Assembly: GCF_900156345.1 (NCBI RefSeq)
Contig: NZ_FTPP01000001.1
Location: 1,054,001 to 1,118,000, forward strand
Reading direction: 5' to 3'
DNA from: Pontibacter indicus
GTDB taxonomy: Bacteria > Bacteroidota > Bacteroidia > Cytophagales > Hymenobacteraceae
Length of the DNA stretch: 64,000 nucleotides
The notes beneath the pieces were generated by a model. It saw only the letters and a program-made list of their open reading frames with translations. It did not search any database and was not told where the DNA came from. This document shows positions 1 to 64,000 of this stretch, piece after piece; the first letter of the stretch is position 1; every line of letters begins with the position of its first letter. A program made the position numbers and the translations under genes.

Positions 1-852
1 GATGACCTGGTTCCTGATCTCCTTGCTGGAATATTGTTTTTCGCCGGAGGCCGTTTCCCGGATGGCGGCGTCGACTCGCGGCAGGTTTTGCTTGCCCAGA
101 TCCAATAAATAGGTCCCCCACTGCATGTCGCCCGGCACGTGTGGTGCCACGGCGTATTTCTTGTCGATCAGATCCGGTACGCCCTCGTTCGTCAGCAATT
201 GCAGCATCAGCAGGAGGCTCTTGTCTTTTTCAGCCACTTCGTAGCGCTTCGGCTTGAAGAGCAGATGGTGCAGTTCGTGACCGCCCACAGCGCCGGGCAT
301 CACCTGGTTAAATTTGTATTCGGCCCACAGGTTCAGCACCATGTTTCCATTCTGCGCCACCGCGTCATTGCCTAGTGCGATCAGGTAGACCCCGGTCTCT
401 TTGTTCCTGCCTTGCATGCGTTTGGGCAACACGGTATAGCAGCTCTGGTACATGGTGCTCACATAGCTCTCCTTATCGGCCGCCAGCTGCGCCAGGTACT
501 GCCGCAGTTCCGCTTCATGCGCTTTGTACACATGAATGCTGTAGGTCAGGTAGTTTGCCTGATTGTCCTGCAAGCGGACTTGCAGGAGGCTATCATGCTC
601 AGGCAGGTAGACCACTTCCATCGTTTTTCGGAAAGTGTTCAGGTATGCGTCCTTGTAGTTCTGGTTTTCGATGTACTGGCGGTTGCCTTCCATGGCCAAA
701 AACTGCTGCCAGGTATGGTCGTGCAGCCGCTTGCCGGACTTCAGGGTATCCACCAATTGAAAGTAGCGTTCGGCTGACGCCACGTCCACGAACTGCGCCT
801 GGGCTGTGTAGCCGGAAACTGCCAGCAGCAATAGGGTAAAAAGTTTTTTCAT
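1..852 (-). CDS. DUF5700-type putative zinc protease, C-terminus cut by window edge
   Basis: The frame is open from an ATG at 852 down to base 1, giving 284 codons with no stop, so the gene continues beyond the window. The N-terminus is a signal peptide (Lys-Lys, hydrophobic stretch, cleavage near AQAQ at residues 17-20), so the product is exported. Residues 192-196 read HELHH, a HExxH zinc site inside GGHELHHLLF, and a downstream TNEG around residue 221 could provide the third, glutamate ligand of a gluzincin. This matches the Bacteroidota family called DUF5700 putative Zn-dependent protease. The substrate is unknown. Family call from remembered motifs; protease activity is inferred from the zinc motif only. 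Confidence 0.7.
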   Translation of the reverse strand, partial: MKKLFTLLLLAVSGYTAQAQFVDVASAERYFQLVDTLKSGKRLHDHTWQQFLAMEGNRQYIENQNYKDAYLNTFRKTMEVVYLPEHDSLLQVRLQDNQANYLTYSIHVYKAHEAELRQYLAQLAADKESYVSTMYQSCYTVLPKRMQGRNKETGVYLIALGNDAVAQNGNMVLNLWAEYKFNQVMPGAVGGHELHHLLFKPKRYEVAEKDKSLLLMLQLLTNEGVPDLIDKKYAVAPHVPGDMQWGTYLLDLGKQNLPRVDAAIRETASGEKQYSSKEIRNQVI

Positions 853-929
853 GCAGGTATAAGTTTGTTTTAAGTGAGTTATTTGCGTTTGTGCAAGCCC
901 TACAGGTATAGCTGAACGACTGGAATTAA

Positions 930-1499
930 TCAGACCCTTAAGGCGCCACGAAATGCCCGGGCGGCATAGTAAGATTGCGCCCCGTTGTGGTACACGAACA
1001 CATGATCGTAGCGGCGATCGCAGAAAAGTGCGCCACCTAGTTTTCTGATCTCAGCCGGCGTCTGAATCCAGCTCGACGTTTTCAGATCGAACTCACCCAA
1101 TAGCTGCAATTCCCGGTATTGCGCTTCCGTCAATAATGCAATGCCCATGGTCGTGGCCATATCGACAGCAGTGTTCTCGGGTCGGTGCTCTTTCCGGGAC
1201 TCGAGTCCTTCTCGGTCGTAACAGACGCTGCGTCGCCCTTTGGGACTTTCGGCTGCGCAATCGAAGAAGATTATTTCATTCGTATCTGGGTCCTGCCCTA
1301 CCACATCCGGCTCCCCTCCCGTGCGCTCCATTTCGTGCAGCGACCACAGCTTGGTGGGGTTTGCCTCCAGCCGCGACTGCACAGCTGACCAGGCTATACC
1401 TGCGTGGCGGTGCTTATTCTTCTCAAAACGGGTTTTTAAAGTATGGAGGAGCTCCTCGGCTTGTTCCGGAGAAAGATTATTCGTCTTTTTCATTGTCAT
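930..1499 (-). CDS. DUF4256 domain-containing protein
   Basis: A 189-residue soluble protein without signal peptide or membrane segment. It carries the DUF4256 hallmarks: an N-terminal LLHTLKTRFEKN helix, the block EMERTGGEPDVVG (residues about 56-68), ECxAESPKGRRSVCYD-like block (here DCAAESPKGRRSVCYD), and the C-terminal stretch GGALFCDRRYDHVFVYHNGAQSYY. Function of the family is unknown. ATG codons at 1499 and 1493 are both possible starts. It is the last gene of a three-gene minus-strand run (DUF4180, membrane protein, this), 18 bp after the membrane-protein stop. Confidence 0.8.
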   Translation of the reverse strand: MTMKKTNNLSPEQAEELLHTLKTRFEKNKHRHAGIAWSAVQSRLEANPTKLWSLHEMERTGGEPDVVGQDPDTNEIIFFDCAAESPKGRRSVCYDREGLESRKEHRPENTAVDMATTMGIALLTEAQYRELQLLGEFDLKTSSWIQTPAEIRKLGGALFCDRRYDHVFVYHNGAQSYYAARAFRGALRV

Positions 1500-1517
1500 C
1501 TTTTGTTTTTTATAAAG

Positions 1518-2162
1518 CTACTCAACGCTGATGCTAAACTTATCCTGCGTGCCATATTTTTCAGGTTTGCCCAGAGAAACCATCCACCGGTCGTAGGTTG
1601 CTTTGGCCAGCCATTGCACCACGTAGTCATCTTTTAATTCGCTTACAGCCGCCGCTTCACCGGCCAGTTTCTGTGCTATTTCAAACAGATCGCTCTTCCG
1701 GCTGTGATGAAACACAAAAGCCGCATAGAATTTATCTTTCGGCAGGCTGATCTGATTATCGTGGTAGAGTTGGCTAACCTGCGCGAGCCGGATACTGTCA
1801 CGCATTGCCAGGCTGTTTTCGTATAATCCCGTGTAAGCGCCGATCGTCATGCGGTCGGCCTGGTCGGTTTTGTAGGCATAGGCCAACTGCTCACTCACAT
1901 CACCTGCGCCCAGGATCGCAGGTGCTAAAGGACGCAACAAGCCAATCAGAACGCCCATGGCACAAACAGACATTAGCAGCAAAGGTCGTTTCCACCACTT
2001 CGGTGAAAGGTCAGGACGAAAGGATTTCACTATACCTGCCACCAACAAAGCAACCAGGCAAAAAACCATGATGGCAAGCAACAGAAATCCTGTCAGGCTA
2101 TAGAGATAAGAAAGGATACCGAAAGGTATAAGTAGCAATAGCAGCGTTAAGTTTTTTTTCAT
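1518..2162 (-). CDS. hypothetical membrane protein with soluble C-terminal domain
   Basis: 214 residues from the ATG at 2162. That start is preferred because it begins MKKNLT directly before the first hydrophobic helix and avoids overlapping the DUF4180 gene; an upstream in-frame ATG at 2210 would overlap it by 32 bp. Three hydrophobic segments are visible (about residues 5-20, 22-45 and 60-82), followed by roughly 130 polar residues with no recognised motif. I do not recognise the family. Position between DUF4180 and DUF4256 genes suggests co-transcription, nothing more. Confidence 0.6.
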   Translation of the reverse strand: MKKNLTLLLLLIPFGILSYLYSLTGFLLLAIMVFCLVALLVAGIVKSFRPDLSPKWWKRPLLLMSVCAMGVLIGLLRPLAPAILGAGDVSEQLAYAYKTDQADRMTIGAYTGLYENSLAMRDSIRLAQVSQLYHDNQISLPKDKFYAAFVFHHSRKSDLFEIAQKLAGEAAAVSELKDDYVVQWLAKATYDRWMVSLGKPEKYGTQDKFSISVE

Positions 2163-2178
2163 TGGGGATGCTATCAAA

Positions 2179-2538
2179 TTACTGGGAGAGTTTGCATACT
2201 GCTTCTGCAAGGGAGCTCACAAAATTGACTTGCCTGCCTTTGTTGCTTTCACGGATAAAGTCCTGAACGCTCTGACGGTTATATTTTGAGAAATCGCCCA
2301 CGATAGCCAACCTGACTCGATAGTTGGCGAACTTTTGAAGAATTTCTCCCGCCATGCCGTTCTTCAGTTCAAAAAAATCAGGCGTGATGTTCTGCTCATG
2401 GAGGATAACCCGATCAAAGTCCTGATAATAAATGTTCCCTAACAAGTCTATACCGTCTTCCACCCCATGGATGACCCTATCCGCTGAAACCACTTCGGCT
2501 ATTCTGATATCGTCTATGGTATGGGTAACTATTTTCAT
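2179..2538 (-). CDS. DUF4180 domain-containing protein
   Basis: 119 residues from the ATG at 2538 (MKIVTHTIDD), the usual length for DUF4180. A longer in-frame start at 2652 would add 38 residues of low-quality sequence and is rejected. Family signatures visible: YYQDFDRVILHEQNITPDFF, then GEILQKFANYRVRLAIVGDF and ESNKGRQVNFV near the C-terminus, an alpha/beta fold resembling STAS-like proteins. Function unknown. First gene of the run DUF4180 - membrane protein - DUF4256. Confidence 0.85.
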   Translation of the reverse strand: MKIVTHTIDDIRIAEVVSADRVIHGVEDGIDLLGNIYYQDFDRVILHEQNITPDFFELKNGMAGEILQKFANYRVRLAIVGDFSKYNRQSVQDFIRESNKGRQVNFVSSLAEAVCKLSQ

Positions 2539-2993
2539 CTTGTCTGCTCTTTTAAAGAAGGCTTCCATTTCATGCAATCTCACGGTTGCTACACCTTTGC
2601 CAGCTGAACCTTCCCGAATTCCACATAAGCTATTGCTATATATAGCGATCAACCAATATAGGTATTTATCTAAAATTTCAATCCAATAATGCTAATAATC
2701 TCACCTCCGGCTTTCACTTTTATCATACGCTTCTACTAAGCATAGCCAGGCATTTGTGATGCTTTTCTAAATGTTACTATCCTAACAAAACGACGCTCCC
2801 CTATTCGTTTTTAAATAACTAACCACATTAGCCTGCATTCTCAGATTTTGCATAAAAGCTATACCCCATTTTAACTGATTGCACCACTTATAGCCACTTT
2901 ATGCTCAAAACACGTGCTTTTAAGCAAACTTTTGAGTATATTCAAAATTAGCGATACTGATACCATCAACACAAACTTATACTATTCTAATAC
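2539..2993. other. intergenic spacer, 455 bp, no gene recognised
   Basis: AT-rich spacer between two divergent genes (DUF4180 and the symporter). It must hold both promoters but I cannot find a convincing TTTG-N19-TAnnTTTG pair on either strand. The open frame at 2539-2652 is the rejected N-terminal extension of the DUF4180 gene. Confidence 0.5.
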
Positions 2994-4598
2994 ATGCATT
3001 ATCTTGACCTCACTATTTTCGTGCTCTACATGCTGGCCATGCTGGGCGTTGGTTTTTACTTTCTGAAAAAGAACCAGGGCGCAGACGACTACTATGTGGG
3101 CGGACGAAACATGGGAAGCGGGCATATTGGTCTGTCTGTAGTGGCAACGGACGTAGGCGGCGGCTTCTCGATAGGGCTGGGCGGTCTTGGCTTTGTGATG
3201 GGCCTCTCCGGGGCCTGGATGCTCTTCACCGGTCTGCTCGGCGCCTGGCTGGCAGCAGTCTTTCTTATACCTAAGGTCAAGCGCAATCCGGCTTTCGACA
3301 AGTTTCTGACCTTTCCCCAGATCTTCGGCCACTATTTTAATGCCCGCGTGGCACTGCTGGCCGGTATCATTTCGGCCATCGGCTATACCGGCTTCACCAG
3401 TTCTCAGATACTGGCAGGTGCTAAACTGGCCAGCGGCACCTTCATCAACCTTGATCTGAACACGGCCCTTATCATCATGGGTGTCATCGCGGTAGTCTAT
3501 ACTGTGATGGGCGGCATGAAAGCGGTGATCTATACCGACACCGTGCAGTGGGCGATCCTGATGGGCGGACTGGTCTTCATCGGTATACCTGTTTCCTTTC
3601 TGGCAGTGGGCGGCGGCGTGGAGCAGATCAGCTTCAGTCAGCTCACGGACCTGACCTGGCTTCAGGAGCAATCCGGTCGCAGCATGGAAGCCATTCGGAG
3701 CACCCTGCCCGATGAGTTTCTGACACTGACCAACATCACCTGGCCGCAAATCGTGAACTGGGCCATTACGATCATCCCCATCTGGTTTGTGGGCATGACA
3801 CTTTACCAGCGCATTTACGCCTGCCGCGACGAGAAAACAGCGAAGAGGGCCTGGTACCTGGCTGGCCTCTTTGAGTGGCCGATCATGGCCTTTATGGGGG
3901 TGAGCTTAGGTATACTGGCCCGCGTGGCCGCCGAGCAAGGTATGTTTGAGGCCCTGGGTATAGGCGCGGAGGTTGATCCGGAATCGGGTCTCCCGATGCT
4001 GCTACGCTCGGTGCTGCCCGTTGGCTTGATGGGGCTGATGCTCTCGGCTTATTTTTCGGCCATCCTCTCCACGGCCGACAGCTGCCTGATGGCCTCTTCC
4101 GGTAATATTGTCACCGATGTGATCGGGCGATTCACCAAGGCAGATCCCGATTCCCCGCACATGCTGCGCCTTTCACAATTGGTGACCCTGCTGGTGGGCG
4201 TGCTCGCGCTTGCACTGGCCAGCACCATGACCAATGTGCTCAACCTGATGCTTTACTCATACGCGTTCATGGTATCAGGATTGTTCGTGCCGATCATCGG
4301 GGCGTTGTTCTGGAAGCGCCGCAGCAACGTGGCTGCTTTCTGGGCGATGCTTGTCGGTGGCGCCACCACCATTCTGCTGCAGGTAACCATGAGCGCCGAG
4401 GGCTTCGTAAATATTCCGTTCCTTGGGCTTCGCTTCGGGTTGCCTTACGGACTCGATCCTAATTTATTTGGCCTCACAGCTGCCCTAGTGCTTTACATTA
4501 CGTTAACTATTCTATACCCTAACAAAACGCATAAGAAATGGCAGAACACAACTCCGTCCAATACGAGATCCATACCCCAACCAATCACCAGCAACTAA
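2994..4598 (+). CDS. sodium:solute symporter (SSS family)
   Basis: 534 residues, a polytopic inner-membrane protein of the SSS (SLC5-like) family that couples Na+ entry to uptake of an organic solute. The N-terminus (GVGFYFLKKNQGADDYYVGGR, in residues about 19-40) is the family's TM1/loop signature; later come YTVMGGMKAVIYTDTVQW (about residues 168-185) with the conserved G-G-M-x-A-V-x-x-T-D, and SAYFSAILSTADSCLMA around residues 352-368, the TM8 Na+-site region with Ser/Thr residues. Substrate cannot be told from sequence; the following GNAT acetyltransferase and amino-acid racemase point to an amino acid or derivative. The last 61 bp overlap the acetyltransferase start, suggesting translational coupling. 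Confidence 0.9.
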   Translation: MHYLDLTIFVLYMLAMLGVGFYFLKKNQGADDYYVGGRNMGSGHIGLSVVATDVGGGFSIGLGGLGFVMGLSGAWMLFTGLLGAWLAAVFLIPKVKRNPAFDKFLTFPQIFGHYFNARVALLAGIISAIGYTGFTSSQILAGAKLASGTFINLDLNTALIIMGVIAVVYTVMGGMKAVIYTDTVQWAILMGGLVFIGIPVSFLAVGGGVEQISFSQLTDLTWLQEQSGRSMEAIRSTLPDEFLTLTNITWPQIVNWAITIIPIWFVGMTLYQRIYACRDEKTAKRAWYLAGLFEWPIMAFMGVSLGILARVAAEQGMFEALGIGAEVDPESGLPMLLRSVLPVGLMGLMLSAYFSAILSTADSCLMASSGNIVTDVIGRFTKADPDSPHMLRLSQLVTLLVGVLALALASTMTNVLNLMLYSYAFMVSGLFVPIIGALFWKRRSNVAAFWAMLVGGATTILLQVTMSAEGFVNIPFLGLRFGLPYGLDPNLFGLTAALVLYITLTILYPNKTHKKWQNTTPSNTRSIPQPITSN

Positions 4599-4990
4599 AC
4601 CGCGACGAAGTGCTCGACTTCCTGTTTGAGCACCTGGACCAGTACGGCGACGCCCGCGCCGACATTGCCAAGTGCATGGACTATGCGCTGTCGGAGGCAG
4701 AGGGCAAGGGCGGTTCGGTGATCGTGGCCCGTGAGGCTGGTAAGGTAGTGGGCGCGCTTATCCTGAACAATACAGGTATGAGCGGGTATATACCGGAGAA
4801 CATACTCGTATATGTAGCCGTGCATGGCAGCCAGCGTGGCAAGGGTGTGGGAAAAAAACTGGTGCAGCTGGCGACAGAAAATTGCGAGGGCAGCATTGCC
4901 CTGCACGTGGAGCCTGATAACCCGGCCCGACACCTCTACGAGAAAATGGGCTTCACAAACAAATATTTAGAATACAGACTTATCCGATAA
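4538..4990 (+). CDS. GNAT family N-acetyltransferase
   Basis: 150 residues. The acetyl-CoA binding motif A is clear: VYVAVHGSQRGKGVGKKLVQ (about residues 91-110, Q/RxxGxG/A), followed by LHVEPDNPARHLYEKMGF, the typical GNAT beta5/alpha4 ending with N-x-x-A-x-x-x-Y-x-K-x-G-F. So it transfers an acetyl group to an amine, probably a small molecule given the context. It lies between a symporter and a PLP racemase and its predicted ATG start is 61 bp inside the symporter gene; the racemase starts 4 bp after its stop. A start further in cannot be excluded because the first 20 residues lie outside the fold. Confidence 0.85.
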   Translation: MAEHNSVQYEIHTPTNHQQLNRDEVLDFLFEHLDQYGDARADIAKCMDYALSEAEGKGGSVIVAREAGKVVGALILNNTGMSGYIPENILVYVAVHGSQRGKGVGKKLVQLATENCEGSIALHVEPDNPARHLYEKMGFTNKYLEYRLIR

Positions 4991-4994
4991 CAGC

Positions 4995-6068
4995 ATGGCC
5001 GTCTTAAAACTGTGCCGCTCCAAACTCAGACACAACTACAACCACCTCGACCGCATATTCCGCGAAAAAGGCATCGACTGGGGCATTGTCACCAAACTGC
5101 TCTGCGGCGAAGAAACATTCTTGAAAGAGGTACTCGACCTGGGTGTGAAAGAGGTACACGACTCACGCGTTTCGAACCTGGTTGCCATAAAGAAAATGGC
5201 GCCCGATGTGCAAACCGTCTACATCAAACCCGCTCCGAAGCAAAGTATTCCGGACATCATCCGCTACGCCGACGTAAGCTTCCAGACTGAGCTCGACATC
5301 ATTCGACTGCTTTCCGACGAGGCCGTCAGGCAAAACAAAACGCACAAGATCATCATCATGATTGAGATGGGTGACCTGCGTGAAGGCGTGATGGGCGACG
5401 ATCTAGTGGACTTCTATGCACAAATCTTCAAGCTGCCTGGCATCTCCGTGATCGGACTCGGGGCTAACTTCAACTGCCTGCATGGCGTAATGCCCACGCA
5501 GGACAAACTGATTCAGCTCAGCCTCTACAAACAGATCATCGACGCCAAGTTCAACATCGAAATTCCCTGGGTGTCGGGCGGCACCTCCGTTACGATTCCA
5601 CTGCTCTTCAACCACCTGATGCCGAAAGGCGTCAACCATTTCCGGATTGGAGAAGCGCTTTTTTTCGGACTCAACCTGTTCACTGGTGAGACCTTTGAAG
5701 GGATGCACGACGACGTGTTCGAGTTCTGTGCCGAGATCATCGAACTAAACGAGAAGCCCATGATTCCGATTGGAACGTTGGCCGAAAACCCCAGCGGCGA
5801 GAGCTTTGAGATTGACGAAAGCCTCTACGGCAAAACCTCACATCGCGCCATTCTGGACGTTGGTCTGCTCGACATCAACCCCAAGTACTTACTGCCCAAA
5901 GACAATTCCCTAAGCGTGGTGGGTGCCAGCTCCGATATGCTGGTAGTGGAGTTAGGCACAAACGAACAGCATTACAAAGTAGGCGACGTGCTCAGCTTCA
6001 ACTTAAGGTATATGGGTGCGCTCAGCATCATGAACTCCCGGTATATCGCCAAGGAGGTGGTGGATTGA
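4995..6068 (+). CDS. alanine/ornithine racemase-family PLP enzyme
   Basis: 357 residues, an alpha/beta-barrel fold-type III PLP enzyme related to ornithine racemase and YhfX rather than classic Alr. The Schiff-base lysine is Lys34 in IVTKLLCG; downstream features are VHDSRVSNL, IEMGDLREGV (about residues 124-133), GLGANFNCLHG, VSGGTSVTIP (phosphate/PLP contact) and HFRIGEALFFG. Together these match the alanine/ornithine racemase group, which interconverts L and D forms of a basic or small amino acid. It is the third gene of the set symporter - GNAT - racemase, which looks like uptake and modification of an amino acid. Exact substrate unknown. Confidence 0.85.
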   Translation: MAVLKLCRSKLRHNYNHLDRIFREKGIDWGIVTKLLCGEETFLKEVLDLGVKEVHDSRVSNLVAIKKMAPDVQTVYIKPAPKQSIPDIIRYADVSFQTELDIIRLLSDEAVRQNKTHKIIIMIEMGDLREGVMGDDLVDFYAQIFKLPGISVIGLGANFNCLHGVMPTQDKLIQLSLYKQIIDAKFNIEIPWVSGGTSVTIPLLFNHLMPKGVNHFRIGEALFFGLNLFTGETFEGMHDDVFEFCAEIIELNEKPMIPIGTLAENPSGESFEIDESLYGKTSHRAILDVGLLDINPKYLLPKDNSLSVVGASSDMLVVELGTNEQHYKVGDVLSFNLRYMGALSIMNSRYIAKEVVD

Positions 6069-6258
6069 ATTGTTAAATTGTTGATGGTTGAGTGGCTGGT
6101 TACCCGATTAACCTGCCGCTCCGAGGAGGGGATTTTCCTGCACGATACGGGTAGGACTGCTATTGCACGATTCAGACTGGCCGAGGCCCTTCTTAGCGCT
6201 CTTTCAGACTCAGATATCAGAAAGAACTGGACAGCTTACCTATACCTACTCTTTATCC

Positions 6259-6298
6259 TAACGCCCTCACTCCAAAACTTACCGTGGTGAGGGCGTTA
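6259..6298 (+). terminator. hairpin after racemase gene
   Basis: A perfect 12-bp stem (TAACGCCCTCAC pairing with GTGAGGGCGTTA) around a 16-nt loop, 190 bp after the racemase stop. No U-run follows, so it may be an attenuated or processed end rather than a strong intrinsic terminator. The rest of 6069-6399 holds no convincing gene; 6069-6091 is a copy of a dispersed simple-sequence element also at 20726-20748. Confidence 0.5.
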
Positions 6299-6399
6299 CT
6301 GCTTTCAGATTATTTTGCTGAGAGGTATAGACCGGTCAAAACTTTTCAGGGCTTGCTACGTCTCTATGGTGTATCTGAATATGGCTATCTACTTATACC

Positions 6400-7740
6400 T
6401 TGGCTGCAAAACCAACCTTAGTTAACCGCATTGTCTACTCCTTTGAGTTGTTCCAACAGGTACTGTCGCGTGGTGGTACGCTGACCATTGTAGTCGCACT
6501 GCTGGCGCTCTCGTGGCTCAACTCGCCATGGGGAACGGCCTGGCTATACCTCTGGGAAAATCCGCTGACCATTAAATTCGGAACTTACGGCTTTGCCCGA
6601 CCGATCGGCTTCTGGGTGCAGCAGGTGTTGCTGGCGCTCTTTTACCTGGCGCTGGGCCTTGAACTGAAACGAGCGTTTCGCGTCGGCGAACTAAAAGAAA
6701 GGCACGATAAGCTGTTCGCCATGGCGGCGGCTTTGGGCGGCATATTGGTACCTGCAGCCCTATACCTATACCTGGCTCCATCAGCTGCACAGCCGGGCTG
6801 GAGCACAGTGGCCACTGCCGATGCGGCGGCCGTGCTGGCGCTGCTCGCACTCGCCAGCAATTACCTGCCGCTGTCTTTACGGGTGTTTGTGTCAGCAACT
6901 GCTATCATGCAAGGTATAGCTTCTCTGCTCCTCAGTGTCATCCTCTATGCGTCCATTCAAAATCTGTTGGCACTTTCGGTGGCCACGGGGGTGTTTGGTT
7001 TGCTGGTGGTATTGCGGGCATTGCGCAACCGCACCATGTGGCTATACCTGCTGTCGGGCTTGGTGATGCTCGTGAGTTTTTTGTTGGCGGGTGTACAGGG
7101 GGCGGTGGCAGGCGTAATGCTCGCGCTCGTGATCCCGATATACTCCCGGGTGAATGAAGAAGATTTTGTGACCGCGACAGATACCGTCATGGGCCAGCTC
7201 CATGCCCTGCGCATGATGAAACGGCCCGAACCCGGCGAAGTAATGGAAGAGGACTTCCAGGCAGCTGCGCATACCTTGCGGACGAACTGCACCAAGGCAC
7301 TCTCCCCTCTGCGTCGCTTGCAGCAGCGACTCCTGCCCTGGGCGGCCTACCTGGCGCTGCCCCTTTTTGCGCTGGCATTCGTGCCTTTTGCCTACAACAG
7401 TTTCGCCTGGCGCGACCTGCTAGGCCCGGTTCCGCTGGGAATATTTCTGGCGCTGGTGCTTGGCAAACCCATTGGTATGCTGCTTTTTGCCTGGCTTGCT
7501 TCCCTGACAGGTATAGCGCGCATACCTGCCTCTGTGGGTTGGGGGCAGCTGACGGGCGGAATGTTACTTTTGGGAGCTGGCTTTATGCTGTCGCTGTTTC
7601 AGGCGCAGCTGGCCTTTACAAACGAAGAGCAGCTGACGCTTGTGAAGATCAGCATTTACGCCGCTTCGGCCGTCGCGGCTTTGCTCGGGCTGTTAGTACT
7701 GGCGGTGGCTGGCACAAAAAAAGAACTGACAAACACGTAG
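6400..7740 (+). CDS. NhaA-like membrane protein lacking the Asp-Asp ion-binding pair
   Basis: 446 residues, about 11-12 hydrophobic segments, clearly of the NhaA Na+/H+ antiporter fold: ALGLELKRAFRVGEL (about residues 84-98), AAALGGILVPAALY, and LGKPIG near residue 355 with the conserved lysine equivalent to E. coli Lys300. The TM4 aspartate (E. coli Asp133) is kept as Asp141. The essential TM5 pair (E. coli Asp163-Asp164 in AIIDDLGA) is replaced: the aligned stretch reads AIMQGIAS, so Gln171 and Gly172. A normal NhaA cannot exchange ions without those residues, so the activity must differ or be lost. The start is a TTG at 6400; no ATG in frame lies before the first helix. It sits just upstream of a universal stress gene and the Mrp operon. 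Confidence 0.75.
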   Translation: MAAKPTLVNRIVYSFELFQQVLSRGGTLTIVVALLALSWLNSPWGTAWLYLWENPLTIKFGTYGFARPIGFWVQQVLLALFYLALGLELKRAFRVGELKERHDKLFAMAAALGGILVPAALYLYLAPSAAQPGWSTVATADAAAVLALLALASNYLPLSLRVFVSATAIMQGIASLLLSVILYASIQNLLALSVATGVFGLLVVLRALRNRTMWLYLLSGLVMLVSFLLAGVQGAVAGVMLALVIPIYSRVNEEDFVTATDTVMGQLHALRMMKRPEPGEVMEEDFQAAAHTLRTNCTKALSPLRRLQQRLLPWAAYLALPLFALAFVPFAYNSFAWRDLLGPVPLGIFLALVLGKPIGMLLFAWLASLTGIARIPASVGWGQLTGGMLLLGAGFMLSLFQAQLAFTNEEQLTLVKISIYAASAVAALLGLLVLAVAGTKKELTNT

Positions 7741-7759
7741 CTTTTAATGAATAATGGCT

Positions 7760-7815
7760 AATGAGTAATGAATAATTGATCAGTATTAGTTAGTCTTTAT
7801 TACTCATTACTCATT
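7760..7815. terminator. inverted repeat between convergent genes
   Basis: A perfect 12-bp inverted repeat (AATGAGTAATGA at 7760-7771, its complement at 7804-7815) in an AT-rich spacer between the convergent NhaA-like and usp genes. It could act as a two-way terminator. The same word family (TAATGAGTAATGAATA) recurs near 22990, so it may also be dispersed simple sequence. Confidence 0.35.
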
Positions 7816-7827
7816 CATCGTTCTCCA

Positions 7828-8751
7828 TTAATCATTACCCAGCAGCGCATCCAGGAAGCCGATCTCTTCATTCTCCTTTCGGTACACGATCATCGGAATG
7901 TCGTCGTTGTAGCGCAGCATTTTCTCGGTTACGCTGCCCAGCACGAACAGCGCGGCAGCCGACAAGCCCTTGGCTCCGATCACAAGCAGATCTGCCTTCA
8001 GTCGCTTCGCCTCTACTACCAGTAGCTCGCCCATGTCGTCCTCGTTTTCCTGCTTCACTAAATGCAAAGTGGCACGGCCATCCAGGCTCGGGAATCGCTC
8101 CAGCACCTGCGCAAACTTGTTGTGGGCAAATCCCTGCATGCGCTTGTCGAAGTCTTCATAGTTCATCCCCAGTGTAATATAGCCGCTCGGCACCTGGTAG
8201 GCGTGCAGGCAGGTGATGCGTACGTTCGGCTTGGTCAGGGCGGAGGTAAGCATTCGCTCCAGCGCCATCAGCGAGTAGTCCGAGAAGTCTACACTCACCA
8301 CGATATGGTCTAGCTTTGGCTCTTCGTTCTCAGGCACAAACAGAACACTCACGCGGCCGTTACGCAAAATTTTCTGGGCCAGCAGGCCACTTCCCCTCAT
8401 GTGGAATTTTCGGCCTACCACGACCAGGTCGATGTGGTTTACCTTAGATAAGTTCAGCAGCTCTTTCAATGGTGATCCTTCCACCACCAGTACCTCCACT
8501 TGCGTGCGGCTATCAGGACCAAAATAGTGCTCTACTTTTTCTATAAGGGAGGTGCGCAGTTTTTCGTCTGCCGGCATTCCGGTCGGCATGCTTTCGAGCA
8601 CTTCCTGCGGAATGTCAAGGCTCTTTTCGGCATGAATAAAGTACACGCTCTCTATCTCAGAAATGGAGCAAAGGAAGGCGGTGTAGCGGATGAGGGTGTC
8701 GTCCATCTCTGACAGGTCGAGGCCCACCATGATACGTTTCAGCGAGTTCAT
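7828..8751 (-). CDS. universal stress protein, two UspA domains in tandem
   Basis: 307 residues made of two UspA domains. Domain 1 (about 1-145) starts LKRIMVGLDLSEMDD and ends VVGRKFHMRGSGLLAQKILRNGRVSVLFVPE; domain 2 (about 150-295) starts HIVVSVDFSDYS and ends VIGAKGLSAAALFVLGSVTEKML. The first domain's GRxxxxxG(9)G(S/N) nucleotide loop is degenerate, the second has GAKG...GSVTEKML, close to the ATP-binding type. Cytoplasmic, no signal peptide. These proteins help cells survive stress; neighbouring Mrp and NhaA-like genes hint at ionic or pH stress, which is inference. Confidence 0.9.
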   Translation of the reverse strand: MNSLKRIMVGLDLSEMDDTLIRYTAFLCSISEIESVYFIHAEKSLDIPQEVLESMPTGMPADEKLRTSLIEKVEHYFGPDSRTQVEVLVVEGSPLKELLNLSKVNHIDLVVVGRKFHMRGSGLLAQKILRNGRVSVLFVPENEEPKLDHIVVSVDFSDYSLMALERMLTSALTKPNVRITCLHAYQVPSGYITLGMNYEDFDKRMQGFAHNKFAQVLERFPSLDGRATLHLVKQENEDDMGELLVVEAKRLKADLLVIGAKGLSAAALFVLGSVTEKMLRYNDDIPMIVYRKENEEIGFLDALLGND

Positions 8752-8877
8752 TTTTTTGAGGTTTATGGGTTAAGATTTGCTGCGTCCGTCCGTTTCATGT
8801 TCACCCCTCAATTTCGGTCCTTACGTAACATAAAATACGCAGATTGGTACTAAGTGTAAAATCATCTACGGAATTAA

Positions 8878-8885
8878 CAAAGATA
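8878..8885 (-). promoter_or_regulatory. candidate -7 box for usp
   Basis: TATCTTTG on the minus strand matches the Bacteroidota -7 box TAnnTTTG. No TTTG is found 19 nt further upstream, so the match is partial. Transcription would start about 125 bp before the usp ATG at 8751. Confidence 0.35.
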
Positions 8886-8908
8886 CATTTACAAACTAAT
8901 CATTTTTG

Positions 8909-11224
8909 ATGTTTTTAGCTATACTCGCAGGTTTCCTGTTGGCATTTGCCGCGCCTTTACTTCACCGCTGGCTCGGCAAATGGGTGGTTGTGCCTATGGC
9001 GCTGCTTCCTTTTACCATCTTCGTATACCTGCTCACGCTCTCCCCCGCCGTGCTGGCTGGCAACAACCTGGGCGAGCTGCAAGCCTGGGCTCCCTCGCTC
9101 AACATCAACCTGCATTTTTTCCTCGACGGCCTCAGCCTGCTTTTCGCGCTGCTGATCACGGGCTTCGGCACCCTCATCATGCTCTACGCGGGCGGCTATC
9201 TGAAAGGCCACCCTTTGCTGGGGCGTTTCTACCTCTACCTGACGTTGTTTATGACGGCGATGCTCGGTCTTGTGCTGGCAGGCAACATCATGGCCATCTT
9301 TGTGTTCTGGGAGCTTACCAGCATTAGCTCATACCTGCTCATCGGTTTCAACCAGGACAAGGAGTCCTCCCGCAGCTCGGCGCTGCAGGCTTTGCTGGTG
9401 ACCGGACTTGGCGGCCTGGCCCTGATGGGCGGACTGATTCTGGTAGGTATGGCAGGCGAAACCTATACCTTGAGCGAGCTGCTGGAACGGGGTGACCTGG
9501 TGACTAACCATGCGCTATACCTGCCCGCGCTCGTGCTGCTCCTGCTGGGCGCGTTCACCAAATCGGCGCAATTTCCATTTCATTTCTGGCTACCCAACGC
9601 CATGGCCGCGCCTACGCCCGTCAGCGCCTACCTGCACTCGGCCACCATGGTGAAGGCCGGCGTCTACCTGCTGGCCAGACTTACGCCCGTGATGGGCGGC
9701 ACCGACGAGTGGCAATATACCTTGATGATCGTTGGAGGAATCACCACCGTGCTGGGCGCTCTTCTGGCTACGCAGCACGTCGATCTGAAAGCCATTCTGG
9801 CCTATACCACCATCAGCGCACTCGGTCTGCTGGTGACCATGACGGGCATCGGAACCGCTCCGGCCATGGAGGCAATGGTGGTGTTTCTGCTCGCGCACGC
9901 CCTCTACAAAGGCACTCTGTTTCTGGTGGCCGGCAACGTGGACCATGCCACCGGCACCCGCGACCTGACGCAACTCACTGGTCTGTCGGGTACGATGCGC
10001 TACACAAGTATAGCCGCTTTGCTGGCAGGTATGTCCATGGCCGGCATCTTGCCTTTTTTCGGATTTATCGGCAAAGAACTGCTCTACGAAGCCTCGCTCG
10101 AGGAAAGCCCCTTCCGGTGGATACTCTTTGCAATGAGCTTCTTTTCCGGGATGGTGTTTGTGGCTGTGGCGATCGCGTTGGGGTACGGCATTTTCTGGCG
10201 TCGCAGCCAAAACCCCACTCCCCTGCAGCATCCCGACAAGCCACTGCTATACCTGCCACCGGTCATATTGGCCAGCGCGGGCCTCGTGTTTGGCTTGCTG
10301 CCGGGCTTTTTTGTGACGCCATTGCTGCGCAGGGCTTCAGAGGCTATGCTGGGTGTGGAGCAAACGTTTGACCTGGCTCTCTGGCATGGCTTTACGCTCG
10401 CTTTAGGACTCAGTGTACTCACCGTGCTCCTGGGCTATGTGGTGTACCGCTTCTCCAACCGACTGCTAAGTTATGCCAGCCGTTTCAGTGGGCTATACCT
10501 CTTCGGTCCGGCCAACTTGTACCAGCTCGCGCTCAGGGGCTTTATGACAGGGGCAACCAAGATCACGGCTACCATTCAAAACGGCTATTTGCGCAGCTAC
10601 ATCGCGGCCATCATCACGGCGCACATTGCCCTGGTGGTGCTCTCGCTGTGGGAAAATGGCCCTCGGCTGGAGCTGGGCAACAATCTTCACCTGCTCTCGC
10701 AGCTGCGCATGTACGAAATTGTGTTGCTGTTGATGATCGTGTCGGCGTTGATTTTCCTCTTCAAGTCTCAGTCCCGCCTGACCTCCATCGCCATTATGGG
10801 CATTGTCGGTTACTCGGCCTCGTTGTTCTACATTCTGTTCGGAGCTCCCGACGTGGCGGCCACGCAGCTGCTCATCGAAACGCTCACCGTTGTGATTTTT
10901 GTGCTGATCCTGCACAAACTCCCCGTTTTCAAGTACCTCTCGCACGCCACGGAGCGCTACAAATACGTGACGCTTTCGCTCACCTTCGGAGCCGTGATGA
11001 CCTACGTCATCCTGATCGTGAAGCAATACCCGCTGGACTCTCAGCTAAAGGCCTACTTCGGCCAGGGTAGCTTCCTGCTCGGCAAAGGGCGTAACATCGT
11101 CAATGTGATTCTGGTCGATTTCAGGGCCTTCGACACGCTCGGCGAGATTGTGGTGCTGGCCGTGGCCGCCATCGGTATCATGGCCATGCTCAAACTACGT
11201 ATGCATAAAGGAGACAAACCATGA
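8909..11224 (+). CDS. mrpA: Mrp Na+/H+ antiporter subunit A
   Basis: 771 residues from the ATG at 8909 (a TTG at 8906 immediately precedes it in frame). Large NuoL/ND5-like membrane protein: the proton-channel domain shows FWELTSISSYLLIGFN (about residues 136-151), the lysine-bearing FTKSAQFPFHFWLPNAMAAPTPVSAYLHSATMVKAG block (about 216-250, in pieces), and HALYKGTLFLVAG. The C-terminal part (about 590-770) is the MbhD/DUF4040-like region, with FGAPDVAATQLLIETLTVV. Group-1 Mrp complexes need this subunit for Na+/H+ exchange. First gene of a seven-gene operon; overlaps mrpB by 4 bp. Confidence 0.93.
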   Translation: MFLAILAGFLLAFAAPLLHRWLGKWVVVPMALLPFTIFVYLLTLSPAVLAGNNLGELQAWAPSLNINLHFFLDGLSLLFALLITGFGTLIMLYAGGYLKGHPLLGRFYLYLTLFMTAMLGLVLAGNIMAIFVFWELTSISSYLLIGFNQDKESSRSSALQALLVTGLGGLALMGGLILVGMAGETYTLSELLERGDLVTNHALYLPALVLLLLGAFTKSAQFPFHFWLPNAMAAPTPVSAYLHSATMVKAGVYLLARLTPVMGGTDEWQYTLMIVGGITTVLGALLATQHVDLKAILAYTTISALGLLVTMTGIGTAPAMEAMVVFLLAHALYKGTLFLVAGNVDHATGTRDLTQLTGLSGTMRYTSIAALLAGMSMAGILPFFGFIGKELLYEASLEESPFRWILFAMSFFSGMVFVAVAIALGYGIFWRRSQNPTPLQHPDKPLLYLPPVILASAGLVFGLLPGFFVTPLLRRASEAMLGVEQTFDLALWHGFTLALGLSVLTVLLGYVVYRFSNRLLSYASRFSGLYLFGPANLYQLALRGFMTGATKITATIQNGYLRSYIAAIITAHIALVVLSLWENGPRLELGNNLHLLSQLRMYEIVLLLMIVSALIFLFKSQSRLTSIAIMGIVGYSASLFYILFGAPDVAATQLLIETLTVVIFVLILHKLPVFKYLSHATERYKYVTLSLTFGAVMTYVILIVKQYPLDSQLKAYFGQGSFLLGKGRNIVNVILVDFRAFDTLGEIVVLAVAAIGIMAMLKLRMHKGDKP

Positions 11225-11763
11225 AAACCGTCATACTTGCGACCGCCATTCGCATCCTCATCCCGCTCTTCATCATCTTTTCGGTCTATACCTTGTTTCG
11301 GGGCCACAACCACCCGGGTGGGGGCTTTATCGGCGGGCTGATCGGGTCTATCGCCTTCGTGTTCCACACCATGACGCACGGCCCGCAGCAAACCGTAAAC
11401 ACCTTCCTGAAACTGAACCTTTATGGCTACCCGCGGCAGCCCAACCAAAGCCGCTCGCTCTACCTGATGCGCATGATGCGCGTAAACGTGTGGCGCCGCC
11501 GGAGAATGGCCCGGCACCCGGAAGTAAAGCAGCGCATGCTCCGCATCGAGCCTGTTTACATCATTGCCACGGGGCTGTTCCTGGCCACCACCAGCGGTGT
11601 GCTCGGTTTGCTCTCCGGGCAACCTTACATGCACGCTTACTGGAGCGATTTCTACATTCCGGTGCTGGGTAAACCGGGCACGCCGATCCTGTTTGATCTA
11701 GGCGTATACCTGCTGGTGATTGGGGTGGTGCTTAAAATAACCTTTGTGATGTCAGAAGAATAA
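11221..11763 (+). CDS. mrpB: Mrp Na+/H+ antiporter subunit B
   Basis: 180 residues. The MnhB core is clear: ATAIRILIPLFIIFSVYTLFRGHNHPGGGFIGGL (in residues about 7-42) with the PGGGF signature, and a C-terminal helix FDLGVYLLVIGVVLKITF. It is longer than the usual roughly 140 residues because of a basic insert at about residues 60-105 (YLMRMMRVNVWRRRRMARHP is its centre), which would lie on the cytoplasmic side. Start overlaps the mrpA stop by 4 bp, typical of coupled translation. Confidence 0.92.
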   Translation: MKTVILATAIRILIPLFIIFSVYTLFRGHNHPGGGFIGGLIGSIAFVFHTMTHGPQQTVNTFLKLNLYGYPRQPNQSRSLYLMRMMRVNVWRRRRMARHPEVKQRMLRIEPVYIIATGLFLATTSGVLGLLSGQPYMHAYWSDFYIPVLGKPGTPILFDLGVYLLVIGVVLKITFVMSEE

Positions 11764-11767
11764 GAAT

Positions 11768-12130
11768 ATGGAATTTTTACTCCCTTTTTTGATCGGAATA
11801 CTTTTTTCGGCGAGTTTATACCTGATCCTGCACCGGCACTTCTTCAAGCTGATACTCGGGCTCATCCTGTTCAGTCTGGCTACTAACTTGTTTCTGTTCG
11901 TGATCGGTCGCCTGACACGTGGGGGCTCGGCCATCATCGGGCAGGACGAAAACGTGGCCGTGGAGCCTTTTGCAGACCCGGTGCCGCAGGCGCTGCTGCT
12001 CACGGCCATTGTGATCGGCTTCGGCATCCAGTCTTTTACCATCGTGCTCATCAAACGGGTGTACCAGTCGTTCGGCACTACCGACCTCGACGACATGAAC
12101 ACCACCGACCAAATAGAAGAACACCACTAA
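11768..12130 (+). CDS. mrpC: Mrp Na+/H+ antiporter subunit C
   Basis: 120 residues, three transmembrane helices, NuoK-like. Visible: LPFLIGILFSASLYLILHR, the glycine/leucine-rich second helix LILGLILFSLATNLFLFV with N and G of the MnhC motif, and PQALLLTAIVIGFGIQSFTIVLI, the family's P-Q-A-L-L-T-A-I-V-I signature in TM3. The tail is acidic and ends EEHH. Starts 4 bp after mrpB. Confidence 0.92.
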   Translation: MEFLLPFLIGILFSASLYLILHRHFFKLILGLILFSLATNLFLFVIGRLTRGGSAIIGQDENVAVEPFADPVPQALLLTAIVIGFGIQSFTIVLIKRVYQSFGTTDLDDMNTTDQIEEHH

Positions 12131-12139
12131 GCACCCTCT

Positions 12140-13648
12140 ATGAACCACCTGCTCATCATGTTGCCTATACTCATTCCGCTATATGGGGCTATTCTGAGCC
12201 TCTTCTGCTGGCGGTCTGTGCGTGTGCAACTGTACATCGGCATCCTGACGCAAGTCTGTCTGCTGGTCGCTTCTTTTCTGCTCCTTTTTGATGTTAACGA
12301 AAGCGGTATCCGCACCACCCAGATCGGAAGCTGGCCGGCTCCCTACGGCATTACGCTGGTGGCCGACCTGTTCAGCGCGATGATCGTGATCACCAGTGCC
12401 ATCACGGGTATGGCCGTCTACCTTTTCTCTATCAAGGGGCTCGACAAAGCGCGGCAGACCTTCGGCTACTACCCGGTGCTCCTTGTGCTGCAGTTGGGCG
12501 TATCGGGGGCCTGCCTGACGGGCGATTTGTTCAACCTCTTTGTCTGGTTCGAAGTGCTGCTGATGTGTTGCTTTGTGCTGATAGCGCTGGGCGGTACCAA
12601 GCCACAGTTGGAGGGGGCCATCAAATACGTAACCATCAACATTCTGGCTACGAGCTTTCTGCTGGCAGGTATAGGGATCGTGTACGGCACGATGGGTTCG
12701 CTCAACATGGCAGAGCTGGCCCTGCTGGTGCGCATGCCGGTGGCGCATCCGGCCCTCATTAACATGGCTGGCATGTTTTTCCTGATCGCCTTTGGTATCA
12801 AGGCTGCCATTTTCCCGCTTTTCTTCTGGCTCCCGGCTGCCTACCACACACCGCCCATTGCCATATCTGCTTTTATAGCGGGCATCATCACCAAAGTGGG
12901 TATGTATGCCTTCATCCGGCTTTTCACCCTCATTTTTGTGACGGACCAGGAGCTGACCATCCCGCTTTTCACGGTGCTGGCGGGCTTTACGATGGTGATC
13001 GGGGTGCTGGGCGCGGCCTCGCAAAACGACTTCCGCAAGATCCTCTCTTTCCACATCGTCAGCCAGATCGGGTATATGCTGATGGGGCTGGCCCTCTTCA
13101 CACCCCTGGCGCTTGCGGGGAGCATTTACTTCATCATCCACAACATCCTGGTCAAGACCAATCTTTTCCTGATCAGCGGCGTGGTGGCCCACCGCCATGG
13201 AACCTTCGCGCTTAAAAAGTTGGGTGGCCTCTACCTGCAACAGCCCATCCTCTCGGTGCTGTTCTTTATTTCGGCTTTCTCGCTGGCCGGTATACCGCCT
13301 TTCTCCGGTTTTTGGGGAAAGTTTATGCTGGCAAAGGCAGGTTTTGAGATCGGCAGTTTCACCATTGTACTGGTTTCGCTGGCCGTCAGCCTGATGACCA
13401 TTTTCTCGATGACAAAGATCTGGAACGAGGTTTTCTGGAAAAAGAAACCCGAGCAAGAGCCTCTGCTGGATGTGGTTCCACAGCAGAAGCTGCGCGACAA
13501 CCGGCAACTGTACCTGCCCGTTGGCATTATGACGGTGTTCATTCTCCTTATCGGGCTCTATGCCGAGCCAGTGGTGGCGATGGCGCAACTGGCGGCCGAG
13601 CAGCTGCTCAACAGCAAATTATACATTAACGCCGTATTGAAAAGATAG
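12140..13648 (+). CDS. mrpD: Mrp Na+/H+ antiporter subunit D
   Basis: 502 residues, NuoM/NuoN-like with about 14 transmembrane helices. Signatures: DLFNLFVWFEVLLMCCFVLIA (in residues about 131-151, key Glu in WFEV), FGIKAAIFPLFFWLPAAYHTPP (about 219-240, the lysine and FWLP of TM7-8), then a QNDFRKILSFHIVSQIGYM block around 294-312 with a lysine/histidine pair, and SLAGIPPFSGFWGKF. This subunit provides one of the two antiporter-like proton channels. Starts 9 bp after mrpC and ends 1 bp before mrpE. Confidence 0.93.
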   Translation: MNHLLIMLPILIPLYGAILSLFCWRSVRVQLYIGILTQVCLLVASFLLLFDVNESGIRTTQIGSWPAPYGITLVADLFSAMIVITSAITGMAVYLFSIKGLDKARQTFGYYPVLLVLQLGVSGACLTGDLFNLFVWFEVLLMCCFVLIALGGTKPQLEGAIKYVTINILATSFLLAGIGIVYGTMGSLNMAELALLVRMPVAHPALINMAGMFFLIAFGIKAAIFPLFFWLPAAYHTPPIAISAFIAGIITKVGMYAFIRLFTLIFVTDQELTIPLFTVLAGFTMVIGVLGAASQNDFRKILSFHIVSQIGYMLMGLALFTPLALAGSIYFIIHNILVKTNLFLISGVVAHRHGTFALKKLGGLYLQQPILSVLFFISAFSLAGIPPFSGFWGKFMLAKAGFEIGSFTIVLVSLAVSLMTIFSMTKIWNEVFWKKKPEQEPLLDVVPQQKLRDNRQLYLPVGIMTVFILLIGLYAEPVVAMAQLAAEQLLNSKLYINAVLKR

Positions 13649-13649
13649 C

Positions 13650-14147
13650 ATGAAAACTTTTATCGTCCATTTCCTGATCGCTTTCTTCGGCAGCTACGTG
13701 TACTTTAAATACGGGGATCCGCTTGTGCCCTACAACGCGATCTGGGCAGTGCTGGTGGCTTCCTTCATTATGTTTCTGCTCTGGCTGACCTCGCCCTTCT
13801 ACCACCGTGCCTACTTTCACAAACTGCCGCAGGCCATCAGCCTTTTTGTGTATTTTCTGAAAGAGCTGGTGGTAGCCAATTTCCGTGTGGCCTACGACAT
13901 CCTGACGCCCAATTACCGCATGAACCCAGCGGTGGTGGCCGTACCCCTGACTGTATCGACTGACATGGAAATTACGCTGCTGGCGACTATCATCACCCTG
14001 ACACCGGGTTCACTGATGATCGATGTAAGCGCTGACCGCAAGTACATTTACATGCACACGCTTTATGTCAAGGACAACGATATGGAAGCAGCGAAACAGG
14101 AAGTAAAAGATGGATTTGAACGACGCATATTGAAACTGACCAGATGA
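13650..14147 (+). CDS. mrpE: Mrp Na+/H+ antiporter subunit E
   Basis: 165 residues. Two or three N-terminal hydrophobic segments (about 1-20, 25-50 and 60-80), then the MnhE core: FLKELVVANFRVAYDILTP and NPAVVAVPLTVSTDMEITLLATIITLTPGSLMIDVSAD, in which LxxIxTLTPGTxxxD is the family motif (here IITLTPGSLMID), ending in a soluble VKDNDMEAAKQEVKDGFERR tail. Start follows the mrpD stop by 1 bp and its stop overlaps mrpF by 4 bp. Confidence 0.92.
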   Translation: MKTFIVHFLIAFFGSYVYFKYGDPLVPYNAIWAVLVASFIMFLLWLTSPFYHRAYFHKLPQAISLFVYFLKELVVANFRVAYDILTPNYRMNPAVVAVPLTVSTDMEITLLATIITLTPGSLMIDVSADRKYIYMHTLYVKDNDMEAAKQEVKDGFERRILKLTR

Positions 14148-14413
14148 GCCTTTTTTCCTTCACCCTCATATTTGCCATGGCCGCACTCAGCGTTTGCGTG
14201 GTGATGATTGGTATACGCTTCGCCATGGGCCCCACGCTACCCGACCGCATTACGTGCTTCGACCTATTTGTGGCCAACATCATTGGCATTGTCGCCATCT
14301 ATACCGAGTTGACCGGCAACCAGGACTTTATCGACGTGGCCATCATTCTGTCTTTGTTCGGTTTCCTGGGCTCGATCTCCTTTGCCTATTATCTCATGAA
14401 ATCATCCCGATAG
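14144..14413 (+). CDS. mrpF: Mrp Na+/H+ antiporter subunit F
   Basis: 89 residues with three transmembrane helices. MnhF motifs: RFAMGPTLPDRITCFDLF (about residues 25-42, the G-P-T-x-x-D-R-x family signature) and DVAIILSLFGFLGSISFAYYL at the C-terminus. Overlaps mrpE by 4 bp; mrpG begins 3 bp after its stop. Confidence 0.92.
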   Translation: MSLFSFTLIFAMAALSVCVVMIGIRFAMGPTLPDRITCFDLFVANIIGIVAIYTELTGNQDFIDVAIILSLFGFLGSISFAYYLMKSSR

Positions 14414-14416
14414 CCT

Positions 14417-14818
14417 ATGCTTGATAACATCAACTTCCTGCTCATCCGCGAAATCGTCAGTTCGGTGCTCATCATCATGGGTGTCATTTTTATGCTGATC
14501 TCCTCGATCGGGCTTTTGCGCTTCCCGGATTTTTACATCCGCATGTCGGCCATCACCAAAGGAGCCACGCTGGGGCTGGGGCTAATTCTGACGGGTATGG
14601 GCATCTACTTCAACGAGCCTGACATGCTGCTGAAGGTATTACTGATCATCGGGTTTACGTTCCTGACCTCTCCGGTAGCAGCACACGTGATTGGCCGAAC
14701 GGCCGTGCGCAACAAGATCCCGTTCTGGGGACCTACTGACCTGGAGGAATTTAAGGACTACCTGCGAAAAGAGCACAGCAATCACCGCGACCACGAGCGA
14801 GACAACAAACACTTGTAA
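14417..14818 (+). CDS. mrpG: Mrp Na+/H+ antiporter subunit G
   Basis: 133 residues. Three hydrophobic helices with MnhG signatures: GVIFMLISSIGLLRFPDFYIRMSAITKGATLGLGLIL (in residues about 22-58; G-L-L-R-x-P-D-x-Y-x-R-M/x-x-A is diagnostic) and FLTSPVAAHVIGRTA. The tail is hydrophilic and charged. Last gene of the Mrp operon; convergent with the phosphatase gene 14 bp away. Confidence 0.92.
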   Translation: MLDNINFLLIREIVSSVLIIMGVIFMLISSIGLLRFPDFYIRMSAITKGATLGLGLILTGMGIYFNEPDMLLKVLLIIGFTFLTSPVAAHVIGRTAVRNKIPFWGPTDLEEFKDYLRKEHSNHRDHERDNKHL

Positions 14819-14832
14819 CAGATATAGCAGGC

Positions 14833-15639
14833 TTAGTGTGAGGGCTGATGCAGGAAGGGTCGGATAGAATCGGCGTAGGTGTCGAAGGCCTCAACCGAGG
14901 TCAGGACATGGTCAGGATAGGTAAGCGCCGTGAGCTTGCCCCCGAAAACGCAGCCTGTGTCGATGTTGATGGTGTTGTTTTTCCAGCGGGGCTCCCGCAC
15001 CGGCGTATGGCCGTACACCACGACTGCCACCCCGGAGTATGCTGCTGCCCAATCGAGGCGGACGGGGAGTCCATGGGCATCCACTTCGCCAGTGGTAGGG
15101 CCGTAAAGGCAAAGGTCACGCACTGATTTGCTGTGCCGGCCATGAAGCCGCTCCTCCAGACCCGCATGCGCCACCACCAGGCGGCCTTCATCCAGTATTA
15201 TGTGGTGCGGTAATTGACCCAGAAAGTCGCGTACCCGTCGGACAAAAGCCTGGTCGTAGTTTTCGAGCTGCGCCATGGTCAGTTCGAGCCCATGGCGAAC
15301 CTGCACATTGCGGCCCATCAGTTTGCGGTACAATTTGTCGTCGTGGTTGCCGCTCACGCAGAGGGCCACTTCCTGCTCCACCATGTCCATGACCAGGCGC
15401 AGTACTTCCGGTGAGTTCGGTCCACGGTCCACCAGATCGCCCACAAACACAGCCATGCAGCCTTTAGGCGGCGTCACGTTATACCTGCCTGTAGATTTGT
15501 CGTCGTATACCTCGTAGCCTAGTTTTTGAAGTAGCGCCAGCAACTCATCATAGCAGCCATGCACATCCCCAACAATATGGAAATGCCCATGCAGGTCTTT
15601 CAGTATCAGGTTTCCGCTTCTATCCGGCTCGTGGTGCAT
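14833..15639 (-). CDS. metallophosphoesterase, Pnkp phosphatase-domain type
   Basis: 268 residues, soluble, a two-metal calcineurin-like phosphatase. Motifs in order: GDVHG (24-28), GDLVDRG (67-73), GNHD (97-100), AHAG (157-160) and GHTP (210-213), with DTGCVFGG (227-234) after it. The pieces LRLVM...ALCVSGNHD, GRLVVAHAGLEE, LYGPTTGEVD, GLPVR, AVVVYGHTPV and NNTINIDTGCVFGGKLTAL match the central phosphatase domain of bacterial RNA-repair protein Pnkp very closely as I remember it. Here it is a stand-alone gene: no kinase or ligase domain is fused, and no Hen1 is adjacent. Probably a phosphodiesterase or phosphatase acting on nucleic-acid ends or nucleotides; protein phosphatase (PrpA/ApaH-like) is the alternative. 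Confidence 0.75.
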   Translation of the reverse strand: MHHEPDRSGNLILKDLHGHFHIVGDVHGCYDELLALLQKLGYEVYDDKSTGRYNVTPPKGCMAVFVGDLVDRGPNSPEVLRLVMDMVEQEVALCVSGNHDDKLYRKLMGRNVQVRHGLELTMAQLENYDQAFVRRVRDFLGQLPHHIILDEGRLVVAHAGLEERLHGRHSKSVRDLCLYGPTTGEVDAHGLPVRLDWAAAYSGVAVVVYGHTPVREPRWKNNTINIDTGCVFGGKLTALTYPDHVLTSVEAFDTYADSIRPFLHQPSH

Positions 15640-15964
15640 AGTCTCAGATTGTATTGATTTTGGTCAGATCGCAACCAGTATAATAACTAGAAAAGGGCGC
15701 TACAGGTTAGAATTCCTGTGTTATTTTTTTTTATAAAGGTGTTGGGTTGAGGCATTTATGACGGGGTTTGTACTGGTTTGGACACTGTAAACTGCCTGAA
15801 TTTTATGTTGGCGTTCTCATTCGGATATAGGACAGGCTTTAACTCTATTTTGATCCATAATCAGCAGCCTTATCCCGCTAGCCATACTTGCTCGGAATAA
15901 TATTAGGAGAATTAACGCGTCCTTTACCCTTTGCAAGTGAACAATTGCTGCACCTTCAACGCCT
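15640..15964. other. intergenic spacer, 325 bp, no gene recognised
   Basis: AT-rich spacer between two minus-strand genes. A short minus-strand frame at 15817-16095 runs into the AsmA-like gene in another frame and has no family features. I see no strong hairpin or promoter match. Confidence 0.4.
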
Positions 15965-17668
15965 TTAGCGGTTCGGGTCTTGAAGGTCGGCACCGAAGTT
16001 TTCGACGCCGGCAGCGGTCCGAATGCCGCTGACCAGGCAATCTTTCCAGTAATTGAAAACCGAGCGCCTTTGGGCACGCACCACCTCAATGTCACCAGCC
16101 CGCAGTTCTTCCCCTGCCTTAGGATTATGCGATTCGATCACAAATTTGTTGGCCACGGAAGAGAGTATTTTCTTACCCTTCGACTGTCGTGTGTCTTCGT
16201 CTTTGGTCAGCAGATCTACTTTCAGGTTCTGGTAGCGTATGTTCAGGTTGCCGCTGGCCTTGTTTCGGTTCAGTTCTATAGCAAAATCACTCTTTTGCAG
16301 ACTCCCCTCTTTCACGCTCATAAAGGCTGTCGGCTCCAGTATCTGATTCAGCACGGCCAGATCGCCTGGTCCTGCAGTTCCCTGTAAGATATGGTGGCCG
16401 TTCGGTGCCAGCAGGTTTAGTTTAAGGTTGACAGTGAGGGGTACTTTTCCGTATATCCTGGTCTTCGCCTCCACCACAGCAGGGTTCTTAGCCGACATGC
16501 GGTTTTTGTCGTTGGTGACATTGCGGATAGTGGCATCCAGCTTCTCGAATGTGATCAACCCTTTCTCTTTGGCTTCCTCGCCAAGTTCTTCGTAGCGGAC
16601 GTGCATGCCCTGCACCTCTATTTTCTTTATCGTCAGGCCGGTTTTTAAATCCTGAATGAAGTCATGCGGCAAAGGTTTGTTTCCTTTTGAGGTGAAGTTC
16701 TTCCGATCCATGAAAGCGCTGATCGAAGGGTTTTTGATCACGACATTGCCGGCATCGAGGTTATTGTAGCGGGAGTGCACCTTGTAATCGACTCCGCTGA
16801 GGTTAACTTCCGGCACATCGAACCGCATCGTTGAAACGGCCTGGCCTTTTGAGCGGGCGAGTGCCGCATTGTCGAGCAGCGGAATAAGCTTCAGGTTGCC
16901 AATGTTGAGCGTGCCATCTTCGGTATTGGCTTTAAGGGCAGTGGCCTGCAGTTTATAGGTGCCGTCTGGCAGTCGGAACTCCACTTTCCCCGATTCCAAG
17001 GCAATGCCGCGCGCATAATAGGCCCGCTCATTATTCTCAAAGGCGGTGCTATCCAATTGAAAATCGTTGACTCTAATCGACAATTTCTCTAGTGCGATAC
17101 GGTCTGCCTTCGCCTCACGTCCCTCTCGGATGCGCAGCGTGGCCCCCTCTACCTCAATAAGCGTGATCTTCAGGTTCTTCAAAATACCGTCTACTGAATT
17201 ATGCAGGGGTTGGTGGCTTTCAGTCGTATCCTTTCGCATCCCAGTTATCAGGAGGGTGGGCTGGTTTACCTGCAGCTTGCTCAGCTCGAGCGGTTGGCCG
17301 CGCAGGATGCCGATGAAATTTATACCTGTCAGTACAAGCTTGTTTGTGCTCAGATCGATCAGGGTGCGGGGCGCTTTTGTGGCGGCGGTGTCCTGCTGCT
17401 TAGCTTTGTGGCGCTGCTCCCATACTTTAAAAGAAGGTATCAGATGGATAGAGTCTGCTGTAATACGGCCGCTCAACAAAGAAAAATCAAGGCCATGCAG
17501 TTTCAGGGTATAGAGCCCGCTCGATTCCTTCTTTACCCGCGACTCCAACTCACCTTGCAGCCAGGGAGTAAAGTACAGGGATGTAAGAATGCCAATGAGC
17601 AAGAGAAGGGCCGCAAGGAGGCAGAGGAGCCATACCCACCATTTTTGAAAGAGCTTATTAATTTCCAC
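15965..17668 (-). CDS. AsmA-like inner-membrane-anchored periplasmic protein
   Basis: 567 residues. One N-terminal transmembrane anchor (about 12-32, WVWLLCLLAALLLLIGILTS) followed by a long beta-rich region with many short alternating strands, including LHGLDFSLLSGRITADSIHLIP and repeated SIRVNDFQL, KIEVQGMHV, KITLIEVEG phrases. This layout is that of AsmA/DUF748-type proteins, which span the periplasm and are linked to lipid or outer-membrane homeostasis. No catalytic motif is visible. It stands alone on the minus strand, divergent from tetR. Family membership is an inference from architecture. Confidence 0.55.
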   Translation of the reverse strand: MEINKLFQKWWVWLLCLLAALLLLIGILTSLYFTPWLQGELESRVKKESSGLYTLKLHGLDFSLLSGRITADSIHLIPSFKVWEQRHKAKQQDTAATKAPRTLIDLSTNKLVLTGINFIGILRGQPLELSKLQVNQPTLLITGMRKDTTESHQPLHNSVDGILKNLKITLIEVEGATLRIREGREAKADRIALEKLSIRVNDFQLDSTAFENNERAYYARGIALESGKVEFRLPDGTYKLQATALKANTEDGTLNIGNLKLIPLLDNAALARSKGQAVSTMRFDVPEVNLSGVDYKVHSRYNNLDAGNVVIKNPSISAFMDRKNFTSKGNKPLPHDFIQDLKTGLTIKKIEVQGMHVRYEELGEEAKEKGLITFEKLDATIRNVTNDKNRMSAKNPAVVEAKTRIYGKVPLTVNLKLNLLAPNGHHILQGTAGPGDLAVLNQILEPTAFMSVKEGSLQKSDFAIELNRNKASGNLNIRYQNLKVDLLTKDEDTRQSKGKKILSSVANKFVIESHNPKAGEELRAGDIEVVRAQRRSVFNYWKDCLVSGIRTAAGVENFGADLQDPNR

Positions 17669-17689
17669 GTATCAGATCAATTTCTTTGA

Positions 17690-17747
17690 GTTCGGACACA
17701 GAAGCCATGCGTTCGGACACTGTCATCTGCTAATTGAATGTTCAATT
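17690..17747. promoter_or_regulatory. direct repeats and palindrome upstream of AsmA-like gene
   Basis: GTTCGGACAC occurs at 17690-17699 and again at 17711-17720, a 21-bp period equal to two helical turns, immediately upstream of the AsmA-like start codon. A perfect 16-nt palindrome AATTGAA-TG-TTCAATT follows at 17732-17747 and shares TTGAA/TTCAA half-sites with the tetR operator candidate. These look like binding sites for a dimeric regulator; the protein is unknown but TetR at 17946 is the obvious candidate for the palindrome. Confidence 0.4.
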
Positions 17748-17895
17748 ACTGCGAAGTAATATGGAGACAGGTATACGGAGCCAAATGTTTTGCCGTTAGT
17801 AAATGAAAATTGCTGTACATGATGGCACAGGTAAATTGGCTATACCTGGTCTATTATCGTATTTGATAAAATGCAATCGCAAAATCAACTTTTTA

Positions 17896-17926
17896 TATGA
17901 ACGAACGTTCAATCATAGTATATTTG
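17896..17926 (+). promoter_or_regulatory. tetR promoter with overlapping operator
   Basis: TATATTTG at 17919-17926 fits the -7 consensus and TATG at 17896-17899 is one mismatch from TTTG with exactly 19 nt between. An inverted repeat TGAAC-GAAC-GTTCA (17898-17911) sits between the two boxes, so a bound dimer would block RNA polymerase. This fits autoregulation by the downstream TetR protein. Confidence 0.5.
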
Positions 17927-17945
17927 TGCGGATGTTCATATCGTT

Positions 17946-18500
17946 ATGCCCCGATTCCAGGAAAAAAGAGAGCACAGTATCAATAAGTTAGTGGAAGTGG
18001 CCCTAAGTCTTTTCGCTCTAAAGGGTTATGAAGCCACTTCGATCCGCAACATTGCCAGTGAGGCCGGCATGTCGCTCGGATTGCTCTACAATTATTTCAA
18101 AAGCAAAGACGAGCTGCTGGAAGAAATATTCCGGCGCGGCGTGGAAGACATACACGCTTCCTTCGAGCAAAGTCCCGAGCAGGGCGGTTCAGGTATAGAG
18201 CAGCACATCCGGCAGACCGTGAAACTGCTTAAGGAGAAGAAGGATTTCTGGAAACTGCTGCACGGCATCCGCTTACAGTCCGAAGTGGTGAAACAATTGA
18301 TGGCTGAAATGCAGGAACAAACCGCCTACATTGAAGATCGCATCCGGCAAAACCTCATCGAGGCGGGTATCCCCTTCCCCGACCTCGAAGCCAAACTCCT
18401 TTTCGCCTCCATCGACGGCATGGCCAACCATTTTTTACTATACCCTAATTACCCCATCGATGACGTGGCTTCGCTCCTGATCATGAAGTATAAAAAGTGA
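17946..18500 (+). CDS. TetR/AcrR family transcriptional regulator
   Basis: 184 residues. The N-terminal TetR helix-turn-helix is clear: VALSLFALKGYEATSIRNIA (about 18-37), then SEAGMSLGLLYNYFKSKDELLEEIF (about 38-62). The C-terminal ligand domain has no recognisable specificity. Starts about 20 nt after its -7 box. The hydrolase gene begins 19 bp after its stop in the same direction, so the regulator probably controls itself and the hydrolase. Confidence 0.9.
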   Translation: MPRFQEKREHSINKLVEVALSLFALKGYEATSIRNIASEAGMSLGLLYNYFKSKDELLEEIFRRGVEDIHASFEQSPEQGGSGIEQHIRQTVKLLKEKKDFWKLLHGIRLQSEVVKQLMAEMQEQTAYIEDRIRQNLIEAGIPFPDLEAKLLFASIDGMANHFLLYPNYPIDDVASLLIMKYKK

Positions 18501-18519
18501 CTTTAGCCAGATAATAAAG

Positions 18520-19377
18520 ATGAAATCACCAAAATGGCTTGACCGCATTCTGTATCCGTTCGCGCACCACACCCTGCAGTTGCAGACAGGGCAAATGCAT
18601 TATGTAGACGAGGGCCAGGGCGAGCCCATTGTGTTTGTGCACGGCACCCCCACCTGGTCGTTTGTGTGGCGGCAGCAAATCAAGGCCCTGAGCCGTACCC
18701 ACCGCTGCATTGCGCCCGACCACCTGGGCTTCGGTCTGTCCGACAAGCCCATGAACTTTGCCTACACGCCCGAAGCGCACGCCCATAATCTGGAGCAACT
18801 GATCGATCAGCTGCAGTTAAAAGACATCACCTTGGTGGTGCATGACTTTGGTGGCCCCATTGGCTTGAGTTATGCCCTGAAGCACCCGGAAAACATCAGG
18901 CGCCTGGTTATCCTCAATACCTGGATGTGGTCGCTCGAAGACGAAGCGCAGATGATGAAGATCAGTGGTTTCCTCAATAGCGGCATGGGGCGATTCCTAT
19001 ACCTGAACCTGGGTTTCTCTGCCCGCATGTTGCTACCTAAAGGCTACCATCAGAAACGCCACCTGAGCAAAGACGTGCACCAGCATTACTTGAGTCCACT
19101 CAGCAACAGCCGAAACCGGATTGGCACCTGGCATTTTGCTGTAGCGCTGAAAGAATCAGGCCTTTGGTTTGACACCCTCTGGAAGCAGCGTGAAAAACTC
19201 CGCGCTATACCTAAACTGATCTTGTGGGGAGAGAAAGATAAGCTGCTGCCGCTGCACCTGCTCGATAAATGGCAGCAGGCCTATCCGGATGCGACCGTCA
19301 AACGGTATGAGGCCGGGCACTTTGTGCAGGAAGAAAAGGGCGGCGAGATTGCCGACGCTATTAAACATTTTATATAA
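18520..19377 (+). CDS. alpha/beta hydrolase, haloalkane dehalogenase/epoxide hydrolase-like
   Basis: 285 residues. Oxyanion motif HGTPTW (41-46), nucleophile Asp109 in VVHDFGGPIG, likely acid Asp240 in LWGEKDKLLP and base His267 in YEAGHFV. An aspartate nucleophile places it with haloalkane dehalogenases and epoxide hydrolases, not esterases. The halide-binding tryptophan that follows the nucleophile in most dehalogenases is Phe110 here, so dehalogenase activity is uncertain. Cytoplasmic. Co-transcribed with tetR. Confidence 0.75.
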   Translation: MKSPKWLDRILYPFAHHTLQLQTGQMHYVDEGQGEPIVFVHGTPTWSFVWRQQIKALSRTHRCIAPDHLGFGLSDKPMNFAYTPEAHAHNLEQLIDQLQLKDITLVVHDFGGPIGLSYALKHPENIRRLVILNTWMWSLEDEAQMMKISGFLNSGMGRFLYLNLGFSARMLLPKGYHQKRHLSKDVHQHYLSPLSNSRNRIGTWHFAVALKESGLWFDTLWKQREKLRAIPKLILWGEKDKLLPLHLLDKWQQAYPDATVKRYEAGHFVQEEKGGEIADAIKHFI

Positions 19378-19418
19378 AGAATATGTAATATTTATTGCAG
19401 TTAAAGTAATCTTTTTCA

Positions 19419-19426
19419 TACCTTTA
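19419..19426 (+). promoter_or_regulatory. candidate -7 box for lipoprotein gene
   Basis: TACCTTTA differs from TAnnTTTG at the last base; ATTG lies about 21 nt upstream. It would start transcription about 12 nt before the lipoprotein ATG at 19443. Confidence 0.3.
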
Positions 19427-19442
19427 TAGTCAAATTAAAACT

Positions 19443-20039
19443 ATGAAAAAGATCATACCTTCGACATGGCTTTTAGTCATTGCCATTCTTTCCTTTTCTT
19501 GTGATAAACAGGATGATGAAAGTACCACGATTTTACCCAAAGTGGAGGCTACGATGGAGCGATCTTTTCATTACCTGGAATCAGCAGAAGAAGAAAAAGT
19601 AGTCTACAGCCTTAGCCTGCGGGAGATGCAGCTTTTGTCGGACGATCAGAAACTGCAGATTGATTTTGCTCCGGCACGCCCTGCCGCCAACGACGCATTG
19701 GTATTCAGCATTAACCAATCGGATCTGTTGAACGGCTACATTGGCACTTACCCGATCCGCTCGCTTTCGAATAACAAAAAGGGACGCGCTGATATAACCT
19801 ACTATCACTACTATAATAAAACGAGCAAAAGCGCCTTATTCAGTAGTGGCAACCGGATGGAAGGGAAAATTGAAATCAGCGCCTACAATGCCGCAACCGG
19901 CCTGGCAAACGGTAGTTTTGAAGTAACGATCAGCAATGTGACCGACCCGACGTCGTACGAAAGCAAGCCTGAGAAGCCGCGCAAGTGTAACATTACTTTG
20001 AGCGGTAAATTCAATAACCTGAAACTGGTAAACCCTTAA
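19443..20039 (+). CDS. hypothetical lipoprotein
   Basis: 198 residues with a lipoprotein signal peptide: MKKIIPSTWLLVIAILSFSC, lipobox cysteine at residue 20, followed by acidic DKQDDES. Asp at +2 might favour inner-membrane retention in enterobacterial rules, but Bacteroidota use other export signals. The rest is beta-rich and ends NITLSGKFNNLKLVNP; the middle (ANGSFEVTISNVTDPTSY, about 159-176) resembles the DUF6252-like lipoproteins that end in a beta-sandwich. I do not recognise a function. Single gene with its own terminator. Confidence 0.65.
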   Translation: MKKIIPSTWLLVIAILSFSCDKQDDESTTILPKVEATMERSFHYLESAEEEKVVYSLSLREMQLLSDDQKLQIDFAPARPAANDALVFSINQSDLLNGYIGTYPIRSLSNNKKGRADITYYHYYNKTSKSALFSSGNRMEGKIEISAYNAATGLANGSFEVTISNVTDPTSYESKPEKPRKCNITLSGKFNNLKLVNP

Positions 20040-20077
20040 GTAAAACAGTATACCAGGAAGGTATAATAAAGGTATAG

Positions 20078-20103
20078 AGACCAGCCGCAAATGCGACTGG
20101 TCT
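20078..20103. terminator. bidirectional terminator between lipoprotein gene and hisIE
   Basis: Twelve-base arms AGACCAGCCGCA and TGCGACTGGTCT pair with one mismatch around a 2-nt loop and run into TTTTATTTTTT on the plus strand. It ends the lipoprotein transcript and lies directly beyond the hisIE stop. Confidence 0.75.
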
Positions 20104-20104
20104 T

Positions 20105-20710
20105 TTATTTTTTATGTCGTTCCTGCAGCACGGCCACCACATCGGCCAGTTCCAGACCGGTAGCAGCCAACAGCACCAGCAGGTGGTAAAGCAGATCGGC
20201 AGCCTCGCCCTTCATAGTGTCCAGTTTCCCGGCCACCGCATCGATTACGGTTTCAACAGCTTCCTCACCCACTTTCTGCGCGATCTTGTTCACGCCCTTG
20301 TCGAATAGGAAATTGGTATATGACGCCTCCGTCGGGTTGGCCTTGCGCTGTTGGATCACCTCCTCCAGCCGGGCAATGAACTGGATCCCAGCAGCACGTT
20401 TGACGGCAGGATCTTCGCCAAAGCAGCTTGTGTCGCCGGTATGGCAGGTCGGTCCGTTGGGCTTCACCTTGATCAGGAGCGAGTCATTGTCACAGTCCTC
20501 TGCAATGCTGACCACCTGCAAGGTATGGCCGGAGGTTTCGCCCTTAGTCCAGAGGCGTTTTTTAGAGCGGGAGAAAAACGTCACGAGTCCCTCCTTTTCA
20601 GTTTTATCCAGCGCCTCCCGGTTCATGTAGCCCAGCATCAACACCTGGCTTGTCTCAGCATCCTGTATCACAGCAGGTATAAGCCCGCCCATTTTATCGA
20701 AATCCAACAT
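20105..20710 (-). CDS. hisIE: bifunctional phosphoribosyl-AMP cyclohydrolase / phosphoribosyl-ATP pyrophosphohydrolase
   Basis: 201 residues, steps 2 and 3 of histidine synthesis in one chain. The HisI half (about 1-105) has VLMLGYMNREAL, SRSKKRLWTKGETSGH, DCDNDSLLIKV and a zinc site GPTCHTGDTSCF. The HisE half (about 110-201) has a MazG-like helical core: KIAQKVGEEAVETVIDAVAG and EAADLLYHLLVLLAATG. Lies last in the hisH-hisA-hisF-hisIE group but separated from hisF by 220 bp of mostly simple sequence (20711-20930) in which I see no convincing promoter. Confidence 0.95.
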   Translation of the reverse strand: MLDFDKMGGLIPAVIQDAETSQVLMLGYMNREALDKTEKEGLVTFFSRSKKRLWTKGETSGHTLQVVSIAEDCDNDSLLIKVKPNGPTCHTGDTSCFGEDPAVKRAAGIQFIARLEEVIQQRKANPTEASYTNFLFDKGVNKIAQKVGEEAVETVIDAVAGKLDTMKGEAADLLYHLLVLLAATGLELADVVAVLQERHKK

Positions 20711-20930
20711 AGGTATAGTTTAAAAATTGTTAAATTGTTGATGGTTGAATTGTTGCCTGATGCACGAGCAAAAAAGGTTTCACTGCTTGATTATCAGCGC
20801 ACGATGGACAGGTCGTAACCTATCCGATTCGTTCACCGGCAAAACATACACCGGTAAATTTGTCCGAATTGTGCAAAACCAATCAACAATTTAAGCAATC
20901 AACAACTCACTCACTCACTAAATCACTAAA

Positions 20931-21689
20931 TCAAACCCTCACCGCTATACCTTCGGCTTTCAAAAATTGCTTCAGGTCAGGTATAGACAGTTCGCGGAAG
21001 TGGAAGAGGCTGGCGGCAAGGGCGGCGTCGGCATGTGCCACCTGGAAAGCGTCTGCAAAGTGCTGCATGGTGCCGGCGCCGCCTGAGGCAATCACCGGAA
21101 CGGAAACAGCTTCCGACACTGCCTTCGTAACATCGAGTGCGAATCCGGCTTTGGTGCCGTCGTTGTTCATGCTGGTAAGCAGGATCTCGCCCGCCCCTAA
21201 GTCTACTACTCTGCTGGCCCAGTCTACAGTGGCGTGTTCTGTTTCTACGGTACCGGCCCGGGCGTATACCTTCCAGCCCGTGTCTTCGGTATACTTGGTA
21301 TCAATGGCAACGGTCACACACTGACTGCCAAAGCGTTTTGCCAAATCCTCCACCAGCTGCGGGTTTCGGATAGCAGCCGAGTTAATCGAGACCTTGTCGG
21401 CGCCCGCCATCAGCAGCACTTCTACATCGGCCACAGCACTGATACCGCCTCCCACTGTAAAAGGTATATCAATGTGCTTCGCGATGTCACGCACCAGCTC
21501 GGCAAAGGTTTTGCGCTCCTCGTTCGTGGCTGTGATATCCAGGAACACCAGTTCGTCGGCGCCCTGTTCAGCATACCATTTGGCCAGTTCAACCGGATCG
21601 CCGGCATCGCGGATGTTTTCAAAACGAACACCCTTCACGGTACGGCCGTTCTTAATATCCAGACAAGGTATGATGCGTTTGGTTAACAT
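20931..21689 (-). CDS. hisF: imidazole glycerol phosphate synthase, cyclase subunit
   Basis: 252 residues, TIM barrel. [19 protein letters not shown] at the N-terminus holds the catalytic Asp (11 equivalent), and the second catalytic Asp lies in VAIDTKY (Asp around 130). Phosphate loops [14 protein letters not shown] and [11 protein letters not shown] are intact. It closes the imidazole ring using ammonia from HisH. Its start overlaps the hisA stop by 7 bp. Confidence 0.96.
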
Positions 21690-22405
21690 AAGAATCGCGC
21701 TAAGTCCTTTAATGAAATGGTTCCTTCGTAGATGGCTTTTCCGATGATGGCCCCTTTTACGCCGATCTCCTGCAGCTCCTCCAGGTCCTGCACGGTGGTA
21801 ACGCCGCCGCTGGCAATGACTTGGGCCTCTGGTAGTGTCAATTTCAGATGACGGTAGGTGTTCAAGGACGGGCCTTGCAGCATGCCGTCTTTGCTCACGT
21901 CGGTGCAGATGAACAGACGGGCGCCGGTTTTGAGATAGCCGGACATGAAATCCTGCAGCGGGTACTTGCTCTCCTCGGTCCAGGCGCTGATGGCGATGTT
22001 GGTGCCTTTGAAGTCGGCCCCGATGATGATCTTCTCGTGCCCGTACTCCAGCAGCCAGTTCTTCACTTTCTCCGGCTCCCGCACCGCAATACTGCCCGCT
22101 GTGATTTGCGCCGCACCTGCGTCAAATGCCTGCTGCACTGCCTCGTCTGACTGTAAACCTCCTCCAAAGTCAATGGTGAAGCCGGTGTTGGTTGCGATGT
22201 TTTCCAATACGGCCAGGTTGACCGGTTTGCGGGCACGGGCACCGTCCAGATCCACCAGGTGCAGGCGCTTGATGCCGTGTGCCTCGAAACGTTTGGCCAC
22301 TTCGAGCGGATTGCTGTCGTAGGTGGTCTGGCGCGCAAAGTCGCCCTCGGTGAGGCGCACGCACTGGCCGCCGATCAGGTCAATGGCTGGGATGATCTCC
22401 ATCAT
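21683..22405 (-). CDS. hisA: ProFAR isomerase
   Basis: 240 residues, TIM barrel homologous to His[22 protein letters not shown] gives the catalytic Asp around residue 8, and [17 protein letters not shown] gives the second one (around residue 130). Phosphate loops [12 protein letters not shown] and [14 protein letters not shown] are present. It performs the Amadori rearrangement of ProFAR to PRFAR. It overlaps hisH by 4 bp and hisF by 7 bp. Confidence 0.96.
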
Positions 22406-22983
22406 AAGGCAAGGAAGTTTTTGATGATCTGTGAACCGGCAGGTCCGCTTTTTTCGGGGTGAAACTGCGCGGCGTAGAAGTTTTTGTAGTGTAAGGCAGC
22501 TGAAAATGGCTCCGGGTAAGACGTCTGCGCAATAGTATGCTCACTCACCGGCACATAATAGCTGTGCACGTAATAGGCATACTCGCCTTCCGCTATACCT
22601 CCAAACAAAGGCGATTGTAGCTTCTCCAACTGGTTCCAGCCCATGTGCGGCACCTTCAACTCCGTCTGGAAGCGCTTCACCGGCAAAGGAATAATGCCCA
22701 GCATGTCGGTGTCGCCTTCTTCGGAATGCTGGCAAAGCAGCTGCATACCCAGGCACACGCCAAAGAAAGGCTGCTCGAGCGTTGGCAACAGTTTGTCAAG
22801 GTTACGAGCCTTCAGTTGCGCCATGGCAGAAGAGGCCTCGCCCACGCCCGGGAAGATCACCTTATCGGCCGACTGTATGGTTTCAAAGTCGCTGCTCAGC
22901 GTGGCCTGCACCCCAAGCCGCTCCAGCGCAAACAGCACCGACTGCACATTACCGGCTTTATAATCAACTATAACGAGATCCAT
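22402..22983 (-). CDS. hisH: imidazole glycerol phosphate synthase, glutaminase subunit
   Basis: 193 residues, class I glutamine amidotransferase. Catalytic Cys in FFGVCLGMQLL (about 77), His and Glu in AAQFHPEKSG (about 177-179), and an N-terminal VIVDYKAGNVQSV. Supplies ammonia to HisF. First structural gene after the hisL attenuator (terminator at 23071-23100, 88 bp before the ATG). Confidence 0.96.
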   Translation of the reverse strand: MDLVIVDYKAGNVQSVLFALERLGVQATLSSDFETIQSADKVIFPGVGEASSAMAQLKARNLDKLLPTLEQPFFGVCLGMQLLCQHSEEGDTDMLGIIPLPVKRFQTELKVPHMGWNQLEKLQSPLFGGIAEGEYAYYVHSYYVPVSEHTIAQTSYPEPFSAALHYKNFYAAQFHPEKSGPAGSQIIKNFLAL

Positions 22984-23021
22984 TTATATAATGAGTAATG
23001 AATAGTGACGAATGATTAATA

Positions 23022-23062
23022 AATCCTGAAAATCTTTTAATCCAGAAAATCCTGATCCAGAT
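23022..23062. repeat. dispersed 41-nt element, copy 1
   Basis: A 41-nt word built from AATCCTGAAAAT/AATCC units. An inverted copy sits at 25410-25450 on the other side of the S9 peptidase gene, 34 of 41 positions identical by eye. It lies in the hisHAF-IE leader transcript between terminator and hisH. Confidence 0.55.
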
Positions 23063-23070
23063 AAACAAAA

Positions 23071-23100
23071 AAAGCCTGACTCTGTTCGGAGTCAGGCTTT
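23071..23100 (-). terminator. hisL attenuator terminator
   Basis: A perfect 12-bp stem with a 6-nt loop (arms AAAGCCTGACTC and GAGTCAGGCTTT), followed on the minus strand by a T-rich run. It lies between the His-rich leader ORF and hisH. Its loop side (plus-strand TTCGGAG, 23085-23091) is exactly complementary to plus-strand CTCCGAA at 23148-23154 in the leader ORF, giving a 7-bp antiterminator that cannot form together with the terminator. Confidence 0.85.
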
Positions 23101-23121
23101 TGGAATATACGCATTAATTAA

Positions 23122-23205
23122 CTACATGCTAGTCCATAGGCAGATGGCTCCGAAACTTTTGCTTCGTGCATGATGATGATGCAGATGTGCCAATGTGCCT
23201 TTCAT
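23122..23205 (-). CDS. hisL: histidine operon leader peptide
   Basis: A 27-codon ORF beginning MKGTLAHLHHHHARSKSF and ending TSM-stop. It has five His codons (all CAT), one at 23185-23187 and four in a row at 23170-23181. The candidate antiterminator arm begins 15 nt after the last His codon and lies before the stop codon, so a ribosome stalled for charged tRNA-His would leave it free, while one reaching the stop would cover it and let the terminator form. This is the classic attenuation logic. Not listed by simple ORF callers because of its length. Found by reading; protein itself needs no function. Confidence 0.85.
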   Translation of the reverse strand: MKGTLAHLHHHHARSKSFGAICLWTSM

Positions 23206-23210
23206 GGCTG

Positions 23211-23218
23211 CAAATATA
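23211..23218 (-). promoter_or_regulatory. -7 box of hisL-hisHAF-IE
   Basis: TATATTTG on the minus strand fits TAnnTTTG and ends only 5 nt before the hisL ATG, so the leader mRNA would be almost leaderless. The -33 position reads AAGG, a poor match to TTTG. Confidence 0.5.
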
Positions 23219-23281
23219 AGTGGCGTGTAGCGTAATACCTTGTTTCTAGCTGATTCTTTTTTAGTCCAGGGTATAATCCCT

Positions 23282-23312
23282 TTTCAGAATGTCAGGTTTT
23301 AGGCTATTTTTG
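23282..23312 (+). promoter_or_regulatory. promoter of S9 peptidase gene
   Basis: TTTC at 23282-23285, 19 nt, TATTTTTG at 23305-23312: one mismatch from the Bacteroidota consensus. The ATG follows 4 nt later, predicting a leaderless or nearly leaderless mRNA. Confidence 0.5.
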
Positions 23313-23316
23313 GATC

Positions 23317-25368
23317 ATGAAAAAGATAATGATACTGGCTGGTGTGCTTGCCGCGACCATGGCACAGGCCCAGCAGCAGCGCATGACCCCGGAGCTTCTC
23401 TGGAAGCTAGGCCGGGTTTCTGCCGAGACCATCACCCCAGACGGTAAATCCGTGATCTACGGCGTGAGCTACCCCAACGTGGAGGAAAACAACAGCGAGC
23501 GCAACCTATATACTATACCTGTCAATGGCGGACAAGCCACTCAAATCACCTCGACCAAAGGCGGCGAGAGCGTAGTGCACGTTGATAAGGCTACTGGCAA
23601 CATTGTATACCTGCACAAAGGCCAGCTCTGGCAGCTAGCCGGCGGCAAGGGCGAGCCGAAGCAACTGACCAACGTGGAAGGCGGTCTGAGCAACGTGCGC
23701 TTCTCTCCGGACAGCAAACATGTGCTGTTTTCGCGTGAAGTGCTCGTAAAGCCGATGCACAGCAAAGACCTTTACCCGGAGCTGCATAAGGCCAATGCTT
23801 ATGTATTTGAGGACTTGAACTACCGTCACTGGGATACCTGGGAAGACGGTAAGTTCCAGCACATTTTCTTCGCCAGCTACAACAACGGACAGCTCGGCAC
23901 GCCGGTCGACCTGATGAAGGACGAGCCTTTTGATGCACCGCAGATGCCTTTTGGCGGCAAGGAAGACGCGATCTGGAGCCCGGACAGCAAAGCCATTCTG
24001 TATGTAAGCAAGAAGAAGTTCGGCAAGGACTACGCCGTGAGCACCAACACCGACATCTACCGCTACGACATCGCCAGCGGCAAGACCACCAACCTGACGG
24101 AAGAAAACAAGGGCTATGATACGCACCCGACCTTCAGCGCCGACGGTACTAAAATGGCCTGGCTGGCGATGGACGAAGAAGGCAACGAAGCTGACAAAAA
24201 CGAGCTGATCGTGCTGGACATCAAGTCTGGCAAGAAGTATAACCTGACCAAAACCTGGGACGAAACCATCAACTCCTTTGAGTGGAGCAACGACGGCAGC
24301 AAGATCTGGTTTGTGGCCCCAACCAAAGGCACGATCCAGGTATATGAGATCGCGCTACCGAAAAACCTTGACAAGTTCACTGCCAAAGGTATACGCCAGG
24401 TGACCAAAGGCCAGTTCGACGTGAATGGCATCGTGGGTCAGGCCGGCAACAACCTGATCGTGTCGCGCAACGACATGAACCACGCGCCGGAGCTGTACCG
24501 ACTCGATGTGAAGTCTGGCAACCTGACGCAACTCACCAAAGTAAACGACGAGGTATACGGCAAACTGGCCAAGAGCAAAGTAGAGCCGCGCATCACCAAG
24601 GCCAGCGATGGCAAGGACCTACTCTCCTGGATCGTGTATCCGCCGGATTTCGACCCGAACAAAAAATACCCGACGCTGCTTTACTGCCAGGGCGGTCCGC
24701 AGTCGGCCCTGACCCAGTTTTACTCCATGCGCTGGAACCTGCAGCTGATCGCGGCGCAGGGCTACATTGTGGTAGCGCCTAACCGCAGAGGCATGCCGGG
24801 CCATGGTGAAGAGTGGAACCGCCAGATCAGCGGCGACTGGGGGGGTCAGCCTATCCGCGACTACCTATCGGCCATCGACGACATGGCCAAAGAGCCTTAT
24901 GTAGACAAAGACAGACTGGGAGCAGTTGGTGCGAGCTACGGCGGTTACTCGGTGTTCATGCTGGCGGGCGTGCACGAAGGTCGTTTCAAGACTTTCATCT
25001 CGCACAACGGCCTGTACGACATGCGCAGCTGGTATGGCACAACCGAAGAGATGTTCTTCGCCAACAACGAACTGAAAGGCCCTTACTGGAACACCAAGTC
25101 GCCACAGAGCTACAAAGAATTCAACCCAAGTGAGTACGCTGACAAGTGGAACACGCCCATCCTGATCGTGCAGGGCGGCCGCGACTACCGCGTACCGATT
25201 GAGCAAGGGCTGCAGGCCTTCCAACTGGCCCAGCTGAAAGGCATCAAGAGCCGCCTGCTCTACCTGCCGGACGAAAACCACTGGGTACTTCAGCCACAAA
25301 ACGCCATGGTATGGCAGCGTGAGTTCTTCAACTGGTTAGACGAAACGCTGAATAAGAAAGCCAATTAA
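23317..25368 (+). CDS. S9 family prolyl oligopeptidase, DPP5/S9C-like, exported
   Basis: 683 residues. Signal peptide (about 1-18, LAATMAQAQ), then a seven-bladed WD40-like propeller with TolB/PD40-type units (FSPDSKHVLF, WSPDSKAILY, FSADGTKMAW), and a C-terminal alpha/beta hydrolase domain from about residue 425. Catalytic Ser in GASYGGYS (about 534), Asp in VQGGRDYRVP (about 616) and His in LPDENHW (about 648). Similar periplasmic Bacteroidota dipeptidyl peptidases (DPP5) remove dipeptides from imported peptides. Single gene with a strong terminator after it. Confidence 0.9.
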   Translation: MKKIMILAGVLAATMAQAQQQRMTPELLWKLGRVSAETITPDGKSVIYGVSYPNVEENNSERNLYTIPVNGGQATQITSTKGGESVVHVDKATGNIVYLHKGQLWQLAGGKGEPKQLTNVEGGLSNVRFSPDSKHVLFSREVLVKPMHSKDLYPELHKANAYVFEDLNYRHWDTWEDGKFQHIFFASYNNGQLGTPVDLMKDEPFDAPQMPFGGKEDAIWSPDSKAILYVSKKKFGKDYAVSTNTDIYRYDIASGKTTNLTEENKGYDTHPTFSADGTKMAWLAMDEEGNEADKNELIVLDIKSGKKYNLTKTWDETINSFEWSNDGSKIWFVAPTKGTIQVYEIALPKNLDKFTAKGIRQVTKGQFDVNGIVGQAGNNLIVSRNDMNHAPELYRLDVKSGNLTQLTKVNDEVYGKLAKSKVEPRITKASDGKDLLSWIVYPPDFDPNKKYPTLLYCQGGPQSALTQFYSMRWNLQLIAAQGYIVVAPNRRGMPGHGEEWNRQISGDWGGQPIRDYLSAIDDMAKEPYVDKDRLGAVGASYGGYSVFMLAGVHEGRFKTFISHNGLYDMRSWYGTTEEMFFANNELKGPYWNTKSPQSYKEFNPSEYADKWNTPILIVQGGRDYRVPIEQGLQAFQLAQLKGIKSRLLYLPDENHWVLQPQNAMVWQREFFNWLDETLNKKAN

Positions 25369-25374
25369 ATAAAG

Positions 25375-25403
25375 AAAGCCCGGTGCAAAGTGTGCCGGGC
25401 TTT
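25375..25403 (+). terminator. terminator after S9 peptidase
   Basis: AAAGCCCGG and CCGGGCTTT arms (nine pairs) around an 11-nt loop, followed by TTTTTG. It starts 6 bp after the stop codon. Confidence 0.85.
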
Positions 25404-25409
25404 TTGTTT

Positions 25410-25450
25410 GTCTGAATCAGGATTTTCAGGATTAGAAGATACACAGGATT
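25410..25450. repeat. dispersed 41-nt element, inverted copy 2
   Basis: Reverse complement of the element at 23022-23062 with seven differences by eye. The two copies bracket the S9 peptidase gene in opposite orientation. Confidence 0.55.
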
Positions 25451-25464
25451 ATCGTGCACGATTA

Positions 25465-25763
25465 ACATCCCCCTGCCCCCTTCGAAGGGGGACTATCGGC
25501 TATTACTATGCGAGGAGTATAGCTCCGTAGTCACTGTTCAGCAATACCGGGTCGAACCACCCCTTCCCTCCTTGTCCAAGAAGGGGTATCACCTCCCCTA
25601 GCCCCTCCTAAAAACAGGAGGGGGACTTTTCTGCCATTGCCACTTTTCAGGTATATGTGCTATAACACTGACATCCTTACAACCTTAGCTGAAGAGTTAT
25701 AGCTTTAGCCAGGTGCACTGATGACGATTTTGTGTTTGAGCGGTCAGCGAGTTTAAAATCGTC
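25465..25763. repeat. palindrome-rich intergenic mosaic
   Basis: No gene in about 400 bp. It contains a perfect palindrome CCCCCTTCGAAGGGGG near 25476, a C-rich/G-rich pair CCCCTCCT...AGGAGGGG near 25605-25625, CCCCTTCC...AAGGGG near 25560-25586, and a 9-bp inverted repeat GACGATTTT/AAAATCGTC (25723-25731 and 25755-25763). I recognise the CCCCCTGCCCCCTTCGAAGGGGG and CCCCTAGCCCCTCC words as dispersed intergenic repeats in many Bacteroidota genomes. Confidence 0.5.
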
Positions 25764-25775
25764 TTGACTTTTTTG

Positions 25776-25805
25776 CCTACTTTTTTTGTCAAGAAAAAAA
25801 GTAGG
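25776..25805 (-). terminator. terminator of trp-DAHP synthase operon
   Basis: CCTACTTTTTTT and AAAAAAAGTAGG form a perfect 12-bp stem with a 6-nt loop, 50 bp beyond the DAHP synthase stop. The A/T tract lies inside the stem, an arrangement seen in repeated Bacteroidota intergenic elements, so it may be a repeat acting as a terminator. Confidence 0.55.
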
Positions 25806-25855
25806 TGCCCGCCGCACAGGCGAAAAGCCAGCTATGCAATAGCAAAACCGCTATA

Positions 25856-26866
25856 TCAAAAGCTTTCCCGCAGCGCATACGCCTGTCGCATACGGTTTAT
25901 CAGCCGCTCCGACTCCTTAAAGTTCAGGGTTTGCTGCCCATCCGAAAAAGCCTCCTCCGGTTTCTGGTGCGTTTCGTAGATCACACCATCAGCACCCGCC
26001 ATGACAGCGGCCAGCGCCATTGGCTCTACATGGTCGCGCAAACCGATGCCGTGCGAGGGGTCCACGATCACCGGCAGGTGCGACTTGGCTTTGAGCACTG
26101 GCACTGCGTTCAGGTCAAGCACGTTGCGGTAGGCATTTTCGTAGGAACGGATCCCGCGCTCGCAGAGCATGATCTTTTCGTTACCATTTGAGAAGATGTA
26201 TTCCGCCGCCTGCAACAGCTCCTCCAGCGTACCGGAGATGCCGCGCTTTAGCAGGACCGGCTTCTGTGCCTCTCCCAAGGCATCCAGGAGGTTGAAGTTC
26301 TGGCTGTTGCGGGCTCCCACTTGGAACACATCTACATAATTGATCATGTCCTCGATTTGCGACACCTGCATCACCTCCGTGATGATCTTGATGCCGTTTT
26401 CGTGGCAGATGCGGTGAAACATTTTCAGGCCGTCAATCCCCAAGCCCCGGAATGCGTAAGGCGAACTCCGCGGCTTGAACACGCCACCACGCATGATCTT
26501 TACATCATTCGCCTTAAGGTGCTCTACCACCAGCTCGATCTGCCGCTCACTCTCGATGGAGCACGGGCCGGCCATCACGCTGAAGTTACCCTCCCCAATC
26601 AGCACACCATCACCCAGATCGATCTGAGTTGGCTCTACCCGCCACTTGCGGGAGATCAGCTTATACTCGTCCGACACACGGTGAATGTCGGCCACGCCCG
26701 GCAGTTGGCCCAAAGTCCGGATGTCAAATTCTTTCTTGCCGATTCCGACCAGATAATGCCCCTCCTGTGTCACTACCTCATTAGCCTTAAACCCTATACC
26801 TTGTACCACCTGCAGGATGCGCTCCTTCAGTTCGGCCGGTATACCTTGTTGCAGTTGTATGATCAT
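25856..26866 (-). CDS. aroF: 3-deoxy-7-phosphoheptulonate (DAHP) synthase, type I-beta
   Basis: 336 residues. An N-terminal ferredoxin-like regulatory domain (about 1-70) precedes the KDO8P/DAHP synthase barrel: [10 protein letters not shown] (about 98-107), [35 protein letters not shown] and VDPSHGIG, with metal-binding Cys, His, Glu and Asp residues in these blocks. It catalyses the first step of the shikimate pathway. As the last gene of the trp operon (start overlaps the trpA stop by 4 bp), its supply of chorismate precursor would follow tryptophan attenuation. The gene symbol is a convention; numbering of DAHP synthases varies. Confidence 0.92.
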
Positions 26867-27651
26867 GCGATTTGCTCTTGTTTGATGCTCTGAATGAATG
26901 TGCTGATGTTTTGCTGCAGACTTCCCTCCTGTGCCAGCGCCTTGATGAAGGCACTGCCAATAATGGCGCCGCTGGCATGGTTGCAGGCTTGCGTAAAGGT
27001 GTCGCGGTTGTGTATGCCGAAGCCGATGATGCCCGGATTGCGCAGTCCCAGCGCCTTAACCCGCTCAAAATAAGCAGTGTTAACTACCGAACGCTCCGTT
27101 GTACCGCCCGTCACCGAGGCCGATGACACCATGTAGATAAAGCCGTTGCTGTGCCGGTCAATCTCCCGGATGCGCTGCTCCGGTGTTTGCGGCGTGATCA
27201 GAAAGATATTGCTCAGCTGATGCTTTTCAAACAGCTCCTTATACTCCCGCACATAATCCGAGAGTGGCAGGTCCGGCAGGATCAGCCCGTCTATACCTAT
27301 TTCGCTGGCTTTTTGTAGAAAGCGTTCCACACTATACTGCATCACCGGGTTCAGGTAGCCCATCAGCACCAGCGGAATCTGGGTATGGCGTCGGATATCC
27401 TGCAGCTGCTCAAAAAGCTTCGGAATGGTCATCCAGTTACGTAGGGCAACCTGTGAGCTTTGCTGAATGGTCGGTCCGTCCGCCAGTGGGTCAGAGAAGG
27501 GCATGCCGATCTCAATCAGGTCCACCCCATTTTTCTCCAGTTCCAGAATGATTGGCACTGTGTCCTCCAGGTTGGGGTAACCGGCCGTGAAGTAAACCGA
27601 AAGCAAGCCCTCCGGCTTTTGCGCGAAAAGTTGCTGAATTCTATTTGTCAT
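26863..27651 (-). CDS. trpA: tryptophan synthase alpha subunit
   Basis: 262 residues from ATG at 27651, which overlaps the trpB stop by 11 bp; an ATG at 27669 would add six residues. Catalytic Glu in [19 protein letters not shown] and Asp in [12 protein letters not shown] are present, and the phosphate loop is [10 protein letters not shown] plus GSAFIK. It cleaves indole glycerol phosphate to indole, channelled to TrpB. Confidence 0.95.
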
Positions 27652-28831
27652 CGAATTTGAATCTGTCAAGGTAAGTACTTAAGTCTTTGTCGCCACGGCC
27701 CGATAGGTTGATCACCACCACTTCGTCCGGCTTTGCGCCCAGTCTGCCGATGGCGGCCAGGGCGTGGGCAGATTCAAGGGCAGGTATAATCCCTTCGAGT
27801 CTCGTCAGTTCCAGTACCGCCTGCAGTGCCTCTTCGTCGGTTATGCTTTCAAAGATGGCGCGACCAGACTGGTGCAGGTGCGCGTGCAATGGTCCTACGC
27901 CCGGGTAATCGAGACCGGCGGAGATGGAATAAGGCTCTGTCACCTGGCCATCCTCTGTCTGCATCAGAAGCGTGCGGCTGCCGTGGATGATGCCTTCCTT
28001 GCCCAGCACCGAGGTAGCGGCCGATTCACCGGAGTCTATACCTAGACCGGCAGCCTCCACGGCCACCAGCTTCACCTCGGGCGTATCGAGGTAGTGATAG
28101 AAAGCGCCGGCCGCATTGCTGCCACCGCCCACACAGGCCACTACATAATCCGGATTCTCGCTGCCTGTCTTCTCCTGTAGCTGTGCCTTCATCTCTTCGG
28201 AGATCACCGCCTGAAAGCGGGCCACCATGTCCGGGTACGGATGCGGTCCCACTACCGAACCGATGATGTAATAGGTATCTTCCGGGTTGTTGATCCAGTC
28301 GCGGATGGCTTCGTTGGTAGCGTCTTTCAGGGTGCGGCTGCCGCTGGTAGCGGGCACTACTGTGGCGCCTAACATCTTCATGCGGGCCACATTAGGAGCC
28401 TGCCGTTGAATGTCTACTTCACCCATGTACACAATGCACTCGAGGTTCATCAGCGCGCATACCGTTGCCGTGGCCACCCCATGCTGACCGGCCCCCGTCT
28501 CAGCGATGATGCGGGTCTTGCCCAGTCGCTTTGCCAACAGGATCTGCCCGATGGTATTGTTAATTTTATGCGCACCGGTGTGGTTCAGGTCTTCGCGCTT
28601 GAGGTAGATGTTAGTTTTATACTTCTCTGAAAGGCGCTTGGCAAAGTAGAGCGGTGTCGGGCGGCCGACATAATCCCGCAACAAGACCTGCAGCTCCTCC
28701 TGAAAGTCCGGCTCCGCCATGATCTTGAGGTAATTCTGGCGCAGTTCCTCTACATTGGGGTATAACATTTCGGGTACATAAGCCCCACCGAAGCGGCCAT
28801 AGAAACCATTATCGTCAACTTGGTATTTCAT
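27641..28831 (-). CDS. trpB: tryptophan synthase beta subunit
   Basis: 396 residues, normal length. PLP lysine in [16 protein letters not shown] (about 88-92), phosphate site [18 protein letters not shown] near the N-terminus and LSGRGDKDL near the C-terminus. TrpB1 type that pairs with TrpA. Its gene overlaps trpA by 11 bp; trpF ends 89 bp upstream. Confidence 0.96.
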
Positions 28832-28920
28832 TTCTGTTTCTTATTATCATTTCGACCATCGGGAGAAATCTGGTACACATTCAAATTCAGATCTCTACTA
28901 TCTTCGAGATGACTGTTAAT

Positions 28921-29562
28921 TTAATTCTTATCCCTTATTAAGCTAAAAAGCTTTTTCAGCTTCTCCACATCCTTCAGCCCCGGCTCCAGCTCAAAGCCAC
29001 TGTTCACATCGATGGCGAAAGGTTTGGTTCGCAGTTCTTTGAATTCCTTGCTCTGCAGATTTTCCAGGTTCAGTCCACCACTTAGGAAATAAGGTATAGG
29101 TGAGAAGTTGCCTTTAAGAATCTCCCAGTCGAAGACAGTGCCGTTGCCACCATAGTTGTTGCCGCGGGTATCGAAGAGGAAATAGTCACAGTAGCGCTCG
29201 TAGAGCAGGGTGTTTTCGAACACAAAGCGATCGTCTACGGAGAAAGCCTTGATGATTTTTATACCCGCCTCCTGCAGTTCCCGGCATTGTCCCGGCGTTT
29301 CGCGGCCATGCAGCTGAACCAAGTCCAACCCGTATTTCTGGACAGTATCCTGGATGACTTCAGTTGCTTCGTTCACGAACACGCCTACTTTCTGTATACC
29401 TGCCGGCAGCCCGGCTAAGAGCTCCGGGGTAATATGGCCTTCACAGAATCGCTTGGAGCCTTCGTAGAAAATGAAGCCCATGTAATCGGGCTGCAGTGCT
29501 GCCACCTGCCGGATGTTCTCCGGATCGCGCATGCCACATACCTTTATTTTGATCGCTGCCAT
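28921..29562 (-). CDS. trpF: phosphoribosylanthranilate isomerase
   Basis: 213 residues from ATG 29562 (MAAIKIKVCG); a start at 29586 is possible but adds only unrelated residues. General base Cys9 in KVCGMR and general acid Asp131 in FLFDTRGNNYGGNG are intact; the C-terminal phosphate loop is AIDVNSGFELEPGLKD. Compare with the homologue at 51241, which lacks both catalytic residues. It sits between trpC and trpB in the operon. Confidence 0.95.
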   Translation of the reverse strand: MAAIKIKVCGMRDPENIRQVAALQPDYMGFIFYEGSKRFCEGHITPELLAGLPAGIQKVGVFVNEATEVIQDTVQKYGLDLVQLHGRETPGQCRELQEAGIKIIKAFSVDDRFVFENTLLYERYCDYFLFDTRGNNYGGNGTVFDWEILKGNFSPIPYFLSGGLNLENLQSKEFKELRTKPFAIDVNSGFELEPGLKDVEKLKKLFSLIRDKN

Positions 29563-29591
29563 GTCTCTGAAATTTTGCCTTATCAATATCC

Positions 29592-30407
29592 CTATACCTT
29601 GCTCAAACTGGTCTGCTGCAAATTGCGCAGCTCCCTAATAAACTCCGCCGCAGCACGCTCCGGACGGCCATCTGTCATGAAGGTCTCACCGATCAGGAAA
29701 CCGTTGTAGCCTACTGCTTTGAGCTCCACCAGCGTCTGTGCTGATTTCAACCCGCTTTCCGACACTTTGGTGATACCTGCCGGAATATGGTTGGCGAGTT
29801 CAAAGGAAAGCGCCACGTCTGTCTGGAACGTCTGTAGATTACGGTTGTTCACGCCCACCACCGTAACGTCCTCACAGAGCGTCTCTTGCAGCTCTTCCAG
29901 GCTGTGCACTTCCAGCAGCACCTCCAGGCCAAAGGAGCGGGCAAAGGCGGCCAGTTGTTTCAACCTGGTCGGCTCCAGTGCCGCCGCAATCAGCAAAATA
30001 GCATCGGCTCCAATCGACTTCGCTTCCACGATCTGGTACTCGTCCACCGTGAAGTCCTTGCGCAGGATCGGGCAGTAATTGTACTTGCGGGCGATCATCA
30101 GGTCTTCATTCTTGCCGCCGAAGAAATTCGTATCGGTTAAGATAGACAGCGCCGAAGCTCCTGCCTGCATGTAACCAATCGAGGTGCGCTCCACGGATAC
30201 ATAAGGATTGATATCGCCTTTTGAAGGCGATTTGCGCTTGATCTCGGCAATGATGCCACTTTTGTCCGTCCGCAAGAGGTAGCGCTCCAGCGACAGGCAA
30301 GGCGTTTCGAAGTAGAGGCTTTTCTCCAGCAGCTTCACCGGGTATAGCGCCTTGCGTTCTTCCACTTCTTTGTATTTATGGGCGATGATCTCGTCGAGTA
30401 TGTTCAT
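29592..30407 (-). CDS. trpC: indole-3-glycerol phosphate synthase
   Basis: 271 residues, TIM barrel. IIAEIKRKSPSKGDI holds the catalytic lysine and the Glu-x-Lys motif, with a second lysine in LRKDFTVDEYQI and Glu in EVHSLEEL; ITKVSESGLKS is the phosphate loop. Single-function TrpC, not fused to TrpF. Follows trpD by 45 bp. Confidence 0.96.
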   Translation of the reverse strand: MNILDEIIAHKYKEVEERKALYPVKLLEKSLYFETPCLSLERYLLRTDKSGIIAEIKRKSPSKGDINPYVSVERTSIGYMQAGASALSILTDTNFFGGKNEDLMIARKYNYCPILRKDFTVDEYQIVEAKSIGADAILLIAAALEPTRLKQLAAFARSFGLEVLLEVHSLEELQETLCEDVTVVGVNNRNLQTFQTDVALSFELANHIPAGITKVSESGLKSAQTLVELKAVGYNGFLIGETFMTDGRPERAAAEFIRELRNLQQTSLSKV

Positions 30408-30452
30408 GATTTTCGGATTTGAAGATTTGGGGATTTGAAGATTTGAAAATGA

Positions 30453-31463
30453 TCAGACTGTGGCCAGCTTTTCATCCTGTATCAGCCTGTTGAATAAGGT
30501 ATAAGCTCTGCCTGATTGCAGTGTTTCTTTAGCTATCGCCACGGCATCCGGTATGGCAAATTCCGGACGGGCGCAGTGAATGGCCATACCTGCATTGGCG
30601 GCCACGACGTCGGTCTGTGCCGCGGTGCCTTCTCCTTTGATCACCTTCAGGAATATGTCAGCTGAATCGGCTATCCCTCCGCCGCCTTTGATCTGGCTGT
30701 GCTCCAATCTGCTCAAGCCAAGGTCACCGGCGTCCAGCAGCTGCTCCTTGTTATCGGCTATCACTTTAAAGGGACTGGTGAGGGAAATCTCGTCGTAGCC
30801 GTCCAGGGTATGGAGGATGCTATACCTGACATCGGGCTGCTGTTGGTAGAGGTAGCCATACATGCGGGCAAGTTCAAGACTAAAAACGCCAACCAGCTGT
30901 TTTTTAGGGAAAGCTGGGTTCACCATCGGGCCGAGCATATTGAAGAAGGTCTTCACGCCCAGGTCCTTGCGGATCGAGCCGACACTTTTCATAGCCGGGT
31001 GAAAAAGCGGCGCGTGGAGGAAGCAGATGTTGTACTCGGCAATGCTACGTTCCAGCTTGTCGGTGTCGGTTGTGAAGCGAATGCCCAGCGCCTCCAGCAC
31101 ATTGGACGAGCCGCAGGAAGAGGACACACCGTAGTTACCATGCTTGGTAACGGCAATACCATTAGCCGCTACTACAAAGGAAGATAAGGTCGAGATGTTA
31201 AAGGTATCCTTCCCGTCGCCGCCCGTCCCGCACAGGTCGATCGGATCGTAGGCATCCAGCTCCACACGATGGCAAAGGTCGAGCAGCGCATTGCGGAATC
31301 CTTCGAGTTCCTCCACCGTAATGCTCCGCATCATGTACACGGTCAGGAAACTCGACACCTGGTTTTGGTTATACCTGCCAGCCGCAATGTTGACCAGCAC
31401 CTGCCGCGCCTCTTCCCGGCTCAGGGTTTTATGTTCGAATAAGTGATTCAGTATTTCTTTCAT
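30453..31463 (-). CDS. trpD: anthranilate phosphoribosyltransferase
   Basis: 336 residues from ATG 31463. PRPP-binding GTGGDGKDTFNIS (about 74-86) and KHGNYGVSSSCGSSNVLEALG are typical; the C-terminal region has TLDGYDEISL. Transfers the phosphoribosyl group to anthranilate. An upstream in-frame ATG at 31487 is less likely. It follows trpG by 57 bp. Confidence 0.95.
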   Translation of the reverse strand: MKEILNHLFEHKTLSREEARQVLVNIAAGRYNQNQVSSFLTVYMMRSITVEELEGFRNALLDLCHRVELDAYDPIDLCGTGGDGKDTFNISTLSSFVVAANGIAVTKHGNYGVSSSCGSSNVLEALGIRFTTDTDKLERSIAEYNICFLHAPLFHPAMKSVGSIRKDLGVKTFFNMLGPMVNPAFPKKQLVGVFSLELARMYGYLYQQQPDVRYSILHTLDGYDEISLTSPFKVIADNKEQLLDAGDLGLSRLEHSQIKGGGGIADSADIFLKVIKGEGTAAQTDVVAANAGMAIHCARPEFAIPDAVAIAKETLQSGRAYTLFNRLIQDEKLATV

Positions 31464-31520
31464 TTTTCTTTGCGTATCACGACACACGTATCAAGTAGCA
31501 CGACTTTTAACTTTTAACTC

Positions 31521-32084
<564 letters not shown>

Positions 32085-32085
32085 C

Positions 32086-33495
32086 TTAATTAATCTCCTG
32101 TGCTAAGGTGAGGGCTTTGCGCAAAGCCATTAGTTTATTGTCCACTTCCTGCAGCTCGCTCTCGTCGTCGGAGGCGGCCACGATACCAGCACCCGCCTGG
32201 TAGAATAGTTTGTAGTCTTTGCTCAGGAAGGATCGGATCATGATGGCGCTGTTGAAGTTGCCTTTAAAGTCCATGAAGCCGATGCAGCCGCCGTAGAAAG
32301 AGCGGTTAGTCGTCTCGTAGCGGTCGATCAGTTGCATGGCCTTGTGCTTGGGCGCGCCGGAGAGTGTACCGGCTGGAAAGGTGCTGGCTACCATCCGCAA
32401 GGCATCTTCCGGCTTGTTCAGCTGCCCGGATACCTTAGATACCAGGTGAATGACGTGGGAGTAAAACTGGATCTCCCGGAAGGTCTCTACCTCCACACTA
32501 TGCCCGTTGCGGCTCAAATCGTTGCGGGCCAGGTCCACGAGCATCACATGCTCCGCGTTTTCCTTCGGGTCGGCGAGCAGCTTTTCAGCCAGGGCGGCAT
32601 CGGCGGCATCTTCGCCCGTTCTTCGGAAGGTGCCCGCAATCGGGAAAATACTGGCCTTGCCGTTTTTGATCACCAGCTGCGCTTCTGGCGAGGAGCCGAA
32701 AATTTTGAAGCTGCCATAGTCGAAGTAGAACAGGTAGGGCGATGGATTGACAGAGCGCAGCGAACGGTATACGTTAAACTCGTCTCCCTGGAAAGCCTGC
32801 TCGAAGCGGCGGGACAGTACCAACTGGAATACATCCCCCCGGAAGCAGTGTTCTTTGGCCTTTTTAATATTCTGCAGAAACCCTTCCCGGCTGATGTTGC
32901 AGGCCTCTTCACCCACTGCCTTAAAGGTATAGCTCGGAATGTTGCGGCTGTTGAGCAAAGCCTCGAGCTGCGTGATGCCATCCTGATCAGGCTCACCACA
33001 GGTATGGGAGAAGAGATAAGCTTCGTTCGTGAAGTGGTTGATAGCGATGATGTAGCGGTAGACGGCATAATACAGGTCCGGCATCTGCTGGCGGTCCGGG
33101 CGCAGGCTGATCTGCACGTCTTCGTAGTAGCGCACCGCATCGTAGTTCATATAGCCAAACAAACCGTTGCTGATAAAGCTGAAGTGCGTCTCCTCCGGCT
33201 CAAACCTGCCCGCAAAGGCCGACAGCAAGGCCGGCACATCCGTGTCACGGGTGATAGGCGTTTGGCTGGTGTGACCATCCGGGTATACCTCCGTCAGTAC
33301 CTCGTCCTCTGCCTTAATGCTGGCCATTGGACTGCAGCAGATATAGGAGAAGCTGTTTTCTGCACCGTGGTAGTCCGAGCTCTCGAGCAGAATGCTGTTC
33401 GGGAAACGGTCGCGCAGTTTCAGGTATACACTTACCGGCGTGAGCGTGTCGGCCAGCAAGCGTTTGTAGACGGTGTGAATCTTGTAGTTCTTCAT
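32086..33495 (-). CDS. trpE: anthranilate synthase component I
   Basis: 469 residues from ATG 33495 (MKNYKIHTVYKR); a start at 33537 would run through the attenuator stem and is rejected. The N-terminal ILLESSDYHG holds the LLES-type tryptophan feedback site. The chorismate-binding domain shows GDVFQLVLSRRFEQ, IAGTFRRTGEDAADAALAE, DLARNDLSRN, FPAGTLSGAPKHKAM and GCIGFMDFKGNFNSAI. First gene after trpL; 30 bp separate the terminator stem from the ATG. Confidence 0.96.
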   Translation of the reverse strand: MKNYKIHTVYKRLLADTLTPVSVYLKLRDRFPNSILLESSDYHGAENSFSYICCSPMASIKAEDEVLTEVYPDGHTSQTPITRDTDVPALLSAFAGRFEPEETHFSFISNGLFGYMNYDAVRYYEDVQISLRPDRQQMPDLYYAVYRYIIAINHFTNEAYLFSHTCGEPDQDGITQLEALLNSRNIPSYTFKAVGEEACNISREGFLQNIKKAKEHCFRGDVFQLVLSRRFEQAFQGDEFNVYRSLRSVNPSPYLFYFDYGSFKIFGSSPEAQLVIKNGKASIFPIAGTFRRTGEDAADAALAEKLLADPKENAEHVMLVDLARNDLSRNGHSVEVETFREIQFYSHVIHLVSKVSGQLNKPEDALRMVASTFPAGTLSGAPKHKAMQLIDRYETTNRSFYGGCIGFMDFKGNFNSAIMIRSFLSKDYKLFYQAGAGIVAASDDESELQEVDNKLMALRKALTLAQEIN

Positions 33496-33525
33496 CAGTT
33501 TGAAAAGGGGTAGAAAATAAAAAAA

Positions 33526-33549
33526 CCTGCCATTCAAGTGAACAGCAGG
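33526..33549 (-). terminator. trpL attenuator terminator
   Basis: CCTGC and GCAGG arms (33526-33530, 33545-33549) with an inner TTCA/TGAA pairing, followed on the minus strand by seven T and more. The element GTGAACAG at 33538-33545 (plus strand) is exactly complementary to CTGTTCAC at 33605-33612 in the leader, an 8-bp antiterminator that competes with the terminator. Confidence 0.85.
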
Positions 33550-33576
33550 CTTTTATACCTTTGGCTATAGATTGTA

Positions 33577-33666
33577 TTAGCTTCTTATATCTAACATAGC
33601 GGGTCTGTTCACGATACTTTGCGTAACGTGCCACCACCATGCAGTATGAAGAAGATTTTGGATCAT
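33577..33666 (-). CDS. trpL: tryptophan operon leader peptide
   Basis: 29 codons starting MIQNLLHTAWWWHVTQSI, with three consecutive TGG codons at 33631-33639. The start is set by the promoter at 33708-33738: longer in-frame ORFs upstream would include it and cannot be transcribed from it. The antiterminator arm begins 18 nt after the last Trp codon and is inside the ORF, so ribosome stalling at Trp codons frees it. The layout equals the enterobacterial trp attenuator. Confidence 0.88.
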   Translation of the reverse strand: MIQNLLHTAWWWHVTQSIVNRPAMLDIRS

Positions 33667-33675
33667 GTGCTTTCT

Positions 33676-33706
33676 AAAACAGGGACAAAAATTGAAGTCC
33701 TGTTTT
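33676..33706 (-). promoter_or_regulatory. hairpin at 5' end of trp leader mRNA
   Basis: AAAACAGGGAC (33676-33686) pairs with GTCCTGTTTT (33697-33706) with one bulged base, forming a ten-pair stem right at the predicted transcription start and before the trpL ATG at 33666. It could stabilise the mRNA or limit leader translation. Confidence 0.5.
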
Positions 33707-33707
33707 G

Positions 33708-33738
33708 CAAAGGTAAAGGCTAAACCGTGGAATGCAAA
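33708..33738 (-). promoter_or_regulatory. trp operon promoter
   Basis: On the minus strand TTTG (33738-33735), exactly 19 nt, TACCTTTG (33715-33708): a perfect match to the Bacteroidota sigma consensus. Transcription would start near 33704, about 38 nt before trpL. Confidence 0.85.
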
Positions 33739-34067
33739 TTCTTTCGAAAATTTATTTAAGCAGGTGTGCCAATCTATACCTGTCTTTTCATAACGAAAGA
33801 TGACCCTAATCTGTAAAGTAACAGGGCGCCAGATTTTGGGAGAAGGCATTCCATAATTGGGAATATTTTGAACAAACAATAACGAGCGCCCTATTGATTA
33901 AACCTTGTTTGCCAGCTATTTGGCTCATTTTACCAACCTTGTACTGATTGGGTCTGGTTTTTGAGCAATACCTATTCCACTTGGATGTATTTATCCTGCT
34001 TCAATGGCTCAGCATAAAAGCTATGCGAGCGAGCAAGGTTAAGGCTGGATGTATCTGAAATGAACTT
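33739..34067. other. spacer upstream of trp promoter
   Basis: About 330 bp between divergent trp promoter and the STAS-like gene. I see no gene, no -7 match on the plus strand for the downstream gene, and no strong hairpin. One exact AGGTATAG-type octamer lies near 33774. Confidence 0.4.
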
Positions 34068-34475
34068 ATGAAATTGGTTAGGAACGAAATTTTGCATAGG
34101 CAAAGCAATATTCTGATTGAATTTAACCACTCGGAGGGATGGATTTATGTGAACTGGCGCGGTTACCAGAATTACGACACGGTGGTGGCCGGCTGTGAAA
34201 AGATACTGGAGATACTACTGGAATTAAATTGCACTAAAGTACTCAACGACAACACCAACGTGGAGGGCATTTGGTCAGGCGCTTCGAGATGGGTGGGTCA
34301 GGACTGGCTTCCCAGAATGCAGGCTGCCGGGCTGGAGTGTTTTGCGTGGGTGTACTCTCCCAGCGTTTTTAGTCGGCTTTCAGCTGACAAGACACTCAGT
34401 TGCACTGAAGACCCCAGCTTTATACGAACTTTTGATGAAATCACGGCGGCTAGCGACTGGTTGCGCAGCTTCTGA
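34068..34475 (+). CDS. hypothetical protein, STAS-like fold suspected
   Basis: 135 residues, soluble, no signal peptide. The alternation of short strands and helices (ILIEFNHSEGWIYVNWRGYQ, then a helix GCEKILEILLELNCTKVLNDN) resembles STAS/SpoIIAA-type small proteins common in Cytophagales, and several Trp residues recur. No catalytic motif. Function unknown; single gene ending in a strong terminator shared with hisB. Confidence 0.5.
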   Translation: MKLVRNEILHRQSNILIEFNHSEGWIYVNWRGYQNYDTVVAGCEKILEILLELNCTKVLNDNTNVEGIWSGASRWVGQDWLPRMQAAGLECFAWVYSPSVFSRLSADKTLSCTEDPSFIRTFDEITAASDWLRSF

Positions 34476-34503
34476 AATCAACCAACCGCTTTAACAACCA
34501 GAA

Positions 34504-34537
34504 AAGGGGTTGCCTGTAACTATTCAGGCAACCCCTT
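34504..34537. terminator. bidirectional terminator between STAS-like gene and hisB
   Basis: A perfect 13-bp stem (AAGGGGTTGCCTG with CAGGCAACCCCTT) and 8-nt loop, flanked by AAAA and TTCTTAATT. It serves both convergent genes. Confidence 0.85.
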
Positions 34538-34558
34538 CTTAATTCTAGATAGTGCTAT

Positions 34559-35653
34559 TTACAAAGTCCCTTTCGTGCTAGGTATAGAGTTGTCCTCCGG
34601 ATTTCGCTTCACCGCCATCTGAATCGCTTTGGCAAACGCCTTGAAAATCGCCTCGATCTTGTGGTGCTCATTCTGCCCTTCGGCTTTCACGTTGAGGTTA
34701 CACTTTGCCGCGTCGTTGAACGACTTGAAGAAATGGAAGAACATTTCGGTTGGCATGTCGCCCACCTTCTCGCGCTTGAACTCAGCTTCCCACACCGTCC
34801 AGGGCCTTCCGCTAAAGTCCAGGGCCACTTGGGCCAGCACGTCATCCATCGGCAGCAGGAAACCATAGCGACTGATGCCTTTCTTATCGCCAAGCGCTGC
34901 CAGGAAGGCTTCGCCGAGGGCAAGTCCCGTATCTTCGATGGTATGATGCTCGTCGATGTGCAGGTCGCCTTTTACCTGTATGCTGAGGTCCAGTTTGCCG
35001 TGCTTGGCGAGCTGCTCCAGCATGTGGTCGAAGAATCCGAGTCCGGTATGGATATTCATCTGCCCGGTACCATCCAGGTTCAGGTCGATTGCTATATCGG
35101 TCTCGCTTGTCTGGCGTCTGATAGAAGCGCGACGGGCAGGCAGTTTCAGGAAGGTATAGATCTCATCCCAGTCGTTGGTGCTCAGGGCGGCATCCTCCAC
35201 CACGTTCTCCCCGATAAAGATCGCTTGGGCACCCAGGTTTTTAGCCAGTTGTACATCCGTTAGCCTGTCTCCAATCACATAAGAGTTGCCCAGATCATAT
35301 TCTCCTGACAGGTATTTTTTCATCATGCCTATACCTGGCTTTCTGGTCTCAAGCCCTTCATGCTCAAAGCTGCGATCAATTAGAATATCGTCGAATGTGA
35401 TGCCTTCTCCTTTCAGGATATCGAGCATCTTATTCTGGTAGGGCCAGAAGGTGTGCTCCGGGTATGAATCAGTGCCGAGTCCGTCCTGGTTGGTTACCAT
35501 CACGAGTTCGTAATCCAGCTCGTTGTAAATTCTGTACAGATTACGAATTACTTTGGGCAGGAACTCAAACTTCTCAAAAGAGTCCACCTGAAAATCGGTT
35601 TTCGGCTCTACCAGTATGGTGCCGTCCCGGTCTATGAATAATGCTTTTTTCAT
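34559..35653 (-). CDS. hisB: bifunctional histidinol-phosphatase / imidazoleglycerol-phosphate dehydratase
   Basis: 364 residues. The N-terminal HAD phosphatase (about 1-165) starts [14 protein letters not shown] with the two catalytic aspartates and has the [13 protein letters not shown] motif. The C-terminal dehydratase (about 170-364) has [34 protein letters not shown] and [14 protein letters not shown], the two metal-binding histidine sets. It covers steps 6 and 8 of the pathway. Last of hisG-D-C-B. Confidence 0.96.
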
Positions 35654-35674
35654 TTTTTATATCGTGCTACAAAA

Positions 35675-36718
35675 TTAAAACTCAGCTATAGCCTGAAATA
35701 GCTGTTGATTTTCTTCTGTGGTGCCAACCGATATGCGCAGGCAGCCCTCACAACCCGGCAGACTGGATCGGTTACGGACCACAATGCCATGCTCCAGCAG
35801 GTGGTTGTACAGGCCATTGGCGTCTTTTACCTTCACGAGCAGGAAGTTGGCATCCGATGGGTATACCTTCAGCACAGCATCCAGGGTCGGAAGGGCTTGC
35901 ACCAGCATTTCCCTTTCCTGCACGATTTCCTCGATCATATAAGCCAGCTGCTCTGTTTGCTCCAGCGCCTGGAGGGCCAGTTCCTGGGTAGCTTCATTAA
36001 TGTTATAAGGCGGTTTTATCTTGTCGAGCAGCGCAATAATCTCTTCGGAGGCAAAGGCCATACCTATCCGCAAACCGGCCATGCCCCAAGCTTTGGAGAA
36101 GGTCTGCAAAACAACCAGGTTCGGATACTCTTCCAGGCGAGTAGTCCAACTCGGTGCATCGGCAAAATCGATATAGGCTTCGTCAACCACCACCAGGCCA
36201 TCGAAATTATCCAGCAGGGTTTCAATGCTTTCCGCTTTGATCAGGTTACCGGTTGGGTTGTTGGGCGAGCAGATGAAGATCAGCTTGGTTGTGACCTTTA
36301 CCTGGCGCAATACTTCCAGCACCGGAACCTGAAACTCCGGTGTCAGTTGCACGGCGTCCAGCTGCACTTCATTCAGATTGGCTGACACTTCATACATGCC
36401 GTATGTTGGCGGCAGGTGCAGCATGCTGTCCTGTCCCGGTCGGCAAACCATCCGGTAGACCAGATCGATGGCTTCATCAGAGCCGTTTCCCAGGAAAATC
36501 TGGGAAGGCCTCACTCCTTTTATACCTGCGATCTTCTCCTTTAGCTTTTTTTGATGCGGATCCGGATAACGGTTGTAACCAGCTCCAGCCAGACTGCCCA
36601 CATTATTTTCGTTTGCGTCTATGAAGACGCTCGCGGTGCCTTTAAACTCATCGCGGGCCGATGAATAGGCTTTCATGTTGCGAACGTTCGGGCGTACAAT
36701 ACTTTCCAGGTTAAACAT
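35675..36718 (-). CDS. hisC: histidinol-phosphate aminotransferase
   Basis: 347 residues, fold-type I PLP aminotransferase. PLP lysine in LQTFSKAWGMAGLRIG (about 209), NPNNPTGN type motif CSPNNPTGNLI, and DANENNVGS near the N-terminus replacing the usual xNENP. Its start overlaps the hisD stop by 8 bp. Confidence 0.95.
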   Translation of the reverse strand: MFNLESIVRPNVRNMKAYSSARDEFKGTASVFIDANENNVGSLAGAGYNRYPDPHQKKLKEKIAGIKGVRPSQIFLGNGSDEAIDLVYRMVCRPGQDSMLHLPPTYGMYEVSANLNEVQLDAVQLTPEFQVPVLEVLRQVKVTTKLIFICSPNNPTGNLIKAESIETLLDNFDGLVVVDEAYIDFADAPSWTTRLEEYPNLVVLQTFSKAWGMAGLRIGMAFASEEIIALLDKIKPPYNINEATQELALQALEQTEQLAYMIEEIVQEREMLVQALPTLDAVLKVYPSDANFLLVKVKDANGLYNHLLEHGIVVRNRSSLPGCEGCLRISVGTTEENQQLFQAIAEF

Positions 36719-38003
36719 TTTTCACCTCCTTCAGTCTGATAGTGACGGCATTCTTGTGTGCTTCCAGGCCTTCTGCGGCAGCCATTACCTCGATCGTCTT
36801 CCCGATGTTCTGCAATCCTGCCGGTGTGATGTGCTGGAACGTGATCTTTTTGACAAAACTATCGAGCGACACGCCACTGTAGGCGCGGGCATAGCCATTG
36901 GTAGGCAAGGTATGGTTGGTGCCCGAGGCGTAGTCGCCGGCTGACTCCGGGCTGTAGTTACCCAGGAACACGGAGCCCGCATTGGTGATCTTGTCTAGCA
37001 CTTCCTCAAAATTGCTGATCGACAGGATCAGGTGCTCCGGTGCGTACAGGTTCGAGAAAGCTATCATCTCCTCTACACTGAGCAGCACTACACCTATACT
37101 GTTCGATAAAGCCTTTGCAGCAAAACCTTTACGTGGCAGCAGCTCCAGTTGCGCTTGCAGCTCCTTCTCTACCTGGCTTAGCACCTCGGCTGAGTTGGTC
37201 AACAGCACGACCTGCGAATCAGCGCCATGTTCCGCCTGCGAGAGCAAGTCGGCTGCCACGAAAGCAGGGTTGGCCGAGTCATCCGCGATCACGAGCACTT
37301 CCGAAGGACCGGCAGGCAGGTCGATAGCAACGCCTGTTTTGCTGAGCATCTGTTTGGCCACGGTCACGTATTGGTTACCCGGGCCAAAGATCTTGTTCAC
37401 AGCCGGTACGCTCTCCGTGCCGAAAGCCATGGCGGCTATAGCTTGCGCGCCACCAGCTTTCACTACTTTCGCTATACCTAGCAACGTGGCTGTATAAAGG
37501 ATGGCCGGGTGAACGGAGCCATCTTTGGCAGGCGGCGTGCAAAGCACCACTTCCGGACACCCTGCTAGTCGAGCCGGCACCCCCAGCATCAGGAGGGTCG
37601 AGAAGAGCGGCGCTGTGCCGCCAGGTATGTAAAGTCCTACGCTGTCAATCGGTACGCTCTTGCGCCAGCAGGTCACGCCGGGCATGGTTTCCACCGGCTT
37701 GGATTGCTCCGCCTGCTGTGCGTGAAATAACTGTATATTGCTGTAGGTTTGCAAAATAGCCTGCTTTAGTTCTTCCGAAAGTAGAGACTCTGCCACTGCC
37801 AGTTCTTCAGGGGAAGCGAGCAAATTTTCTAATTGCGCACCGTCGTATTTCTGAGCCAATTCTCTCAACGCTGCATCTCCCTGCACCCGCACTAGCTGGA
37901 AAGTCTGTGCTATACCTGCCTCTAGATCTTCAAAGTTTTGTGTAGGCCGTTTTACCAGCTCGGGCCACTCCGCTATACCTGGGTATTCGATCTTGCGCAT
38001 CAT
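36711..38003 (-). CDS. hisD: histidinol dehydrogenase
   Basis: 430 residues from ATG 38003, whose ATGA overlaps the hisG stop by 4 bp; longer in-frame starts lie inside hisG. Features: the NAD/zinc region GPGNQYVTVAKQML, DLPAGPSEVLVIAD, SQAEHGADSQVVL with zinc-binding Gln and His, and the C-terminal TNHTLPTNGYARAYSGVS. Carries out the last two oxidations to histidine. Confidence 0.96.
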   Translation of the reverse strand: MMRKIEYPGIAEWPELVKRPTQNFEDLEAGIAQTFQLVRVQGDAALRELAQKYDGAQLENLLASPEELAVAESLLSEELKQAILQTYSNIQLFHAQQAEQSKPVETMPGVTCWRKSVPIDSVGLYIPGGTAPLFSTLLMLGVPARLAGCPEVVLCTPPAKDGSVHPAILYTATLLGIAKVVKAGGAQAIAAMAFGTESVPAVNKIFGPGNQYVTVAKQMLSKTGVAIDLPAGPSEVLVIADDSANPAFVAADLLSQAEHGADSQVVLLTNSAEVLSQVEKELQAQLELLPRKGFAAKALSNSIGVVLLSVEEMIAFSNLYAPEHLILSISNFEEVLDKITNAGSVFLGNYSPESAGDYASGTNHTLPTNGYARAYSGVSLDSFVKKITFQHITPAGLQNIGKTIEVMAAAEGLEAHKNAVTIRLKEVKNV

Positions 38004-38851
38004 ACAATCATCTTTTCTATGGGTACCACCAAAATGCCTTGCGCACCTGCTTCTTTCAGCTTCTCGATGATTTCCCAAAAATCATCCTCGTTCACCACCG
38101 AGTGCAGCGAGCTCCAGCCCTTCTCGGCAAGCGGCAAAATGGACGGCGACTTGGCACCAGGCAACAACTGACTGATTTCCTCGATCTTTTCGTTCGGAGC
38201 ATTGAGCAGAATATACTTCGCCTTTTGGGCCCGCTGCACCGCATGGATACGGAACAAAAGTTTGTCCAGCACCCTGCGCTTTTCTGCATCCAGTCCCTCG
38301 TTGGCAATTAGCACAGCCTGCGAACTAAACACACGCTCTACTTCCCTTAGCCCGTTGCTTATGAGTGTGCTGCCAGAGCTTACAATATCGCAGATGGCAT
38401 CTGCCAGACCAATGCTGGGCGCGATCTCGACAGAGCCGCTGATAGTATGGATGTTGGCATCAACGCCTTTCTCATCGAGGTAGGTCTGGAGCAGTTTTGG
38501 GTAGGATGTGGCAATATTCTTGCCTTGCAGGTCGCTGATATGCTCGTAGCTGTCGCCTTTCGGAACAGCCAATGACAGGCGGCATTTCGAAAAACCCAGC
38601 TGCTCGACAGCCAGTCGCTGCATCCCTTCCTCTACCAGCACATTTTCGCCTACAATGCCAATGTCGGCCACACCGTCGGCCACATAGCCGGGTATATCAT
38701 CGTCGCGCAGGTATAGGATCTCGAGCGGAAAATTGGTTGATTCGGTTTTAAGTTTAAGTGAGCTGGTAATAAAGGAGATGCCGCACTCGCGGATCAGTTT
38801 GAGCGAGTCTTCGCTCAGTCGGCCAGACTTCTGGATTGCTAATCGTAGCAT
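38000..38851 (-). CDS. hisG: ATP phosphoribosyltransferase, long form
   Basis: 283 residues, so the long, hexameric form with a C-terminal ACT-like feedback domain (about 210-283), not needing HisZ. RLAIQKSGRLSEDSL at the N-terminus, GVADIGIVGENVLVEE, and a PRPP-loop region DAICDIVSSGSTLISNGL are visible. It commits ATP and PRPP to histidine synthesis. First structural gene after the second His leader. Confidence 0.95.
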   Translation of the reverse strand: MLRLAIQKSGRLSEDSLKLIRECGISFITSSLKLKTESTNFPLEILYLRDDDIPGYVADGVADIGIVGENVLVEEGMQRLAVEQLGFSKCRLSLAVPKGDSYEHISDLQGKNIATSYPKLLQTYLDEKGVDANIHTISGSVEIAPSIGLADAICDIVSSGSTLISNGLREVERVFSSQAVLIANEGLDAEKRRVLDKLLFRIHAVQRAQKAKYILLNAPNEKIEEISQLLPGAKSPSILPLAEKGWSSLHSVVNEDDFWEIIEKLKEAGAQGILVVPIEKMIV

Positions 38852-38912
38852 ATAATTTGAGTAGATTAAACAGGTATAACGACAAAAACCTTGCTGAAGG
38901 CAAAGTGTAAAA

Positions 38913-38927
38913 AGGGTGCAAGACCCT
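38913..38927 (-). terminator. attenuator terminator before hisG
   Basis: AGGGT-GCAAG-ACCCT, a 5-bp stem extended by TGTA/TACA outside a small internal loop, followed on the minus strand by TTTTTT. It is weaker than the other two attenuators here. A CCCCC tract (minus strand, 38935-38931) just before it could pair with the GGG of its first arm as an antiterminator. Confidence 0.6.
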
Positions 38928-38950
38928 ACAGGGGGCTATATAGTAGTATG

Positions 38951-38968
38951 ATTCCTCTTACGAGGAAT
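38951..38968 (-). promoter_or_regulatory. hairpin over the stop codon of the His leader
   Basis: ATTCCTC and GAGGAAT form a perfect 7-bp stem whose 4-nt loop contains the leader stop codon and whose arm overlaps the last His codon. A stalled ribosome on the His codons would melt it. Confidence 0.5.
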
Positions 38969-39056
38969 GATGGAAATGATGATGCGCAGCAGAACCACAG
39001 GCAACAGGCGCTGCCGTAGAAGTGAAAAGAATGCTATTTAGCGTGGTTTTGTTCAT
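38958..39056 (-). CDS. second histidine leader peptide, hisG operon
   Basis: 32 codons starting MNKTTLNSILFTST and ending CGSAAHHHFHHSS-stop, with five CAT codons in a row broken by one Phe codon (38967-38984). The start ATG is 9 nt after a consensus -7 box. Terminator and hisG follow. It is a separate leader from hisL at 23122, with no obvious sequence similarity apart from the His cluster. Confidence 0.85.
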   Translation of the reverse strand: MNKTTLNSILFTSTAAPVACGSAAHHHFHHSS

Positions 39057-39065
39057 CTGCTGACG

Positions 39066-39096
39066 CAAAGGTACAGTTGATTTTGGTATATACAAA
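39066..39096 (-). promoter_or_regulatory. hisG operon promoter
   Basis: Minus strand TTTG (39096-39093), 19 nt, TACCTTTG (39073-39066): perfect consensus, the same -7 octamer as the trp promoter. The start site would be about 39061, only a few nt before the leader ATG at 39056. Confidence 0.85.
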
Positions 39097-39128
39097 CCTG
39101 AGCCAATAATGTTTTGGGCAGCACATAA

Positions 39129-39192
39129 TTTGGCCCTTCACTAAAAAGGCACCCGTCAGTTACGACAGGTGCCTTTTTAGTGAAGGGCCAAA
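39129..39192 (-). terminator. long perfect hairpin after surface-protein gene
   Basis: A perfect 25-bp stem (39129-39153 with 39168-39192) and 14-nt loop; the inner part AAAAAGGCACC/GGTGCCTTTTT would by itself be an intrinsic terminator in both directions. It ends the 1241-residue surface-protein gene, whose stop is 20 bp away. Such a long perfect stem is unusual for a plain terminator. Confidence 0.75.
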
Positions 39193-39211
39193 AGACCCCG
39201 AAAGCGTCAGG

Positions 39212-42200
39212 TTACTTTTTCAGGATCATCTTAATGCTCTGCGCTTTAGAACCAGTGATCAGGCGGGCAATGTATACGCCTTCAGCCAGGTTGCGGGCAT
39301 CCAGTTCGTACTCGTACACCTGTCCGGCCTCAGCCTTGCCGGTTGCTACCTTTTTGATCAACGAACCTCTCACATCGTATACCTCCAGTGCAAACTGCTC
39401 TTCCGTATCGAATGCGAAGCGAATCGTCGTGCGGTCAGAGAACGCATTTGGATAGTTGTCGAAGCGGGCAGAAGACAAGCCTTCCAGTTGGTCAGCTGTT
39501 TCGAGTTTTTTGCCGTTGCTGGCTGTAAGCTCTTTCGCTTCATGGATCACGATAGAGCCACCGCCTGTGCCACTGTTGCCCAGGATAGTCGCATCGTCTC
39601 CATTTTCAGCTTTGCCGATTTGGTTGTCATATACTACTTGGTTTTTGCTGTCCAAGATCTTGATTCTGAATCTGTCGGCATTAGGGGTACCTTTCGTGTC
39701 ACCGTCAATTGCAACTATGGTAAACTTAAAGCCAGTCTGTCCATTTACAGTACCAGTACCACGGTAAGTTGCTTTACCACCGGCAATCACAAGTGAACCA
39801 GACTCGTGCATTGTGCTCTTGAAGTTCACGTTGCCGGCGCTGAACTGGAACTCAGTATTACCGTCTACCTGACTGCTGCCTTTCTTGTATTTGGATACAA
39901 AACCGAAGTTTGCTTTGCCAATTGCATCAGGATCTAAAGGCATCGCACCTTTGGGAGACTCGATCCAACCACCACCAGTTACAAAGCTGCCGCTGGCATC
40001 GAACACAGGGATGTAGGCTTCTGAAGAAGAACAGCCTTCCCCTGCTGTAACTGCTACCTTGTAAACGCCTAGTTTCAAAACTGAACTTGGAACTTCACCA
40101 GTTGCAACACCTGACGCACCCGTCTCTGTAGTATTAGTATGTACAATAGCTCCTGCTTCATTAGTAACAGTAAAAGTCACCGGAACACCACTAATATAAG
40201 CAGTACCGGCAGTCACAGTTGCTGATAAAACTGCAGAAGTCGTATTCAATGCAACAGGTCTGCTGCTCGCACTTGCATCAACCGATATACCTAGAATATC
40301 GAGGTTTGCTGATACATAAGTGATGGCAAAGTTACTATTAGTCAGAGTACCCTGGCCGATGACATAGGATCCTACAATCTCGCCCCTAGTTCTGGATAGA
40401 GAACCTGCGAAGCTAATCTCAGCACCATTTGCCAAAGCAGCACCTACAGCAGGGCTCGATCCGAAAGTTAGAGTAGGATCTGCTTGACCGCAGTATTTCT
40501 GCTTCGCTTCTGCTGTCACAGTGACACTCAGCGGTGTGATGCTCAGGTTGGCGCCATTGTAAGTCAGGGTATAGTTATCGCTCAGGGCAAGAGAGCCTTT
40601 CGCAATCGCATACGAGCCTACGTTTTCGCCGACAGCTCTGTTCAGAGAGCCAAAGAAGGCATCATTTCCAACAAGTGAGCCAGTCGTGATAGTATAAGTT
40701 AAAACAGGATCCACATCTCCATAGGTCTTGCTTTTTGAATTGGCCGTAACAGTGATGGCCGCCTTGTTGATCACAATCGAGGCAGTGCCGCTCTGGTCTT
40801 CGTAGTTGCCGGTCGCGTCGGTGAAGCTCCAGTTGGCCGTGCCGCCAGGGGCGTTGGTGAACGTGCCGCCTAGGTCGAGGCCGGCAAGGCTCTCGCCCTT
40901 CACGCCTTTCGCCGAACCTGAAGCGCCGTGCTCTTCGCCGTCATAAGTAACTGTCTTGCCTTCCACGCTAACAATGGCCGCCGCCTTGTTGATCACAATC
41001 GAGGCAGTGCCGCTCTGGTCTTCGTAGTTGCCGGTCGCGTCGGTGAAGCTCCAGTTGGCCGTGCCGCCAGGGGCGTTGGTGAACGTGCCGCCTAGGTCGA
41101 GGCCGGCAAGGCTCTCGCCCTTCACGCCTTTCGCCGAACCTGAAGCGCCGTGCTCTTCGCCGTCATAAGTAACTGTCTTGCCTTCCACGCTAACAATGGC
41201 CGCCGCCTTGTTGATTACCAGTGTGCCTTTTACAGTAGCTTCCTCATAGTTGTCGTTTCCGGTAAACGCAGCCAGCACATCGTAAGAACCAGCGTTAACT
41301 GGAGACACCACAGTTGTTTCACTCTGCTTATATGTGACAATTGCAGCGCCCAGGTCAGCACCATTGACACCAGTTACCTGGGCAATAGTAACCGATTTTC
41401 CCGCTCCGTCATAGGTATAAGGTCCACCAACTTCCAACGAAACGGACGGTGTTGCTTTAGTGACATTAATCTTAACAGTAGCTGTTGCTGTTTTGTAATT
41501 ATTTGTTTCGGCTGCTGTTACAGTAATAGTTTGATTATTACCAGCATTGAGGACTATACCCGCTGACGGCGAGTAAGTCAAAACAGCATTCTCCAGTGCC
41601 GAGGCGCTCAATTGTGTTGCTGAAAGTGCAGTACCATAAGTAATGTAAGCAGGATTATTCCAAGTGATTGTTTGATCGGCTTTATTTACAGATAGGTTGG
41701 CAGTGTTGCTACTTTCACTGTAAGTAGCATCACCTCCAAACATTGCGGTAACAGCATTAGTGTGTTCTCCTGCGTTAATACCACTTAGGCTAACATTATT
41801 TAAAACGGCAACTCCATTAGCATCCGTTGTAGCAGTACCAACTGACTCGCCATTCAAATTAAAGCTAATGTCTTTCCCACTAAGGTTAGTGGTTTCTGAT
41901 TTGAGGGTAGCAGAAAGTGAAGTAGTTCCACCGTATGTACCTATAGCAGTACCTAATGAAAGAGCTGTAGGTTTTATAGTATTGATTTCAACTTCAACTG
42001 TACCCGCAACACTAGTACAACCATTCACAGTCGCAGTTACCGAGTAAGTTCCGCTAGCTGCTGAATTGACATTTGTTATAGTTGGATTCTGTGCTGTTGA
42101 AGTAAAACTATTGGGGCCAGTCCAAGAATAAGTGGCTCCAGCTACTAAAGAGGCTGATAGTCTTAATGTTTCGTCCACATTAACTGGACTGTTGCTTGAA

Positions 42201-42937
42201 GCTGTTGGAGCAATAGGCGCCGGATTGATTATGATATTTACATTATTGAGTGGAGAATTAGTTTCTGGATTTATGGATCTAACCCTAACTCTATAATTCG
42301 CCCCTGCAATTACCGATGGTACTACACCATTTATTGTAAGTATTCCATTCCCCCCATCGTTGTCTGTTAACTCTCCAATTTTACCAAGAACCATTGTTCC
42401 ATTAAAATTAGTAAGCTCAGCAATAAAAGTAGCACCCGCTACGAATTGTCCTCTAACTCCATTGTTCTGTGCAGCAACTTTTTCAAATTCCACAGAAATT
42501 GGTTTCCCAATACAAAAATTTGTCCCATTTAAAACTTTAACCGAACTTATCCCTGCGTCAGTAAATGTTGTAGTTGCTATTTTACCGGTTTGCTTACCTT
42601 TTACCTCAACAGTAAAGGTTACCCCTAAGTGTCTCTCTTCAATTGGATACTCAATTTTCCAATATCCATTTTTATCCACTTTTGTATCATGATAACCGTG
42701 GTGATGATCATGAGCAGGATCTTCGTTAAAATGAACATCGACTAGGGAATCCTGCACCCAACCAAAACCTTCAATAATAGCGGTTTGCCCAGGTGAGTAA
42801 TCATCCTTATCCGATACAACCGTCGGCTCATAATTATCTAAGGCGCTTACGCCTGCAAAGGACAGCGTAGCCAGCAACGTGACTACATAAAGCAGCCGCC
42901 ACTTTGAAAAATGTTTTAGTAAAAGTTTCACATTCAT
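39212..42937 (-). CDS. secreted repeat protein with MBG/Ig-like domains and T9SS sorting domain
   Basis: 1241 residues. Signal anchor/peptide in about 1-32 (LLYVVTLLATLSFAGVSA). Residues about 76-83 are histidine-rich (HDHHHGYH). Ig-like and PKD-like modules follow (about 150-420, with SYSWTG- and GTYSVTATVNGC-type strands), then a row of MBG-type modules (about 425-870) recognisable by KADQTITW, TVTYDGEEHGA, SKSKTYGDVDPVLTYT and KQKYCGQADPTLTFG. The C-terminal about 80 residues (NYPNAFSDRTTIRFAF ... EGVYIARLI) are a type A T9SS sorting domain, so the protein is exported across the outer membrane and attached or released. Adhesin role is inference. Codon use in the 5' half is AT-richer than neighbours while the duplicated module is GC-rich. 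Confidence 0.85.
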   Translation of the reverse strand: MNVKLLLKHFSKWRLLYVVTLLATLSFAGVSALDNYEPTVVSDKDDYSPGQTAIIEGFGWVQDSLVDVHFNEDPAHDHHHGYHDTKVDKNGYWKIEYPIEERHLGVTFTVEVKGKQTGKIATTTFTDAGISSVKVLNGTNFCIGKPISVEFEKVAAQNNGVRGQFVAGATFIAELTNFNGTMVLGKIGELTDNDGGNGILTINGVVPSVIAGANYRVRVRSINPETNSPLNNVNIIINPAPIAPTASSNSPVNVDETLRLSASLVAGATYSWTGPNSFTSTAQNPTITNVNSAASGTYSVTATVNGCTSVAGTVEVEINTIKPTALSLGTAIGTYGGTTSLSATLKSETTNLSGKDISFNLNGESVGTATTDANGVAVLNNVSLSGINAGEHTNAVTAMFGGDATYSESSNTANLSVNKADQTITWNNPAYITYGTALSATQLSASALENAVLTYSPSAGIVLNAGNNQTITVTAAETNNYKTATATVKINVTKATPSVSLEVGGPYTYDGAGKSVTIAQVTGVNGADLGAAIVTYKQSETTVVSPVNAGSYDVLAAFTGNDNYEEATVKGTLVINKAAAIVSVEGKTVTYDGEEHGASGSAKGVKGESLAGLDLGGTFTNAPGGTANWSFTDATGNYEDQSGTASIVINKAAAIVSVEGKTVTYDGEEHGASGSAKGVKGESLAGLDLGGTFTNAPGGTANWSFTDATGNYEDQSGTASIVINKAAITVTANSKSKTYGDVDPVLTYTITTGSLVGNDAFFGSLNRAVGENVGSYAIAKGSLALSDNYTLTYNGANLSITPLSVTVTAEAKQKYCGQADPTLTFGSSPAVGAALANGAEISFAGSLSRTRGEIVGSYVIGQGTLTNSNFAITYVSANLDILGISVDASASSRPVALNTTSAVLSATVTAGTAYISGVPVTFTVTNEAGAIVHTNTTETGASGVATGEVPSSVLKLGVYKVAVTAGEGCSSSEAYIPVFDASGSFVTGGGWIESPKGAMPLDPDAIGKANFGFVSKYKKGSSQVDGNTEFQFSAGNVNFKSTMHESGSLVIAGGKATYRGTGTVNGQTGFKFTIVAIDGDTKGTPNADRFRIKILDSKNQVVYDNQIGKAENGDDATILGNSGTGGGSIVIHEAKELTASNGKKLETADQLEGLSSARFDNYPNAFSDRTTIRFAFDTEEQFALEVYDVRGSLIKKVATGKAEAGQVYEYELDARNLAEGVYIARLITGSKAQSIKMILKK
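40759..41202 (-). repeat. perfect tandem duplication, 2 x 222 bp
   Basis: 40759-40980 and 40981-41202 appear identical base for base. Each copy encodes 74 residues, one MBG-like module containing VEGKTVTYDGEEHGASG. A partial third start (CCGCCTTGTT at 41203) shows where the copies join the next, diverged module. Confidence 0.9.
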
Positions 42938-43340
42938 AAATCTGTAGTAAAAGGGTTATAAATAAAGGGTTTACATTTTGAACTCGCTCTCGGCAACCGC
43001 TCAGAGCGCAACTGTAGAATAAAAAAGTTTGATTATACCTGGCCTAAAATAGAAAAGAGCAAATCATACCCTGCGGCCTGCTCGGCAGCCGGAGTACAAG
43101 ATGCTCTGGGTAGAAGAACTCAAGCAAATTACTAAAGTTTAAATTTATAGTATCATTATACAAAAATACAGTAAAATGGTTATACTATTCAAACAAATTT
43201 TTAAGTTATTTTTACAGATTACAATATCTCAACAATAGTCTATCCTTTGTTAGCGTGCTTTTCATCCAATTATTTGCTCAAAATGCCGGTTTATGTCATG
43301 TTATCACGAAATCATCTTTTTTATCAGTACTATTTTTAGC
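42938..43340. other. spacer between divergent surface-protein and DUF2911 genes
   Basis: About 400 bp, AT-rich towards the DUF2911 side. It holds a short hairpin CGCTCT...AGAGCG near 42985-43010 and no gene. No convincing minus-strand promoter for the surface-protein gene was found. Confidence 0.4.
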
Positions 43341-43348
43341 TAACTTTG
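43341..43348 (+). promoter_or_regulatory. -7 box for DUF2911 gene
   Basis: TAACTTTG matches TAnnTTTG; TTTT lies 19 nt upstream at 43318-43321, one mismatch from TTTG. The 5' leader would be about 90 nt. Confidence 0.5.
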
Positions 43349-43441
43349 TATCAGAAATTTGATATATAGCTGTGCTTTCTTTGGCATAGTTTTTTCAATA
43401 ACCGCCTATACTACCAACGACATATCACACGTATATAGATC

Positions 43442-44308
43442 ATGAAGAAGTATCTGCTCAGTTTATTGGCCCTGTTTTTTTGCTTGGCGCTTAGTCAGCA
43501 AGCTGCCGCTCAGATTAAATTGCCGCAGGCCAGCCCTGCCGCTATGGTAAAACAGACTATTGGATTAACTGAGATAACGGTGCGCTACCATGCGCCGGGT
43601 GTAAAGGGTCGTCCGATCTTCGGATCGCTGGTGCCCTATGGCAAACTGTGGCGCGCCGGTGCCAACGAGGCTACTTTGATTACCTTTGAAGATGATCTTT
43701 TCCTGAACCACGAGCGTGTACCGGCGGGCACTTATTCTTTCTTCATCCTGCCCGAAAATGAAACGGAATGGAATATTGTGTTGAATAAAGACACGACGCT
43801 CTGGGGTTTGGAAGGCTATAGTGAATTGAACGACGTGGCTTATCTACGGGTAACGCCTACCAAGATCCCTTTCCAGGAAACGCTGCAATTTGCATTCAGT
43901 GACATCAGTACCAACACGGGCACACTAAACCTGACTTGGGAAAACTCCAAGGTATCCATCCGCATCGAGACTGAAATTGAAAAGAAGGCGCTCGCTAATA
44001 TCCAAAAGGCTTTGAAAGAAGCGGCTCCGGACGACTGGTATACCTGGGCACAGGCTGCTGATTACCTGACCTCCCGCAAAGACCAGCATGATAAAGCTCT
44101 GGAATACATCAACAAGTCGATTGCGATTAAAGAGAATTTCTACAACAACTGGGTGAAAGCCAGACTATACGCGCTAAATAGGGAGTACCAGGTAGCAGCT
44201 AACCTGACTGCAAAAGCCATGCAGTTAGGACCAAAGGAACCGGAAAGCTACCAGACCTATGCGCGCGAAATTGAATCGGCCTATAACGAATGGAAAAAGC
44301 GTAGGTAA
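43442..44308 (+). CDS. DUF2911 protein with C-terminal TPR-like helices
   Basis: 288 residues. Signal peptide (about 1-23, LALSQQAAAQ). The DUF2911 core (about 25-175) shows QTIGLTEITVRYHAPGVKGR, PIFGSLVPYGKLWRAGANEA and AGTYSFFILP, typical of this Bacteroidota family. The C-terminal about 95 residues (KALKEAAPDDWYTWAQAADYL, KALEYINKSIAIKENF) are TPR-like. Function of DUF2911 is unknown; the export signal and TPR suggest a periplasmic binding protein. Single gene with a shared terminator. Confidence 0.85.
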   Translation: MKKYLLSLLALFFCLALSQQAAAQIKLPQASPAAMVKQTIGLTEITVRYHAPGVKGRPIFGSLVPYGKLWRAGANEATLITFEDDLFLNHERVPAGTYSFFILPENETEWNIVLNKDTTLWGLEGYSELNDVAYLRVTPTKIPFQETLQFAFSDISTNTGTLNLTWENSKVSIRIETEIEKKALANIQKALKEAAPDDWYTWAQAADYLTSRKDQHDKALEYINKSIAIKENFYNNWVKARLYALNREYQVAANLTAKAMQLGPKEPESYQTYAREIESAYNEWKKRR

Positions 44309-44324
44309 AACAGGTATAGCTAAA

Positions 44325-44366
44325 CAAAGAGCGGGACTTCGGCATTAGTCGGAGCCCCGCTCTTTG
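44325..44366. terminator. bidirectional terminator between DUF2911 and TonB receptor genes
   Basis: CAAAGAGCGGG (44325-44335) and CCCGCTCTTTG (44356-44366) form an 11-bp perfect stem with an additional inner CTTCGG/TCGGAG-like pairing; A- and T-runs flank it. Confidence 0.8.
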
Positions 44367-44370
44367 TTAT

Positions 44371-46800
44371 TTAGAACCTGGCAATAAAGCGGAGGTTGAG
44401 CCGGCGACCTGTCAGGAAATTAGGTATAGCGTAGGTCAGGTCATTCACATCTGTCACATAACTATAAGATATGCGGTTCTGTGCGTCGATGATATTAAGA
44501 ACCTCCAAGCCTATCCAAAGGCTCTCCAGGGATACTTTTTTGCGCTCTGTCAGATCATCCCCCAAGGCAATGAGTTTCGAAAACCCAATGTCCACACGCT
44601 TGTAGGACTTGCCTGAAAAAGCATTGCGGAACTCCGGACGGTTGGGCGGACCAAAAGGCAATCCACTGCCATAAACTGCGTTCAGGTACATCCGGATGGT
44701 CGGATTGTCAGGCAGGTGGTCCTGGAAAAAGACCCCAATATTCACCAACTGGTCAGTCGGGCGGCGCAAATAGCTACGGTCATTGCTTCCAATAATTTCG
44801 CCGGAGTTATTATAAACGAGAATGGAATCGCCTTGCACATTCTCGCGTGTTTGCATTAGCCCTAAACTCAGCCACGACTCCGCTCCAGGTATAAACTCCC
44901 CGTTTACACGCACATCTATACCTGTAGCATAGGCTTTCGCGTTGTTCTGGCCGTAATAGCGCAGCCGCACATTGTCCAGGTCATAGGGCACCACGTTCGT
45001 CATATGCTTGTAGTAGGCCTCGGTGGTCAGTTTGAAGTCTCGGTCCCAGGCTTTGAAGAGGTAGTCACTGCCCACCACGGCATGAAGGGAGCGCTGCGCT
45101 TTCAGGTCTGGATTCAGTTCGCCCTGGAAATTGCGCAGTTCTCTATAAAAGGGTGGCTGGTAATAAAGCCCGACGGCGGCTCTTAATGATAGGTCCGGAT
45201 TGTGACGGGTGATGAAGGAATACTGTATGCGTGGCGTGATGGTCAGTTCATTGTTATAAGTCCAGTAGCTAGCCCGGATGCCGTAAGTGATTGTCTTGAG
45301 CGAATCCAGTTCGTAGGTATGCTGCACATAGCCGTTGTAGCGCTGTGTATTCAGATTCAGCTCAGAATTGAGCTGATAAGCCATGGTCACGTAATCGGAG
45401 GAGTCCACGAAGCCGTACTCGGCCAAACGGTCGTTGATGCGCTCCAGGCTGGCTTTGGCTCCGGCCAAAATGGTACTGCGACTGCTCAGGCGCCAGGTAT
45501 TGCGGCTCTCAGCTGCCAGCACCAGTGCTTTCAGCGCGTTTCGGGCATGGTCAAACTGGCTGCCGATGCCCCTATCGCGTAGGCATTCGCCCATGTCGTT
45601 GCGCCCGAGCGTGTTCACATCGCACAGGCGGTAAGCGGCCTCGATGTCGCGAAACTCACGCTCCAGCGAATGCACGCCCGAAATGATAAACTCCGTCAGC
45701 AAGTCTTCTGATACCCGATGGCTGAGATTGGCCCCTACCTGGTAGGTATCGTAGTCCATGTTCTCCTGCCCGTCGTAGGCGACCAGCAGCCGGAGCGGAG
45801 CCTGACGGGTTCCGAAAGTGGTGGTGCGGGTTTCAGGCTTTACTCTGTAATTATTACGAGCATAACTACCAAGCACTCCGAGCGTGGTCCGTTCCGGCTG
45901 TTTGCCCAGGTCGAAGCTCAGGTATAGCTGGCCATCTGTGAAGGTAGGCCGATACTGTCCGTCTACCTGCAGCCCCTGCAGCATGTACTGGCTGTTTTTG
46001 TGGCGCAGGCCCATCAGGTATGAGACGCGCTTATTCTTGGAGGCCTCTTCCAAGTGAATGGCACCGCCGGTGAGGCTGCCTGTTACGGAAGCCGCAAACT
46101 CCGTTGGGCGCTTGTACTGGATGTTCAGCACCGACGACAGCTTATCGCCATACTTGGGCTGCCAGCCACCGGAGGAAAATTCGACATTGGCGACCAGATC
46201 CGGGTTCACAAAGCTCAGGCCCTCCTGCTGCGCCGCTGAGATCAGAAAAGGACGGTAAATCTCGATGCCATTGACATAGACCAGGTTCTCGTCGTAGTTA
46301 CCGCCACGCACAGAGTAGGTCGAGGATAGTTCGTTGTTACTCGTAACGCCTGGCAGCGTGGCGAGGATCATGTTGAAATCGCCGAAAGCGGACGGAAGGG
46401 TTTTCGTGAGCGTCGGGTCGAGTCGAGTCACGCTGACCTGCTCGCGGGTATCGTCCTCGCGTTTGCCCCGCACATCTACCTGGCGCAACTGCTGCGGGTC
46501 GGGCTCAAGCACAAAGTCAAATACCTGCTCCTCTCCTGCCTGCAGTCGCACAGTCCGCTCCTGCTCCTTATACCCTAGGAATCGCACCACCAGCACCAGG
46601 TCTTCCACAGCCGGTACTTTCAGGCTAAACCTGCCCTGGGCATCGGTTTGAACGCCAAGGGTACGGCCCCGCACCCCAACCGTGGCCATCTCGAGTGGCT
46701 GGCGGTTTTGGTCCAGAACCGTACCCTTCACTATTCCCTGCTGTGCAAAGACACCTGCTGGCAGCAGCATAAAGAGCCATACCGCAAGATATCGGAGCAT
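44371..46800 (-). CDS. TonB-dependent receptor with carboxypeptidase-like N-terminal domain
   Basis: 809 residues. Signal peptide (about 1-19), a CarbopepD_reg-like beta-sandwich (about 22-105, GIVKGTVLDQNRQPLEMATV ... FLGYKEQERTV), a plug domain (about 118-240: LPGVTSNNELSSTYSVRGGNYDEN, VYVNGIEIYRP) and a 22-strand-type barrel to the C-terminal Phe (LNLRFIARF). It is the SusC-like subclass without an adjacent SusD partner, so the imported ligand is unknown. Last gene after rpe, 21 bp apart, both minus. Confidence 0.92.
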   Translation of the reverse strand: MLRYLAVWLFMLLPAGVFAQQGIVKGTVLDQNRQPLEMATVGVRGRTLGVQTDAQGRFSLKVPAVEDLVLVVRFLGYKEQERTVRLQAGEEQVFDFVLEPDPQQLRQVDVRGKREDDTREQVSVTRLDPTLTKTLPSAFGDFNMILATLPGVTSNNELSSTYSVRGGNYDENLVYVNGIEIYRPFLISAAQQEGLSFVNPDLVANVEFSSGGWQPKYGDKLSSVLNIQYKRPTEFAASVTGSLTGGAIHLEEASKNKRVSYLMGLRHKNSQYMLQGLQVDGQYRPTFTDGQLYLSFDLGKQPERTTLGVLGSYARNNYRVKPETRTTTFGTRQAPLRLLVAYDGQENMDYDTYQVGANLSHRVSEDLLTEFIISGVHSLEREFRDIEAAYRLCDVNTLGRNDMGECLRDRGIGSQFDHARNALKALVLAAESRNTWRLSSRSTILAGAKASLERINDRLAEYGFVDSSDYVTMAYQLNSELNLNTQRYNGYVQHTYELDSLKTITYGIRASYWTYNNELTITPRIQYSFITRHNPDLSLRAAVGLYYQPPFYRELRNFQGELNPDLKAQRSLHAVVGSDYLFKAWDRDFKLTTEAYYKHMTNVVPYDLDNVRLRYYGQNNAKAYATGIDVRVNGEFIPGAESWLSLGLMQTRENVQGDSILVYNNSGEIIGSNDRSYLRRPTDQLVNIGVFFQDHLPDNPTIRMYLNAVYGSGLPFGPPNRPEFRNAFSGKSYKRVDIGFSKLIALGDDLTERKKVSLESLWIGLEVLNIIDAQNRISYSYVTDVNDLTYAIPNFLTGRRLNLRFIARF

Positions 46801-46821
46801 AGAGGGCGATTAGGTTATAAA

Positions 46822-47475
46822 TTATGCCTGGTTCTTCAGATTGGCAATGGTTTGCAGCGGATCAGCTGAGTTAAAAACGAAGCTGCCGGCTACGAGCGCA
46901 TCAGCGCCTTTTTCTAGCAACAAAGGGGCATTCTGCTGGTTCACCCCGCCGTCGATTTCGATCAGTGCATTGGAATTACGGGCAATGATCAGGTTCTTAA
47001 GCGCTTCGATCTTTCGGTAAGTGTTCTCGATGAACTTCTGTCCGCCAAAGCCTGGGTTAACCGACATGATACAAACCAGATCCACATCTGCGATCACATC
47101 GTCGAGGAGTTGTACGGAAGTGTGCGGGTTAATGGCTATACCTGCCTTGGCTCCTGTTGCCTTTATCTGCTGAATGGTACGGTGCAGGTGGTTGCAAGCC
47201 TCCAGGTGCACGGATATGATCTCCGCTCCCGCCTCTCTGAACTGCTCAATGTACAGCTCCGGCTCCACGATCATCAGGTGCACGTCCAGCGGCTTTTTAG
47301 CATGGCGCTGAATGGCCTGCAGCACAGGAAAACCAAATGAGATGTTCGGCACAAAGCGGCCATCCATGATGTCGATGTGAAGCCAGTCAGCCTGGCTTTC
47401 GTTCAGCATTTCTACTTCAGACTGCAGGTTGGCAAAGTCAGAGGCAAGTAGAGAGGGGGCAATAATTGGTTTCAT
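46822..47475 (-). CDS. rpe: ribulose-phosphate 3-epimerase
   Basis: 217 residues from ATG 47475 (MKPIIAPSLLASDF); the upstream in-frame start overlaps the protease gene. Motifs: LHIDIMDGRFVPNISFG with metal-binding His and Asp, VHLMIVEPE, SVHLEA, and MSVNPGFGGQKFIE with EIDGGVN for phosphate binding. Interconverts ribulose-5-P and xylulose-5-P in the pentose phosphate pathway. Confidence 0.96.
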   Translation of the reverse strand: MKPIIAPSLLASDFANLQSEVEMLNESQADWLHIDIMDGRFVPNISFGFPVLQAIQRHAKKPLDVHLMIVEPELYIEQFREAGAEIISVHLEACNHLHRTIQQIKATGAKAGIAINPHTSVQLLDDVIADVDLVCIMSVNPGFGGQKFIENTYRKIEALKNLIIARNSNALIEIDGGVNQQNAPLLLEKGADALVAGSFVFNSADPLQTIANLKNQA

Positions 47476-47527
47476 GAAACAAATATAGAAATTAAGATAG
47501 AATCCTTCGTTTGAAAAATCTGCTACA

Positions 47528-49168
47528 TCAGAGTCTGACAAAGCGCAGGGTAGCGTTCCTGCTAGCTGAGCTCACCTGACACAAGTAAATGCCTTTCTTG
47601 AGTCGGGAAGACTTGATATTGAGCGTATGGACTGCCTGGTTTGCGCGCAACAACTGGGTATGAACCAGTTTGCCAGAGGCGTCATAAAGTCGCGCTAACG
47701 CATTTTCCCGCTGCCAGTTCTCATCCATTCGCAGCACAATAGGGTCTTCCGATACCGGGTTGGTGATGCTGATTCCGGTCGTCAGTTCATCCTCCAAACC
47801 CGTGACGAGTCGACGGTAAGTCGGTATGCCGTACCCGATGGTGTTGTTGGGGTTGTTATAGTTGCTTCCCATCTGGCGGATTAGCTGCAGCAGTTCCATG
47901 TTGGTGAGCTTTGGTCGGGCCTGCCAAATACATGCAACCATACCTGCCATGATCGGTCCTGAGAAGGAGGTGCCACTCGAACGTCCTAGATTCCCAGACG
48001 ATGACAGCACGAATACCTGCTGCCCCATCGCCACCACATCCGGTTTCAGCCTTTGGTCGGCCGTGGGTCCTACAGAACTGAAAAGCGCATGCACTGCCAG
48101 CGAATCGACCGCTCCGACGGCCAACACGGAGTCGGCGTCAGCAGGTGCCGAAATATAGCGCCATGCTTTGTTGCCCTCGTTGCCTGCACTCGTCACAACT
48201 AGCATACCAGTGGCAGCAGCCAGATCGGCCGCGCGGGTAATGATGGTCGTGTTGCCGTTGAGCTCGCTGTAGGTATAGCTGTAAGAAGGCGCGTCGAATA
48301 AGGTATAGCCGAGTGAGGAATTGATCACGTCCACACCGACACTATCGGCAAACTCAGCGGCCAGCAGCCAGTTGACCTCCTCAATGTTGTGCTCCGTGGC
48401 AGCGTCCTCTGTGCGTAAGAGGTAATAGTCTGCTTTAGGAGCCGTACCAACTATGCGGCCGGGCTCGTAGGCTGCCATGGTCGACAGCACCGAAGTGCCA
48501 TGCTGGCTATGCCCATAAACGTCTTTTTTGTTTCCCACAAAGTCGTACGTGCCTTTTAGCTGCCCATTCTGAAACAAATGTGCGAATGCGTTGACGCTGT
48601 TCACGCCTGGGAAACCCGCGTCGAAAACCGCGATGGTCATGCCTTCGCCCTGGAAGCCAGCTGCGTGCAGTTCTGGTATACCCAGCATGTTGGACTGGTG
48701 GAAAGATGGGCCAAAGTAAGATGGGTCGAAAGAAGCCTTGGCAAGCTTCAGACTATCGTTTGACTGAGTGCCTTTCTTGCCAGTTGGTGAAGCAGGTAAA
48801 CGGTTAAGTTGCTGTGTTCCTTTTATGAAGGCCAGCGATTGCAACTCGGCCAATTTTTCAGGCGGGCACTGCACGACCGCTGCATTGAACCAGCGGGAGG
48901 TATAGAGCACTTTTGCACCCTTTGCTTTCAGGCCACTGACATAAGAAGGATTAACTGGCAGGTCACGAACAGAAAGCGCTATACCCTGCTTGTTTCGGCG
49001 TTCGAGGGCCTTAGCAGAAAGGTATAGCGCTGGCTGTTCTAAGGTATAAGGAGAGTCTTTTTTGTCGGTGAAGTAGATCAGGTGCTTCTGCTCAGGGCCG
49101 CCACTTCCCTGCGCCTTTGCAAAAAGGGCTATCAGCAGAAAGTAAGTGAGCAGCGTCAGTGATCGCAT
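47528..49168 (-). CDS. secreted S8 subtilisin-like protease with T9SS sorting domain
   Basis: 546 residues. Signal peptide (about 1-19), an I9-like propeptide region (about 25-120), the protease domain with Asp183 in VFDAGFPG, His223 in HSQHGTSVLS, oxyanion Asn330 in TSAGNEGN and Ser401 in GTSFSGPIMAG. The C-terminal about 75 residues (PIVLRMDENWQRENALARLY ... KKGIYLCQVSS) form a T9SS type A sorting domain, so the enzyme is secreted by type IX. Ends 53 bp before the rpe ATG. Confidence 0.92.
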   Translation of the reverse strand: MRSLTLLTYFLLIALFAKAQGSGGPEQKHLIYFTDKKDSPYTLEQPALYLSAKALERRNKQGIALSVRDLPVNPSYVSGLKAKGAKVLYTSRWFNAAVVQCPPEKLAELQSLAFIKGTQQLNRLPASPTGKKGTQSNDSLKLAKASFDPSYFGPSFHQSNMLGIPELHAAGFQGEGMTIAVFDAGFPGVNSVNAFAHLFQNGQLKGTYDFVGNKKDVYGHSQHGTSVLSTMAAYEPGRIVGTAPKADYYLLRTEDAATEHNIEEVNWLLAAEFADSVGVDVINSSLGYTLFDAPSYSYTYSELNGNTTIITRAADLAAATGMLVVTSAGNEGNKAWRYISAPADADSVLAVGAVDSLAVHALFSSVGPTADQRLKPDVVAMGQQVFVLSSSGNLGRSSGTSFSGPIMAGMVACIWQARPKLTNMELLQLIRQMGSNYNNPNNTIGYGIPTYRRLVTGLEDELTTGISITNPVSEDPIVLRMDENWQRENALARLYDASGKLVHTQLLRANQAVHTLNIKSSRLKKGIYLCQVSSASRNATLRFVRL

Positions 49169-49173
49169 AAGCC

Positions 49174-49896
49174 TTATAGTTTACCGTGCTCGATTAAGAT
49201 TTCCTCGCGTTCGTGGCCATCTGTTATACTGTAGCCATCATCATGTGTATTAGACTTGTAATTGATACGCTTATAAACCCGGTGTACTAATCCGATACCC
49301 TCTGCATAAACTTCGAAGCGATCATCTAAAATGGTATTGATCGAATAGAAGTTCTGAAGTACGGTTGCAGTGTTTGAATAAGAATTTCCGCTCACTTCAT
49401 AATTATCTCCTACGTTCTGGAAGGTATACACTTGCTTACCATTGCGTAATTTACCTCCAGCTCCTCCTTCAACCTGCCGAGTGTTGTATAAATCACCAAC
49501 AAACTCTAATCCGTTCTTTACAGGAAAAACCATCTTCACATATCTAGTATTGTCCTTGGTAAGCATGACCATTGTCGGGCTTTTAGACACAGTCATCACG
49601 GAGTCATCCAGCCAATCAATCGATGCATCAGATCTTTTGGACCGGATAATCTTATAAACAAGCTGTCCAGTCTGATCTTGGAAGCTCGTATCTATACGCT
49701 CACGCAATTGGTAGTTAAGGTTAGAGGGTGTTTCATTGAAGTAAAATGTTTCCTCCACATTATATACACGGTACTGCCCTATCTCCAGCGGATAGTAATC
49801 GTAACCCATCGCCTGCGGGTCGGGGTCCTTGTATTTACTTTCGCAGCCAGCCACAAAAGCGGACAGCACGACCAGAAGCAGAAGGGCTTTTCTCAT
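49174..49896 (-). CDS. hypothetical lipoprotein
   Basis: 240 residues with lipobox cysteine at residue 18 (LLLVVLSAFVAGC). Contains YDYYPLEIGQYRVYNVEETFYF (split) and VHRVYKRINYKSN near the C-terminus, a beta-rich domain I recognise only as a Bacteroidota lipoprotein of unknown function. Its ATG shares one base with the mnmA stop, and the S8 protease gene follows after 5 bp, so it is co-transcribed with both. Confidence 0.65.
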   Translation of the reverse strand: MRKALLLLVVLSAFVAGCESKYKDPDPQAMGYDYYPLEIGQYRVYNVEETFYFNETPSNLNYQLRERIDTSFQDQTGQLVYKIIRSKRSDASIDWLDDSVMTVSKSPTMVMLTKDNTRYVKMVFPVKNGLEFVGDLYNTRQVEGGAGGKLRNGKQVYTFQNVGDNYEVSGNSYSNTATVLQNFYSINTILDDRFEVYAEGIGLVHRVYKRINYKSNTHDDGYSITDGHEREEILIEHGKL

Positions 49897-51023
49897 TATT
49901 GCAACACCGTCAGGTTATAATCTGAATTAAAGTTCGTCTCGATCCACCCACCGCCCACTACGTCGTTGCCTTCGTAGAAAACGGCTGCCTGTCCAGGAGC
50001 AATCGCATGGACTCCTCGCAGGAAATGTACTTTCATTTTGTCGCCTTCATGCTCAATAATGGCCTCTGTGCCCGGGTCGTTATACCTTACTTTCGTAATG
50101 GTAGGTATAGGCTGGCCAATCAGGTTTTCGTATTTCACCATGTTTAGCTTTCCGACAGTCATGGCGTTTTTGGCCAGGTCTTCGTAATTACCAAGCACTA
50201 CGCGGTTGGCATCTTTTTCGATACGTGTTACATAGGCCGGGAAACCAAGTGCTATACCCAGGCCTTTGCGCTGGCCGATGGTATAGAACGGATAACCTTC
50301 GTGCTTGCCTACCACAGTACCGTCCTCAAGCACAAATTCGCCACCGGCTACCTGCTCCTCCAGTCCATCTACCCGGCGCTTCAGGAAGCTACGGTAGTCA
50401 TTGTCAGGTATGAAGCAGATCTCATAGGACTCCGGTTTGTTCACTAGTTCTGTAAAACCGCGGTCCATGGCCATTTGGCGGATCTCCGTCTTGCGCAGTC
50501 CTCCCAATGGGAAAATAGTGCGGGCCAGACTCTTCTGAGAAATGCCCCACAGCGCATAAGACTGGTCCTTGCTTTCATCCAAGCCTTTGGAAATCACATA
50601 GCGGCCGTTCTCTTCGCGGATGTTGGCATAGTGTCCCGTAGCGATAAAATCGCAGCCCAGCTGGTCGGCGCGACGCAACAGCGCGTCCCATTTAATGTGT
50701 GTATTGCACAACACACACGGGTTTGGCGTACGACCGGCTATGTACTCGTCGGTGAAATGGTTGATCACAAAATCACCAAACTCTTCGCGTATGTCTATGA
50801 TATAGTGCGGGAAGCCAAGCTGTACCGCAATGTTGCGGGCATCGTTGATCGAGTCGAGGCTGCAGCAGCCGGTCTCTTTCTTGCTGGCGCCACTCGAAGC
50901 GTAGTCCCATGTCTTCATGGTCATGCCTACTACTTCATAGCCTTGCTCGTGCAACATCACCGCCGCCACCGAGCTGTCTATGCCGCCGCTCATGGCTACC
51001 AATACCCTTCCTAACTTACTCAT
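49896..51023 (-). CDS. mnmA: tRNA-specific 2-thiouridylase
   Basis: 375 residues. PP-loop SGGIDSS (12-18), catalytic Cys103 in TPNPCVLCN and partner Cys203 in SYEICFIPD, plus ATGHYA and GLGIALG-like blocks. It thiolates U34 of tRNA Lys, Glu and Gln. First gene of mnmA - lipoprotein - S8 protease - rpe - TonB receptor, an operon that mixes housekeeping and envelope functions. Confidence 0.96.
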   Translation of the reverse strand: MSKLGRVLVAMSGGIDSSVAAVMLHEQGYEVVGMTMKTWDYASSGASKKETGCCSLDSINDARNIAVQLGFPHYIIDIREEFGDFVINHFTDEYIAGRTPNPCVLCNTHIKWDALLRRADQLGCDFIATGHYANIREENGRYVISKGLDESKDQSYALWGISQKSLARTIFPLGGLRKTEIRQMAMDRGFTELVNKPESYEICFIPDNDYRSFLKRRVDGLEEQVAGGEFVLEDGTVVGKHEGYPFYTIGQRKGLGIALGFPAYVTRIEKDANRVVLGNYEDLAKNAMTVGKLNMVKYENLIGQPIPTITKVRYNDPGTEAIIEHEGDKMKVHFLRGVHAIAPGQAAVFYEGNDVVGGGWIETNFNSDYNLTVLQ

Positions 51024-51064
51024 TTATCTTCAGAATTGAGATTCGAAATGCTATAATTTTACTA

Positions 51065-51072
51065 CAAAGATA
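51065..51072 (-). promoter_or_regulatory. -7 box for mnmA operon
   Basis: TATCTTTG on the minus strand; the -33 position has CTTT, a weak match. The leader would be about 38 nt. Confidence 0.45.
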
Positions 51073-51240
51073 GTAACATCGGGGCACTAATAAAGATTCA
51101 GCCGGGCAAATATTGTAGCAACAACTATGGGAGAAGTGGTCGCGGCATAAAAAAAATATTGCATCATACCCAATAAGGGGCTTACTTTGGTATTATATAT
51201 GAAGAACTGAACCGATCTGGTTCTTAAAAGATAGATTGCT

Positions 51241-51864
51241 ATGGGCTTACGTACCTCTGTAATAGTAAATGGTATTAATAATTTGAGCGATGCTCGTTAC
51301 TGCGCCGGCATGGGCGTAGATGTGATCAGCTTTAACCTGAAACTGGACGACAAAACCCGCATGTCTTCCGAGACGCTGAAGGAAATTGTGGGTTGGGTAT
51401 CTGGCGTGAAACTGGCCGGCGAGTTCGAACGCGCCAAGCCCGACATCATTAACCAGTACGCCGATGAATTCGGCCTTGACTATATTCAACTGGATACCCC
51501 CTACCTGATCGATGAAATCGAGGAAATCAACCGCCCTGTAATCCAGAAGGTGTTTATCAACAAAGACACGGTAGAAAGCGAACTGCTGGAAATGATGGAG
51601 CTCTACGAACCTTCCGTGGACAGCTTCTTAATCTACTCATCGGACTTTGACACCATTGATGAGACGAATACCAAGTTCCTTAAGAACCTGGCCAAGCGTT
51701 TCCAGATATACCTGGGCTTCGGCGTGCACCGTCACAATATCACAACCATCCTGAAGGAGATAAAACCTGCCGGAATCGGGTTGCGCGGCGGCCATGAAAT
51801 TAAGCCTGGCCTCAAGGATTTTGACGAGCTGCAGGAGATCTTCGAAGAAATAGAGGAAAGCTAG
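51241..51864 (+). CDS. TrpF-like TIM-barrel protein lacking catalytic residues
   Basis: 207 residues. The N-terminus VIVNGINNLSDARYCAGMGV aligns with trpF of this window (IKVCGMRDPENIRQVAAL) and the C-terminus GLRGGHEIKPGLKDFDELQEIF aligns with IDVNSGFELEPGLKDVEKL, so it is a phosphoribosylanthranilate-isomerase homologue with the phosphate site kept. The general base Cys is Asn10, and the general acid Asp131 of TrpF aligns with Tyr132 in FLIYSSD. It therefore cannot do the TrpF reaction by the known mechanism. It lies alone, away from the trp operon. Different substrate or regulatory role are both possible. Confidence 0.7.
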   Translation: MGLRTSVIVNGINNLSDARYCAGMGVDVISFNLKLDDKTRMSSETLKEIVGWVSGVKLAGEFERAKPDIINQYADEFGLDYIQLDTPYLIDEIEEINRPVIQKVFINKDTVESELLEMMELYEPSVDSFLIYSSDFDTIDETNTKFLKNLAKRFQIYLGFGVHRHNITTILKEIKPAGIGLRGGHEIKPGLKDFDELQEIFEEIEES

Positions 51865-52056
51865 GAAGTTTTAGAGTTTAAGAGTTTAGGAGTTAAGATG
51901 TAGCGACATTATAGTATATGGTCGTGGTGCTACGTAGCTTTTCCGTTTCCCTGAAGGTATAGGTCGCAACTTGTCTGAAGCGTCCTTTTCACTATTTAGG
52001 TTGCTTTTTAGACTAACTATACCCTAAACTAAACCTGAGAAACCAGTAAAAACAAG

Positions 52057-52088
52057 AAGGTCCGCTATACTCGGGTATAGCGGACCTT
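52057..52088. terminator. terminator with perfect 14-bp stem
   Basis: AAGGTCCGCTATAC-TCGG-GTATAGCGGACCTT, a perfect 14-bp stem with a tetraloop, flanked by A- and T-rich bases. It ends the long TPR-to-trmB operon on the minus strand and also lies downstream of the TrpF-like gene. The stem contains CTATAC/GTATAG, part of the repeated genomic octamer. Confidence 0.8.
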
Positions 52089-52121
52089 ATTCGTTAAAAA
52101 TGTAAGTAGCTTAGGTAACAC

Positions 52122-52775
52122 CTATACCTTGAACTGCAGGTACTTAATCGTTATGCCTTCAGCTAAATAGCGTTTCTCATAAGTGGTGTAGATGCCCATG
52201 GTGTGCTCCTGCAGGTCAGACTGGTAAAGGTCGTGGGTATGCAGCAAATCTTTGGGTTTGCGCTCCTGCAACACTTCCAAGGTATAATCAAAGAGCATCT
52301 GGTTGTCTGTTTTCAGATGCAGGATGCCGCCGGGTTTCAGAATCTTGGCATACAGATCGAGGAAGCGCGGTGAAGTCAGGCGGCGCTTGATATCGCGGTC
52401 TTTCGGGCGAGGGTCCGGGAAAGTTACCCAAATTTCATCTACTTCACCCTCGGCGAAGTTCTCTTCCAGGTTCTCAATGAATGTGCGCAGAAAAGCGACA
52501 TTGTCCAGATTTTCCTCTTCCGCCAGCGAACTTCCCTTCCAGATGCGAGCCCCTTTGATGTCGAGTCCCAGAAAATTTTTATCTGAGTACAGGCGGGCCA
52601 TGCCCACAGTATACTCCCCTTTACCGCATCCGATCTCCAGGATCAGGGGATTGTCATTCTCAAAAAACTCTTCCCGCCACTTGCCTTTCAGCTGACCATA
52701 GAGTTCACCTTCCGGTTCTATCACATTCTCGCGCTCCGCTATGGCGGCAAACTTCACTAATTTACTTCTTCCCAT
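52122..52775 (-). CDS. trmB: tRNA (guanine-46-N7)-methyltransferase
   Basis: 217 residues. SAM-binding LEIGCGKGEYTVGMA (about 46-60), FLGLDIKGARIW, and the TrmB signature VTFPDPRPKDRDIKRRLTS, then LKTDNQMLF. Last gene of the TPR/Exb/TonB operon, 3 bp after folC. Confidence 0.96.
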   Translation of the reverse strand: MGRSKLVKFAAIAERENVIEPEGELYGQLKGKWREEFFENDNPLILEIGCGKGEYTVGMARLYSDKNFLGLDIKGARIWKGSSLAEEENLDNVAFLRTFIENLEENFAEGEVDEIWVTFPDPRPKDRDIKRRLTSPRFLDLYAKILKPGGILHLKTDNQMLFDYTLEVLQERKPKDLLHTHDLYQSDLQEHTMGIYTTYEKRYLAEGITIKYLQFKV

Positions 52776-52778
52776 TTC

Positions 52779-54071
52779 TTATAGTTCGTCAATCTCAGCG
52801 ACCACAAAGGTACTACCTCCGATAAATATTACCTCATCCGGTTTCGCATTTCGCCTGGCCGCTGCGATGGCTTCGCTTACGGTTGCATAGGCAGTTCCTT
52901 GTAATCCGACCTGGTCGGCTTTTTCCTTCAGTTCTGCCACAGGCAAAGCACGCGGAATCTGCGCCTGACAGAAGTAATAGGTATAGTCCTTGGGTAAAAG
53001 CTGGAGGATGATGGTCACATCTTTGTCATTCACGGCTCCGAATACCAGGTGAACGTGCTGAGGTTGAAGGGCAGTTAGCTGAGTAAGTATTTGTTTAATA
53101 CCGTCCACATTGTGCCCTGTATCACAAATAGTTAATGGATTATAGCCTAACACCTGCCATCGTCCTTTCAGGCCGGTTATGGCTTTTGCATGCGCTATAC
53201 CCTGGCGAATAGCCTCGTCAGGTATAGCAAAGCCACGGTCGCGGAGCAACAGCAACGATTGCAACACGCCGGGTAAATTATACTGCTGGTAAATCCCCGC
53301 CAGGTCTGACTGAAGTGATGGTAACCACAGCTTGCCATCGGAGAACACGTCGTATACCTGGCCCTCCATGTTTTGCTCCATTACCTGCACAGCAATATGA
53401 TCGGTAGCAAAATAAAGCGGTGCCTCTTCAGCTGCAGCCTTCTGCTCAAACACTTGCACGATGTCAGCTTGCTTAGTACTAACGACGGCAGGTATATGGG
53501 GCTTGATAATGCCGGCCTTCTCCCCTGCAATCTCAGGCAGGGTGTCGCCAAGCAATGCCTGATGGTCAAAACCAATATTGGTAATGAGCGAAAGTTCCGG
53601 CGTAATGATGTTAGTCGAGTCCAGTCTGCCGCCAAGCCCCACTTCGATCACGGCCACATCCACCTGCTCGTCAGCAAAATACCGGAAGGCAAGCGCCACG
53701 GTCATCTCGAAAAAAGATGGTTTCACCTCCTCAAAAAGATCCTTGTTTTGCTCCACAAAACGAATCAGGTAATCCTGCGGCAGTTCGGCACCATTTACGC
53801 GAACCCTTTCGGTAAATGATTTGAGATGTGGCGAGGTATAGAGGCCCGTTTTATAGCCGGCGCTCTGGAGCACGGAGGCCAGCATGTGCGAACTGCTGCC
53901 CTTGCCGTTTGTCCCTGCCACATGCACGCTTTTGAACCTGTGCTGCGGCTGGCCTAGCGCATCACACAAGGCTAAGATATTGTCGAGGCTCTTCTTAAAA
54001 GCAACATTGCCGATGCGTTGAAACATCGGCAATTGCTGGTATAAGTAATCAAGACACTCCTGATAGGTCAT
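52779..54071 (-). CDS. folC: folylpolyglutamate synthase / dihydrofolate synthase
   Basis: 430 residues, Mur-ligase fold. P-loop VAGTNGKGSSSHMLASVL (about 50-67), LYTSPHLKSFTERVRVNG, and VIEVGLGGRLDSTN (about 142-155), with TNIGFDHQALLGDTLPEIAGEKAGIIK. It adds glutamates to folates. It follows tonB by 14 bp and precedes trmB by 3 bp. Confidence 0.96.
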   Translation of the reverse strand: MTYQECLDYLYQQLPMFQRIGNVAFKKSLDNILALCDALGQPQHRFKSVHVAGTNGKGSSSHMLASVLQSAGYKTGLYTSPHLKSFTERVRVNGAELPQDYLIRFVEQNKDLFEEVKPSFFEMTVALAFRYFADEQVDVAVIEVGLGGRLDSTNIITPELSLITNIGFDHQALLGDTLPEIAGEKAGIIKPHIPAVVSTKQADIVQVFEQKAAAEEAPLYFATDHIAVQVMEQNMEGQVYDVFSDGKLWLPSLQSDLAGIYQQYNLPGVLQSLLLLRDRGFAIPDEAIRQGIAHAKAITGLKGRWQVLGYNPLTICDTGHNVDGIKQILTQLTALQPQHVHLVFGAVNDKDVTIILQLLPKDYTYYFCQAQIPRALPVAELKEKADQVGLQGTAYATVSEAIAAARRNAKPDEVIFIGGSTFVVAEIDEL

Positions 54072-54085
54072 GAAATCAATAAAAG

Positions 54086-55006
54086 TTATCGTGATTTGAT
54101 CACAAAAGTAACCGTACCAGTGGCACCGGAGGTGGCTCTGCTGCCTCCAATGCGGCTAAAAGTTGTCTTCTGAAGCTGCTCACGGTACCATTTCTCTACG
54201 TGCGGCGACACGGTGCTCTCCAGTCGATCGATGCCGATCAGGTTGCCGTCGGCATCGATGCGGATGCGGAACTTCACAAAACCTGTTTCATTTTCGTAAG
54301 GGTCGCGCTTAGGAGAAATGTCGTAGCGCCAGCCGGCCATGTCCAGACCGTCACCACCGCCTCCACCGCCTGGCGTGCCTTCGTAGTTCTTGGCCCCCAT
54401 GATACCTCTTGGGTCACCTTTGTCACCTACCTTGTTAGCGTCGTCGCCGTTGTTGTTACCAGTGGCTTCGTTCGATGTGCCGCTTTTGCCTGTACCGGTG
54501 CTTTCGGTTGGCTTGCCAGGGTATAGCGAGCGTGGCTTTTCAGGTTCCTTCTTAGGCTGCTCCACCGGCTTCTCGGCAGGTTTTTCAACCGGTTTCTTTA
54601 TTTCCTCTTTCGGCTGTGGCTTTGGCTGGGGCTTCACTTCTTCCTTCACCACCACTGGCGCGTCGGCCGTGGTCGTCACTACCTTGGGTGTTTCAACAGG
54701 AGTTGGAGGCGTGACAGCCGCTACAGGCTTTGGCTCCGGCAGTGGATCGGGCTGCGTTGGAGCCGGCTTGCTGTCCTGCACGTTCTTCGACTCGTTCGGC
54801 GTGGCCTTCGACTGCACACTACCACTGCCGACAGCACTCATGCCAAAGTCCAGTTCAATGCCTATCTCCTCATCCGGTTTACCCGGAGCACCATTCCATG
54901 CCAAGAGGTAGAACAAAAGCAACAAGATAATCACGTGCAGGGTAATGCTTATACCTGCCGCGATTTTCTTGTTTTTTTCTTCTTCCTTGTTCAGTGCTAT
55001 CTCCAT
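54086..55006 (-). CDS. tonB: TonB-family energy transducer
   Basis: 306 residues. One N-terminal membrane anchor (about 18-38, SITLHVIILLLLFYLLAW) with a conserved His, then a long Pro/Glu/Lys-rich linker (about 70-170, PKPQPKEEIKKPVEKPAEKP), a glycine-rich turn and a TonB C-terminal domain (about 235-306, GFVKFRIRIDADGNLIGIDR). It carries the proton-motive force gathered by ExbB-ExbD to an outer-membrane partner. Dedicated neighbours exbD, exbB and the outer-membrane barrel suggest a fixed partner rather than general nutrient uptake. Confidence 0.9.
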   Translation of the reverse strand: MEIALNKEEEKNKKIAAGISITLHVIILLLLFYLLAWNGAPGKPDEEIGIELDFGMSAVGSGSVQSKATPNESKNVQDSKPAPTQPDPLPEPKPVAAVTPPTPVETPKVVTTTADAPVVVKEEVKPQPKPQPKEEIKKPVEKPAEKPVEQPKKEPEKPRSLYPGKPTESTGTGKSGTSNEATGNNNGDDANKVGDKGDPRGIMGAKNYEGTPGGGGGGDGLDMAGWRYDISPKRDPYENETGFVKFRIRIDADGNLIGIDRLESTVSPHVEKWYREQLQKTTFSRIGGSRATSGATGTVTFVIKSR

Positions 55007-55016
55007 CCTAATAATT

Positions 55017-55412
55017 TTATTCTGTCGGTGTGGTGGCCAGCGTTACCTTTGCATTCAAACCTGCCGCCACACTGGCAACATTCACCAGGTACTCTACCGG
55101 CACACTCTTATCGACATGCAAAACAACCACACCTTCCTCAGCGTTCTGCAAAAGTGCTGCCAATTGTGGTTCCAGATCAGAAAGACTAACTTCTTTACCG
55201 TTCAGGAAATACCTCAGGTCAGGCGTAATAGTAACGCTGATCTTCTGAATAACGATGGTAGATGACTTGCTCGTAGGCAAACTAACAGGTAGGCCGGTAG
55301 GTGCCACGAAGTTTGAGGTAAGCATGAAAAATATGAGCAACAGGAATATGATGTCGGTCATCGACGACATATTAAACTCAGGGTTGATCCTATTTTTAGA
55401 GCGTAAATTCAT
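55017..55412 (-). CDS. exbD: biopolymer transport protein ExbD
   Basis: 131 residues. Basic N-terminus (NLRSKNRINPEFNMSSMTDIIFLLLIFFML) with the essential Asp in the membrane helix (about residue 19 in SMTDIIF), then a periplasmic domain. Partner of ExbB in the proton-driven motor. It ends 10 bp before tonB. Confidence 0.95.
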   Translation of the reverse strand: MNLRSKNRINPEFNMSSMTDIIFLLLIFFMLTSNFVAPTGLPVSLPTSKSSTIVIQKISVTITPDLRYFLNGKEVSLSDLEPQLAALLQNAEEGVVVLHVDKSVPVEYLVNVASVAAGLNAKVTLATTPTE

Positions 55413-55414
55413 GC

Positions 55415-56119
55415 TTAAAGTTGTGGTTCTTGTAAAAGATCAATAAACTCAATCGAGGTATATTCCATCCCGTGCACAATGTTGTCGATCTTTGACACCA
55501 GGTAGTTGTAGCCTACATAGGCCGGCAGACCGATGATCAGACCGGTAGCCGTGGTCACCATTGCCTGGTAGATACCGGCTGACAGCAATTGCGGGCTAAT
55601 AGTTCCCTCGGCCTGCGCGATGGCGATGAAGGCCTGGATCATACCTGTTACCGTTCCCAGGAAGCCCAGCATCGGTGCTGCACCTGCTATTGTTGCCAGG
55701 GAAGCCAGGTTGCGCTCCAGCTTGCTGATTTCGATTTTGCCTACGTTCTCGATAGAAGTCTCGATGTTTTTAAGTGGGTTACCGATGCGGCTGATGCCTT
55801 TACCCAGCATGCGGGCTACCGGTGTGTTGGTTTGAGCACACAGCATGCGGGCTCCGTTGATGTCGCCTGCCAGTACCATGCTCTTGATGCGGTCACTGAA
55901 GCCATCCGGGTTTTTGGAGGCCTTCTTGAGGGTCAGGTAACGCTCGAAGAAGATGTAAACGGCAGCCAGCGACAAAAGCAGCAGCGGGATCATGGCCCAG
56001 CCACCCGCCATCGCCAGATCCATCAACGAAACTGAGTTTTCCGCTGTTTCTGCGCCATCCATCAGCATTGAAGTCGTGTCGGCAGGAGTTGTCGTAATTT
56101 GTAAGAAGAGAGATGTCAT
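55415..56119 (-). CDS. exbB: MotA/TolQ/ExbB proton channel protein
   Basis: 234 residues, three transmembrane helices (about 35-58, 140-165 and 180-205). Family signatures: RNLASLATIAGAAPMLGFLGTVTGMIQAF and GIYQAMVTTATGLIIGLPAYVGYNYL. An extra N-terminal stretch of about 30 residues precedes TM1. Forms the stator-like proton channel with ExbD. Confidence 0.95.
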   Translation of the reverse strand: MTSLFLQITTTPADTTSMLMDGAETAENSVSLMDLAMAGGWAMIPLLLLSLAAVYIFFERYLTLKKASKNPDGFSDRIKSMVLAGDINGARMLCAQTNTPVARMLGKGISRIGNPLKNIETSIENVGKIEISKLERNLASLATIAGAAPMLGFLGTVTGMIQAFIAIAQAEGTISPQLLSAGIYQAMVTTATGLIIGLPAYVGYNYLVSKIDNIVHGMEYTSIEFIDLLQEPQL

Positions 56120-56120
56120 G

Positions 56121-57245
56121 TTAATTATTATAAACCCAAATATTTTCTCCGAATGATTTTCTGTAGGTGTTCATGGCTGCCTGAGCCTCCTCTGCCGAAG
56201 CAAAGTCCGCTACAGATACTTTAAAGAGCCTGCTGCCTTTCCCGGGCTCCAAAACTTTGGCCTCGTGGCCGAACTCCGCTATTTCCTGACGGCTGAACTC
56301 AGCATTCAGCATGCGGGCATAACCACCCGTAATGATATAAAAGCGACCATCTTTACCGCTAACTGTCGTAGCTAGTGGAGCCGGAGCAGGTGCTTCTTCA
56401 ACAACCGCTTCTTTAGTATTAACGGATTCATCTGCTGCATATTGAGCCTCCTGTCCAGAAGTACTGATCGAAGAAGTATCCCAAGCATCCGAGCTATCTG
56501 CTATACCTGCTTCAGCGGCATCGAACACATCATTGGAAGCAGGCTGACCCAGTGTCGCTTCGTGCTGCACAGGTATAGCCGCCGAAGCGGTTTTTTCAGT
56601 TTCTGCCTGTCTGTCGCCGCTGATGAGCGAAATAGGATTCAGCGTGCTCAAATTGTAGTCTGTTTGAAGCGAAAGCATGTAGAGGGCCGTTCCGACTAAA
56701 CCTGTCAGGGCCAGTCCTGCTGCCACGTGGTAGGCGCGCTTCAGGCGGACTTTGAAAGGTTTCTTGGCTGGCGCCGTATCTGCTGCCTGTCGTTCCTTAA
56801 TCAGGGTACGCAGCACAGCCGGTTCCTCAGGGCGGATCGGTCGGGCCACTATCTCCGGCAGACCAAAGCTGGCTTCCAGCAGATTGTCGCCCTCCGTGTA
56901 CTCAAATACCAGTCGCTGCTCGTGGTTGTATTTAAACACACCGATGTCGGTCAGCTCATAGCGCTGCTCACTTTCCAGACGGGTTCTTACCTCATGCACA
57001 AAAGAGATAACCAGTTGCCTGGCCTCCTCCTTGGAGCTGTTGTTGGCGTAGGCGATGGTGCTGATGAGCAGGCCATCGTTCAGAACCAGCTTCTCGTTGA
57101 AAGCAATTTTTTTGGACGGCGGCACCAGCGTGTGCTTCACCGGGTTAATCCGGGCAGGCACATAGCGCGTAATCAACCCGCCAAAATCAGGTATGATCAC
57201 GCAGTCGTGATTGTAGAGCAGGTGCTTGATGTGCTTTTCTACCAT
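56121..57245 (-). CDS. HU-CCDC81/SPOR domain protein
   Basis: 374 residues from ATG 57245; the preceding in-frame codon chosen by ORF finding is a GTG at 57251. The cytoplasmic N-terminus (about 1-135: YNHDCVIIPDFGGLITRYVP, AFNEKLVLNDGLLISTIA, YELTDIGVFKYNHEQRLVFEY) is a double HU-like (HU-CCDC81 bacterial type) domain. A membrane helix follows at about 172-192, then a disordered acidic linker, then a SPOR domain (about 300-374, GRFYIITGGYARMLNAEFSR) that binds denuded septal peptidoglycan. It therefore could link DNA or a cytoplasmic partner with the septal wall. Located between the outer-membrane barrel gene and exbB. Confidence 0.8.
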   Translation of the reverse strand: MVEKHIKHLLYNHDCVIIPDFGGLITRYVPARINPVKHTLVPPSKKIAFNEKLVLNDGLLISTIAYANNSSKEEARQLVISFVHEVRTRLESEQRYELTDIGVFKYNHEQRLVFEYTEGDNLLEASFGLPEIVARPIRPEEPAVLRTLIKERQAADTAPAKKPFKVRLKRAYHVAAGLALTGLVGTALYMLSLQTDYNLSTLNPISLISGDRQAETEKTASAAIPVQHEATLGQPASNDVFDAAEAGIADSSDAWDTSSISTSGQEAQYAADESVNTKEAVVEEAPAPAPLATTVSGKDGRFYIITGGYARMLNAEFSRQEIAEFGHEAKVLEPGKGSRLFKVSVADFASAEEAQAAMNTYRKSFGENIWVYNN

Positions 57246-57251
57246 AGGCAC

Positions 57252-58958
57252 TTAGAATGAATAAGAGATGCCTCCTATCAGGTTGATACTTTTGTTGGGG
57301 TAATTTACAAACCTTTCGTATTTCTGCGCAAACAAATTATTCACCATCAGGAAAGTCGTGAACCGGTTGGAGAACCTGTAGTCGGCCTTCAGGTTCAGGT
57401 CCACGATCGTGTCCGTCTCCCGCAGCCCGAATGTGCCGTCAGGACGGGTAATGCGCCCGAAAGAACTCCCAATATAGTAAAGTTCTGAATTAAAGAGAAT
57501 CTTGTCGTAGAAGTTGTAGGTGGCAAAAACACTCGCCATCAGCTCCGGACGGTGAAATGCCTGCTCTAAGGAAGCCGTGCTATACTTGTTATAATCAGCT
57601 TTTAATCCGATGCGCAGTTCGTCTGAATAATTGAAAGTGGCCTCACCATAAATATTCAAAACATTTGTCACGCCGTCGTCATACACCAGGTCGAACTTAG
57701 TCGAGTCGGTAGCCGAGTTGTTGTAGAAGTACATGTTACGGAAGTTCTGGTAAGCCACGCGACCTGTCAGGTGCACAAAGTTGGCAATGTTGGCCTGCAT
57801 ACCACCGTATACCTCTAATCCTTTGTTCTGATCAGCTACGCGCACGTTCGGTGCCAGGTATGGATTCTCTTGGGTCAACTGATATAAAGTAACCCTTTGC
57901 AGGTCACCCCCTATACCACCGTAAATCAACAGGTTACCCTTTATAGGCTCCACTCCTACGCGTACCGTTGGGTATATATTGAACTTGCGGGCGTCATTCA
58001 CGGTGTCGCCTGTATAGGCGATGTTAGCACCAATAGAAAGGCGGATGGCGTTCAGCTGACGCTCGTACTGCGGATGCACTTTGAACAAGGTACGGCTCAC
58101 CGAAGCAGAATCCTTGTGGGACACCAGCGACAGGTCAGCATCTACTTTGAAAGCAGATACATCATCTAGTCCATACTCGGTGTTGAGTTTAGCAGCAATG
58201 TTCGTCTCTCGCATGTCATAGCGGTCGTTGAGGTAGTTCACGTTCAGACCAGCTTTGAACAAGAGCGGCATGCCGGCACCGTGGTTGTGCATATACCCTT
58301 CGGCATTCACCCGGTTGAACACCTGGCTGATGGTGTCACGGTCCACAGTGGTTTCTTGGGGACCATATCCGTAGAAATGATATTTGTCGCGTCCGTAGCC
58401 TAGCTTACCTCCCAAAGTAAGGCCCTGCAGGTATGTTTCGCCGTTCACGTTGATGGCCGAGTTGGTGACAGCCGAATTCTTGCCATCAACAGGTCCTCTG
58501 GCGGAAGTGATGTGACTAACATCCGCTCCGTAAGAAGCCACATTGCTGCGCTTGTTGTGGAAGTAGCCTTTCAGGTATAGCGTGCCGTAGTTGCCTATAC
58601 CTGCCTTCACATAATTTCCGTACAGCTTGCTCAGCTCTTCCTGCTTAATGGTGAGCACACGCATCTGCAGGTTCACGTCCTGGTCTTCGAGGCGGTAATC
58701 GTTGAAACGGTAGCGCACGTTGCGCTCGCCCGGCTCCGGAGCCACCACTGCAAATTTCTGGTAATTACGTGAAGCCCTCGGCAGCTCGATCTTGCGATCC
58801 TTTTCTACCACTACTTCAGAATCCTGCAGCTTAGCGCCTTCGCCCCAGCCTGTTGTCTGCGCCTGGGCACTGTTCAGAAAGCTATACCCGGCACACAGTA
58901 CGATCGCCGCAATGGAAGCTTTTTTCAATCTATTCTTCATGTTGATCTTTCTCTTCAT
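57252..58958 (-). CDS. outer-membrane beta-barrel protein without TonB plug
   Basis: 568 residues. Signal peptide about 1-34 (ends NSAQAQ), then roughly 60 residues of periplasmic or linker sequence, then many amphipathic strands (YVKAGIGNYGTLYLKGYFHN, LTLGGKLGYGRDKYHFYGYG, DELRIGLKADYN) ending in aromatic residues (GGISYSF). It looks like a TonB-receptor barrel but no plug domain or TonB box is visible. ATG at 58958 or 58940 are both possible. Between the TPR gene and HU/SPOR gene, so likely an outer-membrane partner of this ExbBD-TonB set. Confidence 0.7.
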   Translation of the reverse strand: MKRKINMKNRLKKASIAAIVLCAGYSFLNSAQAQTTGWGEGAKLQDSEVVVEKDRKIELPRASRNYQKFAVVAPEPGERNVRYRFNDYRLEDQDVNLQMRVLTIKQEELSKLYGNYVKAGIGNYGTLYLKGYFHNKRSNVASYGADVSHITSARGPVDGKNSAVTNSAINVNGETYLQGLTLGGKLGYGRDKYHFYGYGPQETTVDRDTISQVFNRVNAEGYMHNHGAGMPLLFKAGLNVNYLNDRYDMRETNIAAKLNTEYGLDDVSAFKVDADLSLVSHKDSASVSRTLFKVHPQYERQLNAIRLSIGANIAYTGDTVNDARKFNIYPTVRVGVEPIKGNLLIYGGIGGDLQRVTLYQLTQENPYLAPNVRVADQNKGLEVYGGMQANIANFVHLTGRVAYQNFRNMYFYNNSATDSTKFDLVYDDGVTNVLNIYGEATFNYSDELRIGLKADYNKYSTASLEQAFHRPELMASVFATYNFYDKILFNSELYYIGSSFGRITRPDGTFGLRETDTIVDLNLKADYRFSNRFTTFLMVNNLFAQKYERFVNYPNKSINLIGGISYSF

Positions 58959-58964
58959 GATGCA

Positions 58965-61900
58965 TTATCTTTTTCTTCCCTTCACGGAGTCAGCCGGGGC
59001 AGTGCTCGGCGTACCTCCCAACTTGGCCAGCTTTTGCTTCGCCTCCTCTACTATCTCCGGCACTGGTGAGTGCTCAATAATGGAGTTGAGGGTGGAAGTA
59101 GCCTGGAAGGTTTCGTTCTGTGCCACGTAGTTGTCCGCAATGATCAGGAAGGATTTGCCCAGCCAGAAGTCGTAGCTGGAGAACTTCGAGTTGAAGTCAA
59201 AGGCTACATCAATCGACTCAGCGTATTTTTTCTGTTTGTGAAGGATCTCGGCTACCAGGTAGTGCGCCTCTGCTCCGTTCTCGTCTGTTGCTGAGGCTGA
59301 GGCTTCGCGCAGTTCTTTCAGAGCCTGGTCCAGATTGCCTTCGGCGTACGTAGCCTTGCCCTTGTAGAGCTGTGCCGTGTTGAACACATACAAGGCGGAG
59401 TTACCCTGGCTGATCAGCTCATTGGCAACACGCTTCGTCGCAGCATAGTCGTTTGTCAGGAAGTGGCTCTTCATCAGGCCAGTCAGAGCTGTCTGCTGCT
59501 CACGGCGGTTTGTGGCCGTGTCGCGCAGGCGGCTGTAGTACTTGATTGCCTCGGTATAGTTCTTGTTTTCAAACTCAGCATCTGCCACCTTTTGAATGGC
59601 CCGGTTCACGTACTCGCTCTTGCCCTCCTCCACTACAGACTTCATAAGCGGCAAGCCTTTGTCTGGCTGGTTCACACGCAGATAAGAGTCTGCCAGGAAG
59701 TAGTTGGCATCGCTCACATAAGGACTGTTCGGATAGGTTTTCAGGTAGTTCTCCAGTTTGGCGACTGCCTGATCATATTTTTCGTTGAAGTAAAGCGTTT
59801 TAGAAGCCTCGAACTCAATGCTTTCCAGCGCATTGCTCTCTGGGTTTGCCGTTCTGAACTTCTCAGCATACTGATCAAATTCACCACTTTGGTTCTGGGT
59901 AGCCAGCACTTCCTGCAGACTATAGAGTGAGCCGCTGGCAGAACGGGAGTTCGGGAATTCGTCGAGTACGCGCTTGTAGTCTGCGGCGGCCTCCGCGTTA
60001 CGACCCAGGTTAGCGTAGGCTATACCTCTTTTCTCCAACGCATTTGGCAGCAGGCGGCTTTGCGGTCTTCCCTGAATTAGGGCTGTGAAGCCGGAAACCG
60101 CTGACTGGTAGTTGCCAGCTTCAAAATCGATGATGGCGCGCTGGTACATGGCCGGCTCTACATAGCGCGACTTCTGGTACTGGCTGTAAACGGTTTGTAA
60201 GTTCTGCTTGGCCGCTTCCTTGTTGCCCATCAGACTCAGCACAATGCCTTTCTGGAAGTACACGTAGTCTTTATCGTTGGAATTGGAGGCCAGCACTTTG
60301 TCATAAAGCGCAAGGGCAGGTGCATATTGCTTTTTCACGTAATGCAGGTCCGCCAGACGCATCATGGCATCGTAATGGTTCGGGTCGCTGGTGCTGGTGC
60401 CGTCCACGTATGCCTTGAAGTGCGGCATGGCTTTGTCGTATTCCTTGCTGTTGTAGTAAGCGTAGGCAATGCCATAGCGCGACTTCATGTAGTACTCCGA
60501 CTTGCGGGCTTCGCTGTTGCGGAACACGGCCGCGTAGCTGTTGATAGCATCCACGTAGCGCTGTCCCATCGAGTAAGCCTCCCCTTTCACGAAGTGGCTC
60601 GCTGCCGTGATCTCCTTATCGTAAGGGTACTGCAATGATTTATCCAGCAAGGAAACTGCCGTTGGGAATTTGCCTTCATTGTAAAGGTTCACGCCATACA
60701 GGTGCGTCATGCGCTGGTAGGTTTCCAGCATACGGTAGCTCTTGTTTGGCATGCTCTCGATGTGCCGGATGGCCTCTGAGTAGTTGTTGGAGTTAAAGTA
60801 CGCCTCTGTCAGCAGCGCATCTACCTCGGCGGCATGTTCCGATTTGGGGAACTCCTCGTTGAAATTCTGCAGCGAGCTGAATACGTCACGGAAGTTACCC
60901 AGCTCGTAGCTCACCTGCGCAAATTTTACCGTAGCCGCCTGTGTGATGGTGGTGTCCTGGTTGTTCTTTCGGGCCTGGTCAAAGGCTGTGAGAGCATACT
61001 GCTTGTTATCCTCGCGTAGGTAACTCAGACCAAGATAATAGGCTGCATTCTGTCCAAGGGCATCCTTTTTACTGGCTACCTCCTTGAAATTGGCAATGGC
61101 GTTTTTGTAGTTACCGTTCTTGTAGTCGGTATAAGCGATTTTGTACTGGATCACCGGATCCATCTTTCGTTTGCCTTGGGCATACTGGCTGAAATACTCT
61201 TCTGCCTTCTTGTATTCGGCGCGCTGGTAATAGGCATCTCCCACCAACAGGGCGATTTCCTCTGCCTGCTGCACTTTCGGGGTCTTGGCCAGCGCTGCCT
61301 CGCCGTAACGGATCACTTCAAAAATGTCCTGCTCCTTGTAGAGAATCTCCGTGATCATGTAAGGCACGATCTGCGCATAGGCCTCGTTCTTCTCGGCAAT
61401 CAGCAGGTCCGCCTTGGCCGCGTCGTAGTCGCCTTCGCGGTAAGAAATGTAGCCGGCGTAGTAGTTAGAGGCATAGGCGTAGCGGTGCTCGTCTTCTCTG
61501 AAACCGGTCGTCTTGTTCTTGTCGAACCAGATTTTGGCGTTTTTGAAGTCCTTGTTGGCGAAGTAAGAATAGCCCAGCTTAAATTCCAGCTCTTTGTTCT
61601 GCTTGATGCTGAGCAAGTGCGTCGGGGCGCTCTCCAGCTTCTCCACCGCCTTTTTGTAGTCCTTGTTCTCGAAATAGAAAAGGCCCAGCTCGTAGTTGGC
61701 AAGCGTCGTCTTCGGGTGGGCCGGGAACTTGCGGGTAAAGTTCAGGATCAGCTGTTCGGCATCGGGATGCAGCAGGTATAGGCCGCTCAGGGCGTAGTAG
61801 TACTGCGCGTCTGCGGTCTTGGCATCGTCGCCGATCAGGTTGATGTACTTGCGGAAGGCCTCCTGCGCCGCGCCGTACTTGGCACGGTCAAACAGCTCTA

Positions 61901-62015
61901 CGCCTTCGTGATAGTGCTTGTCTTTTGCGGTGAACACCTGGGTGTGCTGGGCCACCGCGATGTGGCTTCCCCCAGCCAAAACCGATGCCAGCGCTACTTT
62001 ATAGGCTATCTTCAT
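58965..62015 (-). CDS. large periplasmic tetratricopeptide-repeat protein
   Basis: 1016 residues. Signal peptide about 1-22 (HIAVAQ), then TPR-type helical hairpins over nearly the whole length: examples YYALSGLYLLHPDAEQLI, AEEYFSQYAQGKRKMDPVIQYKIAY and YDQAVAKLENYLKTYPNSPYV. No enzymatic domain. Its layout resembles YbgF/CpoB-type adaptor proteins that coordinate TonB/Tol motors with the outer membrane, but much larger. First gene of the operon. Confidence 0.85.
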   Translation of the reverse strand: MKIAYKVALASVLAGGSHIAVAQHTQVFTAKDKHYHEGVELFDRAKYGAAQEAFRKYINLIGDDAKTADAQYYYALSGLYLLHPDAEQLILNFTRKFPAHPKTTLANYELGLFYFENKDYKKAVEKLESAPTHLLSIKQNKELEFKLGYSYFANKDFKNAKIWFDKNKTTGFREDEHRYAYASNYYAGYISYREGDYDAAKADLLIAEKNEAYAQIVPYMITEILYKEQDIFEVIRYGEAALAKTPKVQQAEEIALLVGDAYYQRAEYKKAEEYFSQYAQGKRKMDPVIQYKIAYTDYKNGNYKNAIANFKEVASKKDALGQNAAYYLGLSYLREDNKQYALTAFDQARKNNQDTTITQAATVKFAQVSYELGNFRDVFSSLQNFNEEFPKSEHAAEVDALLTEAYFNSNNYSEAIRHIESMPNKSYRMLETYQRMTHLYGVNLYNEGKFPTAVSLLDKSLQYPYDKEITAASHFVKGEAYSMGQRYVDAINSYAAVFRNSEARKSEYYMKSRYGIAYAYYNSKEYDKAMPHFKAYVDGTSTSDPNHYDAMMRLADLHYVKKQYAPALALYDKVLASNSNDKDYVYFQKGIVLSLMGNKEAAKQNLQTVYSQYQKSRYVEPAMYQRAIIDFEAGNYQSAVSGFTALIQGRPQSRLLPNALEKRGIAYANLGRNAEAAADYKRVLDEFPNSRSASGSLYSLQEVLATQNQSGEFDQYAEKFRTANPESNALESIEFEASKTLYFNEKYDQAVAKLENYLKTYPNSPYVSDANYFLADSYLRVNQPDKGLPLMKSVVEEGKSEYVNRAIQKVADAEFENKNYTEAIKYYSRLRDTATNRREQQTALTGLMKSHFLTNDYAATKRVANELISQGNSALYVFNTAQLYKGKATYAEGNLDQALKELREASASATDENGAEAHYLVAEILHKQKKYAESIDVAFDFNSKFSSYDFWLGKSFLIIADNYVAQNETFQATSTLNSIIEHSPVPEIVEEAKQKLAKLGGTPSTAPADSVKGRKR

Positions 62016-62110
62016 AATGTATCTAACTGCCCGCTTACGAGCTATTCTTATGGCTTATTCTTAGAAAACAGGTATAGGCGCCCGCAAGCGCCATGCCCGA
62101 AAGGCAAACT

Positions 62111-62118
62111 CAAAGTTA
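62111..62118 (-). promoter_or_regulatory. -7 box for the TPR-exbBD-tonB operon
   Basis: TAACTTTG on the minus strand, consensus match; the -33 position is weak. The 5' leader would be about 95 nt and includes one copy of the repeated octamer. Confidence 0.4.
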
Positions 62119-62236
62119 ATTAAAAATCGATAACCGCACGAACCACAGGCGATAAACATGTCGTCAGAAAACGCCTCACACTCCTATACAATGCCGCAGT
62201 AGCAGCAAATATTGTGCTGATCGCAGGAATTTGTGC

Positions 62237-63286
62237 TTAATGAAGGGCTAAAGTCCTCGGCACAGGATGCAATATCTTGAATACCAATTCCTTTAAAATT
62301 TCGGATTCACTCATATCGCCGCCAGTTATACCTTTCACCTGCAAGTCGGCCACCCGGATATGGTGGATGATGTCCACTACGCGCATGAGCGGAAACACGC
62401 GCAGCGCCAGCATGTATTCCTTTGCAAGGAAACCCCGATTGCCCAAACTCTTCCGCACCCCGGCCTCCGATTTGTCGGCGGACTGGTGCAGGGTCAAAAG
62501 CTTGGTGAAAAACGTAAAGAGCAGGCTCAGGTTCGGTATAAGGGGATTATTTTTTGGGTTTGCCTCAAAATACTGGATGATGCGGTTTGCCTTGAGCGCA
62601 TCCTGGGCAATCAGCGCTGACTGCAGTTCAAAAATATTGTACTCCTTGCTGATGCCCACATTTTCCTGCACCACGCGCTCGTCAATCATCTGACCTGGCT
62701 GCAGGTTGATCAACAACTTGTCTATCTCGTTGGCTTGGCGTGACAGGTCGGCCCCGATAAACTCACTGAGTAGCAGCACCGCTTTGGGACTGATCTGCAG
62801 ACCTTTGCTCTTGACGTAGGCCGTTATCCAGGCGGGTATCTGGTTATCGTAAAGCTTTTTGGTCGTGAGTAGGACGGCATGCTTCTGTACCACTTTGCCC
62901 AGCGACTTTCGTCCATCCAGGGTTTTGTGCTTGTGGCAGAATACCAGGATCGTAGAGGGCAGCGGGTTTTGCAAATAGGCCTCCAATTGCCGGATGCCTT
63001 CTTCACGTTCCAGGTCCACAATACTTTGCGCTTCTTTCACAATCACTACCTGGCGCTCAGCCATCATCGGGAAACGCTTGGCTTGCAACAGCACCATGGC
63101 TACATCTACGTCTTTCCCATACACCACCACCTGGTTAAAGCCCTTCTCATGCTCCTGCAGCACGTGCTTCTCAATAAAGTCAGCAATCTGGTCGATGTAG
63201 AAAGGCTCCTCTCCCTGCAGAAAGTAAACAGGGGCGAACTGCCGTTTTTTTAACTGCTCCAGAATGCCCTCCGGGGTGTGCGACAT
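62237..63286 (-). CDS. holA: DNA polymerase III delta subunit
   Basis: 349 residues from ATG 63286; the frame is open further upstream but the extra 29 residues look like translated leader. Features of HolA: FAPVYFLQGEEPFYIDQIAD at the N-terminus, AKRFPMMAERQVVIVKEAQ, LVFCHKHKTLDGRKSLGK, LSEFIGADLSRQANEIDKL and VGISKEYNIFELQSAL. Subunit of the clamp loader. Confidence 0.93.
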   Translation of the reverse strand: MSHTPEGILEQLKKRQFAPVYFLQGEEPFYIDQIADFIEKHVLQEHEKGFNQVVVYGKDVDVAMVLLQAKRFPMMAERQVVIVKEAQSIVDLEREEGIRQLEAYLQNPLPSTILVFCHKHKTLDGRKSLGKVVQKHAVLLTTKKLYDNQIPAWITAYVKSKGLQISPKAVLLLSEFIGADLSRQANEIDKLLINLQPGQMIDERVVQENVGISKEYNIFELQSALIAQDALKANRIIQYFEANPKNNPLIPNLSLLFTFFTKLLTLHQSADKSEAGVRKSLGNRGFLAKEYMLALRVFPLMRVVDIIHHIRVADLQVKGITGGDMSESEILKELVFKILHPVPRTLALH

Positions 63287-63333
63287 GGCGTTGGTCAGGT
63301 ATAGAGTAAGAGATGGTACAGATATACAGAGAC

Positions 63334-63341
63334 CAAAGATA
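63334..63341 (-). promoter_or_regulatory. -7 box for holA
   Basis: TATCTTTG on the minus strand, fitting TAnnTTTG; the -33 is poor. Supports the shorter holA start, since the transcript would begin near 63330, inside the longer ORF. Confidence 0.4.
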
Positions 63342-63407
63342 CAGCTATCCGGGCTGCAAATGAAAGGCAACAAGGTGAAAAATCAGCATTGCACCTATTT
63401 GTTAGGC

Positions 63408-63719
63408 TATACCTCTGTGCCTCAAATTTAAACACACATTAAGGTTGTAATCTCCTGTTATACCTTAACTTATCTTTTAAGTAAATACATACAACGTGTT
63501 TTATATCATAATCTTATACTGTTTTTATAATCATTTAGCAGGTATAGCATCATGACTAAAGTGTAGGAATCGCCAGTTGAAGTTCACAAGAGGTATAGCA
63601 AGGTATTAGCAGGTATAGTGACTGATAAGAAGGTCCCAACAAACCTATACCTACTTAATTGTATCACCCGCCGAGCCCAATTTAAGGTATAGCCGCTGCT
63701 TCTGGCTAGCCCTATACCT
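63408..63719. repeat. cluster of AGGTATAG/CTATACCT octamers
   Basis: Seven exact copies in about 310 bp, both orientations, near 63408, 63540, 63591, 63611, 63644, 63687 and 63711. No gene is present between the holA and tyrS starts, and the octamer is the main structure in this spacer. Confidence 0.7.
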
Positions 63720-63785
63720 TCCGGTCGTCACTCGACTGCCTGATAGCTTCTCGATTTACCTTCCGCGAATCTGCCAACTCTTTTT

Positions 63786-63793
63786 TATCTTTG
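63786..63793 (+). promoter_or_regulatory. -7 box for tyrS
   Basis: TATCTTTG, 28 nt before the tyrS ATG. The -33 position does not match TTTG. Confidence 0.45.
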
Positions 63794-63821
63794 CCCTGAA
63801 TTGACGATTATTTAGGTTTAC

Positions 63822-64000
63822 ATGAACTTGATAGAAGAACTACGTTGGAGAGGCATGCTCCATGATTTCATGCCCGGTACAGAAGAGCAACTTGCTTCCG
63901 GTATGACCACGGGCTATATCGGCTTCGACCCGACTGCCTCTTCCTTGCATATCGGCAACCTGGCTACCATCATGCTATTAGTGCATCTGCAGCGCGCCGG
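63822..64000 (+). CDS. tyrS: tyrosyl-tRNA synthetase, N-terminal fragment
   Basis: 59 complete codons, running off the window. [19 protein letters not shown] and [20 protein letters not shown], with the class I HIGN (HIGH-type) motif at about 43-46, identify TyrS of the bacterial TyrRS group. Charges tRNA-Tyr. Confidence 0.95.

Follow-up and report, generated by a model that had tools for sequence, protein, structure and literature searches.

A putative near-leaderless histidine attenuator upstream of hisHAF-IE in Pontibacter and its tyrosine-codon relatives in Cytophagales

INTRODUCTION

Upstream of the hisH-A-F-IE genes of Pontibacter indicus lies a tiny His-rich open reading frame (ORF), which raises the question of whether the cell uses it to sense histidine shortage. 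The answer that we develop here is that it very probably does so in Pontibacter. In Escherichia coli and Salmonella, hisL encodes a His-codon leader peptide that is followed by a terminator and a mutually exclusive antiterminator. The best-studied attenuators are those of Proteobacteria, in which leader translation starts at a Shine-Dalgarno site, and a single leader can sense several amino acids matching the products of its operon, as do E. coli thrL (Thr and Ile) and ilvL (Ile, Val and Leu). Bacteroidota are, to our knowledge, described as being without Shine-Dalgarno sequences.

The locus was analysed within a stretch of 64,000 nucleotides of P. indicus DNA (contig NZ_FTPP01000001.1, positions 1,054,001 to 1,118,000), hereafter the window. 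A sequence-only reading of this DNA had proposed a histidine attenuator upstream of hisH, and the present analysis follows up that proposal by folding and by comparison among genomes.

RESULTS

A His-codon leader, a terminator and alternative pairings upstream of hisH

Read along the minus strand, the locus comprises a TAnnTTTG promoter box, a 27-codon ORF, an intrinsic terminator and hisHAF-IE, in that order. The strand reads TATATTTG-CAGCC-ATG..., continues with the ORF and with GCCTGACTCCGAACAGAGTCAGGC-T7, and then reaches hisH. The features are as follows:

23211..23218, minus strand: Bacteroidota -7 promoter box TATATTTG, ending 5 nt upstream of the leader ATG
23205-23122, minus strand: His leader ORF MKGTLAHLHHHHARSKSFGAICLWTSM, 27 codons, the same kind being present in 50 of 50 genomes
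23170..23187, minus strand: sensor codons His-Leu-His-His-His-His (3-6 His codons in all 50 leaders)
23161..23166, minus strand: arm 1, CGAAGC, with partner GTTTCG (pause hairpin 1:2)
23147..23156, minus strand: arm 2, GTTTCGGAGC, whose CGGAG/TTCGGAG is predicted to pair with arm 3 as the antiterminator
23133..23141, minus strand: arm 2b, GCCTATGGA, predicted second antiterminator helix with partner TTCC-AAAAGC
23124-23122, minus strand: leader stop codon TAG
23085..23097, minus strand: arm 3, the terminator 5' arm GCCTGACTCCGAA, which holds CTCCGAA, the partner of arm 2
23074..23082, minus strand: arm 4, the terminator 3' arm GAGTCAGGC, placed by folding and alignment
23073-23067, minus strand: T-run of the intrinsic terminator (T7), kept in relatives
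22402..22983, minus strand: hisH, the first gene presumed to be controlled (TIGR01855, 213.1 bits, cut-off 105.4)
22405-21683, minus strand: hisA (TIGR00007, above cut-off)
21689-20931, minus strand: hisF (TIGR00735, above cut-off)
20710-20105, minus strand: hisIE (NF002747, above cut-off)

HisH, HisG, TrpE, HisA, HisF and HisIE of the window, and the phhA product discussed below, were identified against profile libraries. The leader has five His codons, a CAT at 23187-23185 and a run of four at 23181-23170. TTCGGAG (23154-23148) lies 15 nt downstream of the last His codon and upstream of the stop, CTCCGAA (23091-23085) is inside the terminator 5' arm, and the core terminator arms span 23097-23089 and 23082-23074. 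These positions agree with the sequence-only reading, which had described a 27-codon ORF upstream of hisHAF-IE with five His codons, four of them consecutive, two exactly complementary heptamers, and an arm that begins 15 nt past the last His codon and ends before the stop. The terminator with its T-run is also where it had been placed, but the helix given there as 12 bp folds as 13 bp when A-U pairs are counted. Its interpretation as ribosome-stall attenuation is supported, since parts, spacing and conservation fit a His-codon stall attenuator.

From sequence and folding, we consider it highly likely that hisHAF-IE is controlled by a ribosome-mediated transcription attenuator that senses charged tRNA-His. 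Transcription would begin about 1 nt upstream of the leader ATG, and the ribosome would load at the extreme 5' end. With plentiful histidine, the ribosome would reach the stop codon and mask arms 2 and 2b; the free arm 3 would pair with arm 4 and transcription would end at the T-run. When histidine is scarce, the ribosome would stall at the His run and mask arm 1, and arm 2 (TTTCGGAG) and arm 2b would pair with arm 3 and the bases preceding it; the terminator would then be blocked and hisHAF-IE transcribed. Of this scheme, we infer the start site, leader translation, stalling, termination and the histidine response.

Conservation and covariation of the leader

Regions upstream of hisH were taken from 50 Pontibacter-group genomes and their leaders aligned (alignment A1, 50 rows). 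A His-codon leader is found in 50/50, with five His codons in 40, four in 7, three in 2 and six in 1, and arm TTTCGGAG with a terminator downstream is likewise found in all 50. The His codons and the complementary segments, whose loss in relatives the sequence-only reading had named as the observation that would count against it, are therefore kept across the group. Comparison of sequences settles in this way that the leader is real; the mechanism is a known one, as had been said, and this leader is a genuine member of the class.

Nine arm-2 columns of A1 (GTTTCGGAGC minus its first G) and nine columns of the terminator 5' arm (columns 94-102) are without a single change in the 50 sequences, while the terminator 3' arm has 14 changes, spread over four columns. 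Such a contrast between an invariant 5' arm and a drifting 3' arm would be expected of a 5' arm that also pairs elsewhere. Three pairs of the second antiterminator helix, which joins GCCTATGGA to TTCC/ATCC-AAAAGC, have changed on both sides (3 cells; 8 of 500 shuffles equal this). No both-side changes were seen within Pontibacter (50 sequences) in the outer antiterminator helix of 5 bp, the pause hairpin or the terminator, so that the evidence from covariation comes from the second helix and from the comparison of His and Tyr leaders described below. The parts, their conservation and their alternative pairings are thus documented by sequence and comparison.

Folding and ribosome position

The 146-nt leader folds at -47.9 kcal/mol compared with -31.7 kcal/mol for shuffled sequences (z -4.7), and none of 200 dinucleotide shuffles was as good. 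Taken alone, the exact 7-nt complement TTCGGAG/CTCCGAA is a moderate clue, being matched by 92 of 5000 dinucleotide shuffles. A complementarity score that allows G-U pairs reached p ≤ 0.05 in 2/50 hisH leaders versus 49/50 trpE leaders; the corresponding counts were 11/20 for phhA-hisH leaders, 5/8 for other phhA leaders, 4/42 for Pontibacter phhA leaders and, among 16 other hisH leaders examined, 2 of the 14 that have a terminator. Because this single-leader score is not significant for most hisH leaders, the case for their antiterminator rests on conservation and covariation rather than on length.

Ribosome position was modelled by freeing the RNA from 14 nt past the first base of the A-site codon and folding it up to arm 3, the antiterminator being counted as formed when at least 4 of its 5 outer pairs were expected. 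By this measure, stalling at the first His codon gave the antiterminator in 33 of the 50 leaders, stalling at either the middle or the last His codon gave it in 48, and the RNA without a ribosome in 2. For a ribosome at the stop codon the count is 0/50, a trivial result, as the ribosome itself masks arm 2 there. The pause hairpin (1:2) is present in the minimum free energy structure of the window leader and is conserved; without a ribosome, pairing of arm 1 with arm 2 is partial, with 1.8 expected pairs on average.

The shortness of the arm 2/arm 3 complementarity would also suit another kind of leader-peptide switch, in which the His ORF is translated and control is exerted via Rho or via hisH translation, with no choice between terminator and antiterminator. 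Another mode does seem to be used at hisG, whose leader has His codons and a T-run terminator in only 11/50 genomes. At hisH, however, a T-run terminator follows the leader in 49/50 genomes with a 650-nt slice and in 50/50 with a longer one; the single miss (L021) has its leader outside the shorter slice, and the distance from leader to hisH reaches about 900 nt in some genomes. This, together with an arm 3 that is constant while arm 4 drifts, makes such a switch improbable here.

A predicted start at the leader AUG

For the terminator-antiterminator attenuator, the promoter box provides an estimate of where the transcript begins. The end of the TAnnTTT[G/A] box is 5 nt from the leader ATG in 43/50 genomes and 4-8 nt from it in 50/50. 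In the passages of the Flavobacterium psychrophilum transcriptome study that deal with promoters, the sigma-A box is placed at -12 to -5 (PMC9723704); the same spacing would put the start here 1 nt upstream of the AUG, or at the AUG when the spacing is 4. By this analogy the hisH mRNA probably begins no more than a few bases away from the leader ATG, with a 5'UTR of about 1 nt, and would be nearly leaderless. A -7 box 3-9 nt upstream of the leader start is found in 50/50 Pontibacter hisH leaders and at 16/24 other places with hisH alone (those with a His leader), and in 12/21 phhA-hisH leaders, 8/52 phhA-alone leaders and 2/42 Pontibacter phhA leaders. Leaderless mRNAs amount to 5.5% in F. psychrophilum (PMC9723704) and 5'UTRs shorter than 10 nt to about 3.7% in Bacteroides thetaiotaomicron (PMC7366714), according to the passages of those reports on 5' ends. 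An mRNA that apparently opens at the leader AUG, in a phylum with few leaderless mRNAs, departs from the textbook cases.

Operon setting and residue specificity

The window has, in order, hisGDCB (38851-34559), the trp operon with a DAHP synthase gene (33537-25856), and hisHAF-IE, which is preceded by a divergent S9 peptidase gene (plus strand, from 23317). The hisB and hisH genes of Rufibacter and Sabulibacter share 1 base (L342, L344 and L346, with the same ORF ends at L352). No such leader was found within 1500 nt of hisH in 11 loci of these two genera (L342-L349 and L351-L353, with L350 left out as a Pontibacter locus), three of which have a His-rich ORF about 1200 nt from hisH, upstream of hisB or at the hisB start. 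The joined hisB-hisH of the sister genus and the gene order of the window indicate that the hisH attenuator acts on a half of the his operon that became detached.

Residue specificity was scored in the 650 nt upstream of each gene from ORFs of 10-70 aa, a residue passing when present at least 4 times in 12 aa; the test discriminates rare residues only, as Leu passes in 37/50 hisH and 40/42 phhA regions. His passed at hisH in 47/50 genomes, at hisG in 50/50, at trpE in 0/50 and at phhA in 1/42. Two of the three failing hisH genomes (L036 and L047) have 3 His, and the third is L021, with its leader outside the slice. Tyr passed at phhA in 42/42, at hisH in 0/50, at hisG in 3/50 and at trpE in 0/50. 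Trp passed at trpE in 1/50, at hisH in 0/50 and nowhere else, the run at trpE being of three (TGGTGGTGG in 50/50). Two further leaders are present in the window:

33666-33577, minus strand: Trp leader MIQNLLHTAWWWHVTQSIVNRPAMLDIRS upstream of trpE, with a T-run terminator at 33550-33519
39056-38958, minus strand: second His leader MNKTTLNSILFTSTAAPVACGSAAHHHFHHSS upstream of hisG, with no clear terminator

In the trpE leader, GTGAACAG is complementary to the terminator sequence CTGTTCAC, and the WWW codons are present in 50/50 Pontibacter-group genomes. At the hisG leader, a TTCCTC-GTAA-GAGGAA hairpin holds the stop codon in its loop. A His-rich leader at hisG is found in 50/50 Pontibacter-group genomes and in 20/20 other genomes of the family; 6 of those 20 have the strict stop-hairpin pattern, and looser forms, judged by eye, have the stop codon elsewhere. 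We considered, from the conserved stop-codon hairpin, that the hisG leader might act like the hisH leader, and set this aside in view of its few T-run terminators. Downstream of the hisG leader, several Rufibacter and g3 genomes (L395-L399, L388, L389 and L394) have a TAtcTTTG-like box, possibly a second hisG promoter.

A tyrosine-codon sibling upstream of phhA

Within the family, a covariance model built from the 50 hisH leaders (R1) matches Tyr-run leaders of the same layout upstream of an ORF of the phenylalanine 4-monooxygenase family (phhA). The number of family genomes with a match at E ≤ 0.01 (98/150) was ruled out as a measure of the spread of the leader, since the weaker matches are mostly generic terminators. 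Among 26 such matches (6 in the own genome, 20 in others), five precede a phhA-like ORF (four with a Tyr run, L106 without), one (L096) is a leader-like remnant, and the others are generic terminators and one tRNA-like stretch. In the own genome, the hisH leader is the sole strong match and the phhA leader is absent from the 19 matches.

The identity of phhA was verified with NF008877 (cut-off 247), against which the own-genome product (L138) scores 257.7 bits and that of L415 scores 269.1; 12 other phhA products, from matches of the second model described below, are also above the cut-off. PF00351 is found in 42/50 Pontibacter-group genomes, all 42 with a Tyr-rich leader and a T-run terminator. 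Most of these leaders are longer, and among the R1 matches listed the Pontibacter phhA leaders recognised are those of G041 and G045. Close resemblance is therefore limited to the Tyr leaders found in a few genomes of Pontibacter and Rufibacter and to those in other families. Pontibacter phhA leaders may form a separate line, most of them being longer, lacking a -7 box near the start (present in only 2/42) and being missed by the hisH model. In the own genome (G000:C8 near 1971312), the Tyr-rich leader MHTPAAIATLSLPLPLGTVLLHAVSADCYRAAYYCYGYYYRCSTALSQAIRRLINRT lies upstream of phenylalanine hydroxylase; it has the terminator GCAGAGC-GAAA-GCTCTGC-T6, exceeds the hisH leader in length and is among those that the hisH model misses.

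Twelve His and four Tyr leaders were aligned together (alignment A2; its row G067 looks, by eye, one base misaligned at arm 2). Here, the antiterminator has 3 both-side-changed cells in 2 pairs (equalled for cells by 10/500 shuffles, for pairs by 74/500), the terminator has 5 such cells in 2 pairs (cells 2/500, pairs 179/500), and the pause hairpin has 1 double change (46/500). The Tyr leader of G045 has concerted substitutions in three arms, G to A in arm 1, C to U in arm 2 and G to A in arm 3. The arm-2 bases GTTTYGGA are retained in three of the four Tyr leaders, and G059 reads its arm-2 bases in another frame (PFRNRMRVF versus RRFGVGCVC), which argues that in this case the RNA and not the peptide is conserved.

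The last observation also bears on the view that the product of the ORF is a functional micropeptide rich in His, such as a metal-binding one, and that the terminator is unrelated to it. The C-terminal part of the leader, ARSxSFGAxCLW, is indeed conserved, but it coincides with arms 1, 2 and 2b, the Tyr relative G059 departs from its frame, and the composition shifts from His to Tyr with the operon, all of which leaves a micropeptide very unlikely. Just as unlikely is an ordinary terminator of some other transcript beside a chance His-rich ORF: GCCTG...CAGGC stems are common generic terminators, several of which R1 matches in the family, but the upstream S9 peptidase gene is divergent, so that no minus-strand gene needs a terminator, and the leader is conserved in 50/50 genomes with a nearly fixed promoter spacing.

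Leader codons and gene content across Cytophagales

For the attenuator, a wider sample was obtained by searching 291 genomes from the order with a covariance model (R2) built from A2 and hence trained on both His and Tyr leaders. Matches at E ≤ 1e-4 were found in 24/291, six of them Pontibacter hisH leaders. The other 18 comprise 13 Tyr or Tyr+His leaders upstream of phhA (including G059, a training row, and G063, close to training row G067), four His leaders at hisH (family f68) and one false match in a coding region (L425). Among the phhA and hisH places listed, phhA stands immediately upstream of hisH in many genomes.

We then compared hand-picked places, fetching 20 with phhA adjoining hisH, 20 with phhA not adjoining hisH and 20 with hisH without adjoining phhA; together with the earlier loci this gave 24 phhA-hisH, 68 phhA-alone and 74 hisH-alone places. 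A leader was picked when Y+H was at least 5 in 12 residues. This yielded a leader at 52/68 phhA-alone, 21/24 phhA-hisH and 51/74 hisH-alone places, followed by a T-run terminator in 51, 19 and 43 cases, respectively. Of the fetched places, 16 of the 20 with non-adjacent phhA had no such leader and one (G294) was doubtful; 3 of the 20 adjacent ones had none. The ORFs of G294 (phhA alone) and G451 (phhA-hisH) are both doubtful and have no terminator.

Leaders with at least two Tyr and at least two His account for 0/52 at phhA alone, 18/21 at phhA-hisH (G451 doubtful) and 7/51 at hisH alone. Six of the last seven are Pontibacter ORFs other than the verified leader, the 50 verified Pontibacter hisH leaders having at most one Tyr each, and G405 (MSYYQTVAYVHHRR) is a real exception with both residues. 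Outside Pontibacter, 16/24 hisH-alone places have a His leader with the box 3-4 nt upstream of the ATG, and 8/24 have none. These counts are not independent, as 42/52 phhA-alone leaders are from Pontibacter and 14/21 phhA-hisH leaders come from two genera; counted by genus (without G294 and G451), at least two His occur in 0/6 at phhA alone and in 5/7 at phhA-hisH (exact one-sided p 0.016). Genus g92 has both states, Tyr+His in G316 (phhA-hisH) and Tyr in G270 (phhA alone). The exceptions are g109, with Tyr only and a phhA-hisH gap of about 100 nt that contains a TATTTTTG box, and g146, with 4 Tyr and 1 His. The gap is 12-32 nt in five g156 loci and 135 nt in G316.

In the sampled Cytophagales, the leader codons follow the genes: Tyr codons at phhA alone, usually both at phhA-hisH, and His codons at hisH alone. 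Compared with thrL and ilvL, it is Tyr and His that are combined, on phhA-hisH, and single-sensor forms occur where the operon holds one pathway. On balance we favour, with some reserve, a single ancestral near-leaderless attenuator for Tyr and His supply in Cytophagales, whose sensor was rewritten with operon content and which governs the split his half in Pontibacter. A Tyr run would serve phhA alone, which makes tyrosine, a dual Tyr+His sensor phhA-hisH, and a His run hisH alone. A single T/C change separates a Tyr codon (TAT/TAC) from a His codon (CAT/CAC), and each rewriting step could therefore be a single transition. The covarying arms would have been retained as RNA, and in Pontibacter the module would have come to govern the split-off his half.

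DISCUSSION

The series of Tyr, Tyr+His and His leaders amounts to a natural codon-swap experiment that reveals the sensor codons, and it allows a direct test of the way in which an attenuator switches from one amino acid to another. The series further suggests that, in part of the order, a tyrosine-responsive phenylalanine hydroxylase acts as a biosynthetic enzyme. Beyond the sequence-only reading, the analysis adds the near-leaderless start, as judged from promoter spacing, the second antiterminator helix, the split-operon setting, the Tyr sibling at phhA and the trpE and hisG leaders.

The hisH leader resembles the Proteobacterial his leader (RF00514; E. coli and Salmonella hisL) in its His-codon peptide, terminator, exclusive antiterminator and downstream histidine genes. 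Unlike in RF00514, arm 2 of the Pontibacter leader lies within the coding part of the 27-codon ORF, the leader appears nearly leaderless behind a Bacteroidota -7 box, and the genes that it would control are the detached hisHAF-IE rather than hisG onward. RF00514 has no match in the window and is absent from 20 sub-threshold matches at 23050-23260. The Bacteroidota trp leader family RF01692 (Bacteroid-trp; Weinberg 2010, PMC2864571) is an amino-acid leader of Bacteroidota like the hisH leader, but belongs to a trp system; the hisH leader is unmatched by it even at lax thresholds (23050-23260), and the trpE leader matches over the full length but weakly (24.3 bits, gathering 49).

The sequence-only reading had called the hisH leader unlisted. 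This is correct as regards Rfam, where no his family matches the leader at gathering or lax thresholds, but leader-peptide attenuation of amino-acid operons in Bacteroidota had already been published in general terms: the F. psychrophilum transcriptome gave clues for leader peptides upstream of amino-acid biosynthesis operons in the same phylum, in passages that name no operon or codon (PMC9723704). The his attenuators known from some Firmicutes, which were described separately, have similar parts in another phylum, with 3-5 consecutive His codons and a terminator and antiterminator upstream of his genes, and the main text on them contains no word that begins with 'bacteroid' (PMC9413887). The pertinent passages of PMC4833913 and PMC2965389 name no such Bacteroidota case. 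Among the papers listed in searches of the PMC literature, we recognised neither a Tyr or Tyr+His leader at phhA nor this his attenuator. The mechanism is known, and its form, apparently near-leaderless and with a sensor rewritten between Tyr and His, looks new.

Several leader-like stretches lie at the margins of this family. Hymenobacter-type phhA leaders (L139-L141) have no Tyr run, which means that Tyr sensing is not common to all phhA leaders of the family. L139 and L141, which precede phhA in genus g5, have a leader-like ORF, ..RPxxDGVGLLCRYGS, without a Tyr run, and L141 has complementary sequences, GGAGTCGGGC and, within a terminator, GCCCGACTCC. L106 (G054) likewise has a leader-like ORF upstream of phhA with no Tyr run. 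L096 (G036:C27:213653-213767) lies about 2 kb upstream of hisH; it is leader-like but degenerate, has a GCCTGACTC terminator and precedes a gene that, by eye, resembles a magnesium transporter.
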